Below are positions 1 through 62,145 of a DNA stretch of 62,145 nucleotides, one piece after another; position 1 is the stretch's first letter, and each line of letters starts with the position of its first letter. The position numbers and the translations under genes are program-made. The notes beneath the pieces were generated by a model. The model did no database searches and was not told where the DNA came from. It saw nothing but the letters and a program-made list of their open reading frames with translations. Source of the DNA: Desulfobacteraceae bacterium (GTDB lineage: Bacteria; Desulfobacterota; Desulfobacteria; Desulfobacterales; Desulfosalsimonadaceae); contig JAIPES010000004.1 of assembly GCA_021737045.1 (NCBI GenBank), positions 1 through 62,145 of the forward strand, read 5' to 3'.

Positions 1-121
1 CCAAGGGCGGGGTCGGTTTTTGAAGCGACATTGAGCGTTTACAGAAACCTCTGTAAACGGTCAGGAGCGAAAAAACTGACCCAGGCCGCAGGGCTTCCTT
101 CCTGTAAAAACAGCGGCCGCG

Positions 122-137
122 GTAAAAAGCTTTTTAC
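122..137. repeat. Perfect 16-bp palindrome GTAAAAAGCTTTTTAC
   Basis: A perfect palindrome about 45 bp past the rng stop codon. The same 16 bases form the centre of the hairpin at 57985-58018, so it is probably a remnant of the dispersed intergenic element; it may also help end the rng transcript. The rest of 1-182 holds nothing I can recognise. Confidence 0.5.
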
Positions 138-182
138 GATTCCACCATGTCGGGTTTCATGGTTTTTTACCGATTTTTTCGG

Positions 183-1643
183 TTATTCGCACTCGATTCT
201 GCTGTCGCCGGGCAGCATGTTGTTGTCGGTCTCAATGGAGACGGTGATTTTCCGGCGCATCTCCAGATCCAGAATTTCCCGCTTTTTGCGATTGAGCAGG
301 TAAGTGGCCACCTCGGAAGGCAAATATCCCTTGACTGTGGTGACCCCGCTTTTAATTGTCTCCAGGCGCAGGCGCCGTAAAAATCCCAGCGCCAGGGATT
401 CCACCGACTGGATCACACCCTTTCCCTGACAATACCGGCAGGTTTCAAAGTTCAGCGACCGGATCGACGGGCGGATACGCTGGCGGGACATTTCCAGAAG
501 GCCGAAGGCCGATATCCGGCCCACCTTGGTGCGCGCCTTGTCCGGCTTGAGTTCGTTTTTCAGGGTCTGCTCCACCCGGGCTTTGTGCTTGCGGTCCCGC
601 ATATCAATAAAATCGATGACAATCAACCCCCCGAAGTCCCGCAGGCGCAATTGACGGGCCACCTCTTCGCCGGCCTCAAGGTTGGTCTGCAGAGCCGTGG
701 CCTCAATTGAGGCCTTCTGGGTGGCCTTGCCGGAATTGACGTCAATGGAAACCAGGGCTTCGGTCTGTTCAATCACAATGGAGCCGCCGGACTTGAGCTT
801 GACCCGGTTGTCAAAAATCGAGGCGATCTGCTCTTCGAGCTGGTGCTTGGTAAAGATCGGCTTGTCAGCCGAATAGCGTTTGACAACTTTTTTGTGCTGG
901 GGCGAGACAATCTGGATGAACTCTCTGACCTGCTGATAAACCGTGTCATCATCGATGAGGATTTCCTTGACATCGGTTGTAAACGAATCCCTGATGGCCC
1001 GGACGGCAACGGTCTGCTCCTTATAGAGAAGCATCGGAGCCTTTTCCTCCACGGCCTTTTGCTGAATGTTTTTCCACAGCCGCATGAGATAGCGCACATC
1101 CTTGGAAATAATGGTCTTGTTGCTGCCCTGGCCGGCTGTGCGCACGATAAGCCCGTAATCTTCCGGCAAATCCAGGTTCTGGGTGATTTCCTTTAACCGC
1201 TTGCGCTCCTTCTCATCGGTAATCTTGCGCGAGACCCCGCGGTTTTTTGTTCCGGGCATCAGCACGGTGTTTCGGCCCGGAAGGGATATATAGGTGGTGA
1301 GCATGGCCCCTTTTTCCATGATGGGATCATTGGTCACCTGAACGATAAGCTCCTGGCCACGCTTGACAACGTTTTTCAGGGACTGATTGCCCGACGGGTC
1401 GTCGTGGAAATAATCCGGATGAATTTCCTGCTTTTGCAGAAAACCGTTTTTTTCCGCTCCGTAGTCCACAAAGACCGCCTGCAGGCTCGGCTCCACCCTG
1501 GAGACAACCGCTTTGTAAATGTTTCCCTGGGTAATTTCCCGGGCGCTGGTTTCAATGTGAAACTCTTCCAGCCGATTGTCCGTAACCGTGGCGATGCGGC
1601 ATTCCTCCGGGTCCACGGCGTTGATGAGAATCTTGCTTGTCAT
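183..1643 (-). CDS. rng: Ribonuclease G (RNase E/G family)
   Basis: RNase E/G-family endoribonuclease, acting in 16S rRNA 5'-end maturation and mRNA turnover. Visible are an N-terminal S1 domain (VSRVEPSLQAVFVDYG), the catalytic metal-binding aspartates in VSIDVNSGK and GGLIVIDFIDM, and the CRYCQGKG zinc-link motif that joins the catalytic dimer. The length of about 487 residues matches RNase G rather than the longer RNase E; there is no C-terminal scaffold. I chose the ATG at 1643 (MTSKILINAV) because family members begin at this point; an upstream in-frame ATG at 1685 would add 14 residues without a better ribosome site. It is divergent from leuS. Confidence 0.93.
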   Translation of the reverse strand: MTSKILINAVDPEECRIATVTDNRLEEFHIETSAREITQGNIYKAVVSRVEPSLQAVFVDYGAEKNGFLQKQEIHPDYFHDDPSGNQSLKNVVKRGQELIVQVTNDPIMEKGAMLTTYISLPGRNTVLMPGTKNRGVSRKITDEKERKRLKEITQNLDLPEDYGLIVRTAGQGSNKTIISKDVRYLMRLWKNIQQKAVEEKAPMLLYKEQTVAVRAIRDSFTTDVKEILIDDDTVYQQVREFIQIVSPQHKKVVKRYSADKPIFTKHQLEEQIASIFDNRVKLKSGGSIVIEQTEALVSIDVNSGKATQKASIEATALQTNLEAGEEVARQLRLRDFGGLIVIDFIDMRDRKHKARVEQTLKNELKPDKARTKVGRISAFGLLEMSRQRIRPSIRSLNFETCRYCQGKGVIQSVESLALGFLRRLRLETIKSGVTTVKGYLPSEVATYLLNRKKREILDLEMRRKITVSIETDNNMLPGDSRIECE

Positions 1644-1927
1644 ATGCGGCTTTTTCCAGAATACTTCTTTGATTTTTGCATCCAATGCGTCTGCATCAGG
1701 CCGATGGTGATGTAAGGTGCATGTGAATGTTTTTAAATTGTTCCAGATTTCCGGTTTTTCGTCGGCAACCTGTCCACAATGGCCGATTCAGGAGATAAAT
1801 AGGAAATTGGCGCAGACAAGTCAAACGATTTCTGGCATTTTGATGCCTCAGGCTTGATATTTCATTTATCCTGTGGCATGAAAGTGGGAATTATCAACAA
1901 TCACAAAAAAAGGGGCAGCAACCGAAG

Positions 1928-4534
1928 ATGGATCAACGATACGACCCGCAAACCATTGAACCCAAATGGCAGCAGGTCTGGGAAAAGACCCGGGCCTTTT
2001 GCGCGGATGCCGACGCCTCCCGGGAAAAATATTATCTGCTGGAAATGTTTCCCTATCCCTCCGGGCGCATTCATATCGGACATGTTCGCAACTATACCAT
2101 CGGCGACGTGGTGGCGCGATACAAGCGGATGTGCGGCTATAATGTACTGCATCCCATGGGATGGGACGCATTCGGGATGCCCGCGGAAAACGCAGCCATT
2201 GCCAATAAAACCCATCCGGCCCAATGGACCTGGGACAATATCGCAGCCATGCGAAAACAATTAAAACGCCTGGGCTTAAGCTACGACTGGGAAAGGGAAC
2301 TGGCCACCTGCGATCCGAAATATTACAAATGGGAACAGTGGCTGTTTATCCGTATGTATGAAAAGGGCATGGTGTACCGCAAAGAATCGCTTGTCAACTG
2401 GTGCGAGACCTGCAGCACCGTGCTGGCCAATGAACAGGTGGAAAACGGAGAGTGCTGGCGATGCGGACGGCCCGTCAAACAGAAAAAACTCTGGGGATGG
2501 TTCTTCAAAATCACCGACTATGCCGATGATCTGCTGGAGTACTGCGAAAAACTCCCCGGATGGCCGGAAAAAGTGCTTACCATGCAGAAAAACTGGATCG
2601 GCAAAAGCACCGGCGCGGAAATCCGCTTTCCTGTCAGCGGCAAAGATGAGGTCATCAACGTTTTTACCACCCGGCCCGATACCATCTACGGGGCCACCTA
2701 CATGGTGCTGGCCCCGGAACATCCGCTGGTCCGAACCCTTTCCCGTGGCACCGGGCAGCAGGAGGCAGTGGATGCGTTTGTCGACCGTATGGCGGCGGAA
2801 AGCCGCACCGACCGGATGCTGGAAGCAAAGGAAAAAGAAGGCGTGTTTCTGGGCGCCTGGTGCACCAACCCTGTAACCGGCACGCAAATCCCTGTTTATA
2901 CTGCCAATTTCGCCCTGATGGGATACGGCACCGGCGCTGTCATGTCCGTGCCCGCCCATGACCAGCGGGATTACGAATTTGCCAAAAAATACGGCATTGA
3001 CATTATCGTTGTGATCAAACCGGAGGAACTCTCCGTTGAGGAAACCGCTGCCACGCAGGCCTATACCGGCGACGGAGCCATGGTCAATTCCGGCCCCTTT
3101 GACGGCATGCACAACCGTAAAGCCTATGAAGACCTGATTGCCTATTTTGAAAAACACGGCCTGGGCAAGCGCAGCATCAGCTACCGCATCCGTGACTGGG
3201 GCATTTCCCGTCAGCGGTACTGGGGGGCGCCGGTGCCCATGATCCATTGTGACACATGCGGCATCGTGCCGGTAAAAGACGCGGACCTTCCGGTAGTACT
3301 GCCGGAAAACGTTGATCTGCTCGACGGCGGGGGCTCACCGCTTGCCTCTCACCAGGCCTTTGTCAACGTCACCTGTCCGAAATGCGGGGCCGCGGCCAGG
3401 CGGGAAACCGATACCATGGATACATTTGTGGAATCATCCTGGTATTTTGAACGCTACTGCAGCCCGCACTGCGACACGGCCATGTTTGACAAAAAGGAAG
3501 TCGCGTACTGGATGCCCGTGGACCAGTACATCGGCGGTGTTGAGCATGCGGTCATGCACCTGCTTTATTCCCGGTATTTTACCCGGGTATTAAAGGACAT
3601 GGGCCTGGTGGATTTCAAGGAGCCTTTCACCCGGCTGCTCACCCAGGGAATGGTATGCAAGGAAACCCAGCACTGCCCGGAACACGGTTTTTTGTATCCC
3701 GAGGAAGCCGGGGCGCGGGGTGAATCGGTTTTCTGCAAAAAATGCGGCCAACCCGTGGAAGTGGGACGGGTGGAAAAAATGTCAAAATCCAAAAAAAATA
3801 TCATTGACCCCAATGAACTGGTGGCCCGCTACGGAGCCGACACGGTCCGGCTGTTCTGCCTGTTTGCCGCCCCGCCCGAGCGGGACCTGGAATGGAGTGA
3901 ACAGGGGGTTGAAGGCGGTTTCCGTTTTTTAAACCGCATCTGGCGGCTGGCCTCGGCATGGATGGTCCGATTCAGACAAACCCGGGCTTTCACCGATGCA
4001 CCCGATGACCTGGATGAAAAAATCCGGCCCCTTTACATCAAGACCCATCAGACCATCAAAAAGGTCACAGACGATATCGAAGCCCGGTTCCATTTTAACA
4101 CGGCCATCAGTGCTGTCATGGAACTGGTCAATGCCATGTATCAGGCCGAAACCCGGGGCATCTCCCCGGAAACCGCAGATGATACAGCTGCGGCCGTAAT
4201 GCGCGGAGCCATGGAAACCGCCCTGCTGCTGCTTGCACCGGTGGTTCCCCATTTTACGGAGGAACTCTGGGCCGCCATTGGATATGAACCCGGCAGCATG
4301 GCCAATCAATCCTGGCCCGCCTGGCGAACAGATGCGCTATCCGCAGACACCCGTGTGATCGTTGTGCAGGTAAACGGCAAGCTGCGGGCCAAATTTGAAA
4401 TCAATGCAGAGGCAGATGACGAGACATTAAAGGCCCGGGCTCTGGAGGATGAAAACGTGACGCGCTTTATCGCCGACAAACCCGTAAAAAAGGTGATCAC
4501 AGTCAAACACAAGCTGGTGAATATCGTTGTATAA
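1928..4534 (+). CDS. leuS: Leucyl-tRNA synthetase
   Basis: Class I aminoacyl-tRNA synthetase that charges tRNA-Leu. The HIGH signature is present as HIGHVRNYTIGD near residue 50 and the KMSKS signature as VEKMSKSKKN near residue 620. The CP1 editing domain lies between them (TTRPDTIYGATYMVLAPEH). Zinc-knuckle-like CxxC pairs are seen in WCETCSTVLANEQ and in the GECWRCGR and HCDTCG segments. The length of 868 residues is normal for bacterial LeuS. The start ATG follows AACCGAAG. The 3' end overlaps lptE by 8 bp, so the two are translationally coupled, as in many proteobacteria. Confidence 0.97.
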   Translation: MDQRYDPQTIEPKWQQVWEKTRAFCADADASREKYYLLEMFPYPSGRIHIGHVRNYTIGDVVARYKRMCGYNVLHPMGWDAFGMPAENAAIANKTHPAQWTWDNIAAMRKQLKRLGLSYDWERELATCDPKYYKWEQWLFIRMYEKGMVYRKESLVNWCETCSTVLANEQVENGECWRCGRPVKQKKLWGWFFKITDYADDLLEYCEKLPGWPEKVLTMQKNWIGKSTGAEIRFPVSGKDEVINVFTTRPDTIYGATYMVLAPEHPLVRTLSRGTGQQEAVDAFVDRMAAESRTDRMLEAKEKEGVFLGAWCTNPVTGTQIPVYTANFALMGYGTGAVMSVPAHDQRDYEFAKKYGIDIIVVIKPEELSVEETAATQAYTGDGAMVNSGPFDGMHNRKAYEDLIAYFEKHGLGKRSISYRIRDWGISRQRYWGAPVPMIHCDTCGIVPVKDADLPVVLPENVDLLDGGGSPLASHQAFVNVTCPKCGAAARRETDTMDTFVESSWYFERYCSPHCDTAMFDKKEVAYWMPVDQYIGGVEHAVMHLLYSRYFTRVLKDMGLVDFKEPFTRLLTQGMVCKETQHCPEHGFLYPEEAGARGESVFCKKCGQPVEVGRVEKMSKSKKNIIDPNELVARYGADTVRLFCLFAAPPERDLEWSEQGVEGGFRFLNRIWRLASAWMVRFRQTRAFTDAPDDLDEKIRPLYIKTHQTIKKVTDDIEARFHFNTAISAVMELVNAMYQAETRGISPETADDTAAAVMRGAMETALLLLAPVVPHFTEELWAAIGYEPGSMANQSWPAWRTDALSADTRVIVVQVNGKLRAKFEINAEADDETLKARALEDENVTRFIADKPVKKVITVKHKLVNIVV

Positions 4535-5075
4535 TACCCAAAAGCACACCTGCAGATGCAAATGGCAACTGTTTTCTGTATTCGCGGTTCTCGCCGCCAT
4601 GGCGATGCTTGCCGCCGGCTGCGGGTACCGACTGGCCGGCGGCGGCAGCCTCCCCGGGGATGTCCGGCGGATCGCAGTGGAAACATTTACCAACCGCACC
4701 GGTGAGATCGGCATCGAAGCCGTGATCACCAATGACATCCTCTACGAAATCACGCGCACAGACAAGGCCACAATAAGCGACAAAAACCGGGCAGATGCGG
4801 TTCTTACCGGGGTGATCCGCTCTGCGCGCAGCAGCAGCATATCCCACAGCGCAGCACATGAAACTTCAGAAGAGCGGGTGACCGTAGTGGTGGATGTCAG
4901 CCTTGTCAGCACAAGCGGCGAGACCCTGTGGTCTGCAAGCGGCATCTCAGCCTCGGAGGAATACACGGTGGCCGGGGACAACATGGGCACTGAACAGAAC
5001 AAAAAATCCGCTGTGGCCAAGCTCTCGGGCCGGCTGGCACAGCGGATTTATTATCGGATGACCGACGATTTTTAA
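4527..5075 (+). CDS. lptE: LPS-assembly lipoprotein LptE
   Basis: Outer-membrane lipoprotein that plugs the LptD barrel and delivers lipopolysaccharide to the cell surface. A short basic N-terminus and hydrophobic stretch lead into the lipobox LAAGC, with the lipidated Cys near residue 32, then GYRLAGGGSLPGDVRRIAVE, the characteristic LptE opening. The length of 182 residues is typical. It overlaps the end of leuS, the usual genomic position of lptE, and converges on rpsT. Its presence implies a diderm organism with lipopolysaccharide. Confidence 0.9.
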   Translation: MYNTQKHTCRCKWQLFSVFAVLAAMAMLAAGCGYRLAGGGSLPGDVRRIAVETFTNRTGEIGIEAVITNDILYEITRTDKATISDKNRADAVLTGVIRSARSSSISHSAAHETSEERVTVVVDVSLVSTSGETLWSASGISASEEYTVAGDNMGTEQNKKSAVAKLSGRLAQRIYYRMTDDF

Positions 5076-5093
5076 AAAGGAGCGTTAAAACCC

Positions 5094-5351
5094 TTATACA
5101 GAGCGGTTTGCCCGCCGGTTTAACCTGGAAATTCTGCGGGCGGCGGTTTTTTTGTGAATCACGCCTTTGCGGGCCGCCTTGTCAATGACAGACTGGGCTT
5201 TTTGAAGCTCTGAGCTGACATCTCCCTGACCCTTTGCCACTGTGAGCACGTTTTTAACCGAGGTCTTGACCTGGGTTTTGACCATTCGATTGCGCATGCG
5301 GCGCATGGTGTTCTGCTTGATTCGCTTCAGCGCGGATTTGTGATTTGCCAA
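5094..5351 (-). CDS. rpsT: 30S ribosomal protein S20
   Basis: Small basic ribosomal protein that binds 16S rRNA in the 30S body. The N-terminus MANHKSALKRIKQ and the C-terminal KKTAARRISRLNRRA are diagnostic, and 85 residues is normal. The ATG is preceded by AAGGAGATTGG. It is a stand-alone gene, convergent with lptE, with a well-formed promoter upstream. Confidence 0.97.
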   Translation of the reverse strand: MANHKSALKRIKQNTMRRMRNRMVKTQVKTSVKNVLTVAKGQGDVSSELQKAQSVIDKAARKGVIHKKTAARRISRLNRRANRSV

Positions 5352-5437
5352 TGCTCCAATCTCCTTGTATCTTTTTTATACGTTGGCTTTTGTTCTTTGG
5401 TTGCGATTTGTTTGAAAATAAAATAGCGTAATTTGTC

Positions 5438-5466
5438 TCTATACCCTCCCAAAAAACTTGTGTCAA
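5438..5466 (-). promoter_or_regulatory. Sigma-70 promoter of rpsT
   Basis: On the minus strand TTGACA (perfect -35) is followed by a 17-bp spacer and TATAGA (5 of 6 -10 bases), roughly 85 bp before the rpsT start codon. This is one of the best-matching housekeeping promoters in the window. Confidence 0.7.
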
Positions 5467-5520
5467 GCCAAAACAGGATGCAACACCAGCCCCCGGCAAA
5501 AAACCGGCTCTGCTCTGACC

Positions 5521-6426
5521 TTATTTTCCCTTTTTCCGTTTCAGCGCGATTAAAATACTCAGCCTCAGGCGGTTCAGGGCATCCTGGAGGTCCCCGATTT
5601 CATCTTTTCGGGTGACCGGGATTTCACTCTCCAATTCACTTCCTTTGGCAATGTTTCTGGCCACAACCGTCATTTTCCGCAATGGTGCCATGGCTTTGGA
5701 AACATAAAGAAATGTAAACAATAAGGATAAAACAAGAATAAGGATCATGATCAAGCCCATTGTTTTCACCAGCTGTTTTTGCGCTGCACTGATCGAACTG
5801 AGTTCAACCCCGACACGAAACCCGCCCCAATGCTTTCCCTTGACAGTGATGGGCGACGAAACATCCCATGCGACTTCCCCGGTGTCCCGGTGATATATCT
5901 GCTGAAATCCCTCTTCTTTGTTTTCAGCTGCCTTGATTCCAACCGGGTCGTTGAAAATCCTCTTGGTTCGGTTCCGGACCCGATCCTTTTCCGGATCACC
6001 GGTGATGGGCTGCTGATAGCGGGTATTGTGAGTTGGAACATATCCATTGCGATCCGCTGCCACCGCGTAAAGCAGATTGTCATCCTTAAGGAACTTGTCC
6101 TGTATGGAAAGAATGGCCCGGTCCAGGTATGAATCATAGGAAGTATGGTATTTGGGCGGATCAAAATTGCCAAAAATTTGGTAATCCGTGTCAAATGCTT
6201 CGTTAACGGAAAAAACGCCATTATCGATTGCTTCCTCTATAATAGTGGCCACTGTTTCAGCCCCAAGAACAGACTGAATTTTGGCACGGTATAAAAGCTC
6301 ATCCTCAAGCCTGCTGGTTTGCTGGCTTACCAAAAAATAGGTGCCCGCGGAAAACACAATGATAATAATCGCACTGATGATCAAAGAAATTTTTACACTC
6401 ATTTTTCCGGTAATAAATGAAAGCAT
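5521..6426 (-). CDS. Membrane Cache-HAMP sensory protein without output domain
   Basis: 301 residues: a transmembrane helix near residues 10-30, a periplasmic Cache-like ligand domain (about 35-210, with DRNGYVPTHN, NRTKRIFND and GKHWGGFRVG), a second membrane helix (about 217-240), and a HAMP domain (about 240-292, KAMAPLRKMTVVARNIAKG). It then ends in a Lys/Arg tail. The layout matches the N-terminal half of chemoreceptors or sensor kinases, but no methyl-accepting, kinase or cyclase domain follows. It is paralogous to the next gene upstream in the transcript (6541-7182), so the two probably sense related ligands. The specific function is unknown; it could signal by pairing with another receptor. 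Confidence 0.8.
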   Translation of the reverse strand: MLSFITGKMSVKISLIISAIIIIVFSAGTYFLVSQQTSRLEDELLYRAKIQSVLGAETVATIIEEAIDNGVFSVNEAFDTDYQIFGNFDPPKYHTSYDSYLDRAILSIQDKFLKDDNLLYAVAADRNGYVPTHNTRYQQPITGDPEKDRVRNRTKRIFNDPVGIKAAENKEEGFQQIYHRDTGEVAWDVSSPITVKGKHWGGFRVGVELSSISAAQKQLVKTMGLIMILILVLSLLFTFLYVSKAMAPLRKMTVVARNIAKGSELESEIPVTRKDEIGDLQDALNRLRLSILIALKRKKGK

Positions 6427-6540
6427 GATCTGATCCCCTGTTTTTGGTTACAATATTTGGCTCCACCCATATGGAAAAAAATTACGGTTTGTTTTCTTAA
6501 GATAAATCCACGACCCATGGATATTACCCAAAAAATGGCG

Positions 6541-7182
6541 CTATTTCTCATAGCCCACACGAATCGCACCCCAGTGTTTGCCCCGGATGTAAATCGGGAC
6601 AGACAAATCTGCAATCGTATTTCCCGTATCCCGTTCGTATTGCTGAAGCAAATACGGATCGGTATTGCGTGCTGCAGCCAGGCCTGTGCGGTCGTTGGCA
6701 ATACGCTTTGTCCGATTATGTTTCAGGTTGTAATCCGGATCATCTGTCAGCGCCTTGGAATATTTCGAGTTATGGGTAGGCACATAACCATTTCGATCCA
6801 CAGCCACAACATACAAAAACCAGGACTGCTGTCCAAGATATTTATCGAGAATGATACGCAAGACCTTATCCGTATGACGATCGTATTGCGTATGGTATTT
6901 TGGCGGATCCGTGTCCGGAATAGGTATATAAAAGGTATCAAACAAATCAGCGAATGATACCACATTTGATTCCACAAGTTTTTCCATCTCCTGGATAACC
7001 TCATCCCGACAGCTCAGGGCGGCTTGTTTGGCGATAAGGTCTCTTCCTGTCAGGTTATCGTCCTCGGCCATGGCCGGAATAAAGCCTGAAAAGAATATGA
7101 AAATCGCAATGCCTGAAAACAAAAAAATGTTTTTCCGCAATGTTCTTCTCCTTATGTAACGCTGTGGCGCGTTGATTGACAT
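6541..7182 (-). CDS. Secreted or anchored Cache-domain sensory protein
   Basis: Paralogue of the neighbouring Cache-HAMP protein, sharing DPPKYHTQYD, DRNGYVPTHN, NRTKRI and GKHWGAIRVG. It has an N-terminal hydrophobic segment (IFLFSGIAIFIFFSGF) ending in AMA, which may be a cleavable signal peptide or an anchor. It stops right after the Cache domain, with no second membrane helix or HAMP domain, so it looks like a free periplasmic ligand-binding form. I chose ATG 7182; an in-frame TTG at 7197 is possible, and neither has a clear ribosome site. It is likely cotranscribed with its neighbours. I infer a sensory role; the ligand is unknown. Confidence 0.72.
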   Translation of the reverse strand: MSINAPQRYIRRRTLRKNIFLFSGIAIFIFFSGFIPAMAEDDNLTGRDLIAKQAALSCRDEVIQEMEKLVESNVVSFADLFDTFYIPIPDTDPPKYHTQYDRHTDKVLRIILDKYLGQQSWFLYVVAVDRNGYVPTHNSKYSKALTDDPDYNLKHNRTKRIANDRTGLAAARNTDPYLLQQYERDTGNTIADLSVPIYIRGKHWGAIRVGYEK

Positions 7183-7243
7183 TTTTTTTAAAGACAATGA
7201 AGATAAATTGCACCTTGCTTGGTGGACAAGGGTTCCATGCAGT

Positions 7244-7696
7244 TTAAAACCCCTTCATTTTATTATGCATCTTATTTTTGAAGGTTGTTTTTTCCTTATT
7301 GCCCGGAATCATTTCAGCCACGCGCTCAATAAAATCCCACGCACCTGTTGTTGGAATTCCATTTAAGGAAAAACCCATCTCGCTTGCGGCATCCTCGATC
7401 AGCGTCTCTCCGAGAGGCCCCAGCAAATCGACCAAATCTGATTTGATATCTTTAATAAAAGCCTGATTCAAATAAGATATATTCGGCTCCACTTTTTCAA
7501 CCAGACGGAGGTTATAAAGTTTTGAAAACGTCTGCTTGAAAGCCGCAGGGGTCATATCCGCGTCAGTCATCACTTGCCGTAATGTTTTTCGCTCATCCAA
7601 TGCCGCAAGAAGCCTGAGCATGTCCCTGTCAAGAGTGATCTCACTGTTTGTATCCGCTCTGGTTCTTTTGAAATGAAATTCAAGCAAATTGGCCAT
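7244..7696 (-). CDS. Cytosolic protein with DUF8082-like C-terminal domain
   Basis: 150 residues, soluble. The first half (residues about 18-75) looks like a helical winged-helix-type region (TLDRDMLRLLAALDERKTLR, then TPAAFKQTFSKLYNLRLVEKV). The C-terminal half (LVDLLGPLGETLIEDAASEM) resembles the L-x-x-x-GPhxxxLhxxA pattern of the DUF8082 domain found in signalling proteins. The start ATG at 7696 has a strong ribosome site (AGGGGGGAGG); a longer reading from 7759 lacks one. It is first in a probable three-gene transcript with the two Cache proteins, so it may be their cytosolic partner. The domain assignment is by eye and moderately sure. Confidence 0.6.
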   Translation of the reverse strand: MANLLEFHFKRTRADTNSEITLDRDMLRLLAALDERKTLRQVMTDADMTPAAFKQTFSKLYNLRLVEKVEPNISYLNQAFIKDIKSDLVDLLGPLGETLIEDAASEMGFSLNGIPTTGAWDFIERVAEMIPGNKEKTTFKNKMHNKMKGF

Positions 7697-8572
7697 TGCC
7701 TCCCCCCTTCTGATGGTGGAAAAATTATTTTCCACATGGCTGTTTACAGCAGCTACCACCCGCCAATGACACGCTGCACAAACCCATAATAGCCTTGCCG
7801 GCCATGAATAAAATTCTCACCGCCGACTTATCCGGGATTTTCTTCCCGAAATGCATTTATTCCCCCTTGGCAGCTGTTTAAAACTTCGCAAGGTTCACCT
7901 TCCGTAAAGGCGTAAAGGTAAAAAAACAAAAAAATGCTTTGCTATTTCTGAGGTCCCATAAAAAACAACACTGTCATGACGCATGGAATGGAAATCCGGG
8001 AAATACAAGCGGGCAACATTGATCAGTGTCAAAAAAATGCCTTTTCGATGACAACAAGTGAAAAAAGAAAAATTCGGGCAGGCCGGGATATTACTCAAAA
8101 CACCAAGAACTTTTTCCAAAGAAAGCCAATATATGCCATCCTTATTCATGCTGAAAATTATACAATTATTGTAACTTATGACAGATATCGTGGGCCTGGG
8201 CTCCGGCTTCAGTTAGAAGAAAAGGGCTAAACATTACGATGCCAATAATTCGGCTCAATAAGGTTAACTCTTTGAATTATTTTCAATAAGCTTGCTATTT
8301 ATACGAATGTAAAAAACATGTCAAGAAAATAAAACCTCATCTCAGTTATTCATACAACTATCATTTACTTTACATGTTTTTATTTAAATAAACAGTGTTT
8401 TTTATTTGTCTGAATTCTTTAATGTCCCTTAAAAATGCTATATTTTACAGCAGTCAACACTGATGGCACCGTAAAAAGTCTGCCTTTCAGGCAACTACAA
8501 AAGCCCGCGCAATCAAAGTATTGCCTTTTATCATTTGATCTTGCCGCATGGGTATTGTAAAAGTCCTGCATT
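7697..8572. other. 876-bp gene-poor AT-rich region
   Basis: Between the divergent 7696 gene and murJ I see no convincing gene. An 84-codon plus-strand reading frame (7976-8230) has no ribosome site or recognisable motif. The stretch 8230-8450 is distinctly AT-rich compared with the flanking genes. A fragment of the dispersed intergenic repeat lies at 8462-8480. It probably holds the upstream promoters for both neighbours, but no box is clear enough to place. Confidence 0.5.
8462..8480 (+). repeat. Fragment of dispersed intergenic element
   Basis: GATGGCACCGTAAAAAGTC, matching the left end of the elements at 44114 and 57958. No matching right end is evident, although GTAAAAGTCC recurs at 8556-8565 just before murJ. 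Confidence 0.6.
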
Positions 8573-10123
8573 ATGGATGAAAAACAAAAAGTAACCCGGG
8601 CTGCCGGCGTAATCGGTCTGGCTACCCTGCTGAGCCGAATTCTGGGCTTTATCCGGGATATGATCATTGCCTGGTTTTTCGGGGCCGGCAGGCTTTCAGA
8701 CGCTTTTTTCGTGGCCTTCCGGATTCCGAATCTGCTCCGGCGCCTGTTTGCCGAAGGCACCCTGAGCATGGCATTTGTGCCGGTCTTTACCCGATACCTT
8801 ACCGGCTCCGGCCGGGCCGAAGCATTTGCGCTTGCCAGATCGGCCATGCGCCTGTTGGCGGCGATCCTTGTGGTGGTCACCATTGCGGGCATTCTCACGG
8901 CCCCCTGGATTGTCAAGGGAGTGGCTCCGGGTTTTTCCGGCGATAAGTTCGAGCTGACAGTCACTCTCACCCGGATCATGTTTCCTTACATTGTCTGTAT
9001 CTGCCTTGTGGCCCTGTGCATGGGGATTTTAAATGCGCTTGGCCATTTTGCGGCCCCGGCCCTGGCACCGGTTTTTTTAAACCTTGCCATGATCGGCGCT
9101 GTGCTGTTTATTGCCCCCCTCATGCAGGAACCTGTTATGGGACTGGCCATCGGCGTGTTAATCGGCGGAGGTCTCCAGCTGGCACTCCAGTTCCCGTTTC
9201 TGCTGCAAAATGGAATCCGGGTCTGGGAAAAAGCCCCGCTTTTCCATCCGGGTCTGGCCCGGGTCGCCAGGCTCATGGGACCTGCTGTTTTCGGCGCAGC
9301 GGTTTACCAGGTCAACATTCTCATCGGCACCCTGCTGGCCTCCCTGCTGGCCGAGGGCAGTGTCTCTTACCTGTACTATGCCGACCGCGTGGTGCAGTTT
9401 CCCCTGGGTATATTCGCCATCTCCATGTCCGTGGCCCTGCTGCCGAGTCTTTCGCGCCAGGCGGCAGCACAAGACTTCACCGCCCTTGCCGACACCTTTG
9501 CCTATGCCATGAACATGGTTTTTTTTATTACCATCCCGGCCATGGTGGGCCTGATTGTTCTGCGCGAACCCATTGTCGGGCTTCTTTTTCACCGGGGGGC
9601 ATTTGAGATTGAAAGTCTGCAGGCCACGGGGTTTGCCCTGTTTCACTACAGCGTCGGACTGTGGGCTTTTTCCGCAGTGCGCATCGTTGTTTCCACCTTT
9701 TACGCCCTCCAGGACACCAAAACCCCGGTTAAGATGGCCACATATTCCATCATCGCCAATATCGGCCTGGCCGTGATCCTCATGGGTCCTCTGTCCCACG
9801 GCGGGCTGGCGCTGGCCACATCCCTTGCCTCCATGATCAATTTTATCCTGCTCACCGGCGTGCTCCATTACCGCCTGGGAGGGCTGCACTGGAAAAAGAT
9901 CATTGTTTCCACAGGCAAAACTGTGATAATTGCAAGTGCAATGGGTGCTGTCCTGCTGGGGTGGATGGCTTTTCTGCCCCTTGATGCCGCAGGTCCTGCG
10001 CGGGTTCTGTTTTTGGAGCTGACAGCGGCAATTTTCGCCGGTATTCTGGTCTACGGCGCCTGCGCATGGCTGCTGCACCGCAGCGCTCTATATGCTCTGA
10101 TCTCCATGGTGAAACGCAGTTGA
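8573..10123 (+). CDS. murJ: Lipid II flippase MurJ
   Basis: Polytopic inner-membrane protein of the MOP superfamily that flips lipid II during peptidoglycan synthesis. The N-terminal segment (TRAAGVIGLATLLSRILGF, then RDMIIAWFFGAG, then AFFVAFRIPNLLRRLFAEG) is the MurJ/MviN signature, and further segments such as YYADRVVQFPLGIFA agree. There are about 14 predicted membrane helices and 516 residues, normal for the family. The ATG is not preceded by a clear Shine-Dalgarno sequence. The stop codon overlaps the likely TTG start of the next gene, giving a small cell-envelope operon. Confidence 0.95.
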   Translation: MDEKQKVTRAAGVIGLATLLSRILGFIRDMIIAWFFGAGRLSDAFFVAFRIPNLLRRLFAEGTLSMAFVPVFTRYLTGSGRAEAFALARSAMRLLAAILVVVTIAGILTAPWIVKGVAPGFSGDKFELTVTLTRIMFPYIVCICLVALCMGILNALGHFAAPALAPVFLNLAMIGAVLFIAPLMQEPVMGLAIGVLIGGGLQLALQFPFLLQNGIRVWEKAPLFHPGLARVARLMGPAVFGAAVYQVNILIGTLLASLLAEGSVSYLYYADRVVQFPLGIFAISMSVALLPSLSRQAAAQDFTALADTFAYAMNMVFFITIPAMVGLIVLREPIVGLLFHRGAFEIESLQATGFALFHYSVGLWAFSAVRIVVSTFYALQDTKTPVKMATYSIIANIGLAVILMGPLSHGGLALATSLASMINFILLTGVLHYRLGGLHWKKIIVSTGKTVIIASAMGAVLLGWMAFLPLDAAGPARVLFLELTAAIFAGILVYGACAWLLHRSALYALISMVKRS

Positions 10124-10452
10124 AATCCGTATCCGAGAACTCCGGTCTTGTGCGTTGGGGGCTCTGGGCTGCCGCCCTTTTGCTCGGCATTTACCTGCTG
10201 GCCATTATCTTTGGCGATCACGGCCTGACGGGCATGAAAGCCATGCGCGAGGAACTGAAGCAAATCCGGCAGGAAAACGCCCGGCTTGAAAAGGAAAACA
10301 TGGACCTGTACCGCAGCATCAACAGGCTGAAAAACGACCCGGCATATATCGAGCAGGTGGCGCGGGAGGAACTCAACATGGTCCGGCCGGATGAAATCGT
10401 GTTCCGCTTTGGCGACGCTGCCGGTAAAAACCAACAAAAACAGAATCAATGA
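10120..10452 (+). CDS. ftsB: FtsB-like septum formation initiator protein
   Basis: Small bitopic membrane protein: an N-terminal cytoplasmic tail, one membrane helix (LWAAALLLGIYLLAIIFG), then a heptad-like coiled coil (REELKQIRQENARLEKENMD) and the DivIC/FtsB ending YIEQVAREELNMVRPDEIVF. This family bridges the division proteins FtsL and FtsQ. I place the start at TTG 10120, which overlaps the murJ stop as TTGA. An ATG at 10066 would lie within murJ and add a hydrophilic tail of 18 residues. The assignment to the DivIC/FtsB family is firm; strict orthology with FtsB is not shown. Confidence 0.8.
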   Translation: MKSVSENSGLVRWGLWAAALLLGIYLLAIIFGDHGLTGMKAMREELKQIRQENARLEKENMDLYRSINRLKNDPAYIEQVAREELNMVRPDEIVFRFGDAAGKNQQKQNQ

Positions 10453-10715
10453 AAAATCACCCCTTATACGCAAGCCAGACCCTGGCCCGTTTATACGCGG
10501 CACAGGGCCACACCCGGCAGGCTGAAATCATCTGCGCCCGCCTCCGGGAAACCGCAAAAGCCGGGCAATTCCGAATGGCAAACACGATAGCGGATTCCGG
10601 AAGGCCTGTGGCCGATGAAACCACTGTCTCTGAACTCGCCAGCCGCATGGCCCGGTGGCTTGACCTGGTGGCCAGATACCGCTTTTACAGAAAAGACCGC
10701 TATCCGAAAATTTAA
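10449..10715 (+). CDS. Small TPR-like hypothetical protein
   Basis: 88 residues, overlapping the ftsB-like stop as ATGA, so it is translationally coupled. The N-terminal part (YASQTLARLYAAQGHTRQAE) has the helix-turn-helix spacing of a single tetratricopeptide repeat, followed by a polar middle and a basic C-terminus. I do not recognise a named family. The context suggests a cell-envelope or division role, but this is only inference. Confidence 0.6.
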   Translation: MKNHPLYASQTLARLYAAQGHTRQAEIICARLRETAKAGQFRMANTIADSGRPVADETTVSELASRMARWLDLVARYRFYRKDRYPKI

Positions 10716-10734
10716 ATCCTTCCTGATTTTATCC

Positions 10735-10762
10735 TTGATTTGCGCAAAACCGGTTTTATATT
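10735..10762 (+). promoter_or_regulatory. Possible sigma-70 promoter of htpX
   Basis: TTGATT, 16-bp spacer, TATATT, about 100 bp upstream of the htpX start in the only gap between the murJ group and htpX. Two mismatches overall from consensus and a slightly short spacer. Confidence 0.45.
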
Positions 10763-10865
10763 TGTGGTAATCAACTACTGAAAATAGACAAATCCGCAAT
10801 AAACAGTAGACCAGGAAATATCCGGTTAATCCGGAGAATTCATATATGAAAAGGGGAACAACCCT

Positions 10866-11795
10866 ATGATCGGCAATCATTTCCGTACCGTATTGCTGCT
10901 GACGGTTTTGACGGTGATTATCATGCTCATCGGACGGATGCTCGGGGGCACCGGCGGCATGTTCATCGCCCTGATATTTGCCGGTGGTATGAATTTTTTT
11001 TCCTACTGGCATTCCGATAAAATCGTATTAAAAATGTACAAGGCCCGTGAAGCCGATTCTCAAAGCACGCCTGAGCTTTACGGCATTGTCGAACAACTGG
11101 CCCAAAAGGCCGGTCTGCCCATGCCACGGGTCTACATTATCCCTCAGCAGGCGCCAAACGCCTTTGCAACTGGCAGAAATCCGGATCATGCCGTGGTCGC
11201 TGTCACCGAGGGACTCCTGCGCTACATGAACAACCAGGAAATCGCGGGTGTGATTGCCCATGAGCTGGGGCATGTGAAAAACCGCGACATCCTAATCGGA
11301 TCCATTGCCGCCACCATGGCCGGAGCCATCATGATGATCGCCAATTTCGCAAGATTTGCGGCCATCTTCGGAGGGCTTTCCAGAGACGAGGGGGAAGGCG
11401 GCGGCATTTTCGGGCTGATTGCAATGTCGATTATCGCTCCGGTCGCCGCCATCCTGGTGCAGATGGCCATATCCCGTTCCCGGGAATATATGGCCGACGC
11501 CACGTCCGCAGATATTACCCGGGACCCGGACGGGCTTGCCTCGGCTCTGGAAAAACTCTGTGCATACAACAAAAAAATTCCCTTGCAGGCCGAACCCGCC
11601 ACAGCGCACATGTTTATCACCAATCCGCTTGGCCGACGACAGGGACTGACCCATTTGTTTTCCACACATCCCCCGATTGAACAACGCATTGCCCGGCTGC
11701 GTGGCCAAAAACCGGCGCCGGCAAACCATTCCCAGCCCCGGACGCCGGATGCCGAGGCTCGGGCAAAACAATCCTGGGACCGTTTAAGCGGATGA
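10866..11795 (+). CDS. htpX: Membrane zinc metalloprotease HtpX
   Basis: M48-family inner-membrane protease involved in quality control of membrane proteins. The zinc-binding HELGH motif (VIAHELGHVKNRD) lies near residue 137 and the third ligand is in SREYMADA. Membrane helices occur at both ends of the N-terminal 40 residues and around residues 150-200. Length is 309 residues, normal for the short HtpX form. The ATG follows AGGGGAACAACCCT. It overlaps the following thioesterase gene by 4 bp. Confidence 0.94.
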   Translation: MIGNHFRTVLLLTVLTVIIMLIGRMLGGTGGMFIALIFAGGMNFFSYWHSDKIVLKMYKAREADSQSTPELYGIVEQLAQKAGLPMPRVYIIPQQAPNAFATGRNPDHAVVAVTEGLLRYMNNQEIAGVIAHELGHVKNRDILIGSIAATMAGAIMMIANFARFAAIFGGLSRDEGEGGGIFGLIAMSIIAPVAAILVQMAISRSREYMADATSADITRDPDGLASALEKLCAYNKKIPLQAEPATAHMFITNPLGRRQGLTHLFSTHPPIEQRIARLRGQKPAPANHSQPRTPDAEARAKQSWDRLSG

Positions 11796-12259
11796 GCAAT
11801 GCATTGAAAAACAACCAAACCGGTTCTGACCCACTCCCCCTTGATCCCGAAATCCGGGATGCCATTTACAGGGCCGTGGCCAGTGAGCCGCTGGCCTGTG
11901 AGCTGAACATGAAGCTTTTGGAACTGGAAAAGGGTTTTTCATGCGTGGAAATGCGCTATGAACCGGAAACCATGGCCAATATTTACAACCGCGCACACGG
12001 GGGCGCTATTTTTTCCCTGATTGACGAAGCCTTTGAAACCGCCAGCCAGACAGAAGGCACAATTGCCGTTGCCTTAAATGTCAATGTTACTTACGTGCAA
12101 AGCCCGGCCGAACCCATGCGCCTTTTTGCCCGGGCCAGTGAAACCAGCCGGACCCGGAAAACCGCCGGTTACGATATCCGGGTGACCGATGAAAACCAGC
12201 AGCTGATTGCCACCTGCCAGGCCCTGGCCTATTGCACCGGCAAACCGCTGCCGTTTTAA
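11792..12259 (+). CDS. PaaI-type hotdog-fold thioesterase
   Basis: 155-residue hotdog-fold protein of the PaaI/YbgC-like acyl-CoA thioesterase group. The helix-region signature RAHGGAIFSLIDEAFETAS contains the HGG(A)-x-x-x-LxDxA pattern, and VTYVQSPAEPMRLFARASE fits the central beta sheet. The substrate is not determinable; phenylacetyl-CoA and other aryl- or acyl-CoA thioesters are known for relatives. It overlaps the htpX stop (ATGA). A second PaaI-like gene is at 43037. Confidence 0.82.
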   Translation: MSNALKNNQTGSDPLPLDPEIRDAIYRAVASEPLACELNMKLLELEKGFSCVEMRYEPETMANIYNRAHGGAIFSLIDEAFETASQTEGTIAVALNVNVTYVQSPAEPMRLFARASETSRTRKTAGYDIRVTDENQQLIATCQALAYCTGKPLPF

Positions 12260-12346
12260 ACCAAACTATTGCAGAAAGGTTTGGAAGCCGCTGCGGAAAA
12301 ACCCGCAGGCAAACACCTGGAAATATCAACCACGAGGGAAAATACC

Positions 12347-12997
12347 ATGAAAATGAAGCTGATGCTTATAGACAATCAGTTGGTGGTGCGCCAGGGCCTC
12401 AAGGCGCTACTGGCAAAAGAGCCGGACATGGAAGTAGTGGCCGAAGCCGCAGAAACCTCAGAAAGCCTGGATTTGATCAAAAAACACCGGCCCGACGTGG
12501 TTGTTGCTGAAACCGCCACCGCCCGCTCCGGTGGCACGGATACCGTTCGAATGATTCAGGCAGCCGGGGTGGCCTGCCAGATCCTGATCCTGACAGGCCA
12601 AAGCAGCAAGAGCCTTGTACGTGAGGCGCTTCAGGCAGGCGCCCGTGGCTATGTCCTGAAAACAGCTTCTTATTCGGAAGTTCTGACCGCCATTCGGTCC
12701 GTACAGCAGCAGTCCTACTACCTGAGCCCTGAAATCAGCGCTGAAATCATCCATACTTTTGTTAAAAAAAAGCAGAAAAATATGCAGGCAGAGCCATATG
12801 ACCAGCTTTCCAAGCGGGAACGCCAGGTATTCAAGCTCATTGCCGAGGGCAAAACCACAGATGAAATTGCAGACATGCTCACCATCAGCCCCAAGACCGT
12901 GGCCAAGCACCGGATGAACATCATGGAAAAACTCCGGCTCAAAAACACGGCCACACTCGTTCGGTATGCGGCCCGAATCGGTATTCTCGACATTTGA
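12347..12997 (+). CDS. NarL-type response regulator with Glu at the phospho-site
   Basis: A receiver domain (about 1-118) and a LuxR-type DNA-binding domain (about 145-216, LSKRERQVFKLIAEG and ISPKTVAKHR). Aligned with the next gene, the acceptor position (PDVLLMD there) is PDVVVAE here, so Glu55 replaces Asp, and the conserved MP that follows is lost. Asp9, a Thr (ILTGQ) and Lys (VLKTA) are retained. Asp-to-Glu can mimic phosphorylation in some receivers, so it may be constitutively active or act without phosphorylation. ATG 12347 has GAGGG upstream; a longer reading from 12269 lacks one. Confidence 0.88.
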   Translation: MKMKLMLIDNQLVVRQGLKALLAKEPDMEVVAEAAETSESLDLIKKHRPDVVVAETATARSGGTDTVRMIQAAGVACQILILTGQSSKSLVREALQAGARGYVLKTASYSEVLTAIRSVQQQSYYLSPEISAEIIHTFVKKKQKNMQAEPYDQLSKRERQVFKLIAEGKTTDEIADMLTISPKTVAKHRMNIMEKLRLKNTATLVRYAARIGILDI

Positions 12998-13075
12998 TCC
13001 GTCAAAAACACAAAATCATTGTTTCCCCCGGCAATACCGGCCCGGGGGTTGGAAAACAGCAGAAAGAGAGAAATC

Positions 13076-13753
13076 ATGGCCAAAATCAAACTCATGCTTG
13101 CAGATCATCAGCCGATTGTCCGGGAAGGCATCAGAGAACTGCTCGAAAAGGAATCCGACATCAAGGTCTCGGCCGAGGCCGGCGAGGGAGCCCTTTGTTT
13201 CAAACGTCTCAGGGAGACCAAACCCGACGTGCTGCTCATGGATATTTCCATGCCAGGCATTGACGGCATTAACAGTATCCGGGAACTCAAAAAAATATCT
13301 GAAAAAACCGGCATTGTTATCCTGACCATGTATCAGAAGCGTTCCTATGTCCGGGAAGCACTCCATGCAGGGGTTATGGGCTATTTGCTGAAAACCAGTC
13401 CATATGAGGAAGTGCTTGGGGCCATCCGCGCGGCCGCAGAGCAGAAATATTATCTGAGCACGGAAATCAATGCAGACATCATTGACAACTATCTGAAAAA
13501 GGAAACCACCGAACCCTTTGCGAGCAAATATGATCTTCTCACAAAACGCGAACACATGATTCTGCGCTTTCTGGCCGAAGGCTACACAACCAATGACATT
13601 GCAATGATGCTGTCGGTAAGCCCCAAAACCGTTGCCAAGCACCGCACCAATCTCATGGAAAAACTCGAGATGAAAAATATGGCCACGCTGGTGCGTTATG
13701 CTATCAAGATCGGTGTGGTGGATGTGGAAAGTGATTACGGCTCCGGATTATGA
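13076..13753 (+). CDS. NarL-type response regulator, canonical receiver
   Basis: Paralogue of the preceding gene with an intact receiver: acidic residue in LADHQPIVREG, phospho-acceptor Asp56 in LLMDISMPGIDG, Thr in ILTMYQ and Lys in LLKTS. The C-terminal LuxR-type helix-turn-helix has LTKREHMILRFLAEG and VSPKTVAKHR. 225 residues from the ATG at 13076, which follows AGAAAGAGAG. No kinase gene is adjacent. The stop overlaps the miaA start (ATGA). The two regulators probably arose by tandem duplication and may dimerise or compete for sites. Confidence 0.9.
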   Translation: MAKIKLMLADHQPIVREGIRELLEKESDIKVSAEAGEGALCFKRLRETKPDVLLMDISMPGIDGINSIRELKKISEKTGIVILTMYQKRSYVREALHAGVMGYLLKTSPYEEVLGAIRAAAEQKYYLSTEINADIIDNYLKKETTEPFASKYDLLTKREHMILRFLAEGYTTNDIAMMLSVSPKTVAKHRTNLMEKLEMKNMATLVRYAIKIGVVDVESDYGSGL

Positions 13754-14718
13754 AAAAAAACGGCGACCCCGGCGCCATGAATGGTTCGTCCATGTCCAGA
13801 TCCCGTGTTGTTGTGGTCTGCGGCCCCACGGGTATCGGAAAAACCCGGCTGTCGCTGACCCTGGCAAACCGTTTTAACGGCGGCATTGTCAGCGCGGATT
13901 CCATGCAGATATACCGGCACATGAACATTGGCACGGCAAAACCGGATGCAGCGCAGCAGGCCGCGGCCCCCCATTACATGATTGATGTGGCCGATCCGGA
14001 CGAGCCTTATGATGCGGCCCGGTACGCCAGACAAGCCCGGGAGGCGGTTGCAAGCCTGGAGCAACAGGGCCGGCTGCCCCTGATCATTGGCGGAACCGGA
14101 TTGTATATCAAGGCGCTGCTCTACGGCTTGTTTGATGCAGCCCCGTCTTCGCCCCGTCTCAGGGAAAAACTGCGCAATGAGGCCACCCAAAAAGGAACTC
14201 GTATTCTCCATAAACGACTGGCGGCCTGTGACGCGAAAGCCGCCGGACGGATCCATCCCAATGACGCCTACCGAATCATCCGGGCCCTTGAAGTCCATGC
14301 CCTCACCGGGCGGCCGATTTCTGAGTACCAGCATGACCACGGATTTGCCAATGCCCGGTACTGCTTTTTAAAAATCGGTCTGTACATGGACCGGCAGGCG
14401 CTTTATGCGCAGATCAACCAGCGGGTGGAACAGATGGTGGCAAACGGCCTGCTCCGGGAAGTCCGGAGCCTTCAGGAAATGGGTTATGACCCTGAACTCA
14501 AATCCATGCAGTCACTGGGATATCGCCACATGACAGCCTATCTGCAGGGACGTTTGGACTGGAACGAGGCCATAGACCAGATGAAAAAAGATACGCGCCG
14601 TTATGCCAAGCGCCAGCTGGTTTGGTTCAGAAAGGACCCGGATCTGTTCTGGATGGGGCCTGACAGCGAGGAAGAGGCATGCAGGCGGGTCCGGGAATTT
14701 TTGAGAAAGCCGGAATAA
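13750..14718 (+). CDS. miaA: tRNA dimethylallyltransferase
   Basis: Transfers a dimethylallyl group to N6 of A37 in tRNAs that read codons starting with U, the first step of the ms2i6A modification. The P-loop VVCGPTGIGKTRLSL, the substrate motif SADSMQIYRHMNIGTAKP and the C-terminal KRQLVWFRKD are characteristic. 322 residues, normal length. The ATG overlaps the preceding stop; an internal ATG (MNGSSMSRSR) is a possible alternative start. A hairpin follows the gene. Confidence 0.95.
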   Translation: MKKNGDPGAMNGSSMSRSRVVVVCGPTGIGKTRLSLTLANRFNGGIVSADSMQIYRHMNIGTAKPDAAQQAAAPHYMIDVADPDEPYDAARYARQAREAVASLEQQGRLPLIIGGTGLYIKALLYGLFDAAPSSPRLREKLRNEATQKGTRILHKRLAACDAKAAGRIHPNDAYRIIRALEVHALTGRPISEYQHDHGFANARYCFLKIGLYMDRQALYAQINQRVEQMVANGLLREVRSLQEMGYDPELKSMQSLGYRHMTAYLQGRLDWNEAIDQMKKDTRRYAKRQLVWFRKDPDLFWMGPDSEEEACRRVREFLRKPE

Positions 14719-14732
14719 CAACGGAAACAAAA

Positions 14733-14770
14733 ATCCCCGGTATCCGGTATAAACCCGGGATACCGGGGAT
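14733..14770 (-). terminator. Intrinsic terminator between miaA and the double-receiver gene
   Basis: A perfect 13-bp stem (ATCCCCGGTATCC with its complement) and a 12-nt loop. On the minus strand it is followed by a T-rich run (TTTTTGTTT), so it should end the double-receiver transcript; it can also slow the miaA transcript from the other side. Confidence 0.8.
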
Positions 14771-14785
14771 GGTTTGATTCGTTTA

Positions 14786-16447
14786 TCAGGCAGCCAGACT
14801 GATGGCGGCCTCTGCGGTTTTGCGCAGCTCCTCTGGTGTAAAGGGCTTGTGCAGGTAATCGTAAATGCCCAGACGCGCACTTTCCTTTGCGCTTTCAATG
14901 CTGGCATAGCCTGTGATAATGATCACTTTTGCGCTTGGCTGCTTTTGCCTTACCGCCTCAAGCAGTTCCAGGCCCTTGACCCCCGGAATTTTCAGGTCAA
15001 GCAGTACCAGGTCATAGGCGCCGGCCTCAAGCTGGTCCAGTGCTTCGTCCCGGGTGACAGCCTGTTTTACGGCATAGCCCTTTTTTGCCAGTATTTTCCT
15101 GACGTTTTTGGAAATATAGGGCTCATCATCAATGACCAGTACATTTTCCCCCGCTGCCTGACCGGGAAACCCAATCACCTCGGCATCGGATCGGGCCTGA
15201 TTTTCTTTCATCATGGCCTGGAACCGCGCCTTTAGCTCCTCATAAGGCGGCACGGCATACCCGTTACGGTCCACGTTAGCGGCATATTCAGCTCCGGTCA
15301 GGGCGGCGACTTCCTCATAGTCAAAAGGCATGTCCACACCGATCAGGGTTTTGATTGCCGGGCCCCTGGACTTCTTTGCAGCCTTGCCCTTTTTCCCCTT
15401 TTTCTGAGGACATTCCTGGGTTTTCATGCCGGCCTTGCAGGTTTTGCCCAGCTTTTTGAAGATATCGCATACCATCTGTCCCATTTCGCAGTAATTTTCC
15501 GACTTTTTGACTTCAACCACCGGCATGTCGGAACTGCCCAGGGTTTTGGTATATTCTTCACCGGTATATTTGGAAACCTCATCCATGTCAAAGGGCTGCT
15601 CCGAGCCGGTCCGGGCCTGTTTGCGGCCGGTGGTTTCAGCCATCTGCGCCTTTAACTGCTCATATGGCATAAAGGCGATTTCACCGGACTGCAAATTGCT
15701 GACATACTCCGGACCGGTCAGGGCCGCGACTTCCTCGTAGTTAAACGGCATGTCAATGCCCACGAGCTTTTTCACGGACGGGGCCTTGCCGGTTTTAGCG
15801 GATTTTGCCTTTTTTCCCTTTTTCTGGGGGCATTCCTGGGTTTTCATGCCGGCCTTGCAGGTCTTGCCCAACTTTTTGAAGATATCGCATACCATCTGCC
15901 CCATTTCGCAGTAATTTTCCGGCTTTTTGACTTCCACCACCGGCCTGTCCGAACGGCTCAGGGTATTGACGTAATCCTCTCCGGTATACTTGGCCACCTC
16001 TTCTGCGTCAAAGGGCATATCCAGGTCGATCACGTTGATCTGCCGCTTTACCTCCTCAGGAGTCGGCGCTTCGGCAAGCTTTTCAGAAGCCGCCAGGTTG
16101 ATTGTTTCCCGCAGCTCATCCGGGGTAAACGGCTTGGTGATGTAGTCCAGGGCTCCGAGCTGGATAGCCTTGACAGCCGTGTCCGTGGACCCGTATGCGG
16201 TCATGATCAGGGCCTTGGTCAGGGGCCATTCGGTTTTGACCTGCTTTAACAGCTCCAGGCCGTTCATCCCGGGCATGACCATGTCAGAAAGCATCAGGGC
16301 AAACGGTTCTCTGGACAGCTTCTCCAGGGCCTCCTGACCACTCTGGGCCAGTTCCACTTCATAATTGTTTTTGGCCAGGATTTTTTTCACATTGTCGCAA
16401 ATGTGTTTTTCATCGTCCACCACAAGGACTTTTTGCTTTTCGGTCAT
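14786..16447 (-). CDS. Double-receiver protein with duplicated Cys-rich linker
   Basis: 553 residues. Receiver 1 (1-122; DD at 11-12, Asp55, Lys105) and receiver 2 (434-550; Asp484, Lys534) both have intact phosphorylation residues. Between them is an exact two-fold tandem repeat of 140 residues (141-280 and 281-420). Each unit holds a QPFD/DMPFD-EEV-x-x-YTG-EY segment, a Cys-rich basic segment (NYCEMGQMVCDIFKKLGKTC, with further Cys in QECPQKKGKK) and a second DMPF-YEEVAALTG-EY segment ending YEELKA. No DNA-binding or enzymatic output is seen. It lies downstream of the kinase/NtrC pair but has its own sigma-54-type promoter. It may be a phosphorelay or scaffold protein; the linker family is unknown to me. 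Confidence 0.85.
   Translation of the reverse strand: MTEKQKVLVVDDEKHICDNVKKILAKNNYEVELAQSGQEALEKLSREPFALMLSDMVMPGMNGLELLKQVKTEWPLTKALIMTAYGSTDTAVKAIQLGALDYITKPFTPDELRETINLAASEKLAEAPTPEEVKRQINVIDLDMPFDAEEVAKYTGEDYVNTLSRSDRPVVEVKKPENYCEMGQMVCDIFKKLGKTCKAGMKTQECPQKKGKKAKSAKTGKAPSVKKLVGIDMPFNYEEVAALTGPEYVSNLQSGEIAFMPYEQLKAQMAETTGRKQARTGSEQPFDMDEVSKYTGEEYTKTLGSSDMPVVEVKKSENYCEMGQMVCDIFKKLGKTCKAGMKTQECPQKKGKKGKAAKKSRGPAIKTLIGVDMPFDYEEVAALTGAEYAANVDRNGYAVPPYEELKARFQAMMKENQARSDAEVIGFPGQAAGENVLVIDDEPYISKNVRKILAKKGYAVKQAVTRDEALDQLEAGAYDLVLLDLKIPGVKGLELLEAVRQKQPSAKVIIITGYASIESAKESARLGIYDYLHKPFTPEELRKTAEAAISLAA
15188..16027 (-). repeat. Two tandem 420-bp coding repeats
   Basis: Unit 1 spans 15608-16027 and unit 2 spans 15188-15607, each encoding 140 residues in register. 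The Cys-rich segment is nearly identical at DNA level (for example around 15375-15510 and 15795-15930), which points to a fairly recent duplication or ongoing gene conversion. Confidence 0.88.
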
Positions 16448-16825
16448 GACAGCCTCCTTTTGCGCCGGCTTGCCGGCGGTTTATAAAAGAATCAATGTTA
16501 ATGTGTTATTTGTTTTCAAACTTTTGATTCCAAAGATGCAGGTTGCATGCCAAAACCCCATACACATTATAACTTTCTGAATTATAAAATAAAAATTTAA
16601 AACCAAAGTTATTTTTCAGTGAAAACTGAAGCTGTTGTGCATACACGCAAAGCCCGGCCTGAACAGGGAAAACAAAAAGGCCCGATACAGATAAAAGGCG
16701 TCATTGCGGGCTCCGCAAGGTGCCAACAGCAACCCGCTGCTCAGGCAAATGCACACAAAACAAGATGTATAAAAAAAATAGGCAGGTGTATAATGGACAG
16801 CAGCAACGCGTACACGGCAGAAAAG
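16448..16825. other. Intergenic region upstream of the double-receiver gene
   Basis: A 378-bp gap between the double-receiver start (minus) and the NtrC-like stop. It is AT-rich around 16560-16620 and carries a sigma-54 box at 16537-16552. I see no credible gene; the 184-codon plus-strand frame starting at 16619 is the antisense shadow of the NtrC-like gene. Confidence 0.55.
16537..16552 (-). promoter_or_regulatory. Sigma-54 (-24/-12) promoter of the double-receiver gene
   Basis: Minus-strand TGGCATGCAACCTGCA matches the consensus TGGCAC-N5-TTGCA at GG(-24) and GC(-12) with exact 10-bp separation. The predicted start site is about 75-80 bp before the ATG at 16447. The adjacent NtrC-type activator is an obvious candidate regulator. 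Confidence 0.7.
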
Positions 16826-18244
16826 CTATCCGGAAGAAGGCCTGATGCTGTATTTCTTCATCAGATTCTGGAAATTGGGCCGCTGCATTCCTGTCTGGCG
16901 AGCTGCCCTGGAAATGTTCCAGTCGTTTTGCTCCAGGGCATTGAGCAGAAAATTTTTCTCCACCTTGGCCACGGCCTTCCGGCGGATTTCCTTTTTGATC
17001 CGGATCAGTTCCGCATTGGTCTCGGGCACGCATTCCATGAGGCGCTCAATGTCATCGATATCACTGAGATGGGGCAGGTCCTGAATGGTGATGGTATCGG
17101 TTTCACACAAAATCACCGCACGTTCAATGACATTTCGCAACTGCCGGACATTTCCCGGCCAGTGGTAGCTTAAAAGGCGGCTGGCGGCTTCCGGGTCAAA
17201 TCCGGAAATGGATTTTCCCCGCTGATTGTTGAGCTGAGCCAGAAAATGATAGGCAATGGGCAGAATATCGCTTTTGCGCTCCCGCAATGGAGGCAGGTAA
17301 ATGGGGTAAACAAAAATCCGGTAGTAAAAATCCTCACGAAACGATTTCTCCGCCACCATCTGGTTTAACTCCCGGTTGGTGGCAAAAATCAGCCGCACAT
17401 CCACTTGGCGTCGGGCGGTATCGCCCAGGGGCAGAAACTCCCGGGTATCTAAAAACCGAAGCAGCTTGCCCTGGATATCCGGTGTGGTGTTGCTGATTTC
17501 ATCAAGAAACACAGTGCCGCCGTCAGCCAGCTCAAAGATGCCGGATTTGTCTTTTTGCGCGTCAGTAAAAGCGCCTTTGCGGTATCCGAAAAGTTCGCTT
17601 TCCAGGAGACTGCCACTTAGGGTGCCGCAGTCCACCCCGAAAAAAACCTTGTCATGCCGGCCGCTGTTGGCATGGATCGCCCGTGCCACAAGCTCCTTTC
17701 CAGTGCCGCTTTCGCCTGATAGCAAAACCGTGGCATCGGTATCGGCCACCTTCTGAATCATGCTGATGACCTTGCGGATCTGCGGGCTGCTGCCAATGAG
17801 CTGGTGAGACAGCCTGGGCATGTGCGGATAGGGTTCCTGCATCAGCCGGCGGTTCTGCCGGACAATTTTTTGCTGCTCCAGGGCGTCTGCCACCACCTGC
17901 CGCAATTCATCCGGGGTAAAAGGCTTGGGCAGGTAGTCAAAAGCACCGGTTTTCATCAGTTCCACCGCTGAAGAAACGCTGGCATAACCGGTGATCACAA
18001 TGACCATGGTTTCCGGATGGTTCTCCCGAAGCCACTTTAACACCTCCGGGCCTCCGATGCGGCCCATTTTCACGTCCGTGATCACCACATCGTAGCTTTT
18101 CTCCGCCAGCTTTTCCAGGGCACTGCGCCCGTCCAGCACGTACTCGATCTCATATGCCTGCTTTGACAGAATTTTCCGGCAGTTTCGGCAAATATGCACC
18201 TCATCGTCAACAATGAGTATCCGGGGCGCTTTTTGCTCGCTCAT
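16826..18244 (-). CDS. Sigma-54-dependent response regulator (NtrC family)
   Basis: Three domains in 472 residues: receiver (1-120, Asp57 in VVITDVKM, Lys107 in LPKPF), AAA+ sigma-54 activator (about 145-375, Walker A GESGTGKE at 177, Walker B GGTVFLDEIS at 242) and a C-terminal Fis-type helix-turn-helix (LNALEQNDWNISRAARQTGM). The sigma-54 contact loop reads GAFTDA rather than the usual GAFTGA, a variant also seen in other deltaproteobacterial activators; its effect here is untested. The start overlaps the stop of the upstream kinase gene by 4 bp, so the two form a two-component pair. Likely targets are its neighbours, including the sigma-54 box at 16537. Confidence 0.93.
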   Translation of the reverse strand: MSEQKAPRILIVDDEVHICRNCRKILSKQAYEIEYVLDGRSALEKLAEKSYDVVITDVKMGRIGGPEVLKWLRENHPETMVIVITGYASVSSAVELMKTGAFDYLPKPFTPDELRQVVADALEQQKIVRQNRRLMQEPYPHMPRLSHQLIGSSPQIRKVISMIQKVADTDATVLLSGESGTGKELVARAIHANSGRHDKVFFGVDCGTLSGSLLESELFGYRKGAFTDAQKDKSGIFELADGGTVFLDEISNTTPDIQGKLLRFLDTREFLPLGDTARRQVDVRLIFATNRELNQMVAEKSFREDFYYRIFVYPIYLPPLRERKSDILPIAYHFLAQLNNQRGKSISGFDPEAASRLLSYHWPGNVRQLRNVIERAVILCETDTITIQDLPHLSDIDDIERLMECVPETNAELIRIKKEIRRKAVAKVEKNFLLNALEQNDWNISRAARQTGMQRPNFQNLMKKYSIRPSSG

Positions 18245-19674
18245 TCTTCGGAAACCCCTTTCACCGGCAGGGTAATGGTAAATCGGGTGCCGCTGCCGGG
18301 CCTGCTGGAAACCTCGATGTTGCCGCCGTGCTGCTCCACAATGCTGTGAGCGATGGAAAGCCCCAAACCGGTACCAATTTCACGGGTGGTGAAAAACGGA
18401 TCAAATATTTTTTCAAGATCCTGTTTTTCAATACCCTTGCCGGTATCCGTGACATGGATGGCAATTGTATCTGCTGCCGGGTCATAAGCCGTGGAAAGCA
18501 TAATGCGTCCCCCGGCCCCGGTGGCTTCCACCGCATTGAGCGTCAGGTTGATCAGCAGCTGCTGGATCTGTTCCTTGTCCACATAAATCCGGGGCAGATC
18601 ATCGGGCAGATCCGACTCAATGGTGATATCATTGAATTCCGCCTGTTTTTTGGTCAGGTAGATGCTTTCCCGGATAATGGCATTGATATCCTGGAGCTTC
18701 TGCATGGGCTTGGTCTGGCGGGCGAAATCCAGCAGACTTTGCACGATTTTCCGGCACCGCTGGGCTTCGCTGGAAATGATCCGGAGTTCTTCATGCATTT
18801 CATTTTCCGAATCCAGATCTTCCTGGAGCATCATGGCGGAAGTCATGATGGTGGTCAGCGGATTGTTGATTTCATGGGCAATACCGGCTGACAGCCGACC
18901 GATGGACATCAGCTTTTCCTGCTGCATCTGGGCCTTCTGAACCTTGATCTCCGGGGTGATGTCGCGCAGGATTTCTATAACACCGATGATTTCCTCATCA
19001 TTGTTTAAGGGATAACAGGAAATGGCATAATAGATCTCGTTGTTGTCCTGATCCAGGTGAACATGGGTGGTCATGCAGGGTTCATTTTTCTTATACACCT
19101 CTGCCAGGGGACAGGGATGATTTTTGCCGCTGCAGGGCTGATCCAGGTGATGGCCCACCTGATAGCAGAACCGGCCGATTACGTCCTGGCTGGTTCTGCC
19201 AAGCTTTTTCATCATGGCCTCATTCATGTCCACGACCCGGTAATCCTTGTCAATGACCATGGCCTCTTCCTGAATAAACTGGTTCATCAGGACTTCATAG
19301 ACATTCTGTTTGTGGCCGGTCAGCAAGTCCGCCCCGTTTACCTTTTTGCAGGCGTCATCGATTTCCCAGAACAGCAGCGCCGTGGTATGGGCCAGGGCGT
19401 GCACGTGCTTTTTCTTCTTGCGCAAAATATCGTTATAAATCTCAAGATCGCCTGTGAGTTCAATGATCAGGTCAATATCGTTGCGCTCAAAAAGAGTGTT
19501 GTAATCGGCTGTGACATACAGGCCCCGTTCAGCGGCACGGATCAGCCCCGGGGCATTTTCGTTGATATCCGCCACGGCCACGACATTGAGGTCAATCATC
19601 TGAAAGGAATTTTCTTCCAGAAAATTCAGCAGATATAAACCACGAGTGCCGCCTCCCACAATGGCTACGTTCAT
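18241..19674 (-). CDS. Histidine kinase with N-terminal Rossmann NAD-binding domain
   Basis: 477 residues, no membrane helix. The N-terminus (1-120) is a dinucleotide-binding fold (MNVAIVGGGTRG, then VVAVADINENAPG, DLIIELTG) like that of Gfo/Idh or aspartate dehydrogenases. A PAS domain (about 125-240) holds a Cys/His cluster (Cys170, HH175-176, Cys181, Cys188, Cys200). HisKA follows with His267 (GIAHEINNPL), then the HATPase with N box (NLTLNAVEA), DTGKGI and GTGLGLSI. It pairs with the NtrC-type regulator and is divergent from the Hdr/Nuo cluster. I infer a soluble redox or NAD(H)-ratio sensor; the ligand is not proven. Confidence 0.9.
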   Translation of the reverse strand: MNVAIVGGGTRGLYLLNFLEENSFQMIDLNVVAVADINENAPGLIRAAERGLYVTADYNTLFERNDIDLIIELTGDLEIYNDILRKKKKHVHALAHTTALLFWEIDDACKKVNGADLLTGHKQNVYEVLMNQFIQEEAMVIDKDYRVVDMNEAMMKKLGRTSQDVIGRFCYQVGHHLDQPCSGKNHPCPLAEVYKKNEPCMTTHVHLDQDNNEIYYAISCYPLNNDEEIIGVIEILRDITPEIKVQKAQMQQEKLMSIGRLSAGIAHEINNPLTTIMTSAMMLQEDLDSENEMHEELRIISSEAQRCRKIVQSLLDFARQTKPMQKLQDINAIIRESIYLTKKQAEFNDITIESDLPDDLPRIYVDKEQIQQLLINLTLNAVEATGAGGRIMLSTAYDPAADTIAIHVTDTGKGIEKQDLEKIFDPFFTTREIGTGLGLSIAHSIVEQHGGNIEVSSRPGSGTRFTITLPVKGVSEE

Positions 19675-20111
19675 TTTACATCTCCTTGGGAAATAAGGGT
19701 GAAAGCCAAAAGCACTGACAATCCATTGCCGCTGCTCTATACATAACAGGTTTTATTGAAATTTCAAACCACACGCAAAGCAGATCAAGCACCTGCAGGC
19801 CGATCCGGCGGACAAACTCCGTGAAACAGAGAAAGGCCCTTGCGGATTGATCTTTTCTGAAAAAACAACAAAACCGAAATCAGCATATGTGCAAAATCCC
19901 GGGATTTGAAAAAATGCCGAAACAGGCTTTCTGCAAGGCTGAAAAGCTGTTATTGACAGGAATCATTGCACAAAATTTCATTGACAAGATTTCAAATTAC
20001 AGATATCAGAAAGACTTGATTTGCAATTTTATTTCGGAGATCGTTAAAAGATACCGGAAAATTTTTCTGTTTTTGATTCTTATCCAAACCTTATGTTTTC
20101 TGGAGAAGATT
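19675..20111. other. Divergent control region between the kinase and the Hdr/Nuo cluster
   Basis: 437 bp without a credible gene. It contains a good sigma-70 box at 19981-20009 reading into the cluster and near-repeats of AAATTTCA and AAGATTTCA flanking the -35 (19973-19996), which could be an operator. I did not find a sigma-54 box with correct GG-10-GC spacing and good sequence on either strand. Confidence 0.5.
19981..20009 (+). promoter_or_regulatory. Predicted sigma-70 promoter of the hdr-nuo-flx cluster
   Basis: TTGACA (perfect -35), 17-bp spacer, TATCAG (4 of 6), giving a 5' leader of about 95 nt before the ATG at 20112. A second TTGACA occurs at 19954. Confidence 0.5.
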
Positions 20112-20498
20112 ATGACACAAGAAACAATCGGATCCGTACTGGTGGTCGGCGGCGGCATCTCGGGAATGCAGACCGCCCTGGACCTGGCTGACTCCGGATA
20201 TTACGTCTACCTTCTGGAAAAAAGCCCCTCCATCGGAGGGGTTATGTCCCAACTCGACAAGACCTTTCCCACAAACGACTGTGCAATGTGAATTATCTCG
20301 CCCAAACTGGTCGAGGTCGGCCGGCACCTGAATATCGAGCTAATCACATATGCGGATCTGGAAGCCGTTGAAGGCAAACCCGGAAATTTCAAAGTCAAGG
20401 TCAAAAAGCGGGCCCGGAGCATTAACATGGATCTGTGCACCGGATGCGGCGCGTGTGTTGAAAACTGCCCGGTTTCCCAAACCATCGCTGCAAATTAA
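20112..20498 (+). CDS. HdrA N-terminal fragment, selenoprotein (UGA at 20289-20291 = Sec60)
   Basis: 128 residues when the in-frame UGA is read as selenocysteine. The FAD-binding start [20 protein letters not shown], then [19 protein letters not shown], matches the NDCxxC region of HdrA (heterodisulfide reductase flavoprotein) with Sec in place of Cys; a first ferredoxin motif ([12 protein letters not shown]) closes the protein. It ends exactly where HdrA would continue; the missing C-terminal portion is encoded in the fusion at 22941. Reading past UGA keeps family similarity on both sides, so the codon is not a true stop. ATG 20112 follows GGAGAAGATT. Part of the electron-transfer cluster. 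SelA/B/C/D genes are not in the window. Confidence 0.87.
20307..20324 (+). promoter_or_regulatory. Candidate bacterial SECIS hairpin for the HdrA fragment
   Basis: Seven-pair stem CTGGTCG/CGGCCGG (two G-U pairs) with loop AGGT. The loop begins 23 nt after the UGA and contains GG at +24/+25, in the range expected for bacterial SelB-binding hairpins. Confidence 0.55.
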
Positions 20499-20549
20499 AG
20501 TTCCTGCAACCGCTCTACCATTTAAACGGCAAAAAAGGATTTCCCTGCC

Positions 20550-21032
20550 ATGGCATACAACAACGACATCGATTGGGAAAAAATAGACGACATTATTGAT
20601 GAATACAGCAGCGACAAAGAATCGCTGCTCATGATTTTGCAGGACATAAACGAACTGTATAACTTTGTTCCCCCGGAAACCATACCGGTACTGGCCCAAA
20701 AGCTAAATGTGCCAAAAAGCCTGATCTACAGTGTGGCCACCTTTTATAAGACCATCAGTCTTGAACCCCGGGGTAAATATATCGTCAATGTCTGTACCGG
20801 GACGGCCTGCCACGTCCGGGGAGCGGAAAAAATCATTGATGCCGTGCAGGACAATCTCCAAATCGATACCGGACAGACAACCCAGGACGGCCTGTTCACC
20901 CTGGAAACCGTTCGCTGCCTGGGCTGCTGTGCCGCCGGACCGGTTTTTACGGTAAACAAGAACATGCACGGCGGCCTGGATCGATCAAGTGCGTTAAACA
21001 TAATTGATGACTATAAGAAAAATGCCTCTTAA
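20550..21032 (+). CDS. nuoE: NuoE-like [2Fe-2S] subunit
   Basis: 160 residues, homologous to the 24-kDa subunit of complex I and to HndA of bifurcating NAD(P)-linked hydrogenases. The cluster ligands appear as CTGTACHVRGAE and TVRCLGCCAAGP (C-x4-C and C-x3-C). The N-terminal helical part (SDKESLLMILQDINELYNF) is typical. It accepts electrons from, or passes them to, the FMN subunit encoded next. No complex I membrane subunits are nearby, so this is a soluble NADH module. The ATG follows AAAAAAGGATTTCCCTGCC. Confidence 0.93.
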   Translation: MAYNNDIDWEKIDDIIDEYSSDKESLLMILQDINELYNFVPPETIPVLAQKLNVPKSLIYSVATFYKTISLEPRGKYIVNVCTGTACHVRGAEKIIDAVQDNLQIDTGQTTQDGLFTLETVRCLGCCAAGPVFTVNKNMHGGLDRSSALNIIDDYKKNAS

Positions 21033-21062
21033 CGGCATTGGTCACGGAGGTTGAACTCAGCC

Positions 21063-22916
21063 ATGGTTAAATTTGAGAATAAAGAGGCACTGGAATCCTA
21101 TATTCAAGAGCTCCAGGCAAAAGCCCAGAGCCCTGACAGGGGCCTGATCTCCCTGTGCTCCGGGCCCGGATGCATCATTCACAACAGTGATAAAATCCGT
21201 GACACCCTCACGGAAGAAATGGAAAAGCACGGGATTGCCGACAAATACGAAATCCGGCTGACCGGGTGCCACGGATACTGCGAGCAGGGACCCATCATGG
21301 TCATTGATCCGGGCGGTATTTTCTATCCCAAGGTGGAACTGGAAAACATCCCGCAGATTGTTGAAAACACCCTGGTCAACAATGAGCCGGCTGAAAAACT
21401 GCTTTTCAAGGACCCGGCAACCAAAAAACGCGTTGTCAAAGAAGAAGACGTACCGTTTTACAAGCTGCAGACCCGTTCGATTTTTGGCAAGAACCGCCTG
21501 ATTGATCCCAACAGCATTGACAGCTACCTGGCTGTGGGCGGCTACCAGAGCCTGACAAAAGCCCTGTTTGAAATGAAGCCCAAGGAGATCATCGCAGAGA
21601 TCAAAAGCGCCAACCTGCGGGGACGCGGCGGCGGCGGTTTTCCGGCGGCCATCAAGTGGGACTCCTGCAGCAGGCATAAAGGAGCCAAATACGTCATCTG
21701 CAATGCAGATGAAGGCGATCCCGGCGCATACATGGACCGCGGGCTGCTTGAAGGTAATCCGCATCTGATCATTGAGGGAATGCTCATCGGCGCCTTTGCC
21801 ATGGGTTCACATGAAGGCTACGTATATGTCCGCCACGAGTATCCCCTGGCCGTGGCCAACCTTGCCAAAGCCATTGACCATGCAAAGCAATACGGGCTGC
21901 TTGGCGAAGACATCCTGGGATCCGGCTTTGATTTTGACCTTCACATCAGCAAGGGCGGGGGCGCTTTTGTCTGCGGCGAATCCACTGCTCTGATGGCATC
22001 TCTGGAAGGCAAGCCCGGACGTCCCCGGGCCAAATATATTCACACGTCCGAGAAGGGTTTCCGCGACAGTCCCTCGAATTTAAACAACGTGGAAACCTGG
22101 GCCAATGTACCCTTAATCATAGACAAAGGCGCCCAGTGGTATGCCTCCATGGGGACTGACTACAGCAAGGGGACCAAGATTTTCTCCCTGGTGGGCAAGG
22201 TGGTCAACACCGGACTTGTGGAAGTACCCATGGGCACGACCCTGCGCGAAATCATTTTTGACATCGGCGGCGGCATTCCCAAAAAGAAACAATTCAAGGC
22301 CGTGCAGACAGGCGGCCCGTCCGGCGGCTGCATTCCCGAACAATTTCTTGACACCCCCGTGGATTTTGATGAACTGACAAAGCTTGGATCTATCATGGGT
22401 TCCGGCGGCATGATCGTCATGGACCAGGACACCTGCATGGTGGACGTGGCCCGCTACTTTATCGAATTTCTCATCGACGAATCCTGCGGCCAGTGCAACC
22501 CCTGCAGGGAGGGGCTCAAGCAGATGATGGCGGTATTGACCCGCATTTGCGAAGGAAACGGAAAACAGGGCGATATCGAGCTGCTTGAGGAACTCGGGAC
22601 CATGATGCAGAAATTTTCCCTCTGCGGCCTGGGCACATCCGCCCCCAACCCGGTCCTGACAACGATTTTATATTTCCGGGATGAATATGAAGCCCATATT
22701 TATGACAAAAAATGCCCGGCCGGGGTCTGCAAGCCCTTGTTTCACTATGAGATCGATGAAGAAGCCTGTACCGGATGCACCTTGTGCGCCAAAAAGTGTC
22801 CGCAGGAGGCCATTTCCGGGGAAAAGAAAGAACCCCATGAAATCGACCAGGAAAAATGCATTAAATGCGGCATTTGCTACGACATTTGTAAATTTGACGC
22901 CGTTGCCATTCGATAA
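21063..22916 (+). CDS. nuoF: NuoF-like NADH-binding FMN subunit (HndC type)
   Basis: About 617 residues. Domains: an N-terminal thioredoxin-like [2Fe-2S] domain (CSGPGC and GCHGYC), the FMN/NADH-binding core (NLRGRGGGGFPAAIKW, then CNADEGDPGAYMDR), the [4Fe-4S] site ESCGQCNPCREG, and a C-terminal pair of ferredoxin motifs (CTGCTLCAKKCP, CIKCGICYDICK). This longer layout is that of HndC/HydB subunits of electron-bifurcating enzymes rather than of complex I NuoF. I chose ATG 21063, 12 nt after GGAGG; an in-frame TTG at 21051 directly abuts the ribosome site. It is the NADH port of the cluster. Confidence 0.93.
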   Translation: MVKFENKEALESYIQELQAKAQSPDRGLISLCSGPGCIIHNSDKIRDTLTEEMEKHGIADKYEIRLTGCHGYCEQGPIMVIDPGGIFYPKVELENIPQIVENTLVNNEPAEKLLFKDPATKKRVVKEEDVPFYKLQTRSIFGKNRLIDPNSIDSYLAVGGYQSLTKALFEMKPKEIIAEIKSANLRGRGGGGFPAAIKWDSCSRHKGAKYVICNADEGDPGAYMDRGLLEGNPHLIIEGMLIGAFAMGSHEGYVYVRHEYPLAVANLAKAIDHAKQYGLLGEDILGSGFDFDLHISKGGGAFVCGESTALMASLEGKPGRPRAKYIHTSEKGFRDSPSNLNNVETWANVPLIIDKGAQWYASMGTDYSKGTKIFSLVGKVVNTGLVEVPMGTTLREIIFDIGGGIPKKKQFKAVQTGGPSGGCIPEQFLDTPVDFDELTKLGSIMGSGGMIVMDQDTCMVDVARYFIEFLIDESCGQCNPCREGLKQMMAVLTRICEGNGKQGDIELLEELGTMMQKFSLCGLGTSAPNPVLTTILYFRDEYEAHIYDKKCPAGVCKPLFHYEIDEEACTGCTLCAKKCPQEAISGEKKEPHEIDQEKCIKCGICYDICKFDAVAIR

Positions 22917-22940
22917 CTTATGACAAGGATTTAACCAGAT

Positions 22941-25900
22941 ATGATTACTTTCAAGCTGAACGGTCAGACGGTTCAAGGCGAGGAAGGCCAATATATTATC
23001 CAGGTAGCCGAGAACCACGGGGTCTACATCCCCACGCTCTGCGCCCACAAAACTCTTGAGCCCGCAGGCATGTGCCGGCTTTGTACGGTGGAACTCTTTG
23101 ACGGCCGCAGGACCAAATTTGTTACTGCCTGCAACTATCCCATCTGGGAGGGCATGGAGGTCCAGACAGACACGGAAACCGTGCATGAGGGGCGCAAGCT
23201 TATTGTTGAAATGCTCATGGCAAGGTGCGCTGACGTGCCGGTGATTCGGGAACTGGCCGAAAAATACGGAATTGAAAAGCCCAGATTCGAGCAGGAGCAC
23301 GAAACCTGCATTCTTTGCGGACTGTGTACCCGGATCTGTGAAAGAATGGGCAACAATGCCATCACTCTTACTGATCGGGGGTTGGATTTAAAAGTCGACA
23401 CCCCGTTTCACGTGCAAACCGATATCTGCCAGGCATGCGGCGCCTGCGCGTTTATGTGCCCCACCGGCCATATCACCCTGGATAAAATCAATGAGCTGAT
23501 CACTGCAAACAAGCCGCAAATCATCAAATCCGAATATGATGTGGGACTCAGGGGGCGCAAACCCATTTACGTGCCCTATCCCCAGGCTGTGCCCAATACC
23601 CCGGTCATTGACCGGGATGTGTGCATGCACTTTAAGACCGGCGGCTGCCAGATTTGCTCGGATATCTGTCCGGTCAACGCCATTGACCATTCCATGGAGG
23701 ACGAAACCATTGAGCTTGAAGTGGGCTCTGTTATACTGGCGCCCGGGTTTGAGCCGTTTGATCCGTCCTCCCTGGATTTTTACAATTACGATCACCCCAA
23801 CGTGATCACCTCCATGGAAATGGAGCGGATGCTCTCGGCATCCGGGCCCACGGGCGGGCACCTGATCCGCCTGTCCGACCACCAGGAACCCAAAAAAATC
23901 GCCTGGCTTCAGTGCGTCGGCTCCAGGGACATGAACCGGTGCAACAATGCCTATTGTTCATCGGTTTGCTGCATGTATGCCATCAAAGAGGCGGTTATCG
24001 CCAAGGAACATGCCGGCGACGCCCTGGACTGTTCGATTTTCTACATGGACATGCGCACCCCGGGCAAGGACTTTGAAAAGTTCTATGAAAGCGCCAGAAA
24101 CAACAGCGGGGTCAACTTCGTGCGCAGCCGGGTACATACCATCAACCCGGTTGCCGGCTCAGACGAACTCGAACTGCGATATGTCTCGGATAACGGCGAA
24201 ATCCTGACTGACCAATTTGACCTGGTGGTGCTTTCCATTGGCCTGCAGATTCCGCCCGAACTCGTGGAAATGTCCAGGAACCTGGGAATCGAACTTTCTC
24301 CCGGCAATTTCTGTGAAACCAATACCTTCACCCCGGTGGCCACCTCCAGGGAAGGCATATTTGCCTGCGGCGCCTTCCAGGGACCCAAGGACATTCCCCA
24401 GTCGGTCATTGATTCCAGCGCCGCAGCGTCGGCAGCCGCTGAAATCCTGTCCGATTCCCGCAATACGCGGACCAAAGAAAAAGAAATTGTCCCGGAGCGC
24501 AACGTGGGCGGGGAACGGCCCAGAATCGGCGTGTTTGTCTGCCGCTGCGGCATCAATATCGCCGGTGTTGTGGATGTCCCGGCGGTTGTGGAATACGCCA
24601 GTACCCTGCCCTTTGTGGAATATGTGGATGACAACCTGTTTTCCTGCTCCCAGGACACCCAGGAAAACATGGCCGCGATTATCGAGGAAAAAGGGCTAAA
24701 CCGAATTGTGGTGGCCGCCTGCACCCCCAAAACGCACGAGCCTCTGTTCCAGGAAACACTGACCGATGCCGGGCTCAATAAATACCTTTTTGAAATGACC
24801 AATATCCGCAACCAGGATTCCTGGGTGCACAAAAACAACCCGGCCCTGGCCACGGAAAAGGCCCGGGATCTGGTGCGCATGGCCGTGGCCAAGGTTGCCC
24901 GGATGGAGCCGTTAAAGGAATCCGAGCTATCGGTCAATCCGGCCGCAATGGTTGTGGGCGGCGGCATTTCCGGCATGGCAGCCGCCAAAAGCCTGGCTGA
25001 TCAGGGAATTGAAACCCATCTGGTGGAACAGACCGACCATCTCGGGGGCCAGGCGGTAAACCTCTATCACACGGCCAAGGGGGAATCGGTTGCCGAAAAC
25101 CTGGAAAATCTCATTTCCCAGGTCAAGAGCCATGACAAGATCAAACTTCACTTAAATACCCAGATTCAGAACGTGGATGGTTTTGTGGGCAATTTCAAAA
25201 CCATCATGCTTGAAAACGACCAGGAAGTGGAACTCGAGCACGGGGCCGCCGTTCTTGCCACGGGCGCTTCTCCCTATGAGCCCGCGGAATACGCCTATGG
25301 TCAGGATCAAAGGATTCTTACCAGCCTGGAACTGGACAGAAAGTTTCAAAAAGAGGATCCGGGCCTTGAAAAAATCAACAGCGCAGCTTTTATCCAATGC
25401 GTTGGATCAAGGGAGCCGGGCCGCATGTACTGTTCCCGGGTCTGCTGCACCCATTCCATTGAAAACGCCATTGAGCTCAAAAAACGCAACCCGGAAATGA
25501 ACGTCTATATCCTTTACCGGGATATCCGCACCTACGGGGAAAAGGAATACCTCTACAAGCAGGCGCGCCAGCAGGGCGTGATTTTCATCCGCTATTCCCT
25601 GGAAGACAAGCCGTCTGTCGAGGTCAAAGATGACAGCATTGCCATTACCGTCACTGACCACATCTTAAACCGGCCGGTTGAGCTCAACGTGGACCTGCTG
25701 ACCCTGGCCACGGCCATTATCCCGTGCAAGGATGAAGAACTGGCCAACTTCTTTAAGGTGCCCATGAATGAAGACGGATTTTTCATTGAGCGCCACGCCA
25801 AGCTGGGCCCTGCGGAATTTGCCACAGACGGCGTGTTTCTATGCGGTATGGCCCATTATCCCAAGCCGATCGACGAATCCATCGCCCAGGCAAAGGCAGC

Positions 25901-26195
25901 CGTGGCCAGGGCCATCACACTGCTGTCCCGGCAATACATTTACAGCAGCGGCACCATTGCCGAAGTGGATCCGGTCAATTGTGCGGCATGCGGCGTTTGC
26001 GTAGCTGTCTGTCCGTATTCAGCCCCGTCTTTTGCCGAGGAGGGCCGGTTTGCCGGCAAGGCGCAAATCAATCCGGCGCTTTGCAAGGGTTGCGGGCTCT
26101 GCGTGGCATCATGCCGCTCAGGCGCCATTCATCTCAAGGGATTTGACACGGACCAGATCATGTACCAGATCTTTGAAATGGACGAAGCAATATAA
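22941..26195 (+). CDS. NuoG N-terminus / HdrA C-terminal part / complete HdrA fusion
   Basis: 1084 residues. 1-80: [2Fe-2S] domain (Cys34, 45, 48, 64). 115-180: two [4Fe-4S] motifs (CILCGLCTRIC, CQACGACAFMCP), as in NuoG/HndD. 195-505: the C-terminal two thirds of HdrA (YVPYPQAVPNTPVIDRDVC, VILAPGFEPFD, CVGSRDMNRCNNAYCSSVCC), lacking the FAD-binding start supplied by the gene at 20112. 525-1084: a full second HdrA (VFVCRCGINIAGVVDV, FAD motif [19 protein letters not shown] near 671, CVGSREPGRMYCSRVCC, and terminal ferredoxins CAACGVCVAVCP and CKGCGLCVASC). It probably links the NADH module to one or two bifurcating flavins. I know no standard name for this fusion. Confidence 0.92.
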   Translation: MITFKLNGQTVQGEEGQYIIQVAENHGVYIPTLCAHKTLEPAGMCRLCTVELFDGRRTKFVTACNYPIWEGMEVQTDTETVHEGRKLIVEMLMARCADVPVIRELAEKYGIEKPRFEQEHETCILCGLCTRICERMGNNAITLTDRGLDLKVDTPFHVQTDICQACGACAFMCPTGHITLDKINELITANKPQIIKSEYDVGLRGRKPIYVPYPQAVPNTPVIDRDVCMHFKTGGCQICSDICPVNAIDHSMEDETIELEVGSVILAPGFEPFDPSSLDFYNYDHPNVITSMEMERMLSASGPTGGHLIRLSDHQEPKKIAWLQCVGSRDMNRCNNAYCSSVCCMYAIKEAVIAKEHAGDALDCSIFYMDMRTPGKDFEKFYESARNNSGVNFVRSRVHTINPVAGSDELELRYVSDNGEILTDQFDLVVLSIGLQIPPELVEMSRNLGIELSPGNFCETNTFTPVATSREGIFACGAFQGPKDIPQSVIDSSAAASAAAEILSDSRNTRTKEKEIVPERNVGGERPRIGVFVCRCGINIAGVVDVPAVVEYASTLPFVEYVDDNLFSCSQDTQENMAAIIEEKGLNRIVVAACTPKTHEPLFQETLTDAGLNKYLFEMTNIRNQDSWVHKNNPALATEKARDLVRMAVAKVARMEPLKESELSVNPAAMVVGGGISGMAAAKSLADQGIETHLVEQTDHLGGQAVNLYHTAKGESVAENLENLISQVKSHDKIKLHLNTQIQNVDGFVGNFKTIMLENDQEVELEHGAAVLATGASPYEPAEYAYGQDQRILTSLELDRKFQKEDPGLEKINSAAFIQCVGSREPGRMYCSRVCCTHSIENAIELKKRNPEMNVYILYRDIRTYGEKEYLYKQARQQGVIFIRYSLEDKPSVEVKDDSIAITVTDHILNRPVELNVDLLTLATAIIPCKDEELANFFKVPMNEDGFFIERHAKLGPAEFATDGVFLCGMAHYPKPIDESIAQAKAAVARAITLLSRQYIYSSGTIAEVDPVNCAACGVCVAVCPYSAPSFAEEGRFAGKAQINPALCKGCGLCVASCRSGAIHLKGFDTDQIMYQIFEMDEAI

Positions 26196-26256
26196 ATATA
26201 GTTGATATCAACCCCTCCGGCGGCCAGCGGGCCGCTGGTGCGCAATCAGGAGATCA

Positions 26257-26697
26257 ATGCATATGGCTGACAAGGAACCGAAAATCTTAAGTTTTCTATG
26301 CAACTGGTGCAGCTATGGCGCAGCCGATCTGGCGGGCGTCAGCCGGATGGAATATCCGAGCAATATACGCGTCATCCGCATCCCCTGCACCGGCCGCATG
26401 AGTCCGAAATTTATTCTGGCCGCCCTGCGCCAGGGCGCTGATGCGGTCTGGGTATCCGGGTGACATCCGGGTGAATGCCATTACCTGGAAGGTAATTACT
26501 ACGCACGAAGAAAATTCGCCCTTATGAAAAACCTGCTGGAGCACATGGGTGTTGAACCCGAACGGCTGCATTTTTCCTGGATTTCCTCAGCCGAATCCAC
26601 CAAATTCGTGGATGTGGCCACCAAGGTCACAGAATCGGTCAAATCCCTGGAAAGCAAGGAAAAGAAATTTGTTAAAACCAAACCGAAGGTTGCATAG
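26257..26697 (+). CDS. mvhD: MvhD/FlxD-type iron-sulfur selenoprotein (UGA at 26461-26463 = Sec69)
   Basis: 146 residues when UGA is read as Sec. The N-terminal [13 protein letters not shown] and IPCTGRMSP, then [17 protein letters not shown], match the MvhD/VhuD/FlxD family, in which GCHPGDCHY carries a [2Fe-2S] ligand; Sec at this place is known in the methanogen VhuD. The protein normally docks onto HdrA and passes electrons to it. Starts at 26257 or 26263 both follow CAGGAG. The stop is 2 bp before the next gene, so the gene is tightly coupled to the flx-like genes. Its presence with two HdrA units supports complex formation. Confidence 0.9.
26480..26496 (+). promoter_or_regulatory. Candidate bacterial SECIS hairpin for mvhD
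   Basis: Perfect six-pair stem ATTACC/GGTAAT with loop TGGAA. The loop starts 23 nt after UGA and has GG at +24/+25, the same offset as the candidate hairpin in the HdrA fragment. Confidence 0.65.
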
Positions 26698-26699
26698 CA

Positions 26700-27659
26700 A
26701 TGAAATCGTATACAGATAAAATCAAGGAGATCGCAAAACGCCTTCTCAAGGAAGACAAGGTCGACATGGTCATCGGCTATCGAAAGGGCACTGTCCCGCT
26801 GATGCATCAGCCCTTTTTTGCCACCAGCGAAGGCGAAGTCGACAGCTTTGTATGGGACAGCAATTGCGGACTCAACCTGGCCAACTATATTACAGACCGC
26901 AAAGAGCGCATCGGCATTGTGGCCACCGGATGCAATTCCCGAAACATCGCTGTCCATGTCGTTGAAGGCAAAATACAGCGCGATCAGCTCTATATCATCG
27001 GGATTCCCTGCCAGGGCATGGTGGATCGCCATAAACTGGCCGCCATGGCAGAAGGAAATATCGCTTCCGTGGAAGAAGATGAAGACAAGGGCACCATTAC
27101 GATTTCCGGCCAGGGATTTTCAAAAAGTGTAGACAAAGCAGAGGTGCTCCAGGAAAACTGCTCCATCTGCGTGCACAGAAACCCGGTGCTCTGCGATGAA
27201 CTGGTGGCCGATGAAGTCACTGAGCAAACCCGGGAACAGGCCGACCCCTATGCCCGGGTCCGGGAAATCGAGGCCATGAGCCCGGACGATAAATGGGCTC
27301 ATTTTGACGACCTGCTCTCAGACTGCATTCGCTGCTACGCATGCCGCAATGCATGCCCCCTGTGTTACTGCCCCCAATGCTTTGTGGATGAGTCCAACCC
27401 TCAGTGGGTGGGCAAAAGCGTGGATCCCACAGACATTCGCACATTCCACCTTCTGCGCGCTTATCACTGCGCAGGGCGTTGCACGGATTGCGGCGCATGC
27501 GTCCGGTCCTGCCCGGTGGGTATCAATGTCCGGGACTTTACCAAAAAACTGGAAAAAGACTGCCTGGAACTCTATGGATGGGAAGCCGGGCTCAATACTG
27601 AGCAGCGGCCGCCCCTTGATACCTACAAACCCGAGGACCCCGAAGATTTCATCAAGTAA
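26700..27659 (+). CDS. FrhB/FlxC-like iron-sulfur protein
   Basis: 319 residues. The N-terminal half (VIGYRKGTVPLMHQPFF, IGIVATGCNSRNIAVHV, IIGIPCQGM, CSICVHRNPVLCD) resembles the FrhB/FdhB-type beta domain that binds flavin and a deazaflavin or pyridine nucleotide in other enzymes. The C-terminal half carries two [4Fe-4S] motifs (CIRCYACRNACPLCYC and CTDCGACVRSCP). In Flx-type clusters such a protein sits between FlxD and FlxB. It starts 2 bp after mvhD. I infer an electron-wiring subunit; flavin binding is not certain. Confidence 0.8.
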   Translation: MKSYTDKIKEIAKRLLKEDKVDMVIGYRKGTVPLMHQPFFATSEGEVDSFVWDSNCGLNLANYITDRKERIGIVATGCNSRNIAVHVVEGKIQRDQLYIIGIPCQGMVDRHKLAAMAEGNIASVEEDEDKGTITISGQGFSKSVDKAEVLQENCSICVHRNPVLCDELVADEVTEQTREQADPYARVREIEAMSPDDKWAHFDDLLSDCIRCYACRNACPLCYCPQCFVDESNPQWVGKSVDPTDIRTFHLLRAYHCAGRCTDCGACVRSCPVGINVRDFTKKLEKDCLELYGWEAGLNTEQRPPLDTYKPEDPEDFIK

Positions 27660-27701
27660 GTGCCGGGCAACCAATCATAAACGTTGACAAGGGCGATTAT
27701 C

Positions 27702-28781
27702 ATGAAAGTCATCAAGATTGACAAAAACGAATGGGCAAGCGGACTGGAAAAACTCCGCAGCGCCTACGAGCTGATCGGGCCGGTCAAGGAAAAGTTCTAT
27801 CATGCTTTCCAGCCTCTGGAATCCGGCCAACAGCCTGATATGGATTATATCAACACACGGGTTTCTCCGAAATACGTTATATATCCACAATCCGAGCTGA
27901 TCCTCGAGTGTTCCTTAAACGAAAACGATGAGGATTACAAAATCTATAAGGAGCCGGAAAAAGAGTATACGCCAAAAGCCATCCTCGGCATCCGGCCCTG
28001 TGACGCGGATTCATTCTCCCTGGTCCGGCGCAATTTTGACACGGAAGAATACAAGGACCCCTACTGGCTGCGGGCCTATGAGGCCACCACCTTTGTCGGG
28101 CTTGCATGTGACCAGCCATGTCCCACCTGCTTTTGCAGCAGCGCCGGATCAGGTCCTTACAGCGACAGCAACCTTGATATCCTTTTGGCGGACAACGGAG
28201 ATCACTACCTGGCCCGGGTGCTGACGGAAAAGGGCGAGAAACTGGCTGCAGCTGCCGGATGGAGCCAGGATGCCGGCGATGAGGCGGATCAGCAGATTGA
28301 TCAAAAGAAACAGGAAGCTGAATCAGCCATTCAGTCCAGAGTGAATACCGACAAACTGGCTTCTCAGTCCCTGCTGGATCTCTACGAGGCCACAGATGCC
28401 ATCTGGGAAAAAGAGGCTTTTTCCTGCATCAACTGCGGCACCTGCACCTTTGTCTGTCCCACGTGCTGGTGTTTTGATGTCCAGGACGAGGTCTCCGGAA
28501 AAAAGGGCTATCGCATCCGCAACTGGGACTCGTGCATGTATCCGCTTTTTACCTTGCATGCATCCGGTCACAATCCGCGGGGCACCAAGGTGGACCGGCT
28601 TCGCCAGCGATTTATGCACAAGCTGAAATATTATGTGGACAAGTACGAAAACGGGATCCAGTGCACCGGCTGCGGCCGCTGTGTTCAGCTGTGCCCGGTC
28701 AATATCGATATCCGCAGGATCTGCAACATGCTAAACAGCTATGATCCCGAATCCTGCACCTGCGAAGTAACGGCGTCTTAG
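27702..28781 (+). CDS. flxB: FlxB-like 4Fe-4S dicluster subunit
   Basis: About 359 residues, related to the beta subunit of sulfhydrogenase and FlxB. Visible are LGIRPCDADSFSLVRRNF and LACDQPCPTCFCSS, typical of the N-terminal domain, and two C-terminal [4Fe-4S] motifs (CINCGTCTFVCPTCWCFD and CTGCGRCVQLCPVNIDIR). It passes electrons between FlxA and the HdrA/MvhD core. ATG 27702 follows AAGGG; an upstream TTG at 27684 is less likely. It lies directly upstream of flxA. Confidence 0.85.
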   Translation: MKVIKIDKNEWASGLEKLRSAYELIGPVKEKFYHAFQPLESGQQPDMDYINTRVSPKYVIYPQSELILECSLNENDEDYKIYKEPEKEYTPKAILGIRPCDADSFSLVRRNFDTEEYKDPYWLRAYEATTFVGLACDQPCPTCFCSSAGSGPYSDSNLDILLADNGDHYLARVLTEKGEKLAAAAGWSQDAGDEADQQIDQKKQEAESAIQSRVNTDKLASQSLLDLYEATDAIWEKEAFSCINCGTCTFVCPTCWCFDVQDEVSGKKGYRIRNWDSCMYPLFTLHASGHNPRGTKVDRLRQRFMHKLKYYVDKYENGIQCTGCGRCVQLCPVNIDIRRICNMLNSYDPESCTCEVTAS

Positions 28782-28796
28782 CAAAGGGGGGTAGAA

Positions 28797-29642
28797 GTGG
28801 TCAATCCATATATTCCATACCCGGTTCGCATTGATGAAATCAAAACCGAAACCGAGGATAAAAGTTTAAAAACCTTTAAGTTCGTCTTTCTCAATCCCGA
28901 AGACGAAGAAAAATTCGCCTACCGGGCCGGCCAGTTTGCCGAGCTCAGCATTCCCGGCCTTGGCGAAATTCCCATCGGCATTGCCTCCTCTCCGGTTGAA
29001 AAAGGATTTGTGAAATTCACGGTTTTTAAAACCGGCAAGGTCACATCCTACCTCCATTCCATGAAGGAAGGCGATATCATGGGCATTCGCGGGCCGCTGG
29101 GCAACTGGTATCCCTGGGACCTGCTGGAGGGCAAAAACGTGGTGATCATCGGCGGAGGATTTGCCTTTACCACCCTTCGTTCTTCCATCATTTACATGCT
29201 GGATCCTGAAAACCGAAAAAAATTCAAGGACATCCATGTGATTTACGGCGCCCGCTCCCCGGGGATGCTGCTTTACAAGGAAGAACTCGAGCAATGGGCC
29301 GCCAGGGATGACCTGAACATGCACATTACCGTAGACGGCACAGATGACCCGGAATGGAAGCACCACACGGGGTTTGTACCCACAATCACCGAACAGGAGG
29401 CCCCTGCGGGAACCGAGGATACCTATGCCATTGTCTGCGGCCCGCCTGTAATGATCAAATTCACCCAGCCGGTTCTCGACAAGCTGGGATATACAAACGA
29501 CCGGATCATCATGTCTCTTGAAAACCGGATGAAATGCGGTATTGGCATGTGCGGACGCTGCAACATCGGCAAGGAGTTTGTATGCAAGGACGGTCCTGTA
29601 TTTACACTAAAGCAGTTAAACCAGACGCCCAAGGAATATTAA
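28797..29642 (+). CDS. flxA: FlxA-like FAD/NAD(P)-binding oxidoreductase subunit
   Basis: 281 residues of the ferredoxin-NADP reductase superfamily, as in FlxA and sulfhydrogenase gamma. The FAD-binding segment is FAYRAGQFAELSIPG, the NAD(P)-binding segment begins VVIIGGGFAFTTLRS, and a C-terminal [2Fe-2S] site is seen in NRMKCGIGMCGRCNIGKEFVCKDG (written here in parts: MKCGIGMCGRC, then FVCKDGP). Start is GTG with a GGGGGG ribosome site 6-7 nt upstream. It is the second pyridine-nucleotide port of the cluster. Confidence 0.9.
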   Translation: MVNPYIPYPVRIDEIKTETEDKSLKTFKFVFLNPEDEEKFAYRAGQFAELSIPGLGEIPIGIASSPVEKGFVKFTVFKTGKVTSYLHSMKEGDIMGIRGPLGNWYPWDLLEGKNVVIIGGGFAFTTLRSSIIYMLDPENRKKFKDIHVIYGARSPGMLLYKEELEQWAARDDLNMHITVDGTDDPEWKHHTGFVPTITEQEAPAGTEDTYAIVCGPPVMIKFTQPVLDKLGYTNDRIIMSLENRMKCGIGMCGRCNIGKEFVCKDGPVFTLKQLNQTPKEY

Positions 29643-29682
29643 TCCGGCCTGAGCCCGGCAAGAGCGTATTTATTTTTTCATA

Positions 29683-29711
29683 TTGACAACCTGATCAATA
29701 TCGCATATATT
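29683..29711 (+). promoter_or_regulatory. Sigma-70 promoter of dsrC
   Basis: TTGACA, 17-bp spacer, TATATT, about 75 bp before the dsrC ATG. It means dsrC can be made independently of, and more strongly than, the upstream cluster. Confidence 0.75.
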
Positions 29712-29788
29712 TTTGATTTTCTAATATTATGAAGAGAAGAACCGGCTAGAAATCTTTAGAATACAAACAATTAAAGGAGGGATATTAC

Positions 29789-30106
29789 ATGCCGACAGTT
29801 GAATTTGAAGGTCACAGCTTTAACGTAGATGAAGACGGGTTCATTGACAGCTTTGAAAGCTGGAACGAGACTTGGGTCAAATACGTCAAGCAGCAGGAAG
29901 GCATTGACGAGTTAAACGAGGAGCACTGGAAGGTCATCAACGTGCTGCAGGACTATTACAAGAAAAACGGTATCGCCCCCATGGTGCGCGTGTTGTCCAA
30001 GCTGACCGGTTTCAAGCTCAAGCATATCTACGAGCTGTTTCCGTCCGGCCCGGGCAAGGGCGCATGCAAGATGGCAGGCTTGCCGAAACCCACCGGTTGC
30101 GTATAA
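29789..30106 (+). CDS. dsrC: Sulfur-carrier protein DsrC
   Basis: 105 residues with the DsrC/TusE fold and the flexible C-terminal arm carrying both conserved cysteines, Cys93 (GACKMAG) and the penultimate Cys104 (PTGCV). These two allow trisulfide formation on dissimilatory sulfite reductase, so this is a true DsrC and not a TusE relative lacking one Cys. The ribosome site AAAGGAGGG is strong. It follows the flx-like genes after 146 bp with its own promoter, and a terminator follows. In sulfate reducers DsrC trisulfide is a proposed Hdr-type substrate, so its position next to this cluster is functionally suggestive. dsrAB are not in the window. Confidence 0.96.
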   Translation: MPTVEFEGHSFNVDEDGFIDSFESWNETWVKYVKQQEGIDELNEEHWKVINVLQDYYKKNGIAPMVRVLSKLTGFKLKHIYELFPSGPGKGACKMAGLPKPTGCV

Positions 30107-30170
30107 GCGCAGACGAACCCGGACTGCACAAGACAACGCATTTCCCTGTTTTGTGGTACATTTTTTTCAC

Positions 30171-30202
30171 AAAAGCCCTGCTCCGTACGGTGCAGGGCTT
30201 TT
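30171..30202 (+). terminator. Intrinsic terminator of dsrC
   Basis: Ten-pair stem AAAAGCCCTG/CAGGGCTTTT with a 12-nt loop containing CCGTACGG, followed by T-rich sequence. It closes the dsrC transcript before 30232. Confidence 0.88.
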
Positions 30203-30231
30203 GTTTTCATTCAGCTGATTCTCATTAAGCC

Positions 30232-30693
30232 ATGGACATTTCATTGGACTCTGTTGACAAGACCCTGCTAAACCGTATTCAATCGGATTTTCCCATTGAT
30301 GCCCGCCCCTTTGCGCGGATTGCCGAAGAACTCGGCCTCAGCGAAGAGCAAGTCCTCAACCGGGTTCAGCGGCTTCGGCAAAATGATGTGATCCGGCGTA
30401 TCGGCGGCAATTTTTCTCCGGAAAAGCTCGGATATGTCAGCACCTTGTGCGCATGCCGGGTACCGGAAAAGGATCTGGATCACTTCACGTCCATTGTCAA
30501 CAGTTACCCCGGGGTCACCCACAACTATCTGCGCGATAATGCATTTAATGTCTGGTTTACCTTTATCGCGCCCTCGCGGGAAGATATTGAAGAAAATCTT
30601 GCGGAAATTTCTGAAAAAACCGGCATTACCGAAATCCTTAACCTGCCGGCCACCCGGGTGTATAAAATCCGCGCCCATTTCAACATAAAGTAA
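30232..30693 (+). CDS. AhbA/AhbB-type siroheme decarboxylase subunit (Lrp/AsnC fold)
   Basis: 153 residues: an N-terminal helix-turn-helix-like domain (FARIAEELGLSEEQVLNRVQ, then VIRRIGGNFSPEKLG) and an AsnC-type ligand domain with GVTHNYLRDNAFNVWFTFIA, the hallmark of AhbA/AhbB. These paralogues decarboxylate siroheme to 12,18-didecarboxysiroheme in the alternative heme pathway of sulfate reducers. AhbA and AhbB are similar and I do not assign which one this is; the partner gene and ahbC/D are not in the window. It follows the dsrC terminator and precedes a nitrilase-family gene by 12 bp. Confidence 0.82.
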   Translation: MDISLDSVDKTLLNRIQSDFPIDARPFARIAEELGLSEEQVLNRVQRLRQNDVIRRIGGNFSPEKLGYVSTLCACRVPEKDLDHFTSIVNSYPGVTHNYLRDNAFNVWFTFIAPSREDIEENLAEISEKTGITEILNLPATRVYKIRAHFNIK

Positions 30694-30705
30694 TTTCAAG
30701 ATGCC

Positions 30706-31545
30706 ATGGACCGTGATGTCCGAATAGCCCTTGTCTCCTGCAGGTCAGTAATCGGCGATACAACCGGCAATCTCTGCCGTATGGAGCAATGGATTCGTGC
30801 CGCAGGAAACCAGGGAGTCCACCTGGTATGTTTTCCAGAACTGAGCATCACCGGCTACCATGTGCGACCACCCATTGACACGGTGGCCGAATCCATAGAC
30901 GGTCCCTGTTCAGCCCGCCTGGCAGATCTGGCAGAAAAACACAATATTTCGATTCTGGCGGGCATGGCCGAAAGATCCGGAAACCGGATATATGCCGCAC
31001 ACCTGATGGCACACCCGGATTCAGAACATTGCTGCGTTTATCGCAAACTTCACCTGGGGCCGACGGAAAAAGAATTTTTTTCCCCGGCATCCAAAATCCC
31101 GCCATTGTTTGAAGCCTGCGGCCTGCGCATTGGGGTTCAGCTTTGCTATGATGCCCATTTCCCGGAACTTTCCACGCATATGGCGATCAACAACGCAGAT
31201 CTGCTGATCATCGCCCATGCCTCCCCCGGCAAGTCTTCCGGGGCAAAACTGGACTCCTGGATGCGCCATCTGCCGGCACGGGCTTTTGACAACGGGGTTT
31301 ATGTGGCGGCTGTCAATGCAGCCGGAGACAACGGATTCGGACTCAGTTTTCCGCCCGTGTGCGTGCTTATCGGGCCGGAGGGAAAAATTCTGGAGTCATA
31401 TGCGGATGCGGATGAATACATGCTGACGGCCGACCTGTCTGCGCAACAACTGCGGGCCGTACGCGACCATCCCATGAAATACTTTCTGCCCAACCGCCGC
31501 CCGGAAATTTATCAGGAAAAACAGAGCGCCGGAAGCACGGAATAA
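30706..31545 (+). CDS. Carbon-nitrogen hydrolase (nitrilase superfamily)
   Basis: 279 residues with the Glu-Lys-Cys triad region: Glu in FPELSITGYHV, Lys in YRKLHLGPTEKEFF and Cys in GVQLCYDAHFPEL. These enzymes hydrolyse amides or nitriles, often small omega-amides or N-carbamoyl compounds; the substrate cannot be read from sequence. The C-terminal HPMKYFLPNRRPEIY fits the family. It lies 12 bp downstream of the AhbA/B-type gene and is probably cotranscribed. The next gene converges. Confidence 0.85.
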   Translation: MDRDVRIALVSCRSVIGDTTGNLCRMEQWIRAAGNQGVHLVCFPELSITGYHVRPPIDTVAESIDGPCSARLADLAEKHNISILAGMAERSGNRIYAAHLMAHPDSEHCCVYRKLHLGPTEKEFFSPASKIPPLFEACGLRIGVQLCYDAHFPELSTHMAINNADLLIIAHASPGKSSGAKLDSWMRHLPARAFDNGVYVAAVNAAGDNGFGLSFPPVCVLIGPEGKILESYADADEYMLTADLSAQQLRAVRDHPMKYFLPNRRPEIYQEKQSAGSTE

Positions 31546-31552
31546 GTCCGGA

Positions 31553-32182
31553 TCAACGAAGCTTGATGCCGAACTGGGCAGGGATGGTGGTCTCCAGGCA
31601 GCGGCCGAAAATCAGATCCATCATCTGGGCACTCAATGCTGTTTTTTCTTCCACCACGTTTCGCATTTCAACATCGTAACGCACGGCTTCCAAAATCGCC
31701 TGCCCGGCCCTTTTGCTGTCCCCGGCCTGGCGCCTGCGGCAAAATTCATCCAGGTAGGCATACCCGCATTTTTCCTCGTGAGACTGGATTAACTCCATAA
31801 TCCAGTCAACCGCTCCGAAAACAGCGGCACGGTCGAGTCTGTCCACGTCATAAACCGCCTCTGCAGCCTCCGTGTCCCGGCAGTTCATTGCCCGGCATTC
31901 CAGAGGACGAAAATCGTAAATGGTGCAGGCCTTTTGTTCGGGATCATAATACATGCACGCCGCCGCCCCGTTTACGGACTTGACTTTGATGATTTCCTGG
32001 TCAGTGACCATCAGGCCGCCGTTTACATTGTCATGCACCAGCTCCCCCCGGCGGAGGGTAAACAGGTTTTCCGGGGCAATCTGCTTTTGCAGCACCAGTT
32101 CCAGATCTGCTCCATGAAGTGCGGGCCCGCCCTTTTCACAGCAGGTACCGCAGCGCATGCATTGGGTTTGCGAAGTATTCAT
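31553..32182 (-). CDS. YkgJ-family cysteine-cluster protein
   Basis: 209 residues. The N-terminal Cys motif (CMRCGTCCEKGGPAL) and later CMYYDPEQKACTIYDFRP-LEC-RAMNC match the YkgJ/CxxCxxCC family, which is thought to bind zinc or an iron-sulfur cluster. The function is unknown. It is encoded just downstream of PFOR but behind a terminator. ATG is at 32182. Confidence 0.8.
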   Translation of the reverse strand: MNTSQTQCMRCGTCCEKGGPALHGADLELVLQKQIAPENLFTLRRGELVHDNVNGGLMVTDQEIIKVKSVNGAAACMYYDPEQKACTIYDFRPLECRAMNCRDTEAAEAVYDVDRLDRAAVFGAVDWIMELIQSHEEKCGYAYLDEFCRRRQAGDSKRAGQAILEAVRYDVEMRNVVEEKTALSAQMMDLIFGRCLETTIPAQFGIKLR

Positions 32183-32219
32183 AGCCTATTCAAATTTTGT
32201 CTTGAAACGGGATGAAAAA

Positions 32220-32278
32220 AGCACAAAGAGCACGAAGATTACACCGTCTTTCAAATAACGGTGCAATGCTTCGTGCTC
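32220..32278 (-). terminator. Intrinsic terminator of the PFOR gene
   Basis: On the minus strand a ten-pair stem (GAGCACGAAG with CTTCGTGCTC) encloses a second stem (CACCGT/ACGGTG) and is followed by TTTGTGCTTTTTTC. It lies 29 bp past the PFOR stop codon. Confidence 0.8.
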
Positions 32279-32306
32279 CTGCGAAATGCTTAAAGGGGAC
32301 AGGCCC

Positions 32307-35873
<3,567 letters not shown>

Positions 35874-36051
35874 TTACTTGCTCCTTGGATAAGTTGAATA
35901 AATTGAAAGGCTGGTTCAAACCGTTGCTGAAAACCTGCAAAAACAGCAATGATCCTTTAAAATAGTTCGAAGTTTGTCTCAAAGTAATAAAAATTAGCCC
36001 AAATTGCCAGGGGTGTAAAGAAAAAACTGGAAAAAAGCGGCCAAATCGGTT

Positions 36052-36891
36052 TTATAAATTGGCCCCCACGGCATTGGACAGCGCCACAAATTCCTCCACG
36101 GACAACGTCTCCGCCCGCCTTGCCCCGTCAATGCCGGCGGCCTGCAAAATCTGCAAAAGCCCCGGGCCGGATATCCCGAGTCCACCGCCGCTTAAAGCGT
36201 TTTTCAGGGTTTTGCGCCGCTGGCCGAAAGCCGCCTTTACCACCGCAGACAGCCCGGCCTCGTTTTCTGCCGGAAACCGCGGGGAGTGAAAGACAATCTC
36301 AACCACCTCGGAATCCACCCGCGGCCGGGGATAAAACTGGTTGGCCCTGACCCGGGCCACACGCGTGACATCAGCGCAGTACTGGGTCATGACCGACAGC
36401 CGTCCGTATTCCCGGGTACCCGGCACCGCATACAGACGTTGGGCCATTTCCGCCTGGAGCATCAAAACCGCCCTGGAAACAATGCTGCGCTGAAATATCA
36501 GGGAGATGATCACCTGGGAGGAAATATTGTAGGGCAGATTGCCGATCACCACCAGCGGTTCCTGCTCTGTTCGGCAGATGGCATCCAGGTCCACGTCAAA
36601 AATATTGTCATGGCGCACATCCACATTTCCAGCCCCGGCCTGATCCGTGACCGACCGCAGAATGTCAATGATTTCCCGGTCCTTTTCCACGGCATAAACA
36701 CACCTGGCCGCCCGGGCGGCAAATAGGGTCAGCGCCCCTACCCCGGCTCCGATTTCCACCACAACCGCGTTGTCAAGCCGGGCCCGGCGCACGATCATCT
36801 CTGCAGTGGACGGATCCGCCAGAAAATTCTGGCCCATGTGTTTTTTGGGCAAAAGCCCGCTGGCGGCCAATAAACGATGCGGTCCAGTCAT
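36052..36891 (-). CDS. rsmA: 16S rRNA dimethyladenosine transferase
   Basis: Dimethylates two adjacent adenosines near the 3' end of 16S rRNA, a late 30S assembly step. The motif I GxGxG-like VVEIGAGVGALTLFAARAA, the catalytic VIGNLPYNISSQVI and the early KKHMGQNFLADPSTAE are characteristic. 279 residues, normal. It is a single gene, divergent from the carbonic anhydrase. Confidence 0.96.
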   Translation of the reverse strand: MTGPHRLLAASGLLPKKHMGQNFLADPSTAEMIVRRARLDNAVVVEIGAGVGALTLFAARAARCVYAVEKDREIIDILRSVTDQAGAGNVDVRHDNIFDVDLDAICRTEQEPLVVIGNLPYNISSQVIISLIFQRSIVSRAVLMLQAEMAQRLYAVPGTREYGRLSVMTQYCADVTRVARVRANQFYPRPRVDSEVVEIVFHSPRFPAENEAGLSAVVKAAFGQRRKTLKNALSGGGLGISGPGLLQILQAAGIDGARRAETLSVEEFVALSNAVGANL

Positions 36892-37139
36892 GGATTTTCT
36901 CTGTCTGAATCAATTGCAATCTGCCGGTATTACCAGAAAGCGGCAGGTATAGCTGTAAGGCGGCATCCTCAAATATAACACAATTGCCGGCCGGGTCAAT
37001 TGCCACCTTTGACTTATGGTACCTTAAGGCCGGTTTTTCTGTTAAAGGCGGCCCCGGCCCGCCACTCTTTTCTTTTGCTGCCGGACGTGGTATAAAAATT
37101 TGTTAGATAGCCAAATTTTACGCATAAAGGGCCCGGCCT

Positions 37140-37763
37140 ATGAAATTTTTTGACCCCCTGTTTGAAAACAACCGTAAATGGGCTGAAACAATCACCGCCC
37201 GGGACCCGGATTTTTTCACCCACCTCAGCCGGCAGCAAAAACCCCGGTACTTGTGGATCGGATGTTCAGACAGCCGGGTTCCGGCAAGCCGTATAACGGA
37301 CATGATGCCCGGAGAAATTTTTGTTCACCGAAACATTGCCAACCTGGTGGTGCACTCGGATCTCAGCTGCCTTTCAGCAATCCAGTACGCTGTGGAGGCA
37401 CTGGAAATCCGGCATATCATTGTTTGCGGCCATTATGGATGCGGAGGCGTTCAGGCCGCTCTGGAAAACAAAGACCACGGATTGATTGACAACTGGCTGG
37501 GCCATATCCGGGACGTGTACCGCAGACACCAGGCCGAAATTGACCCGGTTTCCGATCCAAAGGCAAAAGTCAACCGGCTCTGCGAATTCAATGTCCGGGC
37601 CCAGGTCATCAATGTCTGTGAAACCACCATTGTGCAAAAAGCCTGGAAATCCGGCCGGGAACTGGCCGTCTGCGGCCTGATTTACGGGCTTGAAGACGGG
37701 CTGCTAAAGGATCTCAATCTTGGCATTTCAGGACATGAGCAGTACCGGGCGCTTTTGAAATAA
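37140..37763 (+). CDS. Beta-carbonic anhydrase
   Basis: Zinc enzyme that interconverts CO2 and bicarbonate. Visible are the first zinc Cys and Asp-Arg pair (IGCSDSRVPASRI) and the His/Cys pair (VCGHYGCGGVQAAL), plus the N-terminal NRKWAE typical of the can/cynT type. 207 residues. In a CO2-fixing or CO2-releasing anaerobe it may supply bicarbonate for carboxylation or anion exchange. It is a single gene with a weak AT-rich promoter region. Confidence 0.94.
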   Translation: MKFFDPLFENNRKWAETITARDPDFFTHLSRQQKPRYLWIGCSDSRVPASRITDMMPGEIFVHRNIANLVVHSDLSCLSAIQYAVEALEIRHIIVCGHYGCGGVQAALENKDHGLIDNWLGHIRDVYRRHQAEIDPVSDPKAKVNRLCEFNVRAQVINVCETTIVQKAWKSGRELAVCGLIYGLEDGLLKDLNLGISGHEQYRALLK

Positions 37764-37878
37764 AGACTTTGGGATTTGTTTTGCGGTCGTGGATTGCGCT
37801 ATGCTATAAACAGACCCTGTTTCCGGAACAATTGAAAAAACGTTGATTTGCTCACCCAATACATACGGAGAAATGCAA

Positions 37879-38643
37879 ATGGATGAAACCATTTCCATCA
37901 TGCCCTGCCTGGATATGCAAAACGGGCGGGTCGTCAAGGGGGTTCATTTCGTGGATATCCGGGACGCCGGCGATCCGGTGGAGTGTGCCCGTGCCTACTG
38001 CCGGGCCGGCGCAGATGAACTGGCCTTGCTCGATATCACCGCCACAGTGGAGGGCCGGGCCACCATGCTCGACGTGGTCCGCGGGGTTGCCGAAGTCACC
38101 ACAGTCCCTTTTACAGTGGGCGGCGGGGTCTCTGATGTAAAATCCGCGGAACAGATCCTCAATGCCGGGGCCGACAAGGTTTCCACCAGCAGTGCGGCCT
38201 TTCGCAAACCCGAATTGATCCCGGAAATGGTCCGGGCTTTCGGGACGGACAAGGTCACCGTGGCCATTGATGTGGATCAAAACCCGGCCATGGCCTCGGG
38301 ATATGAAGTGTATGTGGATGGCGGCCGCACGGCCACGGGAACAGACGCCATTGAATGGGCCAGACGTGTGGAGGGATATGGTGTGCCCGTGATCCTGCCC
38401 ACCAGCAAGGCCGGTGACGGGGCCCGTACCGGATATGACCTGCCGGTGATCCGGGCCATGAAGCAGGCCGTGTCAGCAAAAATCGTGGCCTCGGGCGGGG
38501 CCGGAGAAATGCGGCATTTCCACGAAGCCGTCAAAGCCGGAGCAACCGTACTGCTGGCCGCCTCGGTGTTTCATTTCGGCATCATTGACATCACGGAGTT
38601 AAAAACCTGGCTGCAAAAGCAGGGCGTGGCCGTGCAGTTGTAA
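37879..38643 (+). CDS. hisF: Imidazole glycerol phosphate synthase, cyclase subunit HisF
   Basis: TIM-barrel cyclase of histidine biosynthesis. IMPCLDMQNGRVVKGVHF holds the first catalytic Asp, and GADELALLDITA, TVGGGVSD and IVASGGAGEMRHF follow the family. I chose ATG 37879, 8 nt after ACGGAG; a closely spaced ATG at 37873 is less favourable. It stands alone, with no hisH or other his genes in the window. 254 residues, normal. Confidence 0.93.
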   Translation: MDETISIMPCLDMQNGRVVKGVHFVDIRDAGDPVECARAYCRAGADELALLDITATVEGRATMLDVVRGVAEVTTVPFTVGGGVSDVKSAEQILNAGADKVSTSSAAFRKPELIPEMVRAFGTDKVTVAIDVDQNPAMASGYEVYVDGGRTATGTDAIEWARRVEGYGVPVILPTSKAGDGARTGYDLPVIRAMKQAVSAKIVASGGAGEMRHFHEAVKAGATVLLAASVFHFGIIDITELKTWLQKQGVAVQL

Positions 38644-38681
38644 AGAAAACCGGCCGGATTTTGAATTTCAGGGCCCGGATT

Positions 38682-39149
38682 TTAAAAATTGTCTTCGCTT
38701 GCACGGTGCGGACAAAAAACAATCACCTGCTGTTTTTGCGCATCTATCCGGATGGCGGCGTTTGGATACATGGAGTACCAGATCCCGATGGGATTTCCCG
38801 CTGGATCCAGGATCCGGGCGCCGCGGCCGGAATCAAACCGGTCCCAGACCCTGGGCTCCCAGATAAAATCCACCCTGTGGGCGAAATCCCTGTTGTTGGG
38901 GGTCACCTCCTTCCAGAGATGCATATCAAATGTGTAGGCCGGATCAAGACCCACAATGGCATAGGGCATGTTGGGCCGGCCGCAGACATAATAGCGAAAA
39001 TCCTTTGGAACGCGATTGTCCTCAAACATCTGCGTGATGCCGGTATCGGTCTCCAGCCGCCCCCACTGGCCGGCAGCGCATCCGCAGACCAGGACCGCGG
39101 CCAGGGCAGCAGCCGCGGCAAGTTTGGCGCCGGGGCATAACCACTGCAT
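38682..39149 (-). CDS. Small predicted lipoprotein
   Basis: 155 residues with a signal peptide ending in a lipobox-like LVCGC (Cys24). The mature part contains RYYVCGRPNMPYAIVGLDP, a region seen in lipoproteins of unknown function in related bacteria, and several Trp. It lies 33 bp downstream of the TIGR03545 gene and probably belongs to the same operon. Function not known. Confidence 0.7.
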   Translation of the reverse strand: MQWLCPGAKLAAAAALAAVLVCGCAAGQWGRLETDTGITQMFEDNRVPKDFRYYVCGRPNMPYAIVGLDPAYTFDMHLWKEVTPNNRDFAHRVDFIWEPRVWDRFDSGRGARILDPAGNPIGIWYSMYPNAAIRIDAQKQQVIVFCPHRASEDNF

Positions 39150-39182
39150 CGGATCACCTCCCCTGTAAGTGTCTGCTTGTTT

Positions 39183-40916
39183 TTACAGTATAGAAGCTCC
39201 CAGGTTCAGGCGATTCTTGAGTTCCTGCTCAATGGCATCCAATGCGGAAAAACCCGATTCGGTTTCATCAATGGCACCTCCTGTCTTTTCGGAAATCGCC
39301 TGCTTTAATTTCTGCTGCATCTGCGCCCGGTGTTTTTCAAGGTCCCGGGACAGGGAGGCTTTTAAAGCATCGCCAAGTCCTGAATCAATGCTGATCTCGG
39401 GCTGTGTCAGGGTTCCGCCAAGAGTTGCGGCCACATCAAATGACCGGATATCGCCAAGCGCGGATGCCAGGGCCCGGACCAGGAAATGTTCTTTCTCCCC
39501 GGAGTTTACATCAAACCGGGCGTCACTGACATCAGCGGCAATCTCTGCATCCAGTTCTGCACCGGCAATCCGGATGCTGCCGTCAACAGCATCGAGCCGG
39601 GCTTTGCTCAAAACCACCGACATACTGTCCTGATCCAGCAACTGCAGGCTGCTGAGTGCATGCTCGCGGACCAGGAAATCCGCCCTGTCTGCGGAATTTT
39701 CCGGATCGGTGCGGTCCAGGCTGCCGTTGATTTTTACCCTGCCTGCATTATCAGCCCCGGCACCGGCAAAATCAAACACCAGGGGACGGCCCAGCACCCG
39801 GGGATCTGAGGCAATATCGCGGATCTGTCCGGAAACATCCATGCCGCCCATATCCGCAGATACCCGGGCGGTTTTGATCCAGTACTCGGGCACCGGCCGG
39901 CTGGAGGCAAATCTGACATCAATGCCGACTCCCCTCCGGCGCTTTTCGGTTTCCCGGGATTTTTCCATCATGGCCGACACATGAGGTGAAAGCCGCAGAT
40001 ACCAGCTCAGGCCGTTTTCCACCCACCCGGCATATTTGGGGCCAAGAATCAGAGCTGACATGTTGCCGATGCCCTTTGGGGAAAGGGCGTATTTATCCGT
40101 AAGCCGGGCGGCATCCCGGCCAGGGGCGGCCCGCAGATCCGCAAGCCCGGTTTGCAGCTTCTCCCGGGTGGCGGCCAGATCCTGCCGGGTTTCACGCAGG
40201 GCCTGGAGATCGGCCTGAATGTCTTTTCTTATCTCCCCGGCCTGCCCTGCCCGTCCAAGGGTCCCGAGCAGGCCGCCGGACTCGCCGGAGCTGCCCTTGA
40301 GATCATTGATGCGTTTTTTGTAGTCGGCAAAAGTCTCCTGATCCGGCAGGTTTTCCAGCTTTTTGGAAAAGCGGTCCCTGGCATCGGAAATTTCCCGCTC
40401 CAGGCTTTCGGCCTGTTTCAGCGTTTCGAGCTGCTCATTTTCAATGATCTGTCTGGCGCTGTCTGCGGTGGCAGAAGGCAGGCGGCCGAGCTTTTCGCGC
40501 ATCTTTTCCGCCACTGAAGTTTCTGGTTCCCCGGAAGGTTTCTCCTTTTTGGCAATGGCGCCGGAAGTTTTTCTGGGCTTGTTAAAGCCCACGCCCGTGG
40601 CAGACAAATCCTCCACCACCTTGTTGCCTTTGATGATCTCGCCGGTATGAAAGTTCATCCGAATCTTTTCGGCCACAACAGCATTGCGCATGGGCGAATT
40701 CGGATTGGTCACCTGCAGGCCGGAAATTTCCAGGCCCAGGGGGAAAAGGCTCAAATCGGCATCCGCTACCTCAACCCGGGCACCCACGGCTTTTGTCCCT
40801 GTTTTCTCGATCATGTGCCGGACCGCAAAGTCCACCATAATAAGCCAGACAGCAGCCCCCAGCGCCACAATGACAAAAAACGCGGCCAGTCCGGGCCATC
40901 GGATAAAACGACTCAT
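39183..40916 (-). CDS. TIGR03545 family membrane-anchored protein
   Basis: About 577 residues from ATG 40916, which has GGAGGAG upstream. One N-terminal membrane helix (WPGLAAFFVIVALGAAVW), an AsmA/DUF748-like first domain (ADADLSLFPLGLEISGLQV), a central coiled-coil region (about residues 150-270) and a C-terminal beta-rich domain. It fits the TIGR03545 family, which occurs next to TIGR03546 as here. The role is unknown; the AsmA-like fold suggests envelope lipid or membrane work, but this is inference. The start overlaps the TIGR03546 stop as ATGA. Confidence 0.78.
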   Translation of the reverse strand: MSRFIRWPGLAAFFVIVALGAAVWLIMVDFAVRHMIEKTGTKAVGARVEVADADLSLFPLGLEISGLQVTNPNSPMRNAVVAEKIRMNFHTGEIIKGNKVVEDLSATGVGFNKPRKTSGAIAKKEKPSGEPETSVAEKMREKLGRLPSATADSARQIIENEQLETLKQAESLEREISDARDRFSKKLENLPDQETFADYKKRINDLKGSSGESGGLLGTLGRAGQAGEIRKDIQADLQALRETRQDLAATREKLQTGLADLRAAPGRDAARLTDKYALSPKGIGNMSALILGPKYAGWVENGLSWYLRLSPHVSAMMEKSRETEKRRRGVGIDVRFASSRPVPEYWIKTARVSADMGGMDVSGQIRDIASDPRVLGRPLVFDFAGAGADNAGRVKINGSLDRTDPENSADRADFLVREHALSSLQLLDQDSMSVVLSKARLDAVDGSIRIAGAELDAEIAADVSDARFDVNSGEKEHFLVRALASALGDIRSFDVAATLGGTLTQPEISIDSGLGDALKASLSRDLEKHRAQMQQKLKQAISEKTGGAIDETESGFSALDAIEQELKNRLNLGASIL

Positions 40917-41434
40917 ACGGAACTCCTCCATCCGGAAACGGTTTGATAGGCTGCATAGATCCGCGATCCCTTGACCATCTGGGCCAGGCGGGTCTTTTGA
41001 ATCCAGGCCAGAAAATACTGCCTGTAGCGGCGGATCAGAAAATTAAACAGGAAATACAGGGGAACGGCCAGCACCAGGGCGGTCACAAACCCGCCCATGA
41101 CAATGGTATTGTTAAACCCGGTCAAGCGCCAGAAGCCCGAATCATAAAGCGTGCTCCAGAGACCCTCCAGAGCCCCGGCTGACAAAACCGCCATGCCGAC
41201 ACCATGCAGCAGGGGATCAATGATAAAAGCCACTGCTGAAAAAACCATCCACCCCAAAATAAACCCGGTGATATTGACCCGCAAAACCAGCACCAAAAAA
41301 ACCAGAATAAAATGCTGCAGGGTCATCAAGGGCATGAAAGCAAAAACCATGGCCAGACACAAAGCCACACTGATCTGGCCGGGGTCGGCCTCGGCATTTA
41401 AAACTTTCAGCAACTTTGCCAGCAAAGTTATCAT
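40913..41434 (-). CDS. TIGR03546 family membrane protein (DUF2062-like)
   Basis: 173 residues with three to four membrane helices (ALCLAMVFAFMPLMTLQHFI, VLRVNITGFILGWMVFSAVA, VMGGFVTALVLAVPLYFLFN). The pair TIGR03546-TIGR03545 is a known conserved neighbourhood, and here the genes overlap by 4 bp. No function is established for either. Confidence 0.78.
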   Translation of the reverse strand: MITLLAKLLKVLNAEADPGQISVALCLAMVFAFMPLMTLQHFILVFLVLVLRVNITGFILGWMVFSAVAFIIDPLLHGVGMAVLSAGALEGLWSTLYDSGFWRLTGFNNTIVMGGFVTALVLAVPLYFLFNFLIRRYRQYFLAWIQKTRLAQMVKGSRIYAAYQTVSGWRSSV

Positions 41435-41629
41435 AACCGCGCTCCCTCTTAAAAAAAAATATTATCATCAGGTCCAAGGCCGGGCATAACAGAAAATACC
41501 GGCAGCCAAAGAACGATCCGTTCTAATCCAGGCCGCTGTTGTACTTTGAAATAAACAGACTGTATGGTATTTTTAAAGGATAATGATACGTTTTTCCGCC
41601 ATTGAAAACAGATAAACAGGCAGAGCTGA

Positions 41630-42055
41630 ATGATCACCGTCACAGAAAAACTTGCCATCCCGGAAAATGAACTCTGGTTTACCGCCTCCGGCAGCGGGGG
41701 GCCGGGTGGGCAGCATGTCAACAAAACAAGTTCCAGAATCACCCTGTGGTTTGATGTGGCCGGGTCCCCCAGCCTGGATCCGGAACAAAAAGAACGCATC
41801 CAACAGCGCTTGCCCACGCGCATCAATAAAAACGGCCTGCTCCACATCTCGGCCCAGCGTCACCGCAGCCAGACAGCCAACCGGGAACAGACCATTGAAC
41901 GCTTTGCACAGCTTATCGCCGAAGCCCTGGAAGAAACGCCGGAGCGCAAAAAAACCCGGATTCCGCGACGCGCGAAAAAACGGCGCCTGGAGAACAAAAA
42001 ACACCAAGGCCGCAAAAAGCAGCTGCGCACAAAAATTCCCTTTGATGAACAATGA
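41630..42055 (+). CDS. arfB: Peptidyl-tRNA hydrolase ArfB (YaeJ)
   Basis: Stop-codon-independent ribosome-rescue factor. The GGQ catalytic loop (SGSGGPGGQHVNKTSSR) and the basic C-terminal tail (RRAKKRRLENKKHQGRKKQL) that enters the empty mRNA channel are both present. 141 residues, normal. It is a single gene; ssrA/smpB are not in this window. Confidence 0.95.
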   Translation: MITVTEKLAIPENELWFTASGSGGPGGQHVNKTSSRITLWFDVAGSPSLDPEQKERIQQRLPTRINKNGLLHISAQRHRSQTANREQTIERFAQLIAEALEETPERKKTRIPRRAKKRRLENKKHQGRKKQLRTKIPFDEQ

Positions 42056-42083
42056 CCGGTCAATCCACCGGGAACATTCAAAA

Positions 42084-42602
42084 TCAGATCGCTCCGGACC
42101 GCCTTGGTTTTACCGCCAGCCAAAACCCTTTGATAATCCCGATCACAATGAGTTCCAGCAGCGGGGAAACAAAAAATGCCGCGCCCAGTCCCCATGCAAT
42201 GGCGCGCGGACTCAACGGGACGGTGTAGGAATACTGGTCAAATGTTTCGGCCAAAATCTCATCATTGTGAAAAAACAGCAGGTGAAGACCCGCGCGGTAC
42301 CACGGCCCGGACATGGCCGCCTGCTGGGCGGAAAGCATTTGCCAGCGCCGGTGAAGCTGTTCCACGCTTTGGGCATCCCGGGCAAAAACCGGATCCGGGC
42401 TTTTTTTGTAATGGGAGATCAACGCTTCGAGACTGCCGTCAAAATACTGGTCTGCTGTCTGCTGAAACCCGCTGAGGTTTATGCTGATTTCGCGGAAATG
42501 GGCATCCACCCGTTTCCGGTACTGATCCATCACCGCCGGAAACTGCACCCCCACCATAAGCGTACAGGCAAACACCAGTATCCGGAAATACCCCCTTGCC
42601 AC
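42084..42602 (-). CDS. DUF2937 family membrane protein
   Basis: 172 residues with membrane helices near both ends and the central VMDQYRKRVDAHFREI-like segment of DUF2937 (paraphrased from residues 25-45). Function unknown. It lies 31 bp downstream of the tiny zinc-ribbon gene at 42634-42831 and is probably cotranscribed with it. Confidence 0.72.
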   Translation of the reverse strand: MARGYFRILVFACTLMVGVQFPAVMDQYRKRVDAHFREISINLSGFQQTADQYFDGSLEALISHYKKSPDPVFARDAQSVEQLHRRWQMLSAQQAAMSGPWYRAGLHLLFFHNDEILAETFDQYSYTVPLSPRAIAWGLGAAFFVSPLLELIVIGIIKGFWLAVKPRRSGAI

Positions 42603-42633
42603 AAAACTCTCCCTGCTTTATCCTGCAATCCGC

Positions 42634-42831
42634 CTAAAACCGGTCACAGGGCATATTGGCCAGAATCCGCTCGACCTCCTCGTCAATGGATTCAACAATA
42701 TCCTGTAGGGCAATTTTGACGCCGCAGCCCCTGCAGCGGAAAAAAATCTGATCTCAGGTACCGGTCAGCCGCAGCGTGGAATGGGTACACACCGGGCACG
42801 GCAGCCTCAACGAATTAAAAACGCCCTGCAT
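42634..42831 (-). CDS. Small zinc-ribbon protein with in-frame UGA (candidate selenoprotein or interrupted gene)
   Basis: 65 residues if the in-frame UGA at 42754-42756 (codon 26) is read through. CPVC (residues 12-15) and CRGC (33-36) form a four-Cys zinc-ribbon pattern on either side of the UGA, followed by an acidic helix (IVESIDEEVERILANM). ATG 42831 has GGGGA about 7 nt upstream, and the frame continues cleanly to TAG. The two halves clearly belong together, so the UGA is either selenocysteine or a nonsense mutation or sequencing error. A hairpin at 42722-42739 sits at a SECIS-like distance. The family name is not known to me. Confidence 0.6.
42722..42739 (-). promoter_or_regulatory. Possible SECIS hairpin in the zinc-ribbon gene
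   Basis: Minus-strand CCGC-U-GC/AGGG/GC-U-GCGG: four pairs, a U-U mismatch, two pairs and loop AGGG starting 22 nt after the UGA. The offset and the GG in the loop resemble the two hairpins in the hdr cluster, but the stem is short and GC-rich, so chance is not excluded. Confidence 0.35.
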
Positions 42832-43036
42832 ACTGATTTCCCCGAAAATCCGAAAAGTAAAAGTGTAAAGCTCCCAGAAATCATTTTCTGATAAAAACCG
42901 TTGACCTGAAGCGCCCGCCCTGACAATAAAAAACGTAAGGTTTTTCTTGAATATATCAGCAAACGGTCAGTGGCGCAATCATCTTCGGCATCTGACATGC
43001 CTTGTTTTTCAACTCAAAAGAAAAGGGAAACCATCC

Positions 43037-43471
43037 ATGGCCCGGTTTGAAGAACTGGATCCGGAGTTTCGGCAGGCCGTGTTTGAACGGCTTCAAAAAC
43101 AGGTGCCTTACTGGAATCTGCTGGGGCTGGAACTGGTGGACATGAAAAAAGGATGGGCCCGGCTCAGGCTGCTGTTTTCCGAAAAACTGGGCAATGCAGG
43201 CGGCATCGCCCACGGGGGTGCGATTTTTTCCCTTGCCGATGCCGCTGTGGGAACCGCCCTGACCGGCATTGCCCGAAAAAATACATCCATCAGCACCATT
43301 GAAATGAAAATCAATTACATCAGGCCCTTTTCCTCGGGATGCATTTATGCGGAAGCCGTGATTCTCCACAACGGGCGCAACACCGCCCTGGGCGAGGTGA
43401 CAGTCACCGATGGGGAAGAAAACCTTGTGGCCAGGGCCATGGCCACTTATGCGGTGATCCGCAAGTACTGA
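43037..43471 (+). CDS. PaaI-type hotdog thioesterase
   Basis: 144 residues with the hotdog helix signature NAGGIAHGGAIFSLADAAVG and ISTIEMKINYIRPF. A member of the PaaI family of acyl-CoA thioesterases; the substrate is not predictable. ATG 43037 follows AAAAGGGAAACC; an in-frame upstream reading from 42947 has no support. It is related to, but clearly diverged from, the gene at 11792. Confidence 0.85.
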   Translation: MARFEELDPEFRQAVFERLQKQVPYWNLLGLELVDMKKGWARLRLLFSEKLGNAGGIAHGGAIFSLADAAVGTALTGIARKNTSISTIEMKINYIRPFSSGCIYAEAVILHNGRNTALGEVTVTDGEENLVARAMATYAVIRKY

Positions 43472-43635
43472 CCCGGCAAGCAACGTTTTTCAGGAGCCGG
43501 GGAAAAAGACAAGTCATTTGCCGGTAACCTGTTTAAACACTTGACTTATATAACTGAATTGTCTATGCAGAAGAAAGTCAAACAATCAAAATTATTTCAA
43601 ACAAATCGCAATTGAAGAAAAACAAGGAGCGATCA

Positions 43636-43989
43636 ATGACACAAAAAAAACGCAATCCCAGTTTTGATGCCATGATCAAATTCTTTCTCAGGCAATACAA
43701 CATTGCCACAAAAACCGAAATCAACCGGCTGACCGCAAAAATCGAGGAACTCGAGAAAACTGTTCGCAAGCTCGCCGGCCCCCAAAGCCCCAAGACCCGG
43801 CGCAGCAGCGGCAAGACCGCATCCGACCAGGTACTCAATGTCATCAGCGATATGCCCGACGGCGCCCGTCTGGCCGATATCAAGTCCAGGACGGATTTTG
43901 ACGAAAAAAAACTTAGAAACATCATTTACCGGCTGGGCAAGCAGGGCAAAATCAAGCGCAAGCGCCGCGGGATTTATGTGGCCACATAA
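43636..43989 (+). CDS. Coiled-coil / winged-helix hypothetical protein
   Basis: 117 residues. An N-terminal amphipathic region (FDAMIKFFLRQYNIATKTEI) leads into a coiled coil (NRLTAKIEELEKTVRKL) reminiscent of PhaF-type phasins. A Lys/Arg/Ser-rich linker follows, then a C-terminal segment (QVLNVISDMPDGARLADIKS, KLRNIIYRLGKQGKIKRKRR) that looks like a winged helix. ATG 43636 has a strong AAGGAG 6 nt upstream. It may be nucleoid- or granule-associated; no named family is recognised. Confidence 0.7.
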   Translation: MTQKKRNPSFDAMIKFFLRQYNIATKTEINRLTAKIEELEKTVRKLAGPQSPKTRRSSGKTASDQVLNVISDMPDGARLADIKSRTDFDEKKLRNIIYRLGKQGKIKRKRRGIYVAT

Positions 43990-44113
43990 GCGGCTGCCTG
44001 CCTGCATCCGGTTAACTGCCCCCCGGCCCCCCATAACCGATAGAATATTTGCACACAGTATCTTTACGCTGGCGCCGCAGATATGCTATCGGTTTTTTCG
44101 TGCCTGAACAGTT

Positions 44114-44263
44114 GATGGCACCGTAAAAAGTCGATTCTCAGATGGCGCCGTAAAAGTCCAGGATCAAGGCTTGCGCGATTTTGAAGAATGCAGCGTACTT
44201 ACCCGTACGTGAAATTCTGAAAAATTGCGCGTAACGCAGATATTGGACTTTTGCGATGCCATC
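44114..44263. repeat. Dispersed intergenic element, long copy 1
   Basis: The core 44141-44263 has 19-bp imperfect terminal inverted repeats (GATGGCGCCGTAAAAGTCC and GGACTTTTGCGATGCCATC, 16 of 19 matched) around a long hairpin with arms 44173-44189 and 44214-44231. A direct extra copy of the left end is at 44114. It resembles a MITE or REP-like element, with no coding capacity. It fills most of the gap 43990-44290. Confidence 0.78.
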
Positions 44264-44290
44264 AAAAGCTTTAAACGGAGAAACATATCC

Positions 44291-47275
44291 ATGGAACATA
44301 CAGAAGATCCCCGCAACCCGGGCCTGAAGCCAGGTGATCAAAAGGGCGGCTTTCGCATTGAAAAAATGATGGAACTGCCCGAAATAAACGGATTTTACTA
44401 CGAACTCAAGCACCTGCCCACGGGTGCGGCCCACATCCATATCAGCCGGGATGACCCTGAAAACGCCTTTTCCGTGGTATTTAAAACCGTGCCCGCCGAT
44501 TCCACGGGCGTGGCCCACATCCTGGAGCACACGGTGCTGTGCGGCTCACGCAATTATCCGGTGCGCGATCCGTTTTTCTCCATGATGAAACGAAGCCTGA
44601 GCACATTCATGAACGCGCTGACCGCTTCGGACTGGACCATGTACCCCTTTGCCACCCAGAATGAAAAAGACTTCTACAATCTCATGTCCGTTTACCTGGA
44701 TGCCGCCTTTTTTCCGCGCATTGACGAACTGAGCTTCAAACAGGAAGGCCACCGGCTTGAATTTGAAACCGATCCGGCAGACGGCGGGCAGCACCTGGTT
44801 TACAAGGGTGTGGTTTTCAACGAGATGAAAGGGGCCATGTCCTCTCCTGACCAGGTAATGGGCCGGTCCCTGTTAAACGCCCTGTACCCGGATACCACTT
44901 ACAGCAACAATTCCGGCGGTGAGCCGGAACAGATCCCCCTGCTCACCCATGAGCAGTTAAAGGCGTTTCATGCCCGGCATTATCATCCAAGCAACGCCTA
45001 TTTCTACACCTACGGCAATCTGCCCCTGACCCGGCACCTGGAATTTATCGAAGACACCGTGCTTTGTCAGTTCTCCCCCATTGACCCGGCAACCGGGGTG
45101 CCGTCCCAGCCCCGGTATAGCGAGCCGAAAACCGCCGTGTATTACTACCCAATGGACCCGGAGGAAACCACGGACAAAAAGGCCCAGGCATGTGTGGCCT
45201 GGCTGACCGCAGACATCCGGGAAGCTTACGAGGTGCTGGTGCTCTCGGTGCTCGAACAGGTGCTGCTTGGAAATCCGGGCGCGCCCCTTCGAAAGGCGCT
45301 CATGGATTCCCAGCTGGGATCGACATTGAGCGACGGCAGCGGCCTGGATGCCGACAACAAGGACACCCTGTTTGCCTGCGGACTCAAGGACGTCAATGCC
45401 GATGATGCGGAAAAAATCGAAAAAATCATCTTTGAGGTGCTTTCTGATCTGGCTGAAAACGGAATCGAGCGGCGCCTTGTGGAATCGGCCATTCATCAGA
45501 TCGAATTTCACCGAAAAGAGGTCACCAATACGCCGTTTCCATACGGGCTCAAACTGCTTTTGCGCTTCTGCGGCGACTGGCTCCACCAGGGGCAACCGGA
45601 TGTGGCGCTCCAGTTTGACAGCCTGGTCAGGCGGTTTTTCCATGAACTGGAGACCACAGATCTTCTGGAAAACCGGATCCGGAAATATTTCATCAACAAT
45701 CCCCACCGGGTGCGCATGACCCTGGAACCCGATCCGGAGCTTTATGAAAAAAGGCGGGCCCGGGAAGAACAACGCCTGGCTGCCATTGAAAAGGACCTCA
45801 CTGAAAACGACCGCAAAAAGATCCAACAGGACGCGCAAAAGCTGGCACAGGTCCAGGAAAGCCAGGAGGATCTGTCATGTCTGCCCAGGCTTTCCAAAAC
45901 CGATATTGCCCCGGATATCCGGGTTGTGCATCCCTCCGGGGTGGTTGAAAAACCCCCGGTGGAGCTCTATGAGCAGCCCAGTTCCGGGATACTGTACTGC
46001 AAATCCGTATTCGGCATCCAGAATCTGGATCCGGATTTGATTGACCTGCTGCCGCTTTTCTGCCACGCCATGACCCAGACCGGCACGGCGGACTACGACT
46101 ATGTGGAACTGGCACGCAGAATTGACCAATACACCGGCGGGATAGGTTTTTCCGTGAGCGCTTCGCGCATGTTTTCCCAAAGCAGTGCGGCCTGCCTGCC
46201 TGTGCTCAATTTTTCGGCCAAGTGCCTGTCAAGAAACATTTCCAGTATGTTTGATCTGATCCGGGACATGGTGAGGCGATATGCTTTTTCTGACACAGAC
46301 CGGCTCCGGGATCTGCTTCTGGAAGTTCGCGCGGAAATGGAGTCCAGCGTGGTGCATAACGGCCACCGGCTGGCCATGTCCCTTGCCGCAAGAAATTATT
46401 CCACAGCCAGCGCCTTAAATGAAACCTGGCACGGGATCCATCAGATCAAAACCATCAAAAACCTCACAGCCGATCTGAACACGGAAAAGTTAAAGACCCT
46501 GGCCGCCAACCTGGAACGGATTGCCGGGATGGTTTTTCATGAAAACAACGTGCGCACGGCCTTAATCGGTGAGCCGGCAGACATTGAAACCGCACTTCCC
46601 CTGGCAAAAGACATCTGCCAAAAAATGCCCCCTGCACCCGGATGCGGATTTGAGCCCCCGGATTTTACCGCAGACCCGGAAATCCCCCGGGAGGGCTGGG
46701 CCACGGCCACGGCCGTGTCGTTTGTGGCCAAGGTGATTGAAACCCGGCCCATGGATCACCCGGACGCGCCGGTGCTGGCGGTGATCAGCAAACTGCTCAA
46801 ATCCATGTTCCTGCACCGGGAGATTCGTGAAAAGGGGGGGGCCTACGGCGGCTTTAGCCTCTACCAGATGGAAAACGGGCAGTTTTACTTCGGCTCCTAC
46901 CGGGATCCGCACATTGTCCGGACCCTGCAGGTCTATGACGCAGCCGCGGACTTTATCACCTCAGGCGACTATGACCGGGAAAACATCGAGGAGGCTGTGC
47001 TGCAGGTCTGTGCCGATCTGGACCGGCCCGACCCCCCGGGCCCGGCAGCATTTAAGGCTTTTTACCGAAGGCTCATCGGCCTGTCAGACGAGCTGCGAAG
47101 AAATTTCAAGCAGGGGGTGCTCGAGGTGGACCTGAAGCAGGTCAGAGATGCCGCAGACAAGTATTTCAGCACCTCAGGGGCCGATGCTGCCGTGGCAGTG
47201 ATTTCCAGCCAGGATCTCATCGAGGAGGCAAACCGGCAGCTGGGCGACCGGGCCCTGATCCCTTACCGGATATAG
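44291..47275 (+). CDS. M16-family metallopeptidase (presequence-protease type)
   Basis: 994 residues from ATG 44291 (GGAG upstream). The inverted zinc motif HxxEH is HILEHTVLCGS near residue 80, with the downstream zinc Glu in VVFNEMKGAMSSPD. It has the full two-half layout of PreP/CYM1-like insulinase-fold peptidases that degrade peptides in a closed chamber (C-terminal half with RGREIREKGGAYGGFS-like segment around 46820-46860). Cytosolic peptide turnover is the likely role. An upstream start at 44225 lies inside the repeat element and is unlikely. Confidence 0.93.
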   Translation: MEHTEDPRNPGLKPGDQKGGFRIEKMMELPEINGFYYELKHLPTGAAHIHISRDDPENAFSVVFKTVPADSTGVAHILEHTVLCGSRNYPVRDPFFSMMKRSLSTFMNALTASDWTMYPFATQNEKDFYNLMSVYLDAAFFPRIDELSFKQEGHRLEFETDPADGGQHLVYKGVVFNEMKGAMSSPDQVMGRSLLNALYPDTTYSNNSGGEPEQIPLLTHEQLKAFHARHYHPSNAYFYTYGNLPLTRHLEFIEDTVLCQFSPIDPATGVPSQPRYSEPKTAVYYYPMDPEETTDKKAQACVAWLTADIREAYEVLVLSVLEQVLLGNPGAPLRKALMDSQLGSTLSDGSGLDADNKDTLFACGLKDVNADDAEKIEKIIFEVLSDLAENGIERRLVESAIHQIEFHRKEVTNTPFPYGLKLLLRFCGDWLHQGQPDVALQFDSLVRRFFHELETTDLLENRIRKYFINNPHRVRMTLEPDPELYEKRRAREEQRLAAIEKDLTENDRKKIQQDAQKLAQVQESQEDLSCLPRLSKTDIAPDIRVVHPSGVVEKPPVELYEQPSSGILYCKSVFGIQNLDPDLIDLLPLFCHAMTQTGTADYDYVELARRIDQYTGGIGFSVSASRMFSQSSAACLPVLNFSAKCLSRNISSMFDLIRDMVRRYAFSDTDRLRDLLLEVRAEMESSVVHNGHRLAMSLAARNYSTASALNETWHGIHQIKTIKNLTADLNTEKLKTLAANLERIAGMVFHENNVRTALIGEPADIETALPLAKDICQKMPPAPGCGFEPPDFTADPEIPREGWATATAVSFVAKVIETRPMDHPDAPVLAVISKLLKSMFLHREIREKGGAYGGFSLYQMENGQFYFGSYRDPHIVRTLQVYDAAADFITSGDYDRENIEEAVLQVCADLDRPDPPGPAAFKAFYRRLIGLSDELRRNFKQGVLEVDLKQVRDAADKYFSTSGADAAVAVISSQDLIEEANRQLGDRALIPYRI

Positions 47276-47308
47276 GCGGCCCATACAAAAGATGCGACCG
47301 CCTGCGGC

Positions 47309-48199
47309 TCAGTCAGTACTGCCGGTGGGGGCAAGTATTTCTTTTAAACGTTCTTCGGCTTGTTCTGATAACCCCCCGCCGGCCAGGGCGATTTCAATGG
47401 TATGCCGGCCCAGCAGCCGGTAAAGCGCCAGCCGTGTAGGGGCTTTTTGTCCGATCTCGGCCAGATGCCCTTCCACGGTTTCCACATCGCCCCGGGCAAT
47501 GGGGCCGGTCAGTGCCCTGGGAATGCCGTTTTTTTCAATATTGCCCAAAGTGCCGGTCACAAGGGGTTTTAACACTTTCCAGGAATCCGCCGGGGCCACC
47601 CCGGAAACCATGATCAGCTGCAGGGAAAGATTCATGAGAGTGACCAGGTAATTGGAAGCGGCCACAGCAGATGCGTGATAAAGCCGTTTGCAGTCGGTCC
47701 GGATTTCAAACGGAGAGGCCCCGAGGCTTTCGGCAATCTGCCGGGCTGCGGCAACAGCCGGTTCCTGGCCCTCAACAGCCATCATGATCCCGGCAAAGGG
47801 GTTTTGTTCGATGTTTTCATCAGCAAAGCTCTGAAGCGGATGCAGGCTGCCGATTTTCGCACCACAATCGGCAACTGCGGCCAGTTCCGTTGACGGCAGG
47901 GCCCCGCTGCAGTGAAGCACAACTGTATCTTTGCCAACACCCTTGTATTCGGCGATTTTCTCGGCTGTTTCCCGGATGACGCCATCAGGGGTCGTGATCA
48001 GGACGATATCCGCCCCGGGTGTTACATCCCAGGGATGTACCGAAGCCGGGGCACTGGATCCGGCGGCTTCGGAAGCCCGTTTTGCAGAGGAAAGACTGCG
48101 GCTGGCAAATCCCGCAGGCCGGTACCCTGATGCTGCGAGATACCGGGCCATGGCGGTTCCAACCCTTCCGCAGCCCACAGTGGCAAACTTTTTTTTCAT
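47309..48199 (-). CDS. Rossmann-fold DUF2520 protein
   Basis: 296 residues. The N-terminal dinucleotide-binding motif (KFATVGCGRVGTAMARYLAA) and the C-terminal helical DUF2520 domain (CKRLYHASAVAASNYLVTL, then PLVTGTLGNIEKNGIPRALT) place it in a family resembling ketopantoate/F420-dependent NADP reductases. No substrate is established. It is convergent with the M16 gene and is followed by no other gene in its transcript. Confidence 0.83.
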   Translation of the reverse strand: MKKKFATVGCGRVGTAMARYLAASGYRPAGFASRSLSSAKRASEAAGSSAPASVHPWDVTPGADIVLITTPDGVIRETAEKIAEYKGVGKDTVVLHCSGALPSTELAAVADCGAKIGSLHPLQSFADENIEQNPFAGIMMAVEGQEPAVAAARQIAESLGASPFEIRTDCKRLYHASAVAASNYLVTLMNLSLQLIMVSGVAPADSWKVLKPLVTGTLGNIEKNGIPRALTGPIARGDVETVEGHLAEIGQKAPTRLALYRLLGRHTIEIALAGGGLSEQAEERLKEILAPTGSTD

Positions 48200-48299
48200 A
48201 TCCCGGCCTCCCCCTTTTGTCAGGATTTCTGTTAAACCGTAAACCCAATAAAAACAAAAATATTCATTCTCAAGTGCTTTTCAAACCGCTTCCAAAATT

Positions 48300-48333
48300 G
48301 ATGGCACCATAAAAAACTTTTTACAGCGCCATC
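48300..48333. repeat. Short hairpin copy of the dispersed element
   Basis: GATGGCACCATAAAAA paired with TTTTTACAGCGCCATC: terminal ends fused into one hairpin. It sits between the rsmI stop and the DUF2520 start and could help end the long ribosomal transcript. Confidence 0.65.
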
Positions 48334-48355
48334 AAAATTGGGGGCCGGCAGCAAC

Positions 48356-49228
48356 CTATCGGTTCTCTTGGATCTGCAAGATCATTTTATAAACCCGGCC
48401 TTTTGGCAGGCGATATTTGCGGGCAAGCGCTGCTGCAAGCTTTGAGGGAGAAACCCTTTGCCCGGCCAGGGCGGTTTCAATTTCAGATTGGATCTCCCGG
48501 TCCACTTCCCCGGAATCCCGGCTGTCTTCAGTAAAGCCGGAAACCAGCACGGTGATCTCGCCCTTGATGGATTCGCGCCGGCTGATCTCATCGCGCAATT
48601 CTGAAAGACTGCCGCGTAAAAACTCCTCGTAGCGCTTGGTGATCTCCCGTGCCACCACCGCCGGGCGGTTTCCCAGATAATCGATCAAATCCTGCAAAAG
48701 CACCTCCACCCGCCTCGGAGATTCATAGAAAATCAGGGTCTGCCGGGCATCGGCCAGGCGGGTGAGCAGTTCCTGCCGCTGCTTTTTCTTTTTAGGAACA
48801 AACCCTGCAAAGCAGAAGCTGTCTACGGCCAGCCCGGATACGGACAAGGCGGCAACTGCGGCACACGCCCCGGGAATGGGCACCACTTTGATGCCCGCCT
48901 CCAGGGCCGCAGCCACAAGCCGGTAGCCGGGATCTGAAACCATGGGCGTGCCGGCATCCGATACCAGGGCAAGCTGGCGGCCGGATTCCAGTTTTTGCAG
49001 CAGAAGCGGAATTCTTTGGGATTCGTTGTGTTCGTGACAGGAAAGCAAAGGGGTTTCAACGGCGTAACGGGCAAGCAGCCTTGCGGTGTGGCGGGTGTCT
49101 TCGGCGGCGATAAGATCTGCGTTTTGCAGCACTTCCACGGCCCTGTAGGTCATATCTCCCATGTTGCCGATAGGTGTGGCCACCACGTAAAGTATGCCGC
49201 CTGCCGGGTTTGGCCGGGTTGCATTCAT
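48356..49228 (-). CDS. rsmI: 16S rRNA (cytidine1402-2'-O)-methyltransferase
   Basis: Tetrapyrrole-methylase-fold enzyme that 2'-O-methylates C1402 in the decoding centre. The N-terminal LYVVATPIGNMGDMTYRAVE, AEDTRHTARLLARY and LVSDAGTPMVSDPGYRLV are diagnostic. 290 residues. Last gene of the ffh-rpsP-rplS region, 6 bp past yraN. Confidence 0.95.
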   Translation of the reverse strand: MNATRPNPAGGILYVVATPIGNMGDMTYRAVEVLQNADLIAAEDTRHTARLLARYAVETPLLSCHEHNESQRIPLLLQKLESGRQLALVSDAGTPMVSDPGYRLVAAALEAGIKVVPIPGACAAVAALSVSGLAVDSFCFAGFVPKKKKQRQELLTRLADARQTLIFYESPRRVEVLLQDLIDYLGNRPAVVAREITKRYEEFLRGSLSELRDEISRRESIKGEITVLVSGFTEDSRDSGEVDREIQSEIETALAGQRVSPSKLAAALARKYRLPKGRVYKMILQIQENR

Positions 49229-49234
49229 GAAGAC

Positions 49235-49606
49235 CTATCCGTAGGCCAGGGCAAAGGCATTGGCAATGATTTCCACCCGGCAGTGTTTTTGCCCGGCATC
49301 CACGCACACCACATCAAAACGCGCCTTTTTGTCGGTCTGGCGCTTTTCCTTGAGATAGCCCAGGGCCACCCTGGAAATCTTCTGCTGCTTTGTCCGGTCC
49401 ACAGCCGCCTTGGAAGGTCCGAAGCGGTCCGAGGATCTGGACTTTACCTCCACAAACACGATAGTCTCACCCTGGCGGGCAATCACGTCGATTTCACCAA
49501 AGCAGTTGCGGTAGTTTCGGTCCAGGATCTGATACCCGTTTTTTTTTAAATGGGCAATGGCCAGGGATTCCCCCAGACGCCCGAACTTTTGTGATTCGGT
49601 TGCCAT
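49235..49606 (-). CDS. yraN: YraN family (UPF0102) nuclease-fold protein
   Basis: 123 residues with the restriction-endonuclease-like core NCFGEIDVIARQGETIVFVE and VKSRSS. Function unsettled; thought to act in DNA or RNA processing. Encoded between rnhB and rsmI, its normal place, and overlapping or abutting both. Confidence 0.9.
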   Translation of the reverse strand: MATESQKFGRLGESLAIAHLKKNGYQILDRNYRNCFGEIDVIARQGETIVFVEVKSRSSDRFGPSKAAVDRTKQQKISRVALGYLKEKRQTDKKARFDVVCVDAGQKHCRVEIIANAFALAYG

Positions 49607-49607
49607 C

Positions 49608-50279
49608 TCAGGTGCTTCCTGAAAAACCGGTAAAGCAGGGGGTTTTTTCCGGATTTGGGCGGAAATACCGGTGATTGTGACGGCTCACCCCTTTAAAACT
49701 GCGGCGGTGAATGGGGCACCAGCCGTGCTCTTCCAGTGCCCGGGCATGGGCCCGGGTGGGATAGCCCTTGTGGCCGGAAAACCCATACTCCGGATAATCC
49801 AGGCTGTATCTTTCCATGATCCGGTCACGGGTGACCTTGGCCACAATAGAGGCCGCGGCAACGGAAATGCTGCGCATATCCCCCTTGACAATGGTCTGCT
49901 GGTAAATTTCCGCGCCAATGGGCCACTGGCCGTCGATCAGCAGGCAATCGGGTTCGGGGCGCAGATTGTCCACAGCCATGGACATGGCCTGAAGCGAGGC
50001 CTGCAAAATATTGATCCGGTCGATTTCAACAGGGTCCACAATGCCAATGCCAACGGCCCTTGCATTTGCGTAAATCTCGTCATGAAGCCGTAGCCGGACC
50101 CTGGGAGAAAGCCGCTTGGAATCGGTAATGCCGGTAACGGCAAAATCGTCTGAAAACATCACCGCTGCCGCAACCACCGGACCGGCCAGGGGGCCGCGGC
50201 CCACCTCGTCGATTCCGGCAATACGATAATATCCCTGACTTTGCGCCTGGTGCTCGAATTGCCGGATCGATTCGGCCAT
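49608..50279 (-). CDS. rnhB: Ribonuclease HII
   Basis: Removes ribonucleotides from DNA and RNA primers. The acidic residues are in IAGIDEVGRGPLAGPVVAAA, LIDGQWPIG and SIVAKVTRDRIM. About 223 residues. ATG 50279 and a second ATG at 50285 are both possible. It sits downstream of rplS. Confidence 0.95.
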   Translation of the reverse strand: MAESIRQFEHQAQSQGYYRIAGIDEVGRGPLAGPVVAAAVMFSDDFAVTGITDSKRLSPRVRLRLHDEIYANARAVGIGIVDPVEIDRINILQASLQAMSMAVDNLRPEPDCLLIDGQWPIGAEIYQQTIVKGDMRSISVAAASIVAKVTRDRIMERYSLDYPEYGFSGHKGYPTRAHARALEEHGWCPIHRRSFKGVSRHNHRYFRPNPEKTPCFTGFSGST

Positions 50280-50299
50280 GGACAATTTCCTGACAGTAC

Positions 50300-50644
50300 T
50301 TACTTGCGGCGCAGCTTCATTCGTGCCGCCTTTTCCTTCAGCCCGCGCAGGTAATAAATCTTGGAGCGGCGCACCCGTCCTTTTTCCACCACTTCCACCT
50401 GCTCAAGGGCCGGGGAATGCAGGGGAAAAATTCGTTCCACCCCAATGCCGTAAGACACTTTTCGTACTGTGAAACTGGCGTTGATCGTGCCCTTTTTCAT
50501 GGCAATGACCACGCCCTGGAAAACCTGGATCCGCTCTTTTTCCCCTTCCCGGATCCGGACGTGCACCTTTACCGTATCCCCGGGCTCAAACCCGGTGATA
50601 TCCATTCTGAGCTGTTCTCTTTCAATCTGTTTGATCGCGTCCAT
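50300..50644 (-). CDS. rplS: 50S ribosomal protein L19
   Basis: 114 residues; [40 protein letters not shown] and [14 protein letters not shown] are characteristic. L19 sits at the 30S-50S interface. Part of the rpsP-rimM-trmD-rplS operon, here separated from trmD by an extra RNA methyltransferase gene. Confidence 0.98.
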
Positions 50645-50761
50645 AATCGCCTCGCAATAGGGTTTGTCAGACCCGCCGGAAAAGGGCCGGGACCTGAAAC
50701 GGTTAAATTCTGATCTTTAAAATTGATAGTTTCGTAAAAACCAAGTCTTCGGATGGCGCCA

Positions 50762-51364
50762 TCAAAATTCACTGCCCAGAAGCCGGTCAAGCATTATGGC
50801 GGCTGCCGAACGCACCGAAAGATGGTTATACCCCGATCCGGTTAAAATCGGCGCCAGCCGGAAATCCGCATCATCCATGAATTCAGCCGTCAGCCCCCAG
50901 GCCGTGCCCAGAGCCAGGACCCAGGCGGCATCTTGTTTTGCCAGGGCTTGGCTGAGTTCCGGATATCCGGTCTGGTTCGGGCTGTCTGCTGCACTGGTGG
51001 CCACCACCCGTACAGGCAGATCCTCCTGCCGGCAGATCTCTGTTGTCACCTGGTTTAAGCTTTCCCGGATCCGGATCAAAGTCAGGGCCCGGCTGCGGTC
51101 CGGGTTGTACACAGCACCGGCGCCGTCTGTCCAGTGACCGATGATCTTTCGGGCAAAAGCCTGCTGATCCTCCAGGGGGGTGACCACATAAAATCCGCTC
51201 ACCCCGTATGTTCGGGCGGCCCTGGCGATATCATGGAGATCAATGCTGGTAATCGCCGAGGCAATGGTGCTGCCGTCCTTGCTCCTGACCGGATGATGCA
51301 GCAGGGCCAGGTAAAGCTTAATCCCATGCAAGGGTTTCAAGTCTGCGGCACCATTTTTGAACAA
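50762..51364 (-). CDS. SAM-dependent RNA methyltransferase (PF09936 type)
   Basis: 200 residues. The N-terminal LYLALLHHPVRSKDGSTIAS and SIDLHDIARAARTYGV, and C-terminal LGTAWGLTAEF and PILTGSGYNHLSVRSA, match the small SPOUT-like family of TM1570. It is commonly inserted between trmD and rplS in Desulfobacterota and some other bacteria. Its RNA target is unknown. ATG 51364 overlaps trmD by 47 bp; a TTG at 51331, overlapping by 14 bp, is an alternative that starts nearer to the conserved region. Confidence 0.82.
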   Translation of the reverse strand: MFKNGAADLKPLHGIKLYLALLHHPVRSKDGSTIASAITSIDLHDIARAARTYGVSGFYVVTPLEDQQAFARKIIGHWTDGAGAVYNPDRSRALTLIRIRESLNQVTTEICRQEDLPVRVVATSAADSPNQTGYPELSQALAKQDAAWVLALGTAWGLTAEFMDDADFRLAPILTGSGYNHLSVRSAAAIMLDRLLGSEF

Positions 51365-52067
51365 TCTTTTTTTCCGGCTCTGTCAGCCCTGTCTGCTCCA
51401 GTAAATCCGGGCGCTTTAAAATCGTTCGCAGCAGCGCGGATTCCCTGCGCCAGTCCTCTATGGCCTGGTGATTGCCCGAAAGCAAAACCCCGGGCACCTG
51501 CTTTTGCTCAAAAACCCCGGGCCGGGTATAATGGGCGTGCTCCAGACGGCCGGCCGAGAAGGAATCACACTCTGCCGCATCCGCTGCTCCCAGCACGCCG
51601 GGGATATGCCGGATCACCGCATCCATGACCACCATTGCCGGCAGTTCGCCGCCAGTTAATACATAATCGCCAATGGAGATCTCGTCATCGACATATGCTT
51701 CGCAAATCCGTTCATCCAGTCCTTCATACCGGCCGCAGATAAAAATCATCTCTTTGCAGGCCGCATACTGCCGGGCTGTGTCCTGATCAAAGCGCCGGCC
51801 CTGGGGGGTGAGCAAAACCACCGGCGCCTCGGGCAATTCGGTTTTGGCTGTTTCAATGGCGGCAGCCAGGGGTTCGGGCTTCATGACCATGCCTGAACCG
51901 CCGCCATAGGGCCGGTCATCTGTCACTTTGTGCCGGCCCTCGGCAAAATCACGGATATTGACGGGTTCCAGGCGGATTTTACCGCTTTCCACTGCCCTGC
52001 GCATGATCCCGTGGCCGGCAAATGCATCAAACATTTCGGGAAAGATCGTCAATACGCAAAACCTCAT
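51318..52067 (-). CDS. trmD: tRNA (guanine37-N1)-methyltransferase
   Basis: SPOUT knot-fold enzyme that makes m1G37 and prevents frameshifting. MRFCVLTIFPEMFDAFAGHG, PYGGGSGMVMKPEPL, ICGRYEGLDERI and ISIGDYVLTGGELPAMV are diagnostic. I chose ATG 52067 (MRFCVLT), where the family begins; 249 residues. It is followed by the overlapping RNA methyltransferase. Confidence 0.97.
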   Translation of the reverse strand: MRFCVLTIFPEMFDAFAGHGIMRRAVESGKIRLEPVNIRDFAEGRHKVTDDRPYGGGSGMVMKPEPLAAAIETAKTELPEAPVVLLTPQGRRFDQDTARQYAACKEMIFICGRYEGLDERICEAYVDDEISIGDYVLTGGELPAMVVMDAVIRHIPGVLGAADAAECDSFSAGRLEHAHYTRPGVFEQKQVPGVLLSGNHQAIEDWRRESALLRTILKRPDLLEQTGLTEPEKKIVQKWCRRLETLAWD

Positions 52068-52124
52068 CTTTCCCGCAATCCTTTCCATCACTATCTTCGG
52101 CCCCGCGGATTTCGCGCTTCCCGG

Positions 52125-52634
52125 TTAAAGCCCCTCGGGAAGATCCACGATCATTTTGCCGTGTTCCAGGTCAATTTCCCGCACTACTTGTTCAATGGCC
52201 GGAATCAGCCGCTCGCTTTCCCCTTGCCTGACCACGAAAACATCATTGCTGCCGGTTTCAATCATGGATTCCACCCGGCCCAGAAAACCGCCGTCGGTTT
52301 CATAAACCGCCAGCCCGATCAGATCGCACCAGTACCATGTATCCGGCTCTGCAGGCGGCAGTGCGGATCGGGGCATAAAAAGGGATGCGCCGGAAACGGC
52401 CTCTGCGCTGCTTCGATTGCCAACCTCTGCAAATCCAATGAGCAGGCCGTTTTTATGGGAACGGGCCGTCTCTATGCGGTATTCAACAGGCTGCCGATCC
52501 GGGGCGTCAACAATTACCCGGGAGCCGGGCTGCAGATGGAGTTGCTGGTCCACATATGCAGAAACCCGGACCTCCCCGCGAATACCGTGAGGTCGGGTAA
52601 TTTTTCCGATCAAAAGAAGCTTGTCCGGGTCCAT
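52125..52634 (-). CDS. rimM: 16S rRNA processing protein RimM
   Basis: Assembly factor for the 30S head. MDPDKLLLIGKITRPHGIRG is the RimM start, and the PRC-barrel domain (WYWCDLIGLAVYETDGGFLG) follows. ATG 52634 gives 169 residues, normal; a longer reading to 52706 would overlap khpA. Confidence 0.95.
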   Translation of the reverse strand: MDPDKLLLIGKITRPHGIRGEVRVSAYVDQQLHLQPGSRVIVDAPDRQPVEYRIETARSHKNGLLIGFAEVGNRSSAEAVSGASLFMPRSALPPAEPDTWYWCDLIGLAVYETDGGFLGRVESMIETGSNDVFVVRQGESERLIPAIEQVVREIDLEHGKMIVDLPEGL

Positions 52635-52650
52635 GTGCAGACGGCTTTGA

Positions 52651-52881
52651 TTATTCCTCGATAATCTCAAGAACAGTACGCTTCTTGACTTTTGCCGAAG
52701 CGGCATTCAATATTGTCCGCATGGCCCGGGCAGTCCGCCCCTGCTTTCCGATCACTTTTCCCAGATCCTCCTTGGCCACTTTGAGCTCGAGGACCGCTGT
52801 CTGGCCGCCTTCCACCTCGGTCACGGTCACTTCATCAGGATTGTCCACAAGCGCCTTTGCGATGTACGTGATCAGCTCTTT
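52651..52881 (-). CDS. khpA: KH-domain RNA-binding protein KhpA
   Basis: 76 residues, a single KH domain with the GxxG loop in [16 protein letters not shown]. Usually sits between rpsP and rimM, as here. ATG 52881 has GAGGGGTC upstream. Binds RNA, often with KhpB; in other bacteria it affects cell length and small-RNA regulation. Confidence 0.94.
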
Positions 52882-52945
52882 CATTTGACCCCTCTCCTTC
52901 ATAGAATGGCTGCTGGAATGTTGGGATTCGCGGACAAGCTATCTT

Positions 52946-53206
52946 TTATGCTGATTTTACTGCTTCATAAAAACCCTTTTGCTTTAAAAGGCTGTTGACG
53001 GTGTCGGTGGGGATGGCACCGTTATCCATCCAATGGGCGATCCTGTCGTTGTTCAGCGTTACTTCGTGGGGATCCACCATGGGGTTGTAAGTACCCACGG
53101 TTTCCAGAAACCGGCCGTCTCTGGGATAGCGGCCGTCTGCCACGACGATGCGGTAAAACGGTTTCTTTTTCGCACCATGCCTGGACAATCTGATTTTTAC
53201 TGACAT
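52946..53206 (-). CDS. rpsP: 30S ribosomal protein S16
   Basis: 86 residues starting [20 protein letters not shown], the conserved S16 opening. It is 16 bp past ffh and continues the translation operon. Confidence 0.98.
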
Positions 53207-53222
53207 TTTTCTGCCTTCCTTG

Positions 53223-54554
53223 TTAAAACGGCATCATGTTCCGGGTCATTGCCCGCATGCCGCCCTTGTTGAATTTCTTCATCATCTTGAGCACCTGGGA
53301 GTAATTTTTCAGGAGTTTGTTGACGTCCTGAACTTTTGTCCCGCTTCCCTTGGCAATCCGTTTTCTTCTGCTTCCGTTGACGATGTTGTGGTTGCGCCGT
53401 TCAGCAGGGGTCATGGAGTTGATGATCGCCTCGATGCGCACCAGTTCGCGTTCGTCAACGTCTAACTTGCTTAGCTGCTTGCTCTTGTTTGCACCCGGGA
53501 TCATCTTGATCAGATCATTGAGCGATCCCATCTTTCTGACCTGGGTCATCTGGTCCCGGAAATCCTCCAGGGTGAACTGGTTTTTCCGGAGTTTCTTTTC
53601 CAGGTCAGCGGCCTTTTTTTCATCCACCGCATCCTGGGCCTTTTCAATAAAGGAGAGCATATCGCCCATGCCCAGAATCCGCGATGCCATCCGGTCCGGA
53701 TGAAACTCTTCCAGGGCATTGGTTTTCTCCCCGACACCGATAAACTTCACCGGCTTGCCGGTAACCGCCTTAATGGACAAGGCCGCCCCGCCCCTGGCGT
53801 CGCCGTCCATCTTGGTGAGCACGATGCCGCCAAGATCCAGAGCCCGGTCAAATGACTCGGCCATATTGACCGCATCCTGGCCGGTCATGGCATCGGCGAT
53901 CAGCAGAACATCCGAGGGCTCGATGGCTTTCTGGATCCGGGAAAGCTCGTTCATCAATTCCGAATCCACATGCAGCCGGCCCGCAGTATCCAGGACCAGC
54001 GTATCACAGCCTTCAGACGGCGCCTTTTGCCGGGCTTTCTGCGCGATTTCCACCGGATCCATGTCCGGGCTGGAATCAAATACCGGCACTGACAGCTGCT
54101 CGCCGAGCTTTTTGAGCTGATCAATGGCCGCCGGCCGATACACGTCCAAAGGCACCAGATACGGTTTTTTGCCGTTTTTGCGCAGGTGAACCGCAAGCTT
54201 TCCGGCCGTGGTGGTCTTGCCCGAGCCCTGGAGCCCGACGAGCATCACGGCCTGGGGCATGGCCCCGGAAAGATTGAGCGCCTCGTTTTCCGATCCCATC
54301 AGGGCGGTCAATTCTTCATTGACGATCTTGATGACCTGCTGGGCCGGTGTCAGACTTTCAAGCACCTCCTGGCCGATGGCCCGCGCCCGGATATCTGCGA
54401 TCAACTGCTTGACCACCCGGTAATGCGCATCCGCCTCCAGCAAGGCCATGCGCACTTCCCGCAAACCCTCGTCAATGTTTTTCTCCGAGAGCTTGCCGTG
54501 ACCCTTGAGTTTTTTAAAAACCGAATTGAGCTTGTCGCTTAAATTGTCAAACAT
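53223..54554 (-). CDS. ffh: Signal recognition particle protein Ffh
   Basis: 443 residues. The NG GTPase domain has [38 protein letters not shown] and [10 protein letters not shown]; the Met-rich M domain ([13 protein letters not shown] and C-terminal [20 protein letters not shown]) binds 4.5S RNA and signal peptides. First gene of the operon leading to rsmI, with a promoter upstream. Confidence 0.98.
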
Positions 54555-54593
54555 AGAGCTGATTCTCGTATGGCCGCAAAAATGAATCCGTTG

Positions 54594-54622
54594 AAATTAA
54601 TATTTACATCCTGGAATGTCAA
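54594..54622 (-). promoter_or_regulatory. Sigma-70 promoter of the ffh operon
   Basis: Minus-strand TTGACA, 17-bp spacer, TAATTT, about 40 bp before the ffh ATG. It is in the short divergent gap to rlmN, whose own promoter must overlap it. Confidence 0.65.
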
Positions 54623-54693
54623 GTATAATAATGTGTTTTCCAGTGCCCGGATAAACCGGATTTCTTTTAATTCATAATACATCCGAACCCGTT

Positions 54694-55755
54694 ATGATTC
54701 AACCCCGAAAACCAGATAAAAAACCCGATATCCGCGATATCTCCCGAAACGAGCTGATTGCGTTTTTTGCCGGCCACGGCATGCGCAGCTTCAGGGCGGA
54801 CCAGGCCCTGCAGTGGCTTTATGCCCGGCGGGTGCAACGCTTTGAGGATATGACCAACCTGGCAAAAGAGGCCCGGGGCCTTCTGGCGGATCATTTCACC
54901 ATATCCAGCCCTGAGGTGCGCGACGTGCAGGTTGCCGAAGACGGCACATGCAAATTCCTGTTCGGCCTGGATGACGGCAATTGCGTGGAATCTGTGCTGA
55001 TTCCGGAAAAAGACCATTACACCCTCTGCATTTCCACCCAGGTGGGATGCGCCATGGGATGCGCCTTTTGCATGACCGGAAAAACCGGTTTGATCCGAAA
55101 CCTGAGCCGGGCCGAAATTATCGGCCAGGTTATTTCATGCCAGGACGAAGCCGCGGCCCGGGGGGGTATGCGTCTGTCCAACCTCGTGCTCATGGGCATG
55201 GGAGAGCCCCTGGCCAATTATGACAATGTTGTTGCGGCCCTGGGCGTCATAACCGACGGCAATTGGGGCCTGAAATTTTCCACCCGGCGGGTGACCCTGT
55301 CCACGGCCGGCCTGGCAGAGCGGTTTGATGACCTGGCCGGAGATACCCGGGTGCGGCTGGCCGTGTCTTTGAATGCAGCAGACAACACCACCAGGGACCG
55401 GCTGATGCCGATCAACAAAAAAATTCCCATAGAACAGATCATTGCGGCCTGCACCCGATACCCCCTGCCGCCGCGGGACAAAATCACGTTTGAATACATT
55501 CTGATAAAAGGCATCAATGACTCGGAAAAACACGCAAAGCAGCTTGCAAAACTGCTCCGGCCCGTTCGGGCCAAAATCAATCTCATCCCGTTTAACCCGC
55601 ATCCGGGCACAACGTTTCAACGCCCGGAAAATGCGGCCATAGAGGCCTTTCAGTCCGTTCTCATAAAAAACAACTACACCGCCATTATCCGCTGGAGCAA
55701 GGGGTCAGACATTGACGCGGCCTGCGGTCAGCTCCGGGGCGCCCGCAGATCATAA
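54694..55755 (+). CDS. rlmN: Dual-specificity RNA methyltransferase RlmN
   Basis: Radical-SAM enzyme that makes m2A in 23S rRNA (2503) and tRNA. The CxxxCxxC cluster is CAMGCAFCMTG, preceded by TLCISTQVG, and NLVLMGMGEPLANYDNV follows; the C-terminal catalytic Cys lies in DIDAACGQLRG. 353 residues, normal. Divergent from ffh. Confidence 0.97.
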   Translation: MIQPRKPDKKPDIRDISRNELIAFFAGHGMRSFRADQALQWLYARRVQRFEDMTNLAKEARGLLADHFTISSPEVRDVQVAEDGTCKFLFGLDDGNCVESVLIPEKDHYTLCISTQVGCAMGCAFCMTGKTGLIRNLSRAEIIGQVISCQDEAAARGGMRLSNLVLMGMGEPLANYDNVVAALGVITDGNWGLKFSTRRVTLSTAGLAERFDDLAGDTRVRLAVSLNAADNTTRDRLMPINKKIPIEQIIAACTRYPLPPRDKITFEYILIKGINDSEKHAKQLAKLLRPVRAKINLIPFNPHPGTTFQRPENAAIEAFQSVLIKNNYTAIIRWSKGSDIDAACGQLRGARRS

Positions 55756-55856
55756 AAAGGCTTGCGCGATTGCCGAAGAATGCAGTGTACTTGTCCGTAC
55801 GTGAAATTCTGAGCAATCGCGCGTAACGCAGATATTGGAATTTTTCCGGTGCCATC
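55754..55856. repeat. Dispersed intergenic element, long copy 2
   Basis: Starts at the rlmN stop codon. Shares the inner hairpin with the copy at 44114-44263 (AATGCAG-GTACTT-CCGTACGTGAAATTCTGA and CGCGTAACGCAGATATTGGA blocks). Its stem has GCGCGATTGC (55764-55773) paired with GCAATCGCGC (55813-55822), whereas copy 1 has a TTTT/AAAA version at the same place. The right end GGTGCCATC is kept; the left end is truncated. Confidence 0.75.
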
Positions 55857-55867
55857 TAATGTTTTTA

Positions 55868-55896
55868 TTGACAAACGCGTTTTTGGCATTTAATTT
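55868..55896 (+). promoter_or_regulatory. Sigma-70 promoter of the cold-shock gene
   Basis: TTGACA, 17-bp spacer, TAATTT. It implies a 5' untranslated leader of about 140 nt before the ATG at 56041, in keeping with the long structured leaders of cold-shock mRNAs. Confidence 0.65.
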
Positions 55897-56040
55897 ATCA
55901 TAACATATTCGATTTGCATTCGGATATGGTACAAAGTTGGGTCCAGCAATTCGGGGTACGCGATTTCGTTTAAGCAAAGCCTTCCGAAGCAGCGCCTGAA
56001 AGTTTGTACGGATAAATCAAGAAAGGAGGTGGCTCGTTTA

Positions 56041-56238
56041 ATGGAAGGTCGAGTAAAGTGGTTTAACGAAAAAAAAGGCTATGGCTTTATTGAAACCGAC
56101 GAACACGGCGATGTATTTGTGCATTATTCAAACATCGACGGTACCGGTTTCCGCACTCTGAATGAACTGGATCGCGTAACCCTGGAAGTACAGGACTCCC
56201 CCAAAGGGCCCCAGGCGATTAATGTGAAACGCATCTAA
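56041..56238 (+). CDS. Cold-shock domain protein
   Basis: 65 residues from ATG 56041, a single cold-shock domain with RNP1 (KGYGFI) and RNP2 (VFVHYS) motifs. RNA chaperone-type single-stranded nucleic acid binding is expected. A GTG at 56029 directly abuts AGGAG and is less likely to be the start. A long hairpin covers the stop codon and a terminator follows. Confidence 0.94.
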   Translation: MEGRVKWFNEKKGYGFIETDEHGDVFVHYSNIDGTGFRTLNELDRVTLEVQDSPKGPQAINVKRI

Positions 56239-56255
56239 GCGGCTTCACATTAATC
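56217..56255 (+). repeat. Perfect 12-bp inverted repeat across the csp stop codon
   Basis: GATTAATGTGAA (56217-56228) pairs with TTCACATTAATC (56244-56255), with a further CGC/GCG pair inside; the UAA stop lies in the loop. It is separate from the terminator 26 bp downstream. Confidence 0.75.
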
Positions 56256-56280
56256 AATCGCCCGAAAAATTGGTTTTTCA

Positions 56281-56312
56281 AGCCGGGACCGGCAATGGTC
56301 CCGGCTTTTTTT
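56281..56312 (+). terminator. Intrinsic terminator of the cold-shock gene
   Basis: Perfect ten-pair stem AGCCGGGACC/GGTCCCGGCT with loop GGCAAT, then seven T. It lies between the convergent csp and rpsA genes. Confidence 0.9.
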
Positions 56313-56316
56313 ATAC

Positions 56317-57846
56317 TTATTCGGAATCCGGATCCGTCTGGCCCTGATCCTCGAAACGCTGCTTGAGAAGGCGGCCCAGATCTGTTTCGGCAGACTCTGT
56401 GCCGGTCTGGGTGCTTTTTTTACCCTCCCTGCCCGCATGCGATTTTTTTTCATCCCGCAATGTCAGCCGGATTTTGCGATCCGACGGCAGCACTTCAATG
56501 ACTCTGGCCTCCACATCCTGACCCGTCTGGAAACTCTCGAGGGGATTTTCCCCCTGCCCGTGGGGCAGCTCCGAAAGATGGACAAGCCCCTGGATGCCTT
56601 CCTCTATTTCCACAAAAAGTCCGAATTCGGCAATATTGACCACTTTTCCGCTTACCTGTGTACCGGGCGCGTATTTTTGGGGAAGTTCCTGCCACGGATC
56701 CGGGGTCAGCTGCTTGATTCCCAGGTTGACGCGCTGATTTGCCCTGTCAATGCCGAGAATCTTGGCCTGAACGGTCTGGCCCTTACGATAATGCTCGGCC
56801 GGCTTGACCGGCTGGGTCCATGAAATATCCGAGGCATGGACCAGGCCGTTGATGCCTTCCACAATTCCCACAAACAAGCCGAAATCCGTAACTTTTTTAA
56901 TCCTGCCTTCGATCACCGTACCAATGGGATAATTCTGCTCCAGGGTATCCCATGGATTGGGGCTCAACTGCTTGACCCCGAGCGAGACTTTTCTGCCCTC
57001 GGCATCCACATCCAGCACTTTCACCGTTATGGACTCGCCTGTTTCATAGAGCTTTGAGGGATGCTGGCGAACAGGGGTCCAGGACAGATTGCTTACATGA
57101 ACAAGGCCGGTAATGCCGCCGAGATCCACAAACAAACCGTAATCAGTGATATTGGTGATGGTTCCCGCCACCACGTCGCCGATACGGAGTCGCTGTATGG
57201 CCTCTTCCTGGTCCTTGCGGCGCTGGGCCTCCACCAGCACCCTCCGGGAAATCACCACATTTCTTTCCGACTTGTCAAACTGAAGGATTTTAAACTCGTG
57301 GTCCGTGCCGATCCATTCATCCGGATTTTTGGCCGGCTTGATGTCGAGCTGGGATGCCGGGAGAAAGGCCCGAATGCCGATATCCACAAAAAATCCGCCC
57401 TTGACCCGGGATATAATACGTCCCTTCACGGTTCCTTCAGCTTCGTAGATCCCGCCCAGTTGCTCAAGAAGCTTTTCAGTGCGCACTTCCTCCCGCGACA
57501 AAATGGGATATCCGTCTTCATCCTTGCCGGCAAAATACACTTCCACCCGGTCGCCCACCTGCAGGTGGACCCTGCCGTCTGCATCGGCAAATTCCCTGGC
57601 CCCGACCTCGCCTTCATACTTGTAGCCGATATCCAGCAGAACCTTGTCACGTTCCAGACCAACGACCTCGCCTTCCACAACCTGGCCGCTTTCCACCGGC
57701 CTGAAACTCTCCTCGTACATGGCCATCATCTCGGCCATGCCCGGACCTTCTTCATCCGGTGCCCCGGAAGTATTATCAGTATTCATATCTTTATCTTCAT
57801 GGTTGAAATCTTCGATGTCATGATCATCCATTTTTTTGCCCGCCAT
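56317..57846 (-). CDS. rpsA: 30S ribosomal protein S1 (five S1 domains)
   Basis: About 509 residues from ATG 57846 (GGAGGT upstream). An acidic N-terminus is followed by five S1 domains, for example VVEGEVVGLERDKVLLDIGY, EGTVKGRIISRVKGGFFVD, VAGTITNITDYGLFVDLGG, IEGRIKKVTDFGLFVGIVE and SGKVVNIAEFGLFVEIEEG. E. coli S1 has six domains and about 557 residues, so this is a slightly shorter form. Delivers mRNA to the ribosome. Confidence 0.93.
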   Translation of the reverse strand: MAGKKMDDHDIEDFNHEDKDMNTDNTSGAPDEEGPGMAEMMAMYEESFRPVESGQVVEGEVVGLERDKVLLDIGYKYEGEVGAREFADADGRVHLQVGDRVEVYFAGKDEDGYPILSREEVRTEKLLEQLGGIYEAEGTVKGRIISRVKGGFFVDIGIRAFLPASQLDIKPAKNPDEWIGTDHEFKILQFDKSERNVVISRRVLVEAQRRKDQEEAIQRLRIGDVVAGTITNITDYGLFVDLGGITGLVHVSNLSWTPVRQHPSKLYETGESITVKVLDVDAEGRKVSLGVKQLSPNPWDTLEQNYPIGTVIEGRIKKVTDFGLFVGIVEGINGLVHASDISWTQPVKPAEHYRKGQTVQAKILGIDRANQRVNLGIKQLTPDPWQELPQKYAPGTQVSGKVVNIAEFGLFVEIEEGIQGLVHLSELPHGQGENPLESFQTGQDVEARVIEVLPSDRKIRLTLRDEKKSHAGREGKKSTQTGTESAETDLGRLLKQRFEDQGQTDPDSE

Positions 57847-58258
57847 GGATATATCCACCTCCAGAAAAAGTAATCCGATAAGCCCGGCCAAAGCCGGACC
57901 ATGCCTTCAGACAATGTCTTCGCTGCTTCAAGCAGAAAATACAGCAAACACAACAGTGATGGCACCGTAAAAAGTCTGATTTCAGATGGTGCCGTAAAAA
58001 GCTTTTTACGGCGCCATCAACGGATAATAACTTTAAAGTAAACATGGGGTGTAAAAATGCAAGGCAGCCGGCAAAGCTCTTTTGCGTGGACTGCAAAGTG
58101 TTCGAAATAGCCAAACAGTATTCGGGGTTGATTTTCTTTTTAAAATATTCTACGAAATATACGTATATAAAACCAGCTGCCGTGATTGGTTAAAACGGCA
58201 TAGACAGCGTGCACCACCTGAATCAAAATGGACAAAAACAGGAGGCAATGGAAGCGCA
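57847..58258. other. Divergent gap between rpsA and the acyl-CoA ligase
   Basis: 412 bp without a clear gene. It contains the hairpin repeat at 57958-58018, and TATACG/TATATAAAA-rich sequence near 58155-58175 that may be the ligase promoter. The in-frame extension of the ligase back to 58082 has no ribosome site and is not credible. Confidence 0.5.
57958..58018. repeat. Dispersed element, tandem-end hairpin copy
   Basis: A direct copy of the end sequence (GATGGCACCGTAAAAAGTC at 57958) followed by a near-perfect 34-nt palindrome at 57985-58018 (GATGGTGCCGTAAAAAG with its complement, one G-T pair). Confidence 0.75.
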
Positions 58259-59929
58259 ATGGAAACAAGGTTCTGGCACAAAAATTATGACTACAACGTT
58301 CCGACCTCGGTCCGGTATCCCCAGATTCCGGTTCATGACCTGGTCCACCTTGCTGCAAGCATCGTTCCCGACAAACCCGCCACAAACCTTTACGGCTCGG
58401 AAATCACCTTTGGCGAGCTGCGGAAGCAGATTGTGCGCATGGCCAATGCCCTTGCCGGGCTGGGAGTCAAAAAGGGCGACCGGGTCGGTGTTCATCTCCC
58501 AAACTGCCCCCAGTACATCATTGCCTATTATGGAGCCATGTCTCTTGGCGCCATTGTTGTCAACCTCAATCCCATGTATACCGCGGAAGAACTCAAGGGG
58601 CTTTCGGAAAATACCGGTCTGAAAACCCTGTTCACCCTGGATCTGGTGCTGCCCAATGTCCGGACCCTTTGTCAGTCCGTGGAAATAGACAACATCATTG
58701 TCACCCGCGTCACCGATTATATTGACGGTTTTGGCGTAAGCACGCCCCGGGAACTGGAACTGGAACAAGGCTGGTATCATTTTTCCCAACTGCTTGACAG
58801 CTGCACCAATACCGTGCCGCCGCGGATATCGGTCACCCCTCAGGATCCGGCGCTGATTCAGTTTACCGGCGGCACCACGGGGCTTCCCAAGGGCGCGGTG
58901 CTTACCCATCGCAACATTCTGGCCGCAACCATGTGCGCCAATCTGTGGGGTGCCCACCTGAATGACAACACCCCGGTGGAAAAGCGCAATGTACTGGCCA
59001 TGCTTCCGTTTTTCCACGTATATGGCGATATTGTGGTGTTAAACTGGGCCATGTTCGCCTGCGCCACGATGATCCTGGTGCCGCGCTTTGATATCGAGGA
59101 AATCATGGGCATGCTCGAAAACATACCCAGAATCCAGTTTTTCCCTGCCGTCCCCACCATGATCGGCGCGATTTTAAACCACCCCAAAGCCGAGTCCATG
59201 GAACTGGACCGGAAATTCAGCCTGTTAAACAGCGGCGGCGCCCCCTGCCCGGTCAGCCTCATTGAGCGGGCCAGGGATTTAAACATTTCTTTCAGCGAAG
59301 GCTGGGGAATGAGCGAGACCAGCGCAATGGGCATTGCCAATCCCAACCTTGGACTGAAAAAACCCGGCAGCATTGGCATTCCCATCCCGGACAATGATAT
59401 CAAACTCGTGGATCCCGCCGACGGGGTCACCGAGGTCAGGCAGGGTGAACGCGGAGAACTGCTGATCAAAGGCCCCCAGGTCATGTCCGGCTACTGGAAC
59501 AACCGGGAGGAGACCGCCAACCAGCTAAAAGACGGCTGGCTGTATACAGGCGATGTGGCCATCCAGGATGAAGACGGCTATATCTTCCTTGTGGACCGGA
59601 CAAAAGACATGATCATTGCCAGCGGCTATAACATTTATCCAAGAGAAATCGACGAAGTGCTCTACCGGCATCCCAAGGTGGCCGAGGCCGCGGCCGTGGG
59701 CGTGCCCGATGAATACCGCGGCGAGACCATCAAGGCCTTTATCACCCTGAAATCCGGGGAGACGGCAACAGAAGAGGAAATCCTGGAATTCTGCAAAGAC
59801 AAGCTTGCGGCCTACAAGCGGCCCAAAATCGTGGAATTCCGCGACAGCATCCCCAAGTCCGCCGTGGGCAAAGTCCTGCGCAAAAACCTGCGGGCAGAAG
59901 AAGAAGCCAAGGCCGGCAAGAAAAAATAA
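58259..59929 (+). CDS. Long-chain-fatty-acid-CoA ligase family (AMP-forming)
   Basis: 556 residues of the ANL superfamily. The P-loop-like signature FTGGTTGLPKGAVLTHRN, the core EGWGMSETSAMG, the hinge YTGDVAIQDEDGYIFLVDRTKDM and the C-terminal catalytic Lys in IPKSAVGKVLRK are all present. Activates a carboxylic acid via acyl-adenylate to acyl-CoA; chain length cannot be fixed from sequence, although FadD-like long-chain enzymes are closest in layout. ATG 58259 is 13 nt after AGGAGG. Single gene ending in a strong terminator. Confidence 0.93.
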   Translation: METRFWHKNYDYNVPTSVRYPQIPVHDLVHLAASIVPDKPATNLYGSEITFGELRKQIVRMANALAGLGVKKGDRVGVHLPNCPQYIIAYYGAMSLGAIVVNLNPMYTAEELKGLSENTGLKTLFTLDLVLPNVRTLCQSVEIDNIIVTRVTDYIDGFGVSTPRELELEQGWYHFSQLLDSCTNTVPPRISVTPQDPALIQFTGGTTGLPKGAVLTHRNILAATMCANLWGAHLNDNTPVEKRNVLAMLPFFHVYGDIVVLNWAMFACATMILVPRFDIEEIMGMLENIPRIQFFPAVPTMIGAILNHPKAESMELDRKFSLLNSGGAPCPVSLIERARDLNISFSEGWGMSETSAMGIANPNLGLKKPGSIGIPIPDNDIKLVDPADGVTEVRQGERGELLIKGPQVMSGYWNNREETANQLKDGWLYTGDVAIQDEDGYIFLVDRTKDMIIASGYNIYPREIDEVLYRHPKVAEAAAVGVPDEYRGETIKAFITLKSGETATEEEILEFCKDKLAAYKRPKIVEFRDSIPKSAVGKVLRKNLRAEEEAKAGKKK

Positions 59930-60028
59930 TATCCCGCATCTGAGACAAAAAATGACTTTCAAAGCTGTTTGCTCAATTCAACATAACAAGACAGAAACAG
60001 ATCCCGATCCCTTTTCTGTTCCAAACAA

Positions 60029-60080
60029 AATTGCGCCTCCTGCCGAACTTGCCGCAGGGGGCGCAATTGATCTTTTTGTA
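60029..60080. terminator. Bidirectional terminator
   Basis: A 14-pair stem AATTGCGCCTCCTG/CAGGGGGCGCAATT (one G-T pair) with a 12-nt loop, followed by GATCTTTTT on the plus strand and TTTTGTTT on the minus. It serves the convergent acyl-CoA ligase and PPOx-family genes. Confidence 0.88.
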
Positions 60081-60102
60081 GAAAAATTTACTCCGGGAAA
60101 AT

Positions 60103-60513
60103 TTACGCCAGTTTCTTGCCCGCACCCGGACCCGGGGCCAGGGCGTAAATCTCGTCAATTTGGATGATCACCGCGCCCTTGGATTTCAGCGGCGAACCCA
60201 CCTTGTTGCCCAGTTCCTCGATCCATTTGGCGGTTTCTTCAAAGCGCTGCCCGGAGGTTTCAATGGTCGCCGATCCCTTGATCTGGTAGCCCTCATGACC
60301 TTCCCAGAAAGACACAGCCACCTTTGGATTGGCCTTGAGATTGGCCAGGGTCTTGTTGAAAAACTGGTCAGAGATCAAAATGGTTTCATCATCAATGATT
60401 TTTTTGGCCCCTACGGGTACGGCATTGGGAGCGCCGTCTGCGGTAGCGGTTGCCAGTACAGCGGTGGGCACCTTGTTAAACAATTCCTGCATCCGCTCTG
60501 TCATTTTTGCCAT
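60103..60513 (-). CDS. Pyridoxamine 5'-phosphate oxidase-fold (FMN-binding) protein
   Basis: 136 residues with a split-barrel FMN fold: VPTAVLATATADGAPNAVPV, TILISDQFFNKTLANLKANP and VAVSFWEGHEGYQIKGSATI. Members may bind FMN, F420 or heme; the cofactor and substrate are not clear here, and it is too short to be PdxH. ATG 60513 has AAGGAGG 8 nt upstream; a longer frame to 60645 is unsupported. Confidence 0.82.
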   Translation of the reverse strand: MAKMTERMQELFNKVPTAVLATATADGAPNAVPVGAKKIIDDETILISDQFFNKTLANLKANPKVAVSFWEGHEGYQIKGSATIETSGQRFEETAKWIEELGNKVGSPLKSKGAVIIQIDEIYALAPGPGAGKKLA

Positions 60514-60743
60514 GATCGGTTTCCTCCTTTTTCTGGTTTCCTGTGACCCTCGTGATTGCGACCGCCCACGAGAAAATAAAAAGCATTTACTCGAAATAAT
60601 ATGATCAATGATCCGGGATCTGTCAAGGTATGGATTGCGTTGCAATCCCGGTTGAACCGTGATACAGGCAAAATCAGACAGGAAGTCAAAACAATTGCAG
60701 CCCGCGCCTGCCAGGGCGCCCGTATGAGGTGCAGAAAAACGCC

Positions 60744-61079
60744 ATGAGCCGTCCCAGATACCGAAACGAGCAATTCAGCCACATCAGCGATGTGCTCTCC
60801 GCACTGGTGGGACAGCTCCGCCGGGAATCGCATTCGGATTTGTCCCGGATCCAGCAAATCTGGCAAAGCGTACTCGATCCGGTTATTGCAGAAAACAGCC
60901 GCCCGGCCGCCCTGAAAAACGACGTTTTGCTGGTGCATGTGGCCAGCTCCACTGTCACCCAGCAAATGCGCTTTCTTACTCCCGGGGTCATCGAGCAGAT
61001 CAACCGGGTCATGGGAGAAGGCCGCATCCGCCGGATCCAGTATAAAATCGGCACGGTGTCATCTTCGGCCGACTCATGA
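60744..61079 (+). CDS. DUF721 / DciA-like protein
   Basis: About 111 residues. SHISDVLSALVGQLRRESHS, then IWQSVLDPVIAENSRPAALK, NDVLLVHVASSTVTQQMRFL match the DUF721 family, whose member DciA loads the replicative helicase. Here it is a short form. ATG 60744 follows GAGGTG. Its stop overlaps trmN6 (ATGA). Confidence 0.75.
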   Translation: MSRPRYRNEQFSHISDVLSALVGQLRRESHSDLSRIQQIWQSVLDPVIAENSRPAALKNDVLLVHVASSTVTQQMRFLTPGVIEQINRVMGEGRIRRIQYKIGTVSSSADS

Positions 61080-61810
61080 ACCAGCCCGCTGATCTCACAT
61101 CTGACACTTTTTTTAACGGATCCATCTCGATAAAACAGCCGCCCGACGGATACCGGTTTTCCATTGACGCGGTGATCCTGGGCAACCTGGCGGCAGTACA
61201 GGCAGACGACCGGGTCCTGGACCTGGGCTGCGGTTGCGGGGTCATTCCCTTGATCCTGGGCTACAGGAATCCCGACATCGGGCAGGTGTTCGGCATTGAA
61301 ATCCAGGCGGAGCTGGCCGGCATTGCCCGATTAAATGCATCAGAAAACCACATGGACAACCAAATCCAGATTCTGCACCAGGACATGAAAGCCGTTGTTC
61401 CTGAAGCCACCGGCGGCACGATGGATGCGGTTGTCTGCAATCCACCTCATTTTGCAAGGCATTCAGGCCGCATCAACCCGGATTCCCAGCGCGCCGTGGC
61501 CAGGCATGAAATCGCGGTCACACTGGCTGACGTCACCGCAGCAGCAGCCCGGATGCTGGCCCCGGAAGGCCGGTTTACGGTGATATACCCTTGTGAACGC
61601 CTGGTGGATCTGCTTTCTGCCATGCGCACTGCGGGCATTGAACCCAAGCGCCTGCGCATGATCCATCCCAGGCCCGGAATTGAGGCCAAGCGTGTTCTGG
61701 CAGTGGGCATCAAGGGCAAATATCCGGGCCTGAAAATTGATCCGCCGCTTTTTATCCGAAACGACCCGGATCATTATTCCCCGGAACTCCAAACCATGTT
61801 CGGGCCCTGA
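61076..61810 (+). CDS. trmN6: tRNA1(Val) (adenine37-N6)-methyltransferase
   Basis: 244 residues. PPDGYRFSIDAVILGNLAAV, the SAM-binding DLGCGCGVIPLILGYRNPDI and the catalytic NPPH (VVCNPPHFARHSG) match TrmN6/YfiC. It makes m6A37 in tRNA-Val. It overlaps the preceding DUF721 gene by 4 bp. Confidence 0.9.
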   Translation: MNQPADLTSDTFFNGSISIKQPPDGYRFSIDAVILGNLAAVQADDRVLDLGCGCGVIPLILGYRNPDIGQVFGIEIQAELAGIARLNASENHMDNQIQILHQDMKAVVPEATGGTMDAVVCNPPHFARHSGRINPDSQRAVARHEIAVTLADVTAAAARMLAPEGRFTVIYPCERLVDLLSAMRTAGIEPKRLRMIHPRPGIEAKRVLAVGIKGKYPGLKIDPPLFIRNDPDHYSPELQTMFGP

Positions 61811-61842
61811 GCCGGTTTGCCAAAACCCCGCCAAGTTTCCGT

Positions 61843-61871
61843 TTGACAAAAAATGCAAATCCGGATAGTTT
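61843..61871 (+). promoter_or_regulatory. Sigma-70 promoter of tRNA-Ser
   Basis: TTGACA, 17-bp spacer, TAGTTT, about 58 bp before the mature tRNA 5' end. Confidence 0.6.
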
Positions 61872-61929
61872 GCTGCATTATTCATACCAACGGCTTTTCC
61901 CGTCAAAGCCGTTATGCACAGCAGTTCGC

Positions 61930-62021
<92 letters not shown>

Positions 62022-62145
62022 TATAACTTTTTGAAATTATTAGTATTTTGCAGGCAATTCCAAGACAATGGAAATCGAATATAAGCTTTTATTATTTTTT
62101 GCTTTTCGATTCTGCTTAGGCACTCGGATTTAAAGAAAAGGCCGG

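Follow-up and report, generated by a model that had tools for sequence, protein, structure and literature searches.

What does a response regulator do when it has two receivers and, between them, a pair of Cys-rich units in place of any known output domain? The question is raised by a 553-aa protein encoded as a single open reading frame at 14786..16447 on the minus strand of a 62,145-nt stretch of DNA from a Desulfobacteraceae bacterium (GenBank assembly GCA_021737045.1, contig JAIPES010000004.1, positions 1 to 62,145), the whole of which we refer to as the window. The ribosome-binding site AAGGAGG lies just 5' of the ATG, and the order of parts (receiver, unit 1, unit 2, receiver) leads us to call the product the REC-Cys4-REC protein. 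Our preferred answer, to which we assign a probability of roughly 45%, is that it acts as a phosphorylation-controlled, non-transcriptional effector of a NuoEF-HdrA complex within a dedicated two-component system.

Two conserved receivers flank a pair of Cys units

Above the Pfam cut-off the protein contains two Response_reg domains and nothing else: REC1 (aa 7-116; 16100..16429, minus strand) and REC2 (aa 436-545, approximately; 14813..15142, minus strand), separated by about 300 residues of Cys units. Across 95 aligned rows both receivers have the acidic pair, phospho-acceptor Asp, Thr and Lys of a response regulator (PF00072). D11, D12, D55, T83 and K105 of REC1 are identical in 95/95 rows. 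The corresponding residues of REC2 are D440, D441, D484, T512 and K534; the phospho-acceptor D484 never varies, nor do T512 and K534 in the rows that align there, and position 440 is Asp or Glu. An earlier reading of this DNA from its letters alone (the sequence-only reading) had described one open reading frame with two intact receivers around a repeat, and both the Pfam matches and the conservation of the receiver residues confirm this.

Unit 1 (aa 142-275; 15623..16024) and unit 2 (aa 282-415; 15203..15604), both on the minus strand, share a single layout consisting of an N-terminal mini-module, a Cys core, a Lys-rich tail and a C-terminal mini-module. A helix motif resembling DMPF-x2-EEVA-x2-TG-x-EY occurs twice per unit, as had been claimed, and a profile built on the second motif (the mini-module) finds four matches in the protein. 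Each core holds four Cys (C180, C187, C197 and C206 in unit 1; C320, C327, C337 and C346 in unit 2) and not the five initially counted, the motifs listed for that count (NYC, MVC, KTC, QEC) themselves giving four. The description of the units as two exact 140-residue repeats holds for their spacing, which is exactly 420 nt (140 codons), but not for their sequence: 89/134 residues are identical (66%), and the near-exact stretch is limited to residues 166-212 (45/47 identical), with sharp edges. Within this Cys segment the DNA of the two units differs at 10 of 141 nt, in agreement with the very high identity originally noticed there.

The Cys unit is a candidate new domain

The Cys quartet, C-x6-C-x9-C-x8-C, is complete in 113/113 units and keeps its 6-9-8 spacing in 112, an invariance of the kind expected of the ligands in an Fe-S or zinc protein. 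A profile search with the 140-residue unit, the check proposed alongside the sequence-only reading, matched no known domain; nothing in Pfam, in NCBIfam (beyond the receivers) or among PDB sequences corresponds to the unit. A PDB fold search with the model of the unit was likewise without a match, and is uninformative because the structure models are too weak beyond the short helices of the mini-modules: AlphaFold pLDDT is 65 for the unit, 61 for the whole protein and about 50 for the Cys core, and the models consist of short helices in the mini-modules only, with no usable core. With no match in any of these searches, the last of them made with a low-confidence model, we reject the possibility that the unit is a known domain under another name, and the earlier statement that the protein has no known output domain stands. 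A literature search found no description of the REC-Cys4-REC protein or its unit. On present sequence evidence, the Cys4 core together with the mini-module defines a testable new, undescribed domain.

The role initially proposed for the protein, a phosphorylation-controlled scaffold or a metal- or redox-sensing adaptor, fits its anatomy, its invariant receiver residues and its Cys quartet, and is overall only partly supported. One alternative arises from the Lys-rich tail, which spans about 19 aa with 36% Lys/Arg and a median net charge of +5: the protein might be a second transcription factor in which the Cys4 core forms a zinc module and the tail contacts DNA or RNA. We consider this improbable, as the charge of the tail falls to 0 in some members, the median net charge of the whole unit is -4, and the core has neither CxxC pairs nor any fold or family match.

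The duplication is old and its cores are homogenised

The family is largely confined to one order. Of 116 relatives searched, 27 have the protein. Named genomes, when scanned, yielded 80 loci, almost all Desulfobacterales-type where a group is named; 77 of them hold a Cys-containing unit, and these further members, nearly all from the order Desulfobacterales, have one or two units each. By mini-module profile search the protein is present in 38/194 genomes of the order, and in the phylum it is present in 7/297 genomes, two of the 7 lying outside the order. The aligned rows comprise 52 with two units and 43 with one, and between 4 and 11 changes in unit number have taken place in the family.

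The sequence-only reading took the tandem duplication to be recent and named an assembly artefact as the condition that would undo it. We reject both possibilities. The two-unit protein recurs in the assemblies of other species with 93-95% unit identity, the two-unit form of the window's clade being common to at least three species, and the duplication is therefore real. On the unit tree, units 1 and 2 of the window lie 0.61 apart while equivalent units of sister species lie 0.05-0.07 apart, so the duplication appears roughly ten times older than the splits between sister species. Since sister lineages within the window's family have one unit only, the duplication in the window's protein is probably a clade-level event; in other clades the split between the two units is much deeper than in the window's clade.

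Set against this age, the near-identity of the cores needs a separate explanation. Across 37 two-unit proteins, cores are 86% identical within one protein and 71% identical between species at equal position, whereas for C-terminal mini-modules the relation is reversed (55% within a protein, 65% between the unit 1s of different species). Synonymous codons of shared residues agree in 67% of cases when cores are pooled, compared with 52% expected from codon usage, and per-protein means of this agreement are 66% for cores and 54% for mini-modules (37 proteins, Wilcoxon p = 0.0008). The contrast between cores and mini-modules, together with the synonymous codons, leads us to reject purifying selection alone as a full explanation. 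Repeated gene conversion of the core appears to fit these patterns best, with a possible further contribution from co-selection of both cores.

An apparently dedicated sigma-54 circuit for the gene

The REC-Cys4-REC gene is preceded in its cassette by a Rossmann-PAS histidine kinase gene and then an NtrC-type sigma-54 regulator gene; the regulator gene directly precedes it in 55/64 loci, and the kinase gene lies upstream in 42/52. In the window the kinase (18241..19674, minus strand) is a soluble protein with a NAD_binding_3 Rossmann-like N-terminus (a match below the Pfam cut-off), a Cys-rich PAS domain, HisKA and HATPase, and is possibly an NAD(H) or redox sensor. Its PAS domain, behind the Rossmann-like stretch, has the conserved Cys-rich motif C...H....PCsG..hpCPL. 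The regulator (16826..18244, minus strand) is of REC-AAA-Fis type, and its sigma-54-contacting loop reads GAFTDA in place of GAFTGA; GAFTDA is found in 10/64 homologues and GAFTNA in 2, with the sigma-54 promoter of the target still conserved. Elsewhere in the window (12269-13753, plus strand) a pair of LuxR-type response regulators is encoded side by side, and no neighbouring kinase gene was recognised.

The window has a sigma-54 -24/-12 element, TGGCATGCAACCTGCA (16537..16552, minus strand), starting 105 nt 5' of the ATG of the REC-Cys4-REC gene. Scored against shuffled sequences, 70/73 loci have such an element 5' of the gene at p<=0.05, and 67/73 do at p<=0.01. At most 200 nt further upstream of the -24 element, 49/69 loci have the palindrome GTGTATA-N7-TATACAC, where 10.4 would be expected, and its start is mostly 91-96 nt from the -24 element. 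The gene thus has both the -24/-12 element and the spaced activator site of a sigma-54-dependent gene, with a single half-site in the window's clade: there the left half alone is recognisable, at the family spacing, and the right half is not, so the activator site has diverged in that clade. The half-site in the window, GTGTATG (16640..16646, minus strand), starts 94 nt upstream of the -24 element. The -12 element itself is nearly always (C/A/G)TGC and not the consensus TTGC (C 33, A 22, G 10 and T 4 across 69 loci).

The palindrome is close to exclusive to this promoter. Considering all loci, 48/50 strong copies lie at the REC-Cys4-REC promoter, and of the sites in 35 whole genomes about 23 fall at the target and about 12 fall elsewhere, compared with about 16 matches to a reversed control pattern, which places the palindrome at background outside its target. 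The regulator therefore looks dedicated, and the REC-Cys4-REC gene is apparently its essentially sole target. The sequence-only reading had overlooked both this sigma-54 promoter and the palindrome. Sigma-54 control of the seleno-HdrA/NuoEF genes was considered and rejected, with an element upstream of only 4/35.

Among about 55 receivers in the genome, REC1, REC2 and the receiver of the regulator are mutual best matches, a kinship which suggests that a single kinase phosphorylates all three. A feedback role would draw on the same kinship and on the apparent sole-target relation: the receivers would serve as a phosphate sink or competitor that drains the kinase and limits their own sigma-54 activation, with the Cys unit sensing metal or redox state for the loop. 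We judge this unlikely, because a sink needs neither invariant Cys4 units nor helical mini-modules, and because the co-occurrence with Fer2-HdrA described below would stay unexplained.

The protein is associated with NuoEF-HdrA genes

In the window the kinase-regulator cassette is divergent from a set of NuoEF-HdrA genes on the plus strand. These encode a small HdrA N-terminal fragment of 127 aa with an in-frame TGA (predicted selenocysteine; 20112..20498), a NuoE-like 2Fe-2S subunit (20550..21032), a NuoF-like FMN/4Fe-4S subunit (21051..22916) and a 1084-aa Fer2/4Fe-4S - HdrA fusion (22941..26195), beyond which lies a Flx-like set comprising a 4Fe-4S protein with weak FrhB-like stretches, a Fer4_22 protein and an FAD/NAD reductase (26700..29642). 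About 30 related loci have homologues of the seleno-HdrA fragment, about 80-92% identical and with the TGA at the same place, and these usually precede NuoE directly; in many loci the fragment sits between the REC-Cys4-REC gene and NuoE. The TGA falls at the known HdrA selenocysteine position and the fragment ends after a 4Fe-4S motif; standard annotation would miss or shorten it.

NuoE/F lie downstream of the REC-Cys4-REC gene on the same strand in 27/53 loci, and about half of the loci do not adjoin Nuo genes. Across genomes, the full-length Fer2-HdrA fusion (defined by a listed alignment starting at query residue 1) co-occurs with the REC-Cys4-REC protein, being found in 25/27 genomes with the protein and 8/89 without it (Fisher p = 2.5e-16, with shared ancestry ignored). 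The corresponding counts are 18/19 and 2/60 in genomes at least 90% complete, and 12/12 and 2/24 inside the window's family, the pattern recurring both inside and outside that family. The exceptions are two genomes (G067 and G115) that have the protein without full-length Fer2-HdrA and eight with the reverse, mostly incomplete assemblies. Co-occurrence and gene linkage support an association of the REC-Cys4-REC protein and its circuit with the NuoEF-HdrA complex, and the link to Hdr/Nuo genes that was originally suspected is strongly supported by both neighbourhood and co-occurrence in trans.

An association of this kind is also what an electron-carrier subunit would produce, with Cys4 units holding Fe-S clusters and the whole protein forming a phosphorylation-gated electron-transfer part of NuoEF-HdrA; the invariant Cys quartet and the occurrence of the same Cys unit in one or two copies would suit that role. 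Given that the Cys spacing is unlike known ferredoxin motifs, that the core model is of low confidence, and that the gene sits with regulators and not with the enzyme, on the other strand in the window, we think it an unlikely role, if narrowly the likeliest of the alternatives.

The mini-module recurs on GcvH-like proteins

Without the Cys core, the mini-module is found at the N-terminus of GcvH-like proteins (Pfam GCV_H), which occur as pairs at L115 (92-2039), L118 (8793-10720), L158 (6300-8197, minus strand) and L159 (7101-9237); this sharing too had escaped the sequence-only reading. At L118, L158 and L159 the GcvH-like genes come behind those for a related kinase and sigma-54 regulator. 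These three loci were tested for a sigma-54 promoter, and in 3/3 the first GcvH-like gene has a canonical one. At L158 the series continues with HdrA genes that are split at the Sec position, and at L115 HdrA lies nearby on the opposite strand. This parallel arrangement of GcvH-like circuits with HdrA genes leads us to the hypothesis that the mini-module may be a docking tag for HdrA-type partners. By eye, the usual lipoyl lysine position of the GcvH-like proteins appears to be Asp.

The mini-module shared with the GcvH-like proteins of seleno-HdrA loci, and the Cys4 units next to a seleno-HdrA gene, could be taken to indicate a maturation or assembly factor that supplies both the small seleno-HdrA and the complex with metal, an Fe-S cluster or selenium. 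Receivers would be unusual for such a factor, and there is no similarity to known maturation proteins; we regard this explanation as highly improbable.

Proposed working of the circuit

Computation supports the architecture, the invariant residues, the cassette, the promoter with its palindrome and the near-exclusivity of the latter, the receiver kinship and the co-occurrence. In our preferred reading, an effector of the NuoEF-HdrA complex, the soluble kinase probably reads NAD(H) or redox state, given its Rossmann-like NAD-binding stretch and Cys-rich PAS domain, and would phosphorylate the neighbouring sigma-54 activator, which would in turn switch on essentially one promoter, that of the REC-Cys4-REC gene. 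REC1 and REC2, being of the activator's receiver lineage, would probably be phosphorylated by the cassette kinase as well. Phosphorylation would then change the contact of the mini-modules and Cys4 units with the electron-bifurcating NuoEF/HdrA complex, the Cys4 units serving either as a thiol switch or as a binding site for a metal or Fe-S cluster, and the protein would thereby tune electron flow post-translationally. We infer the phosphorylation by the cassette kinase, the metal or redox chemistry, a direct contact with the enzyme and the direction in which the protein affects it.

A bolder version, which we hold to be somewhat doubtful, would give the response regulators an output of a new kind: a Cys4 cluster module, gated by phosphorylation and made on demand by a dedicated sigma-54 regulator, that switches an electron-bifurcating NADH/HdrA enzyme directly, with the mini-module as a general HdrA docking tag found also on the GcvH-like proteins.

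Little is known about the post-transcriptional control of flavin-based electron bifurcation in anaerobes. If the REC-Cys4-REC protein acts on NuoEF-HdrA, then in marine sulfate reducers, a widespread group, a two-component signal would be coupled directly to the redox chemistry by which they conserve energy. The gene also provides a clean one-promoter sigma-54 circuit and a marker that ties regulators to one enzyme complex.

Comparison with known systems

On the enzyme side, the closest comparison is with FlxABCD-HdrABC and other HdrA-based electron-bifurcating complexes (Flx-Hdr is cited in PMC10553843), including the selenocysteine-containing Hdr of Desulfobacterium autotrophicum (PMC2702500). 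As in these HdrA complexes, the genes associated with the REC-Cys4-REC protein are NADH- and HdrA-based and include a predicted Sec-containing HdrA part; they differ in comprising NuoE, NuoF and a Fer2-HdrA fusion, the 127-aa seleno-HdrA fragment being separate. In the literature on HdrA-based complexes, we found no described complex that includes a REC-Cys4-REC protein.

The cassette resembles the NtrC-type sigma-54 two-component systems of sulfate reducers, which have been mapped in Desulfovibrio vulgaris (PMC3333781), in that a histidine kinase and a sigma-54 response regulator are paired with a nearby sigma-54 promoter. It differs from them in that the single target encodes another receiver protein with an undescribed domain.

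For the protein itself, the nearest counterpart is FrzZ of Myxococcus xanthus, a tandem (dual) response regulator in a chemosensory motility pathway (PMC4546325). Both have two receivers and no classical output domain, and FrzZ serves as the output or amplifier of one kinase system; for the REC-Cys4-REC protein a corresponding kinase pairing is proposed from receiver kinship and gene order. FrzZ differs from it in three respects, since the REC-Cys4-REC protein has Cys4 units between its receivers, a sigma-54-driven gene and a redox-enzyme context. Judged by its receivers, the REC-Cys4-REC protein is a response regulator, with a partial likeness to FrzZ.
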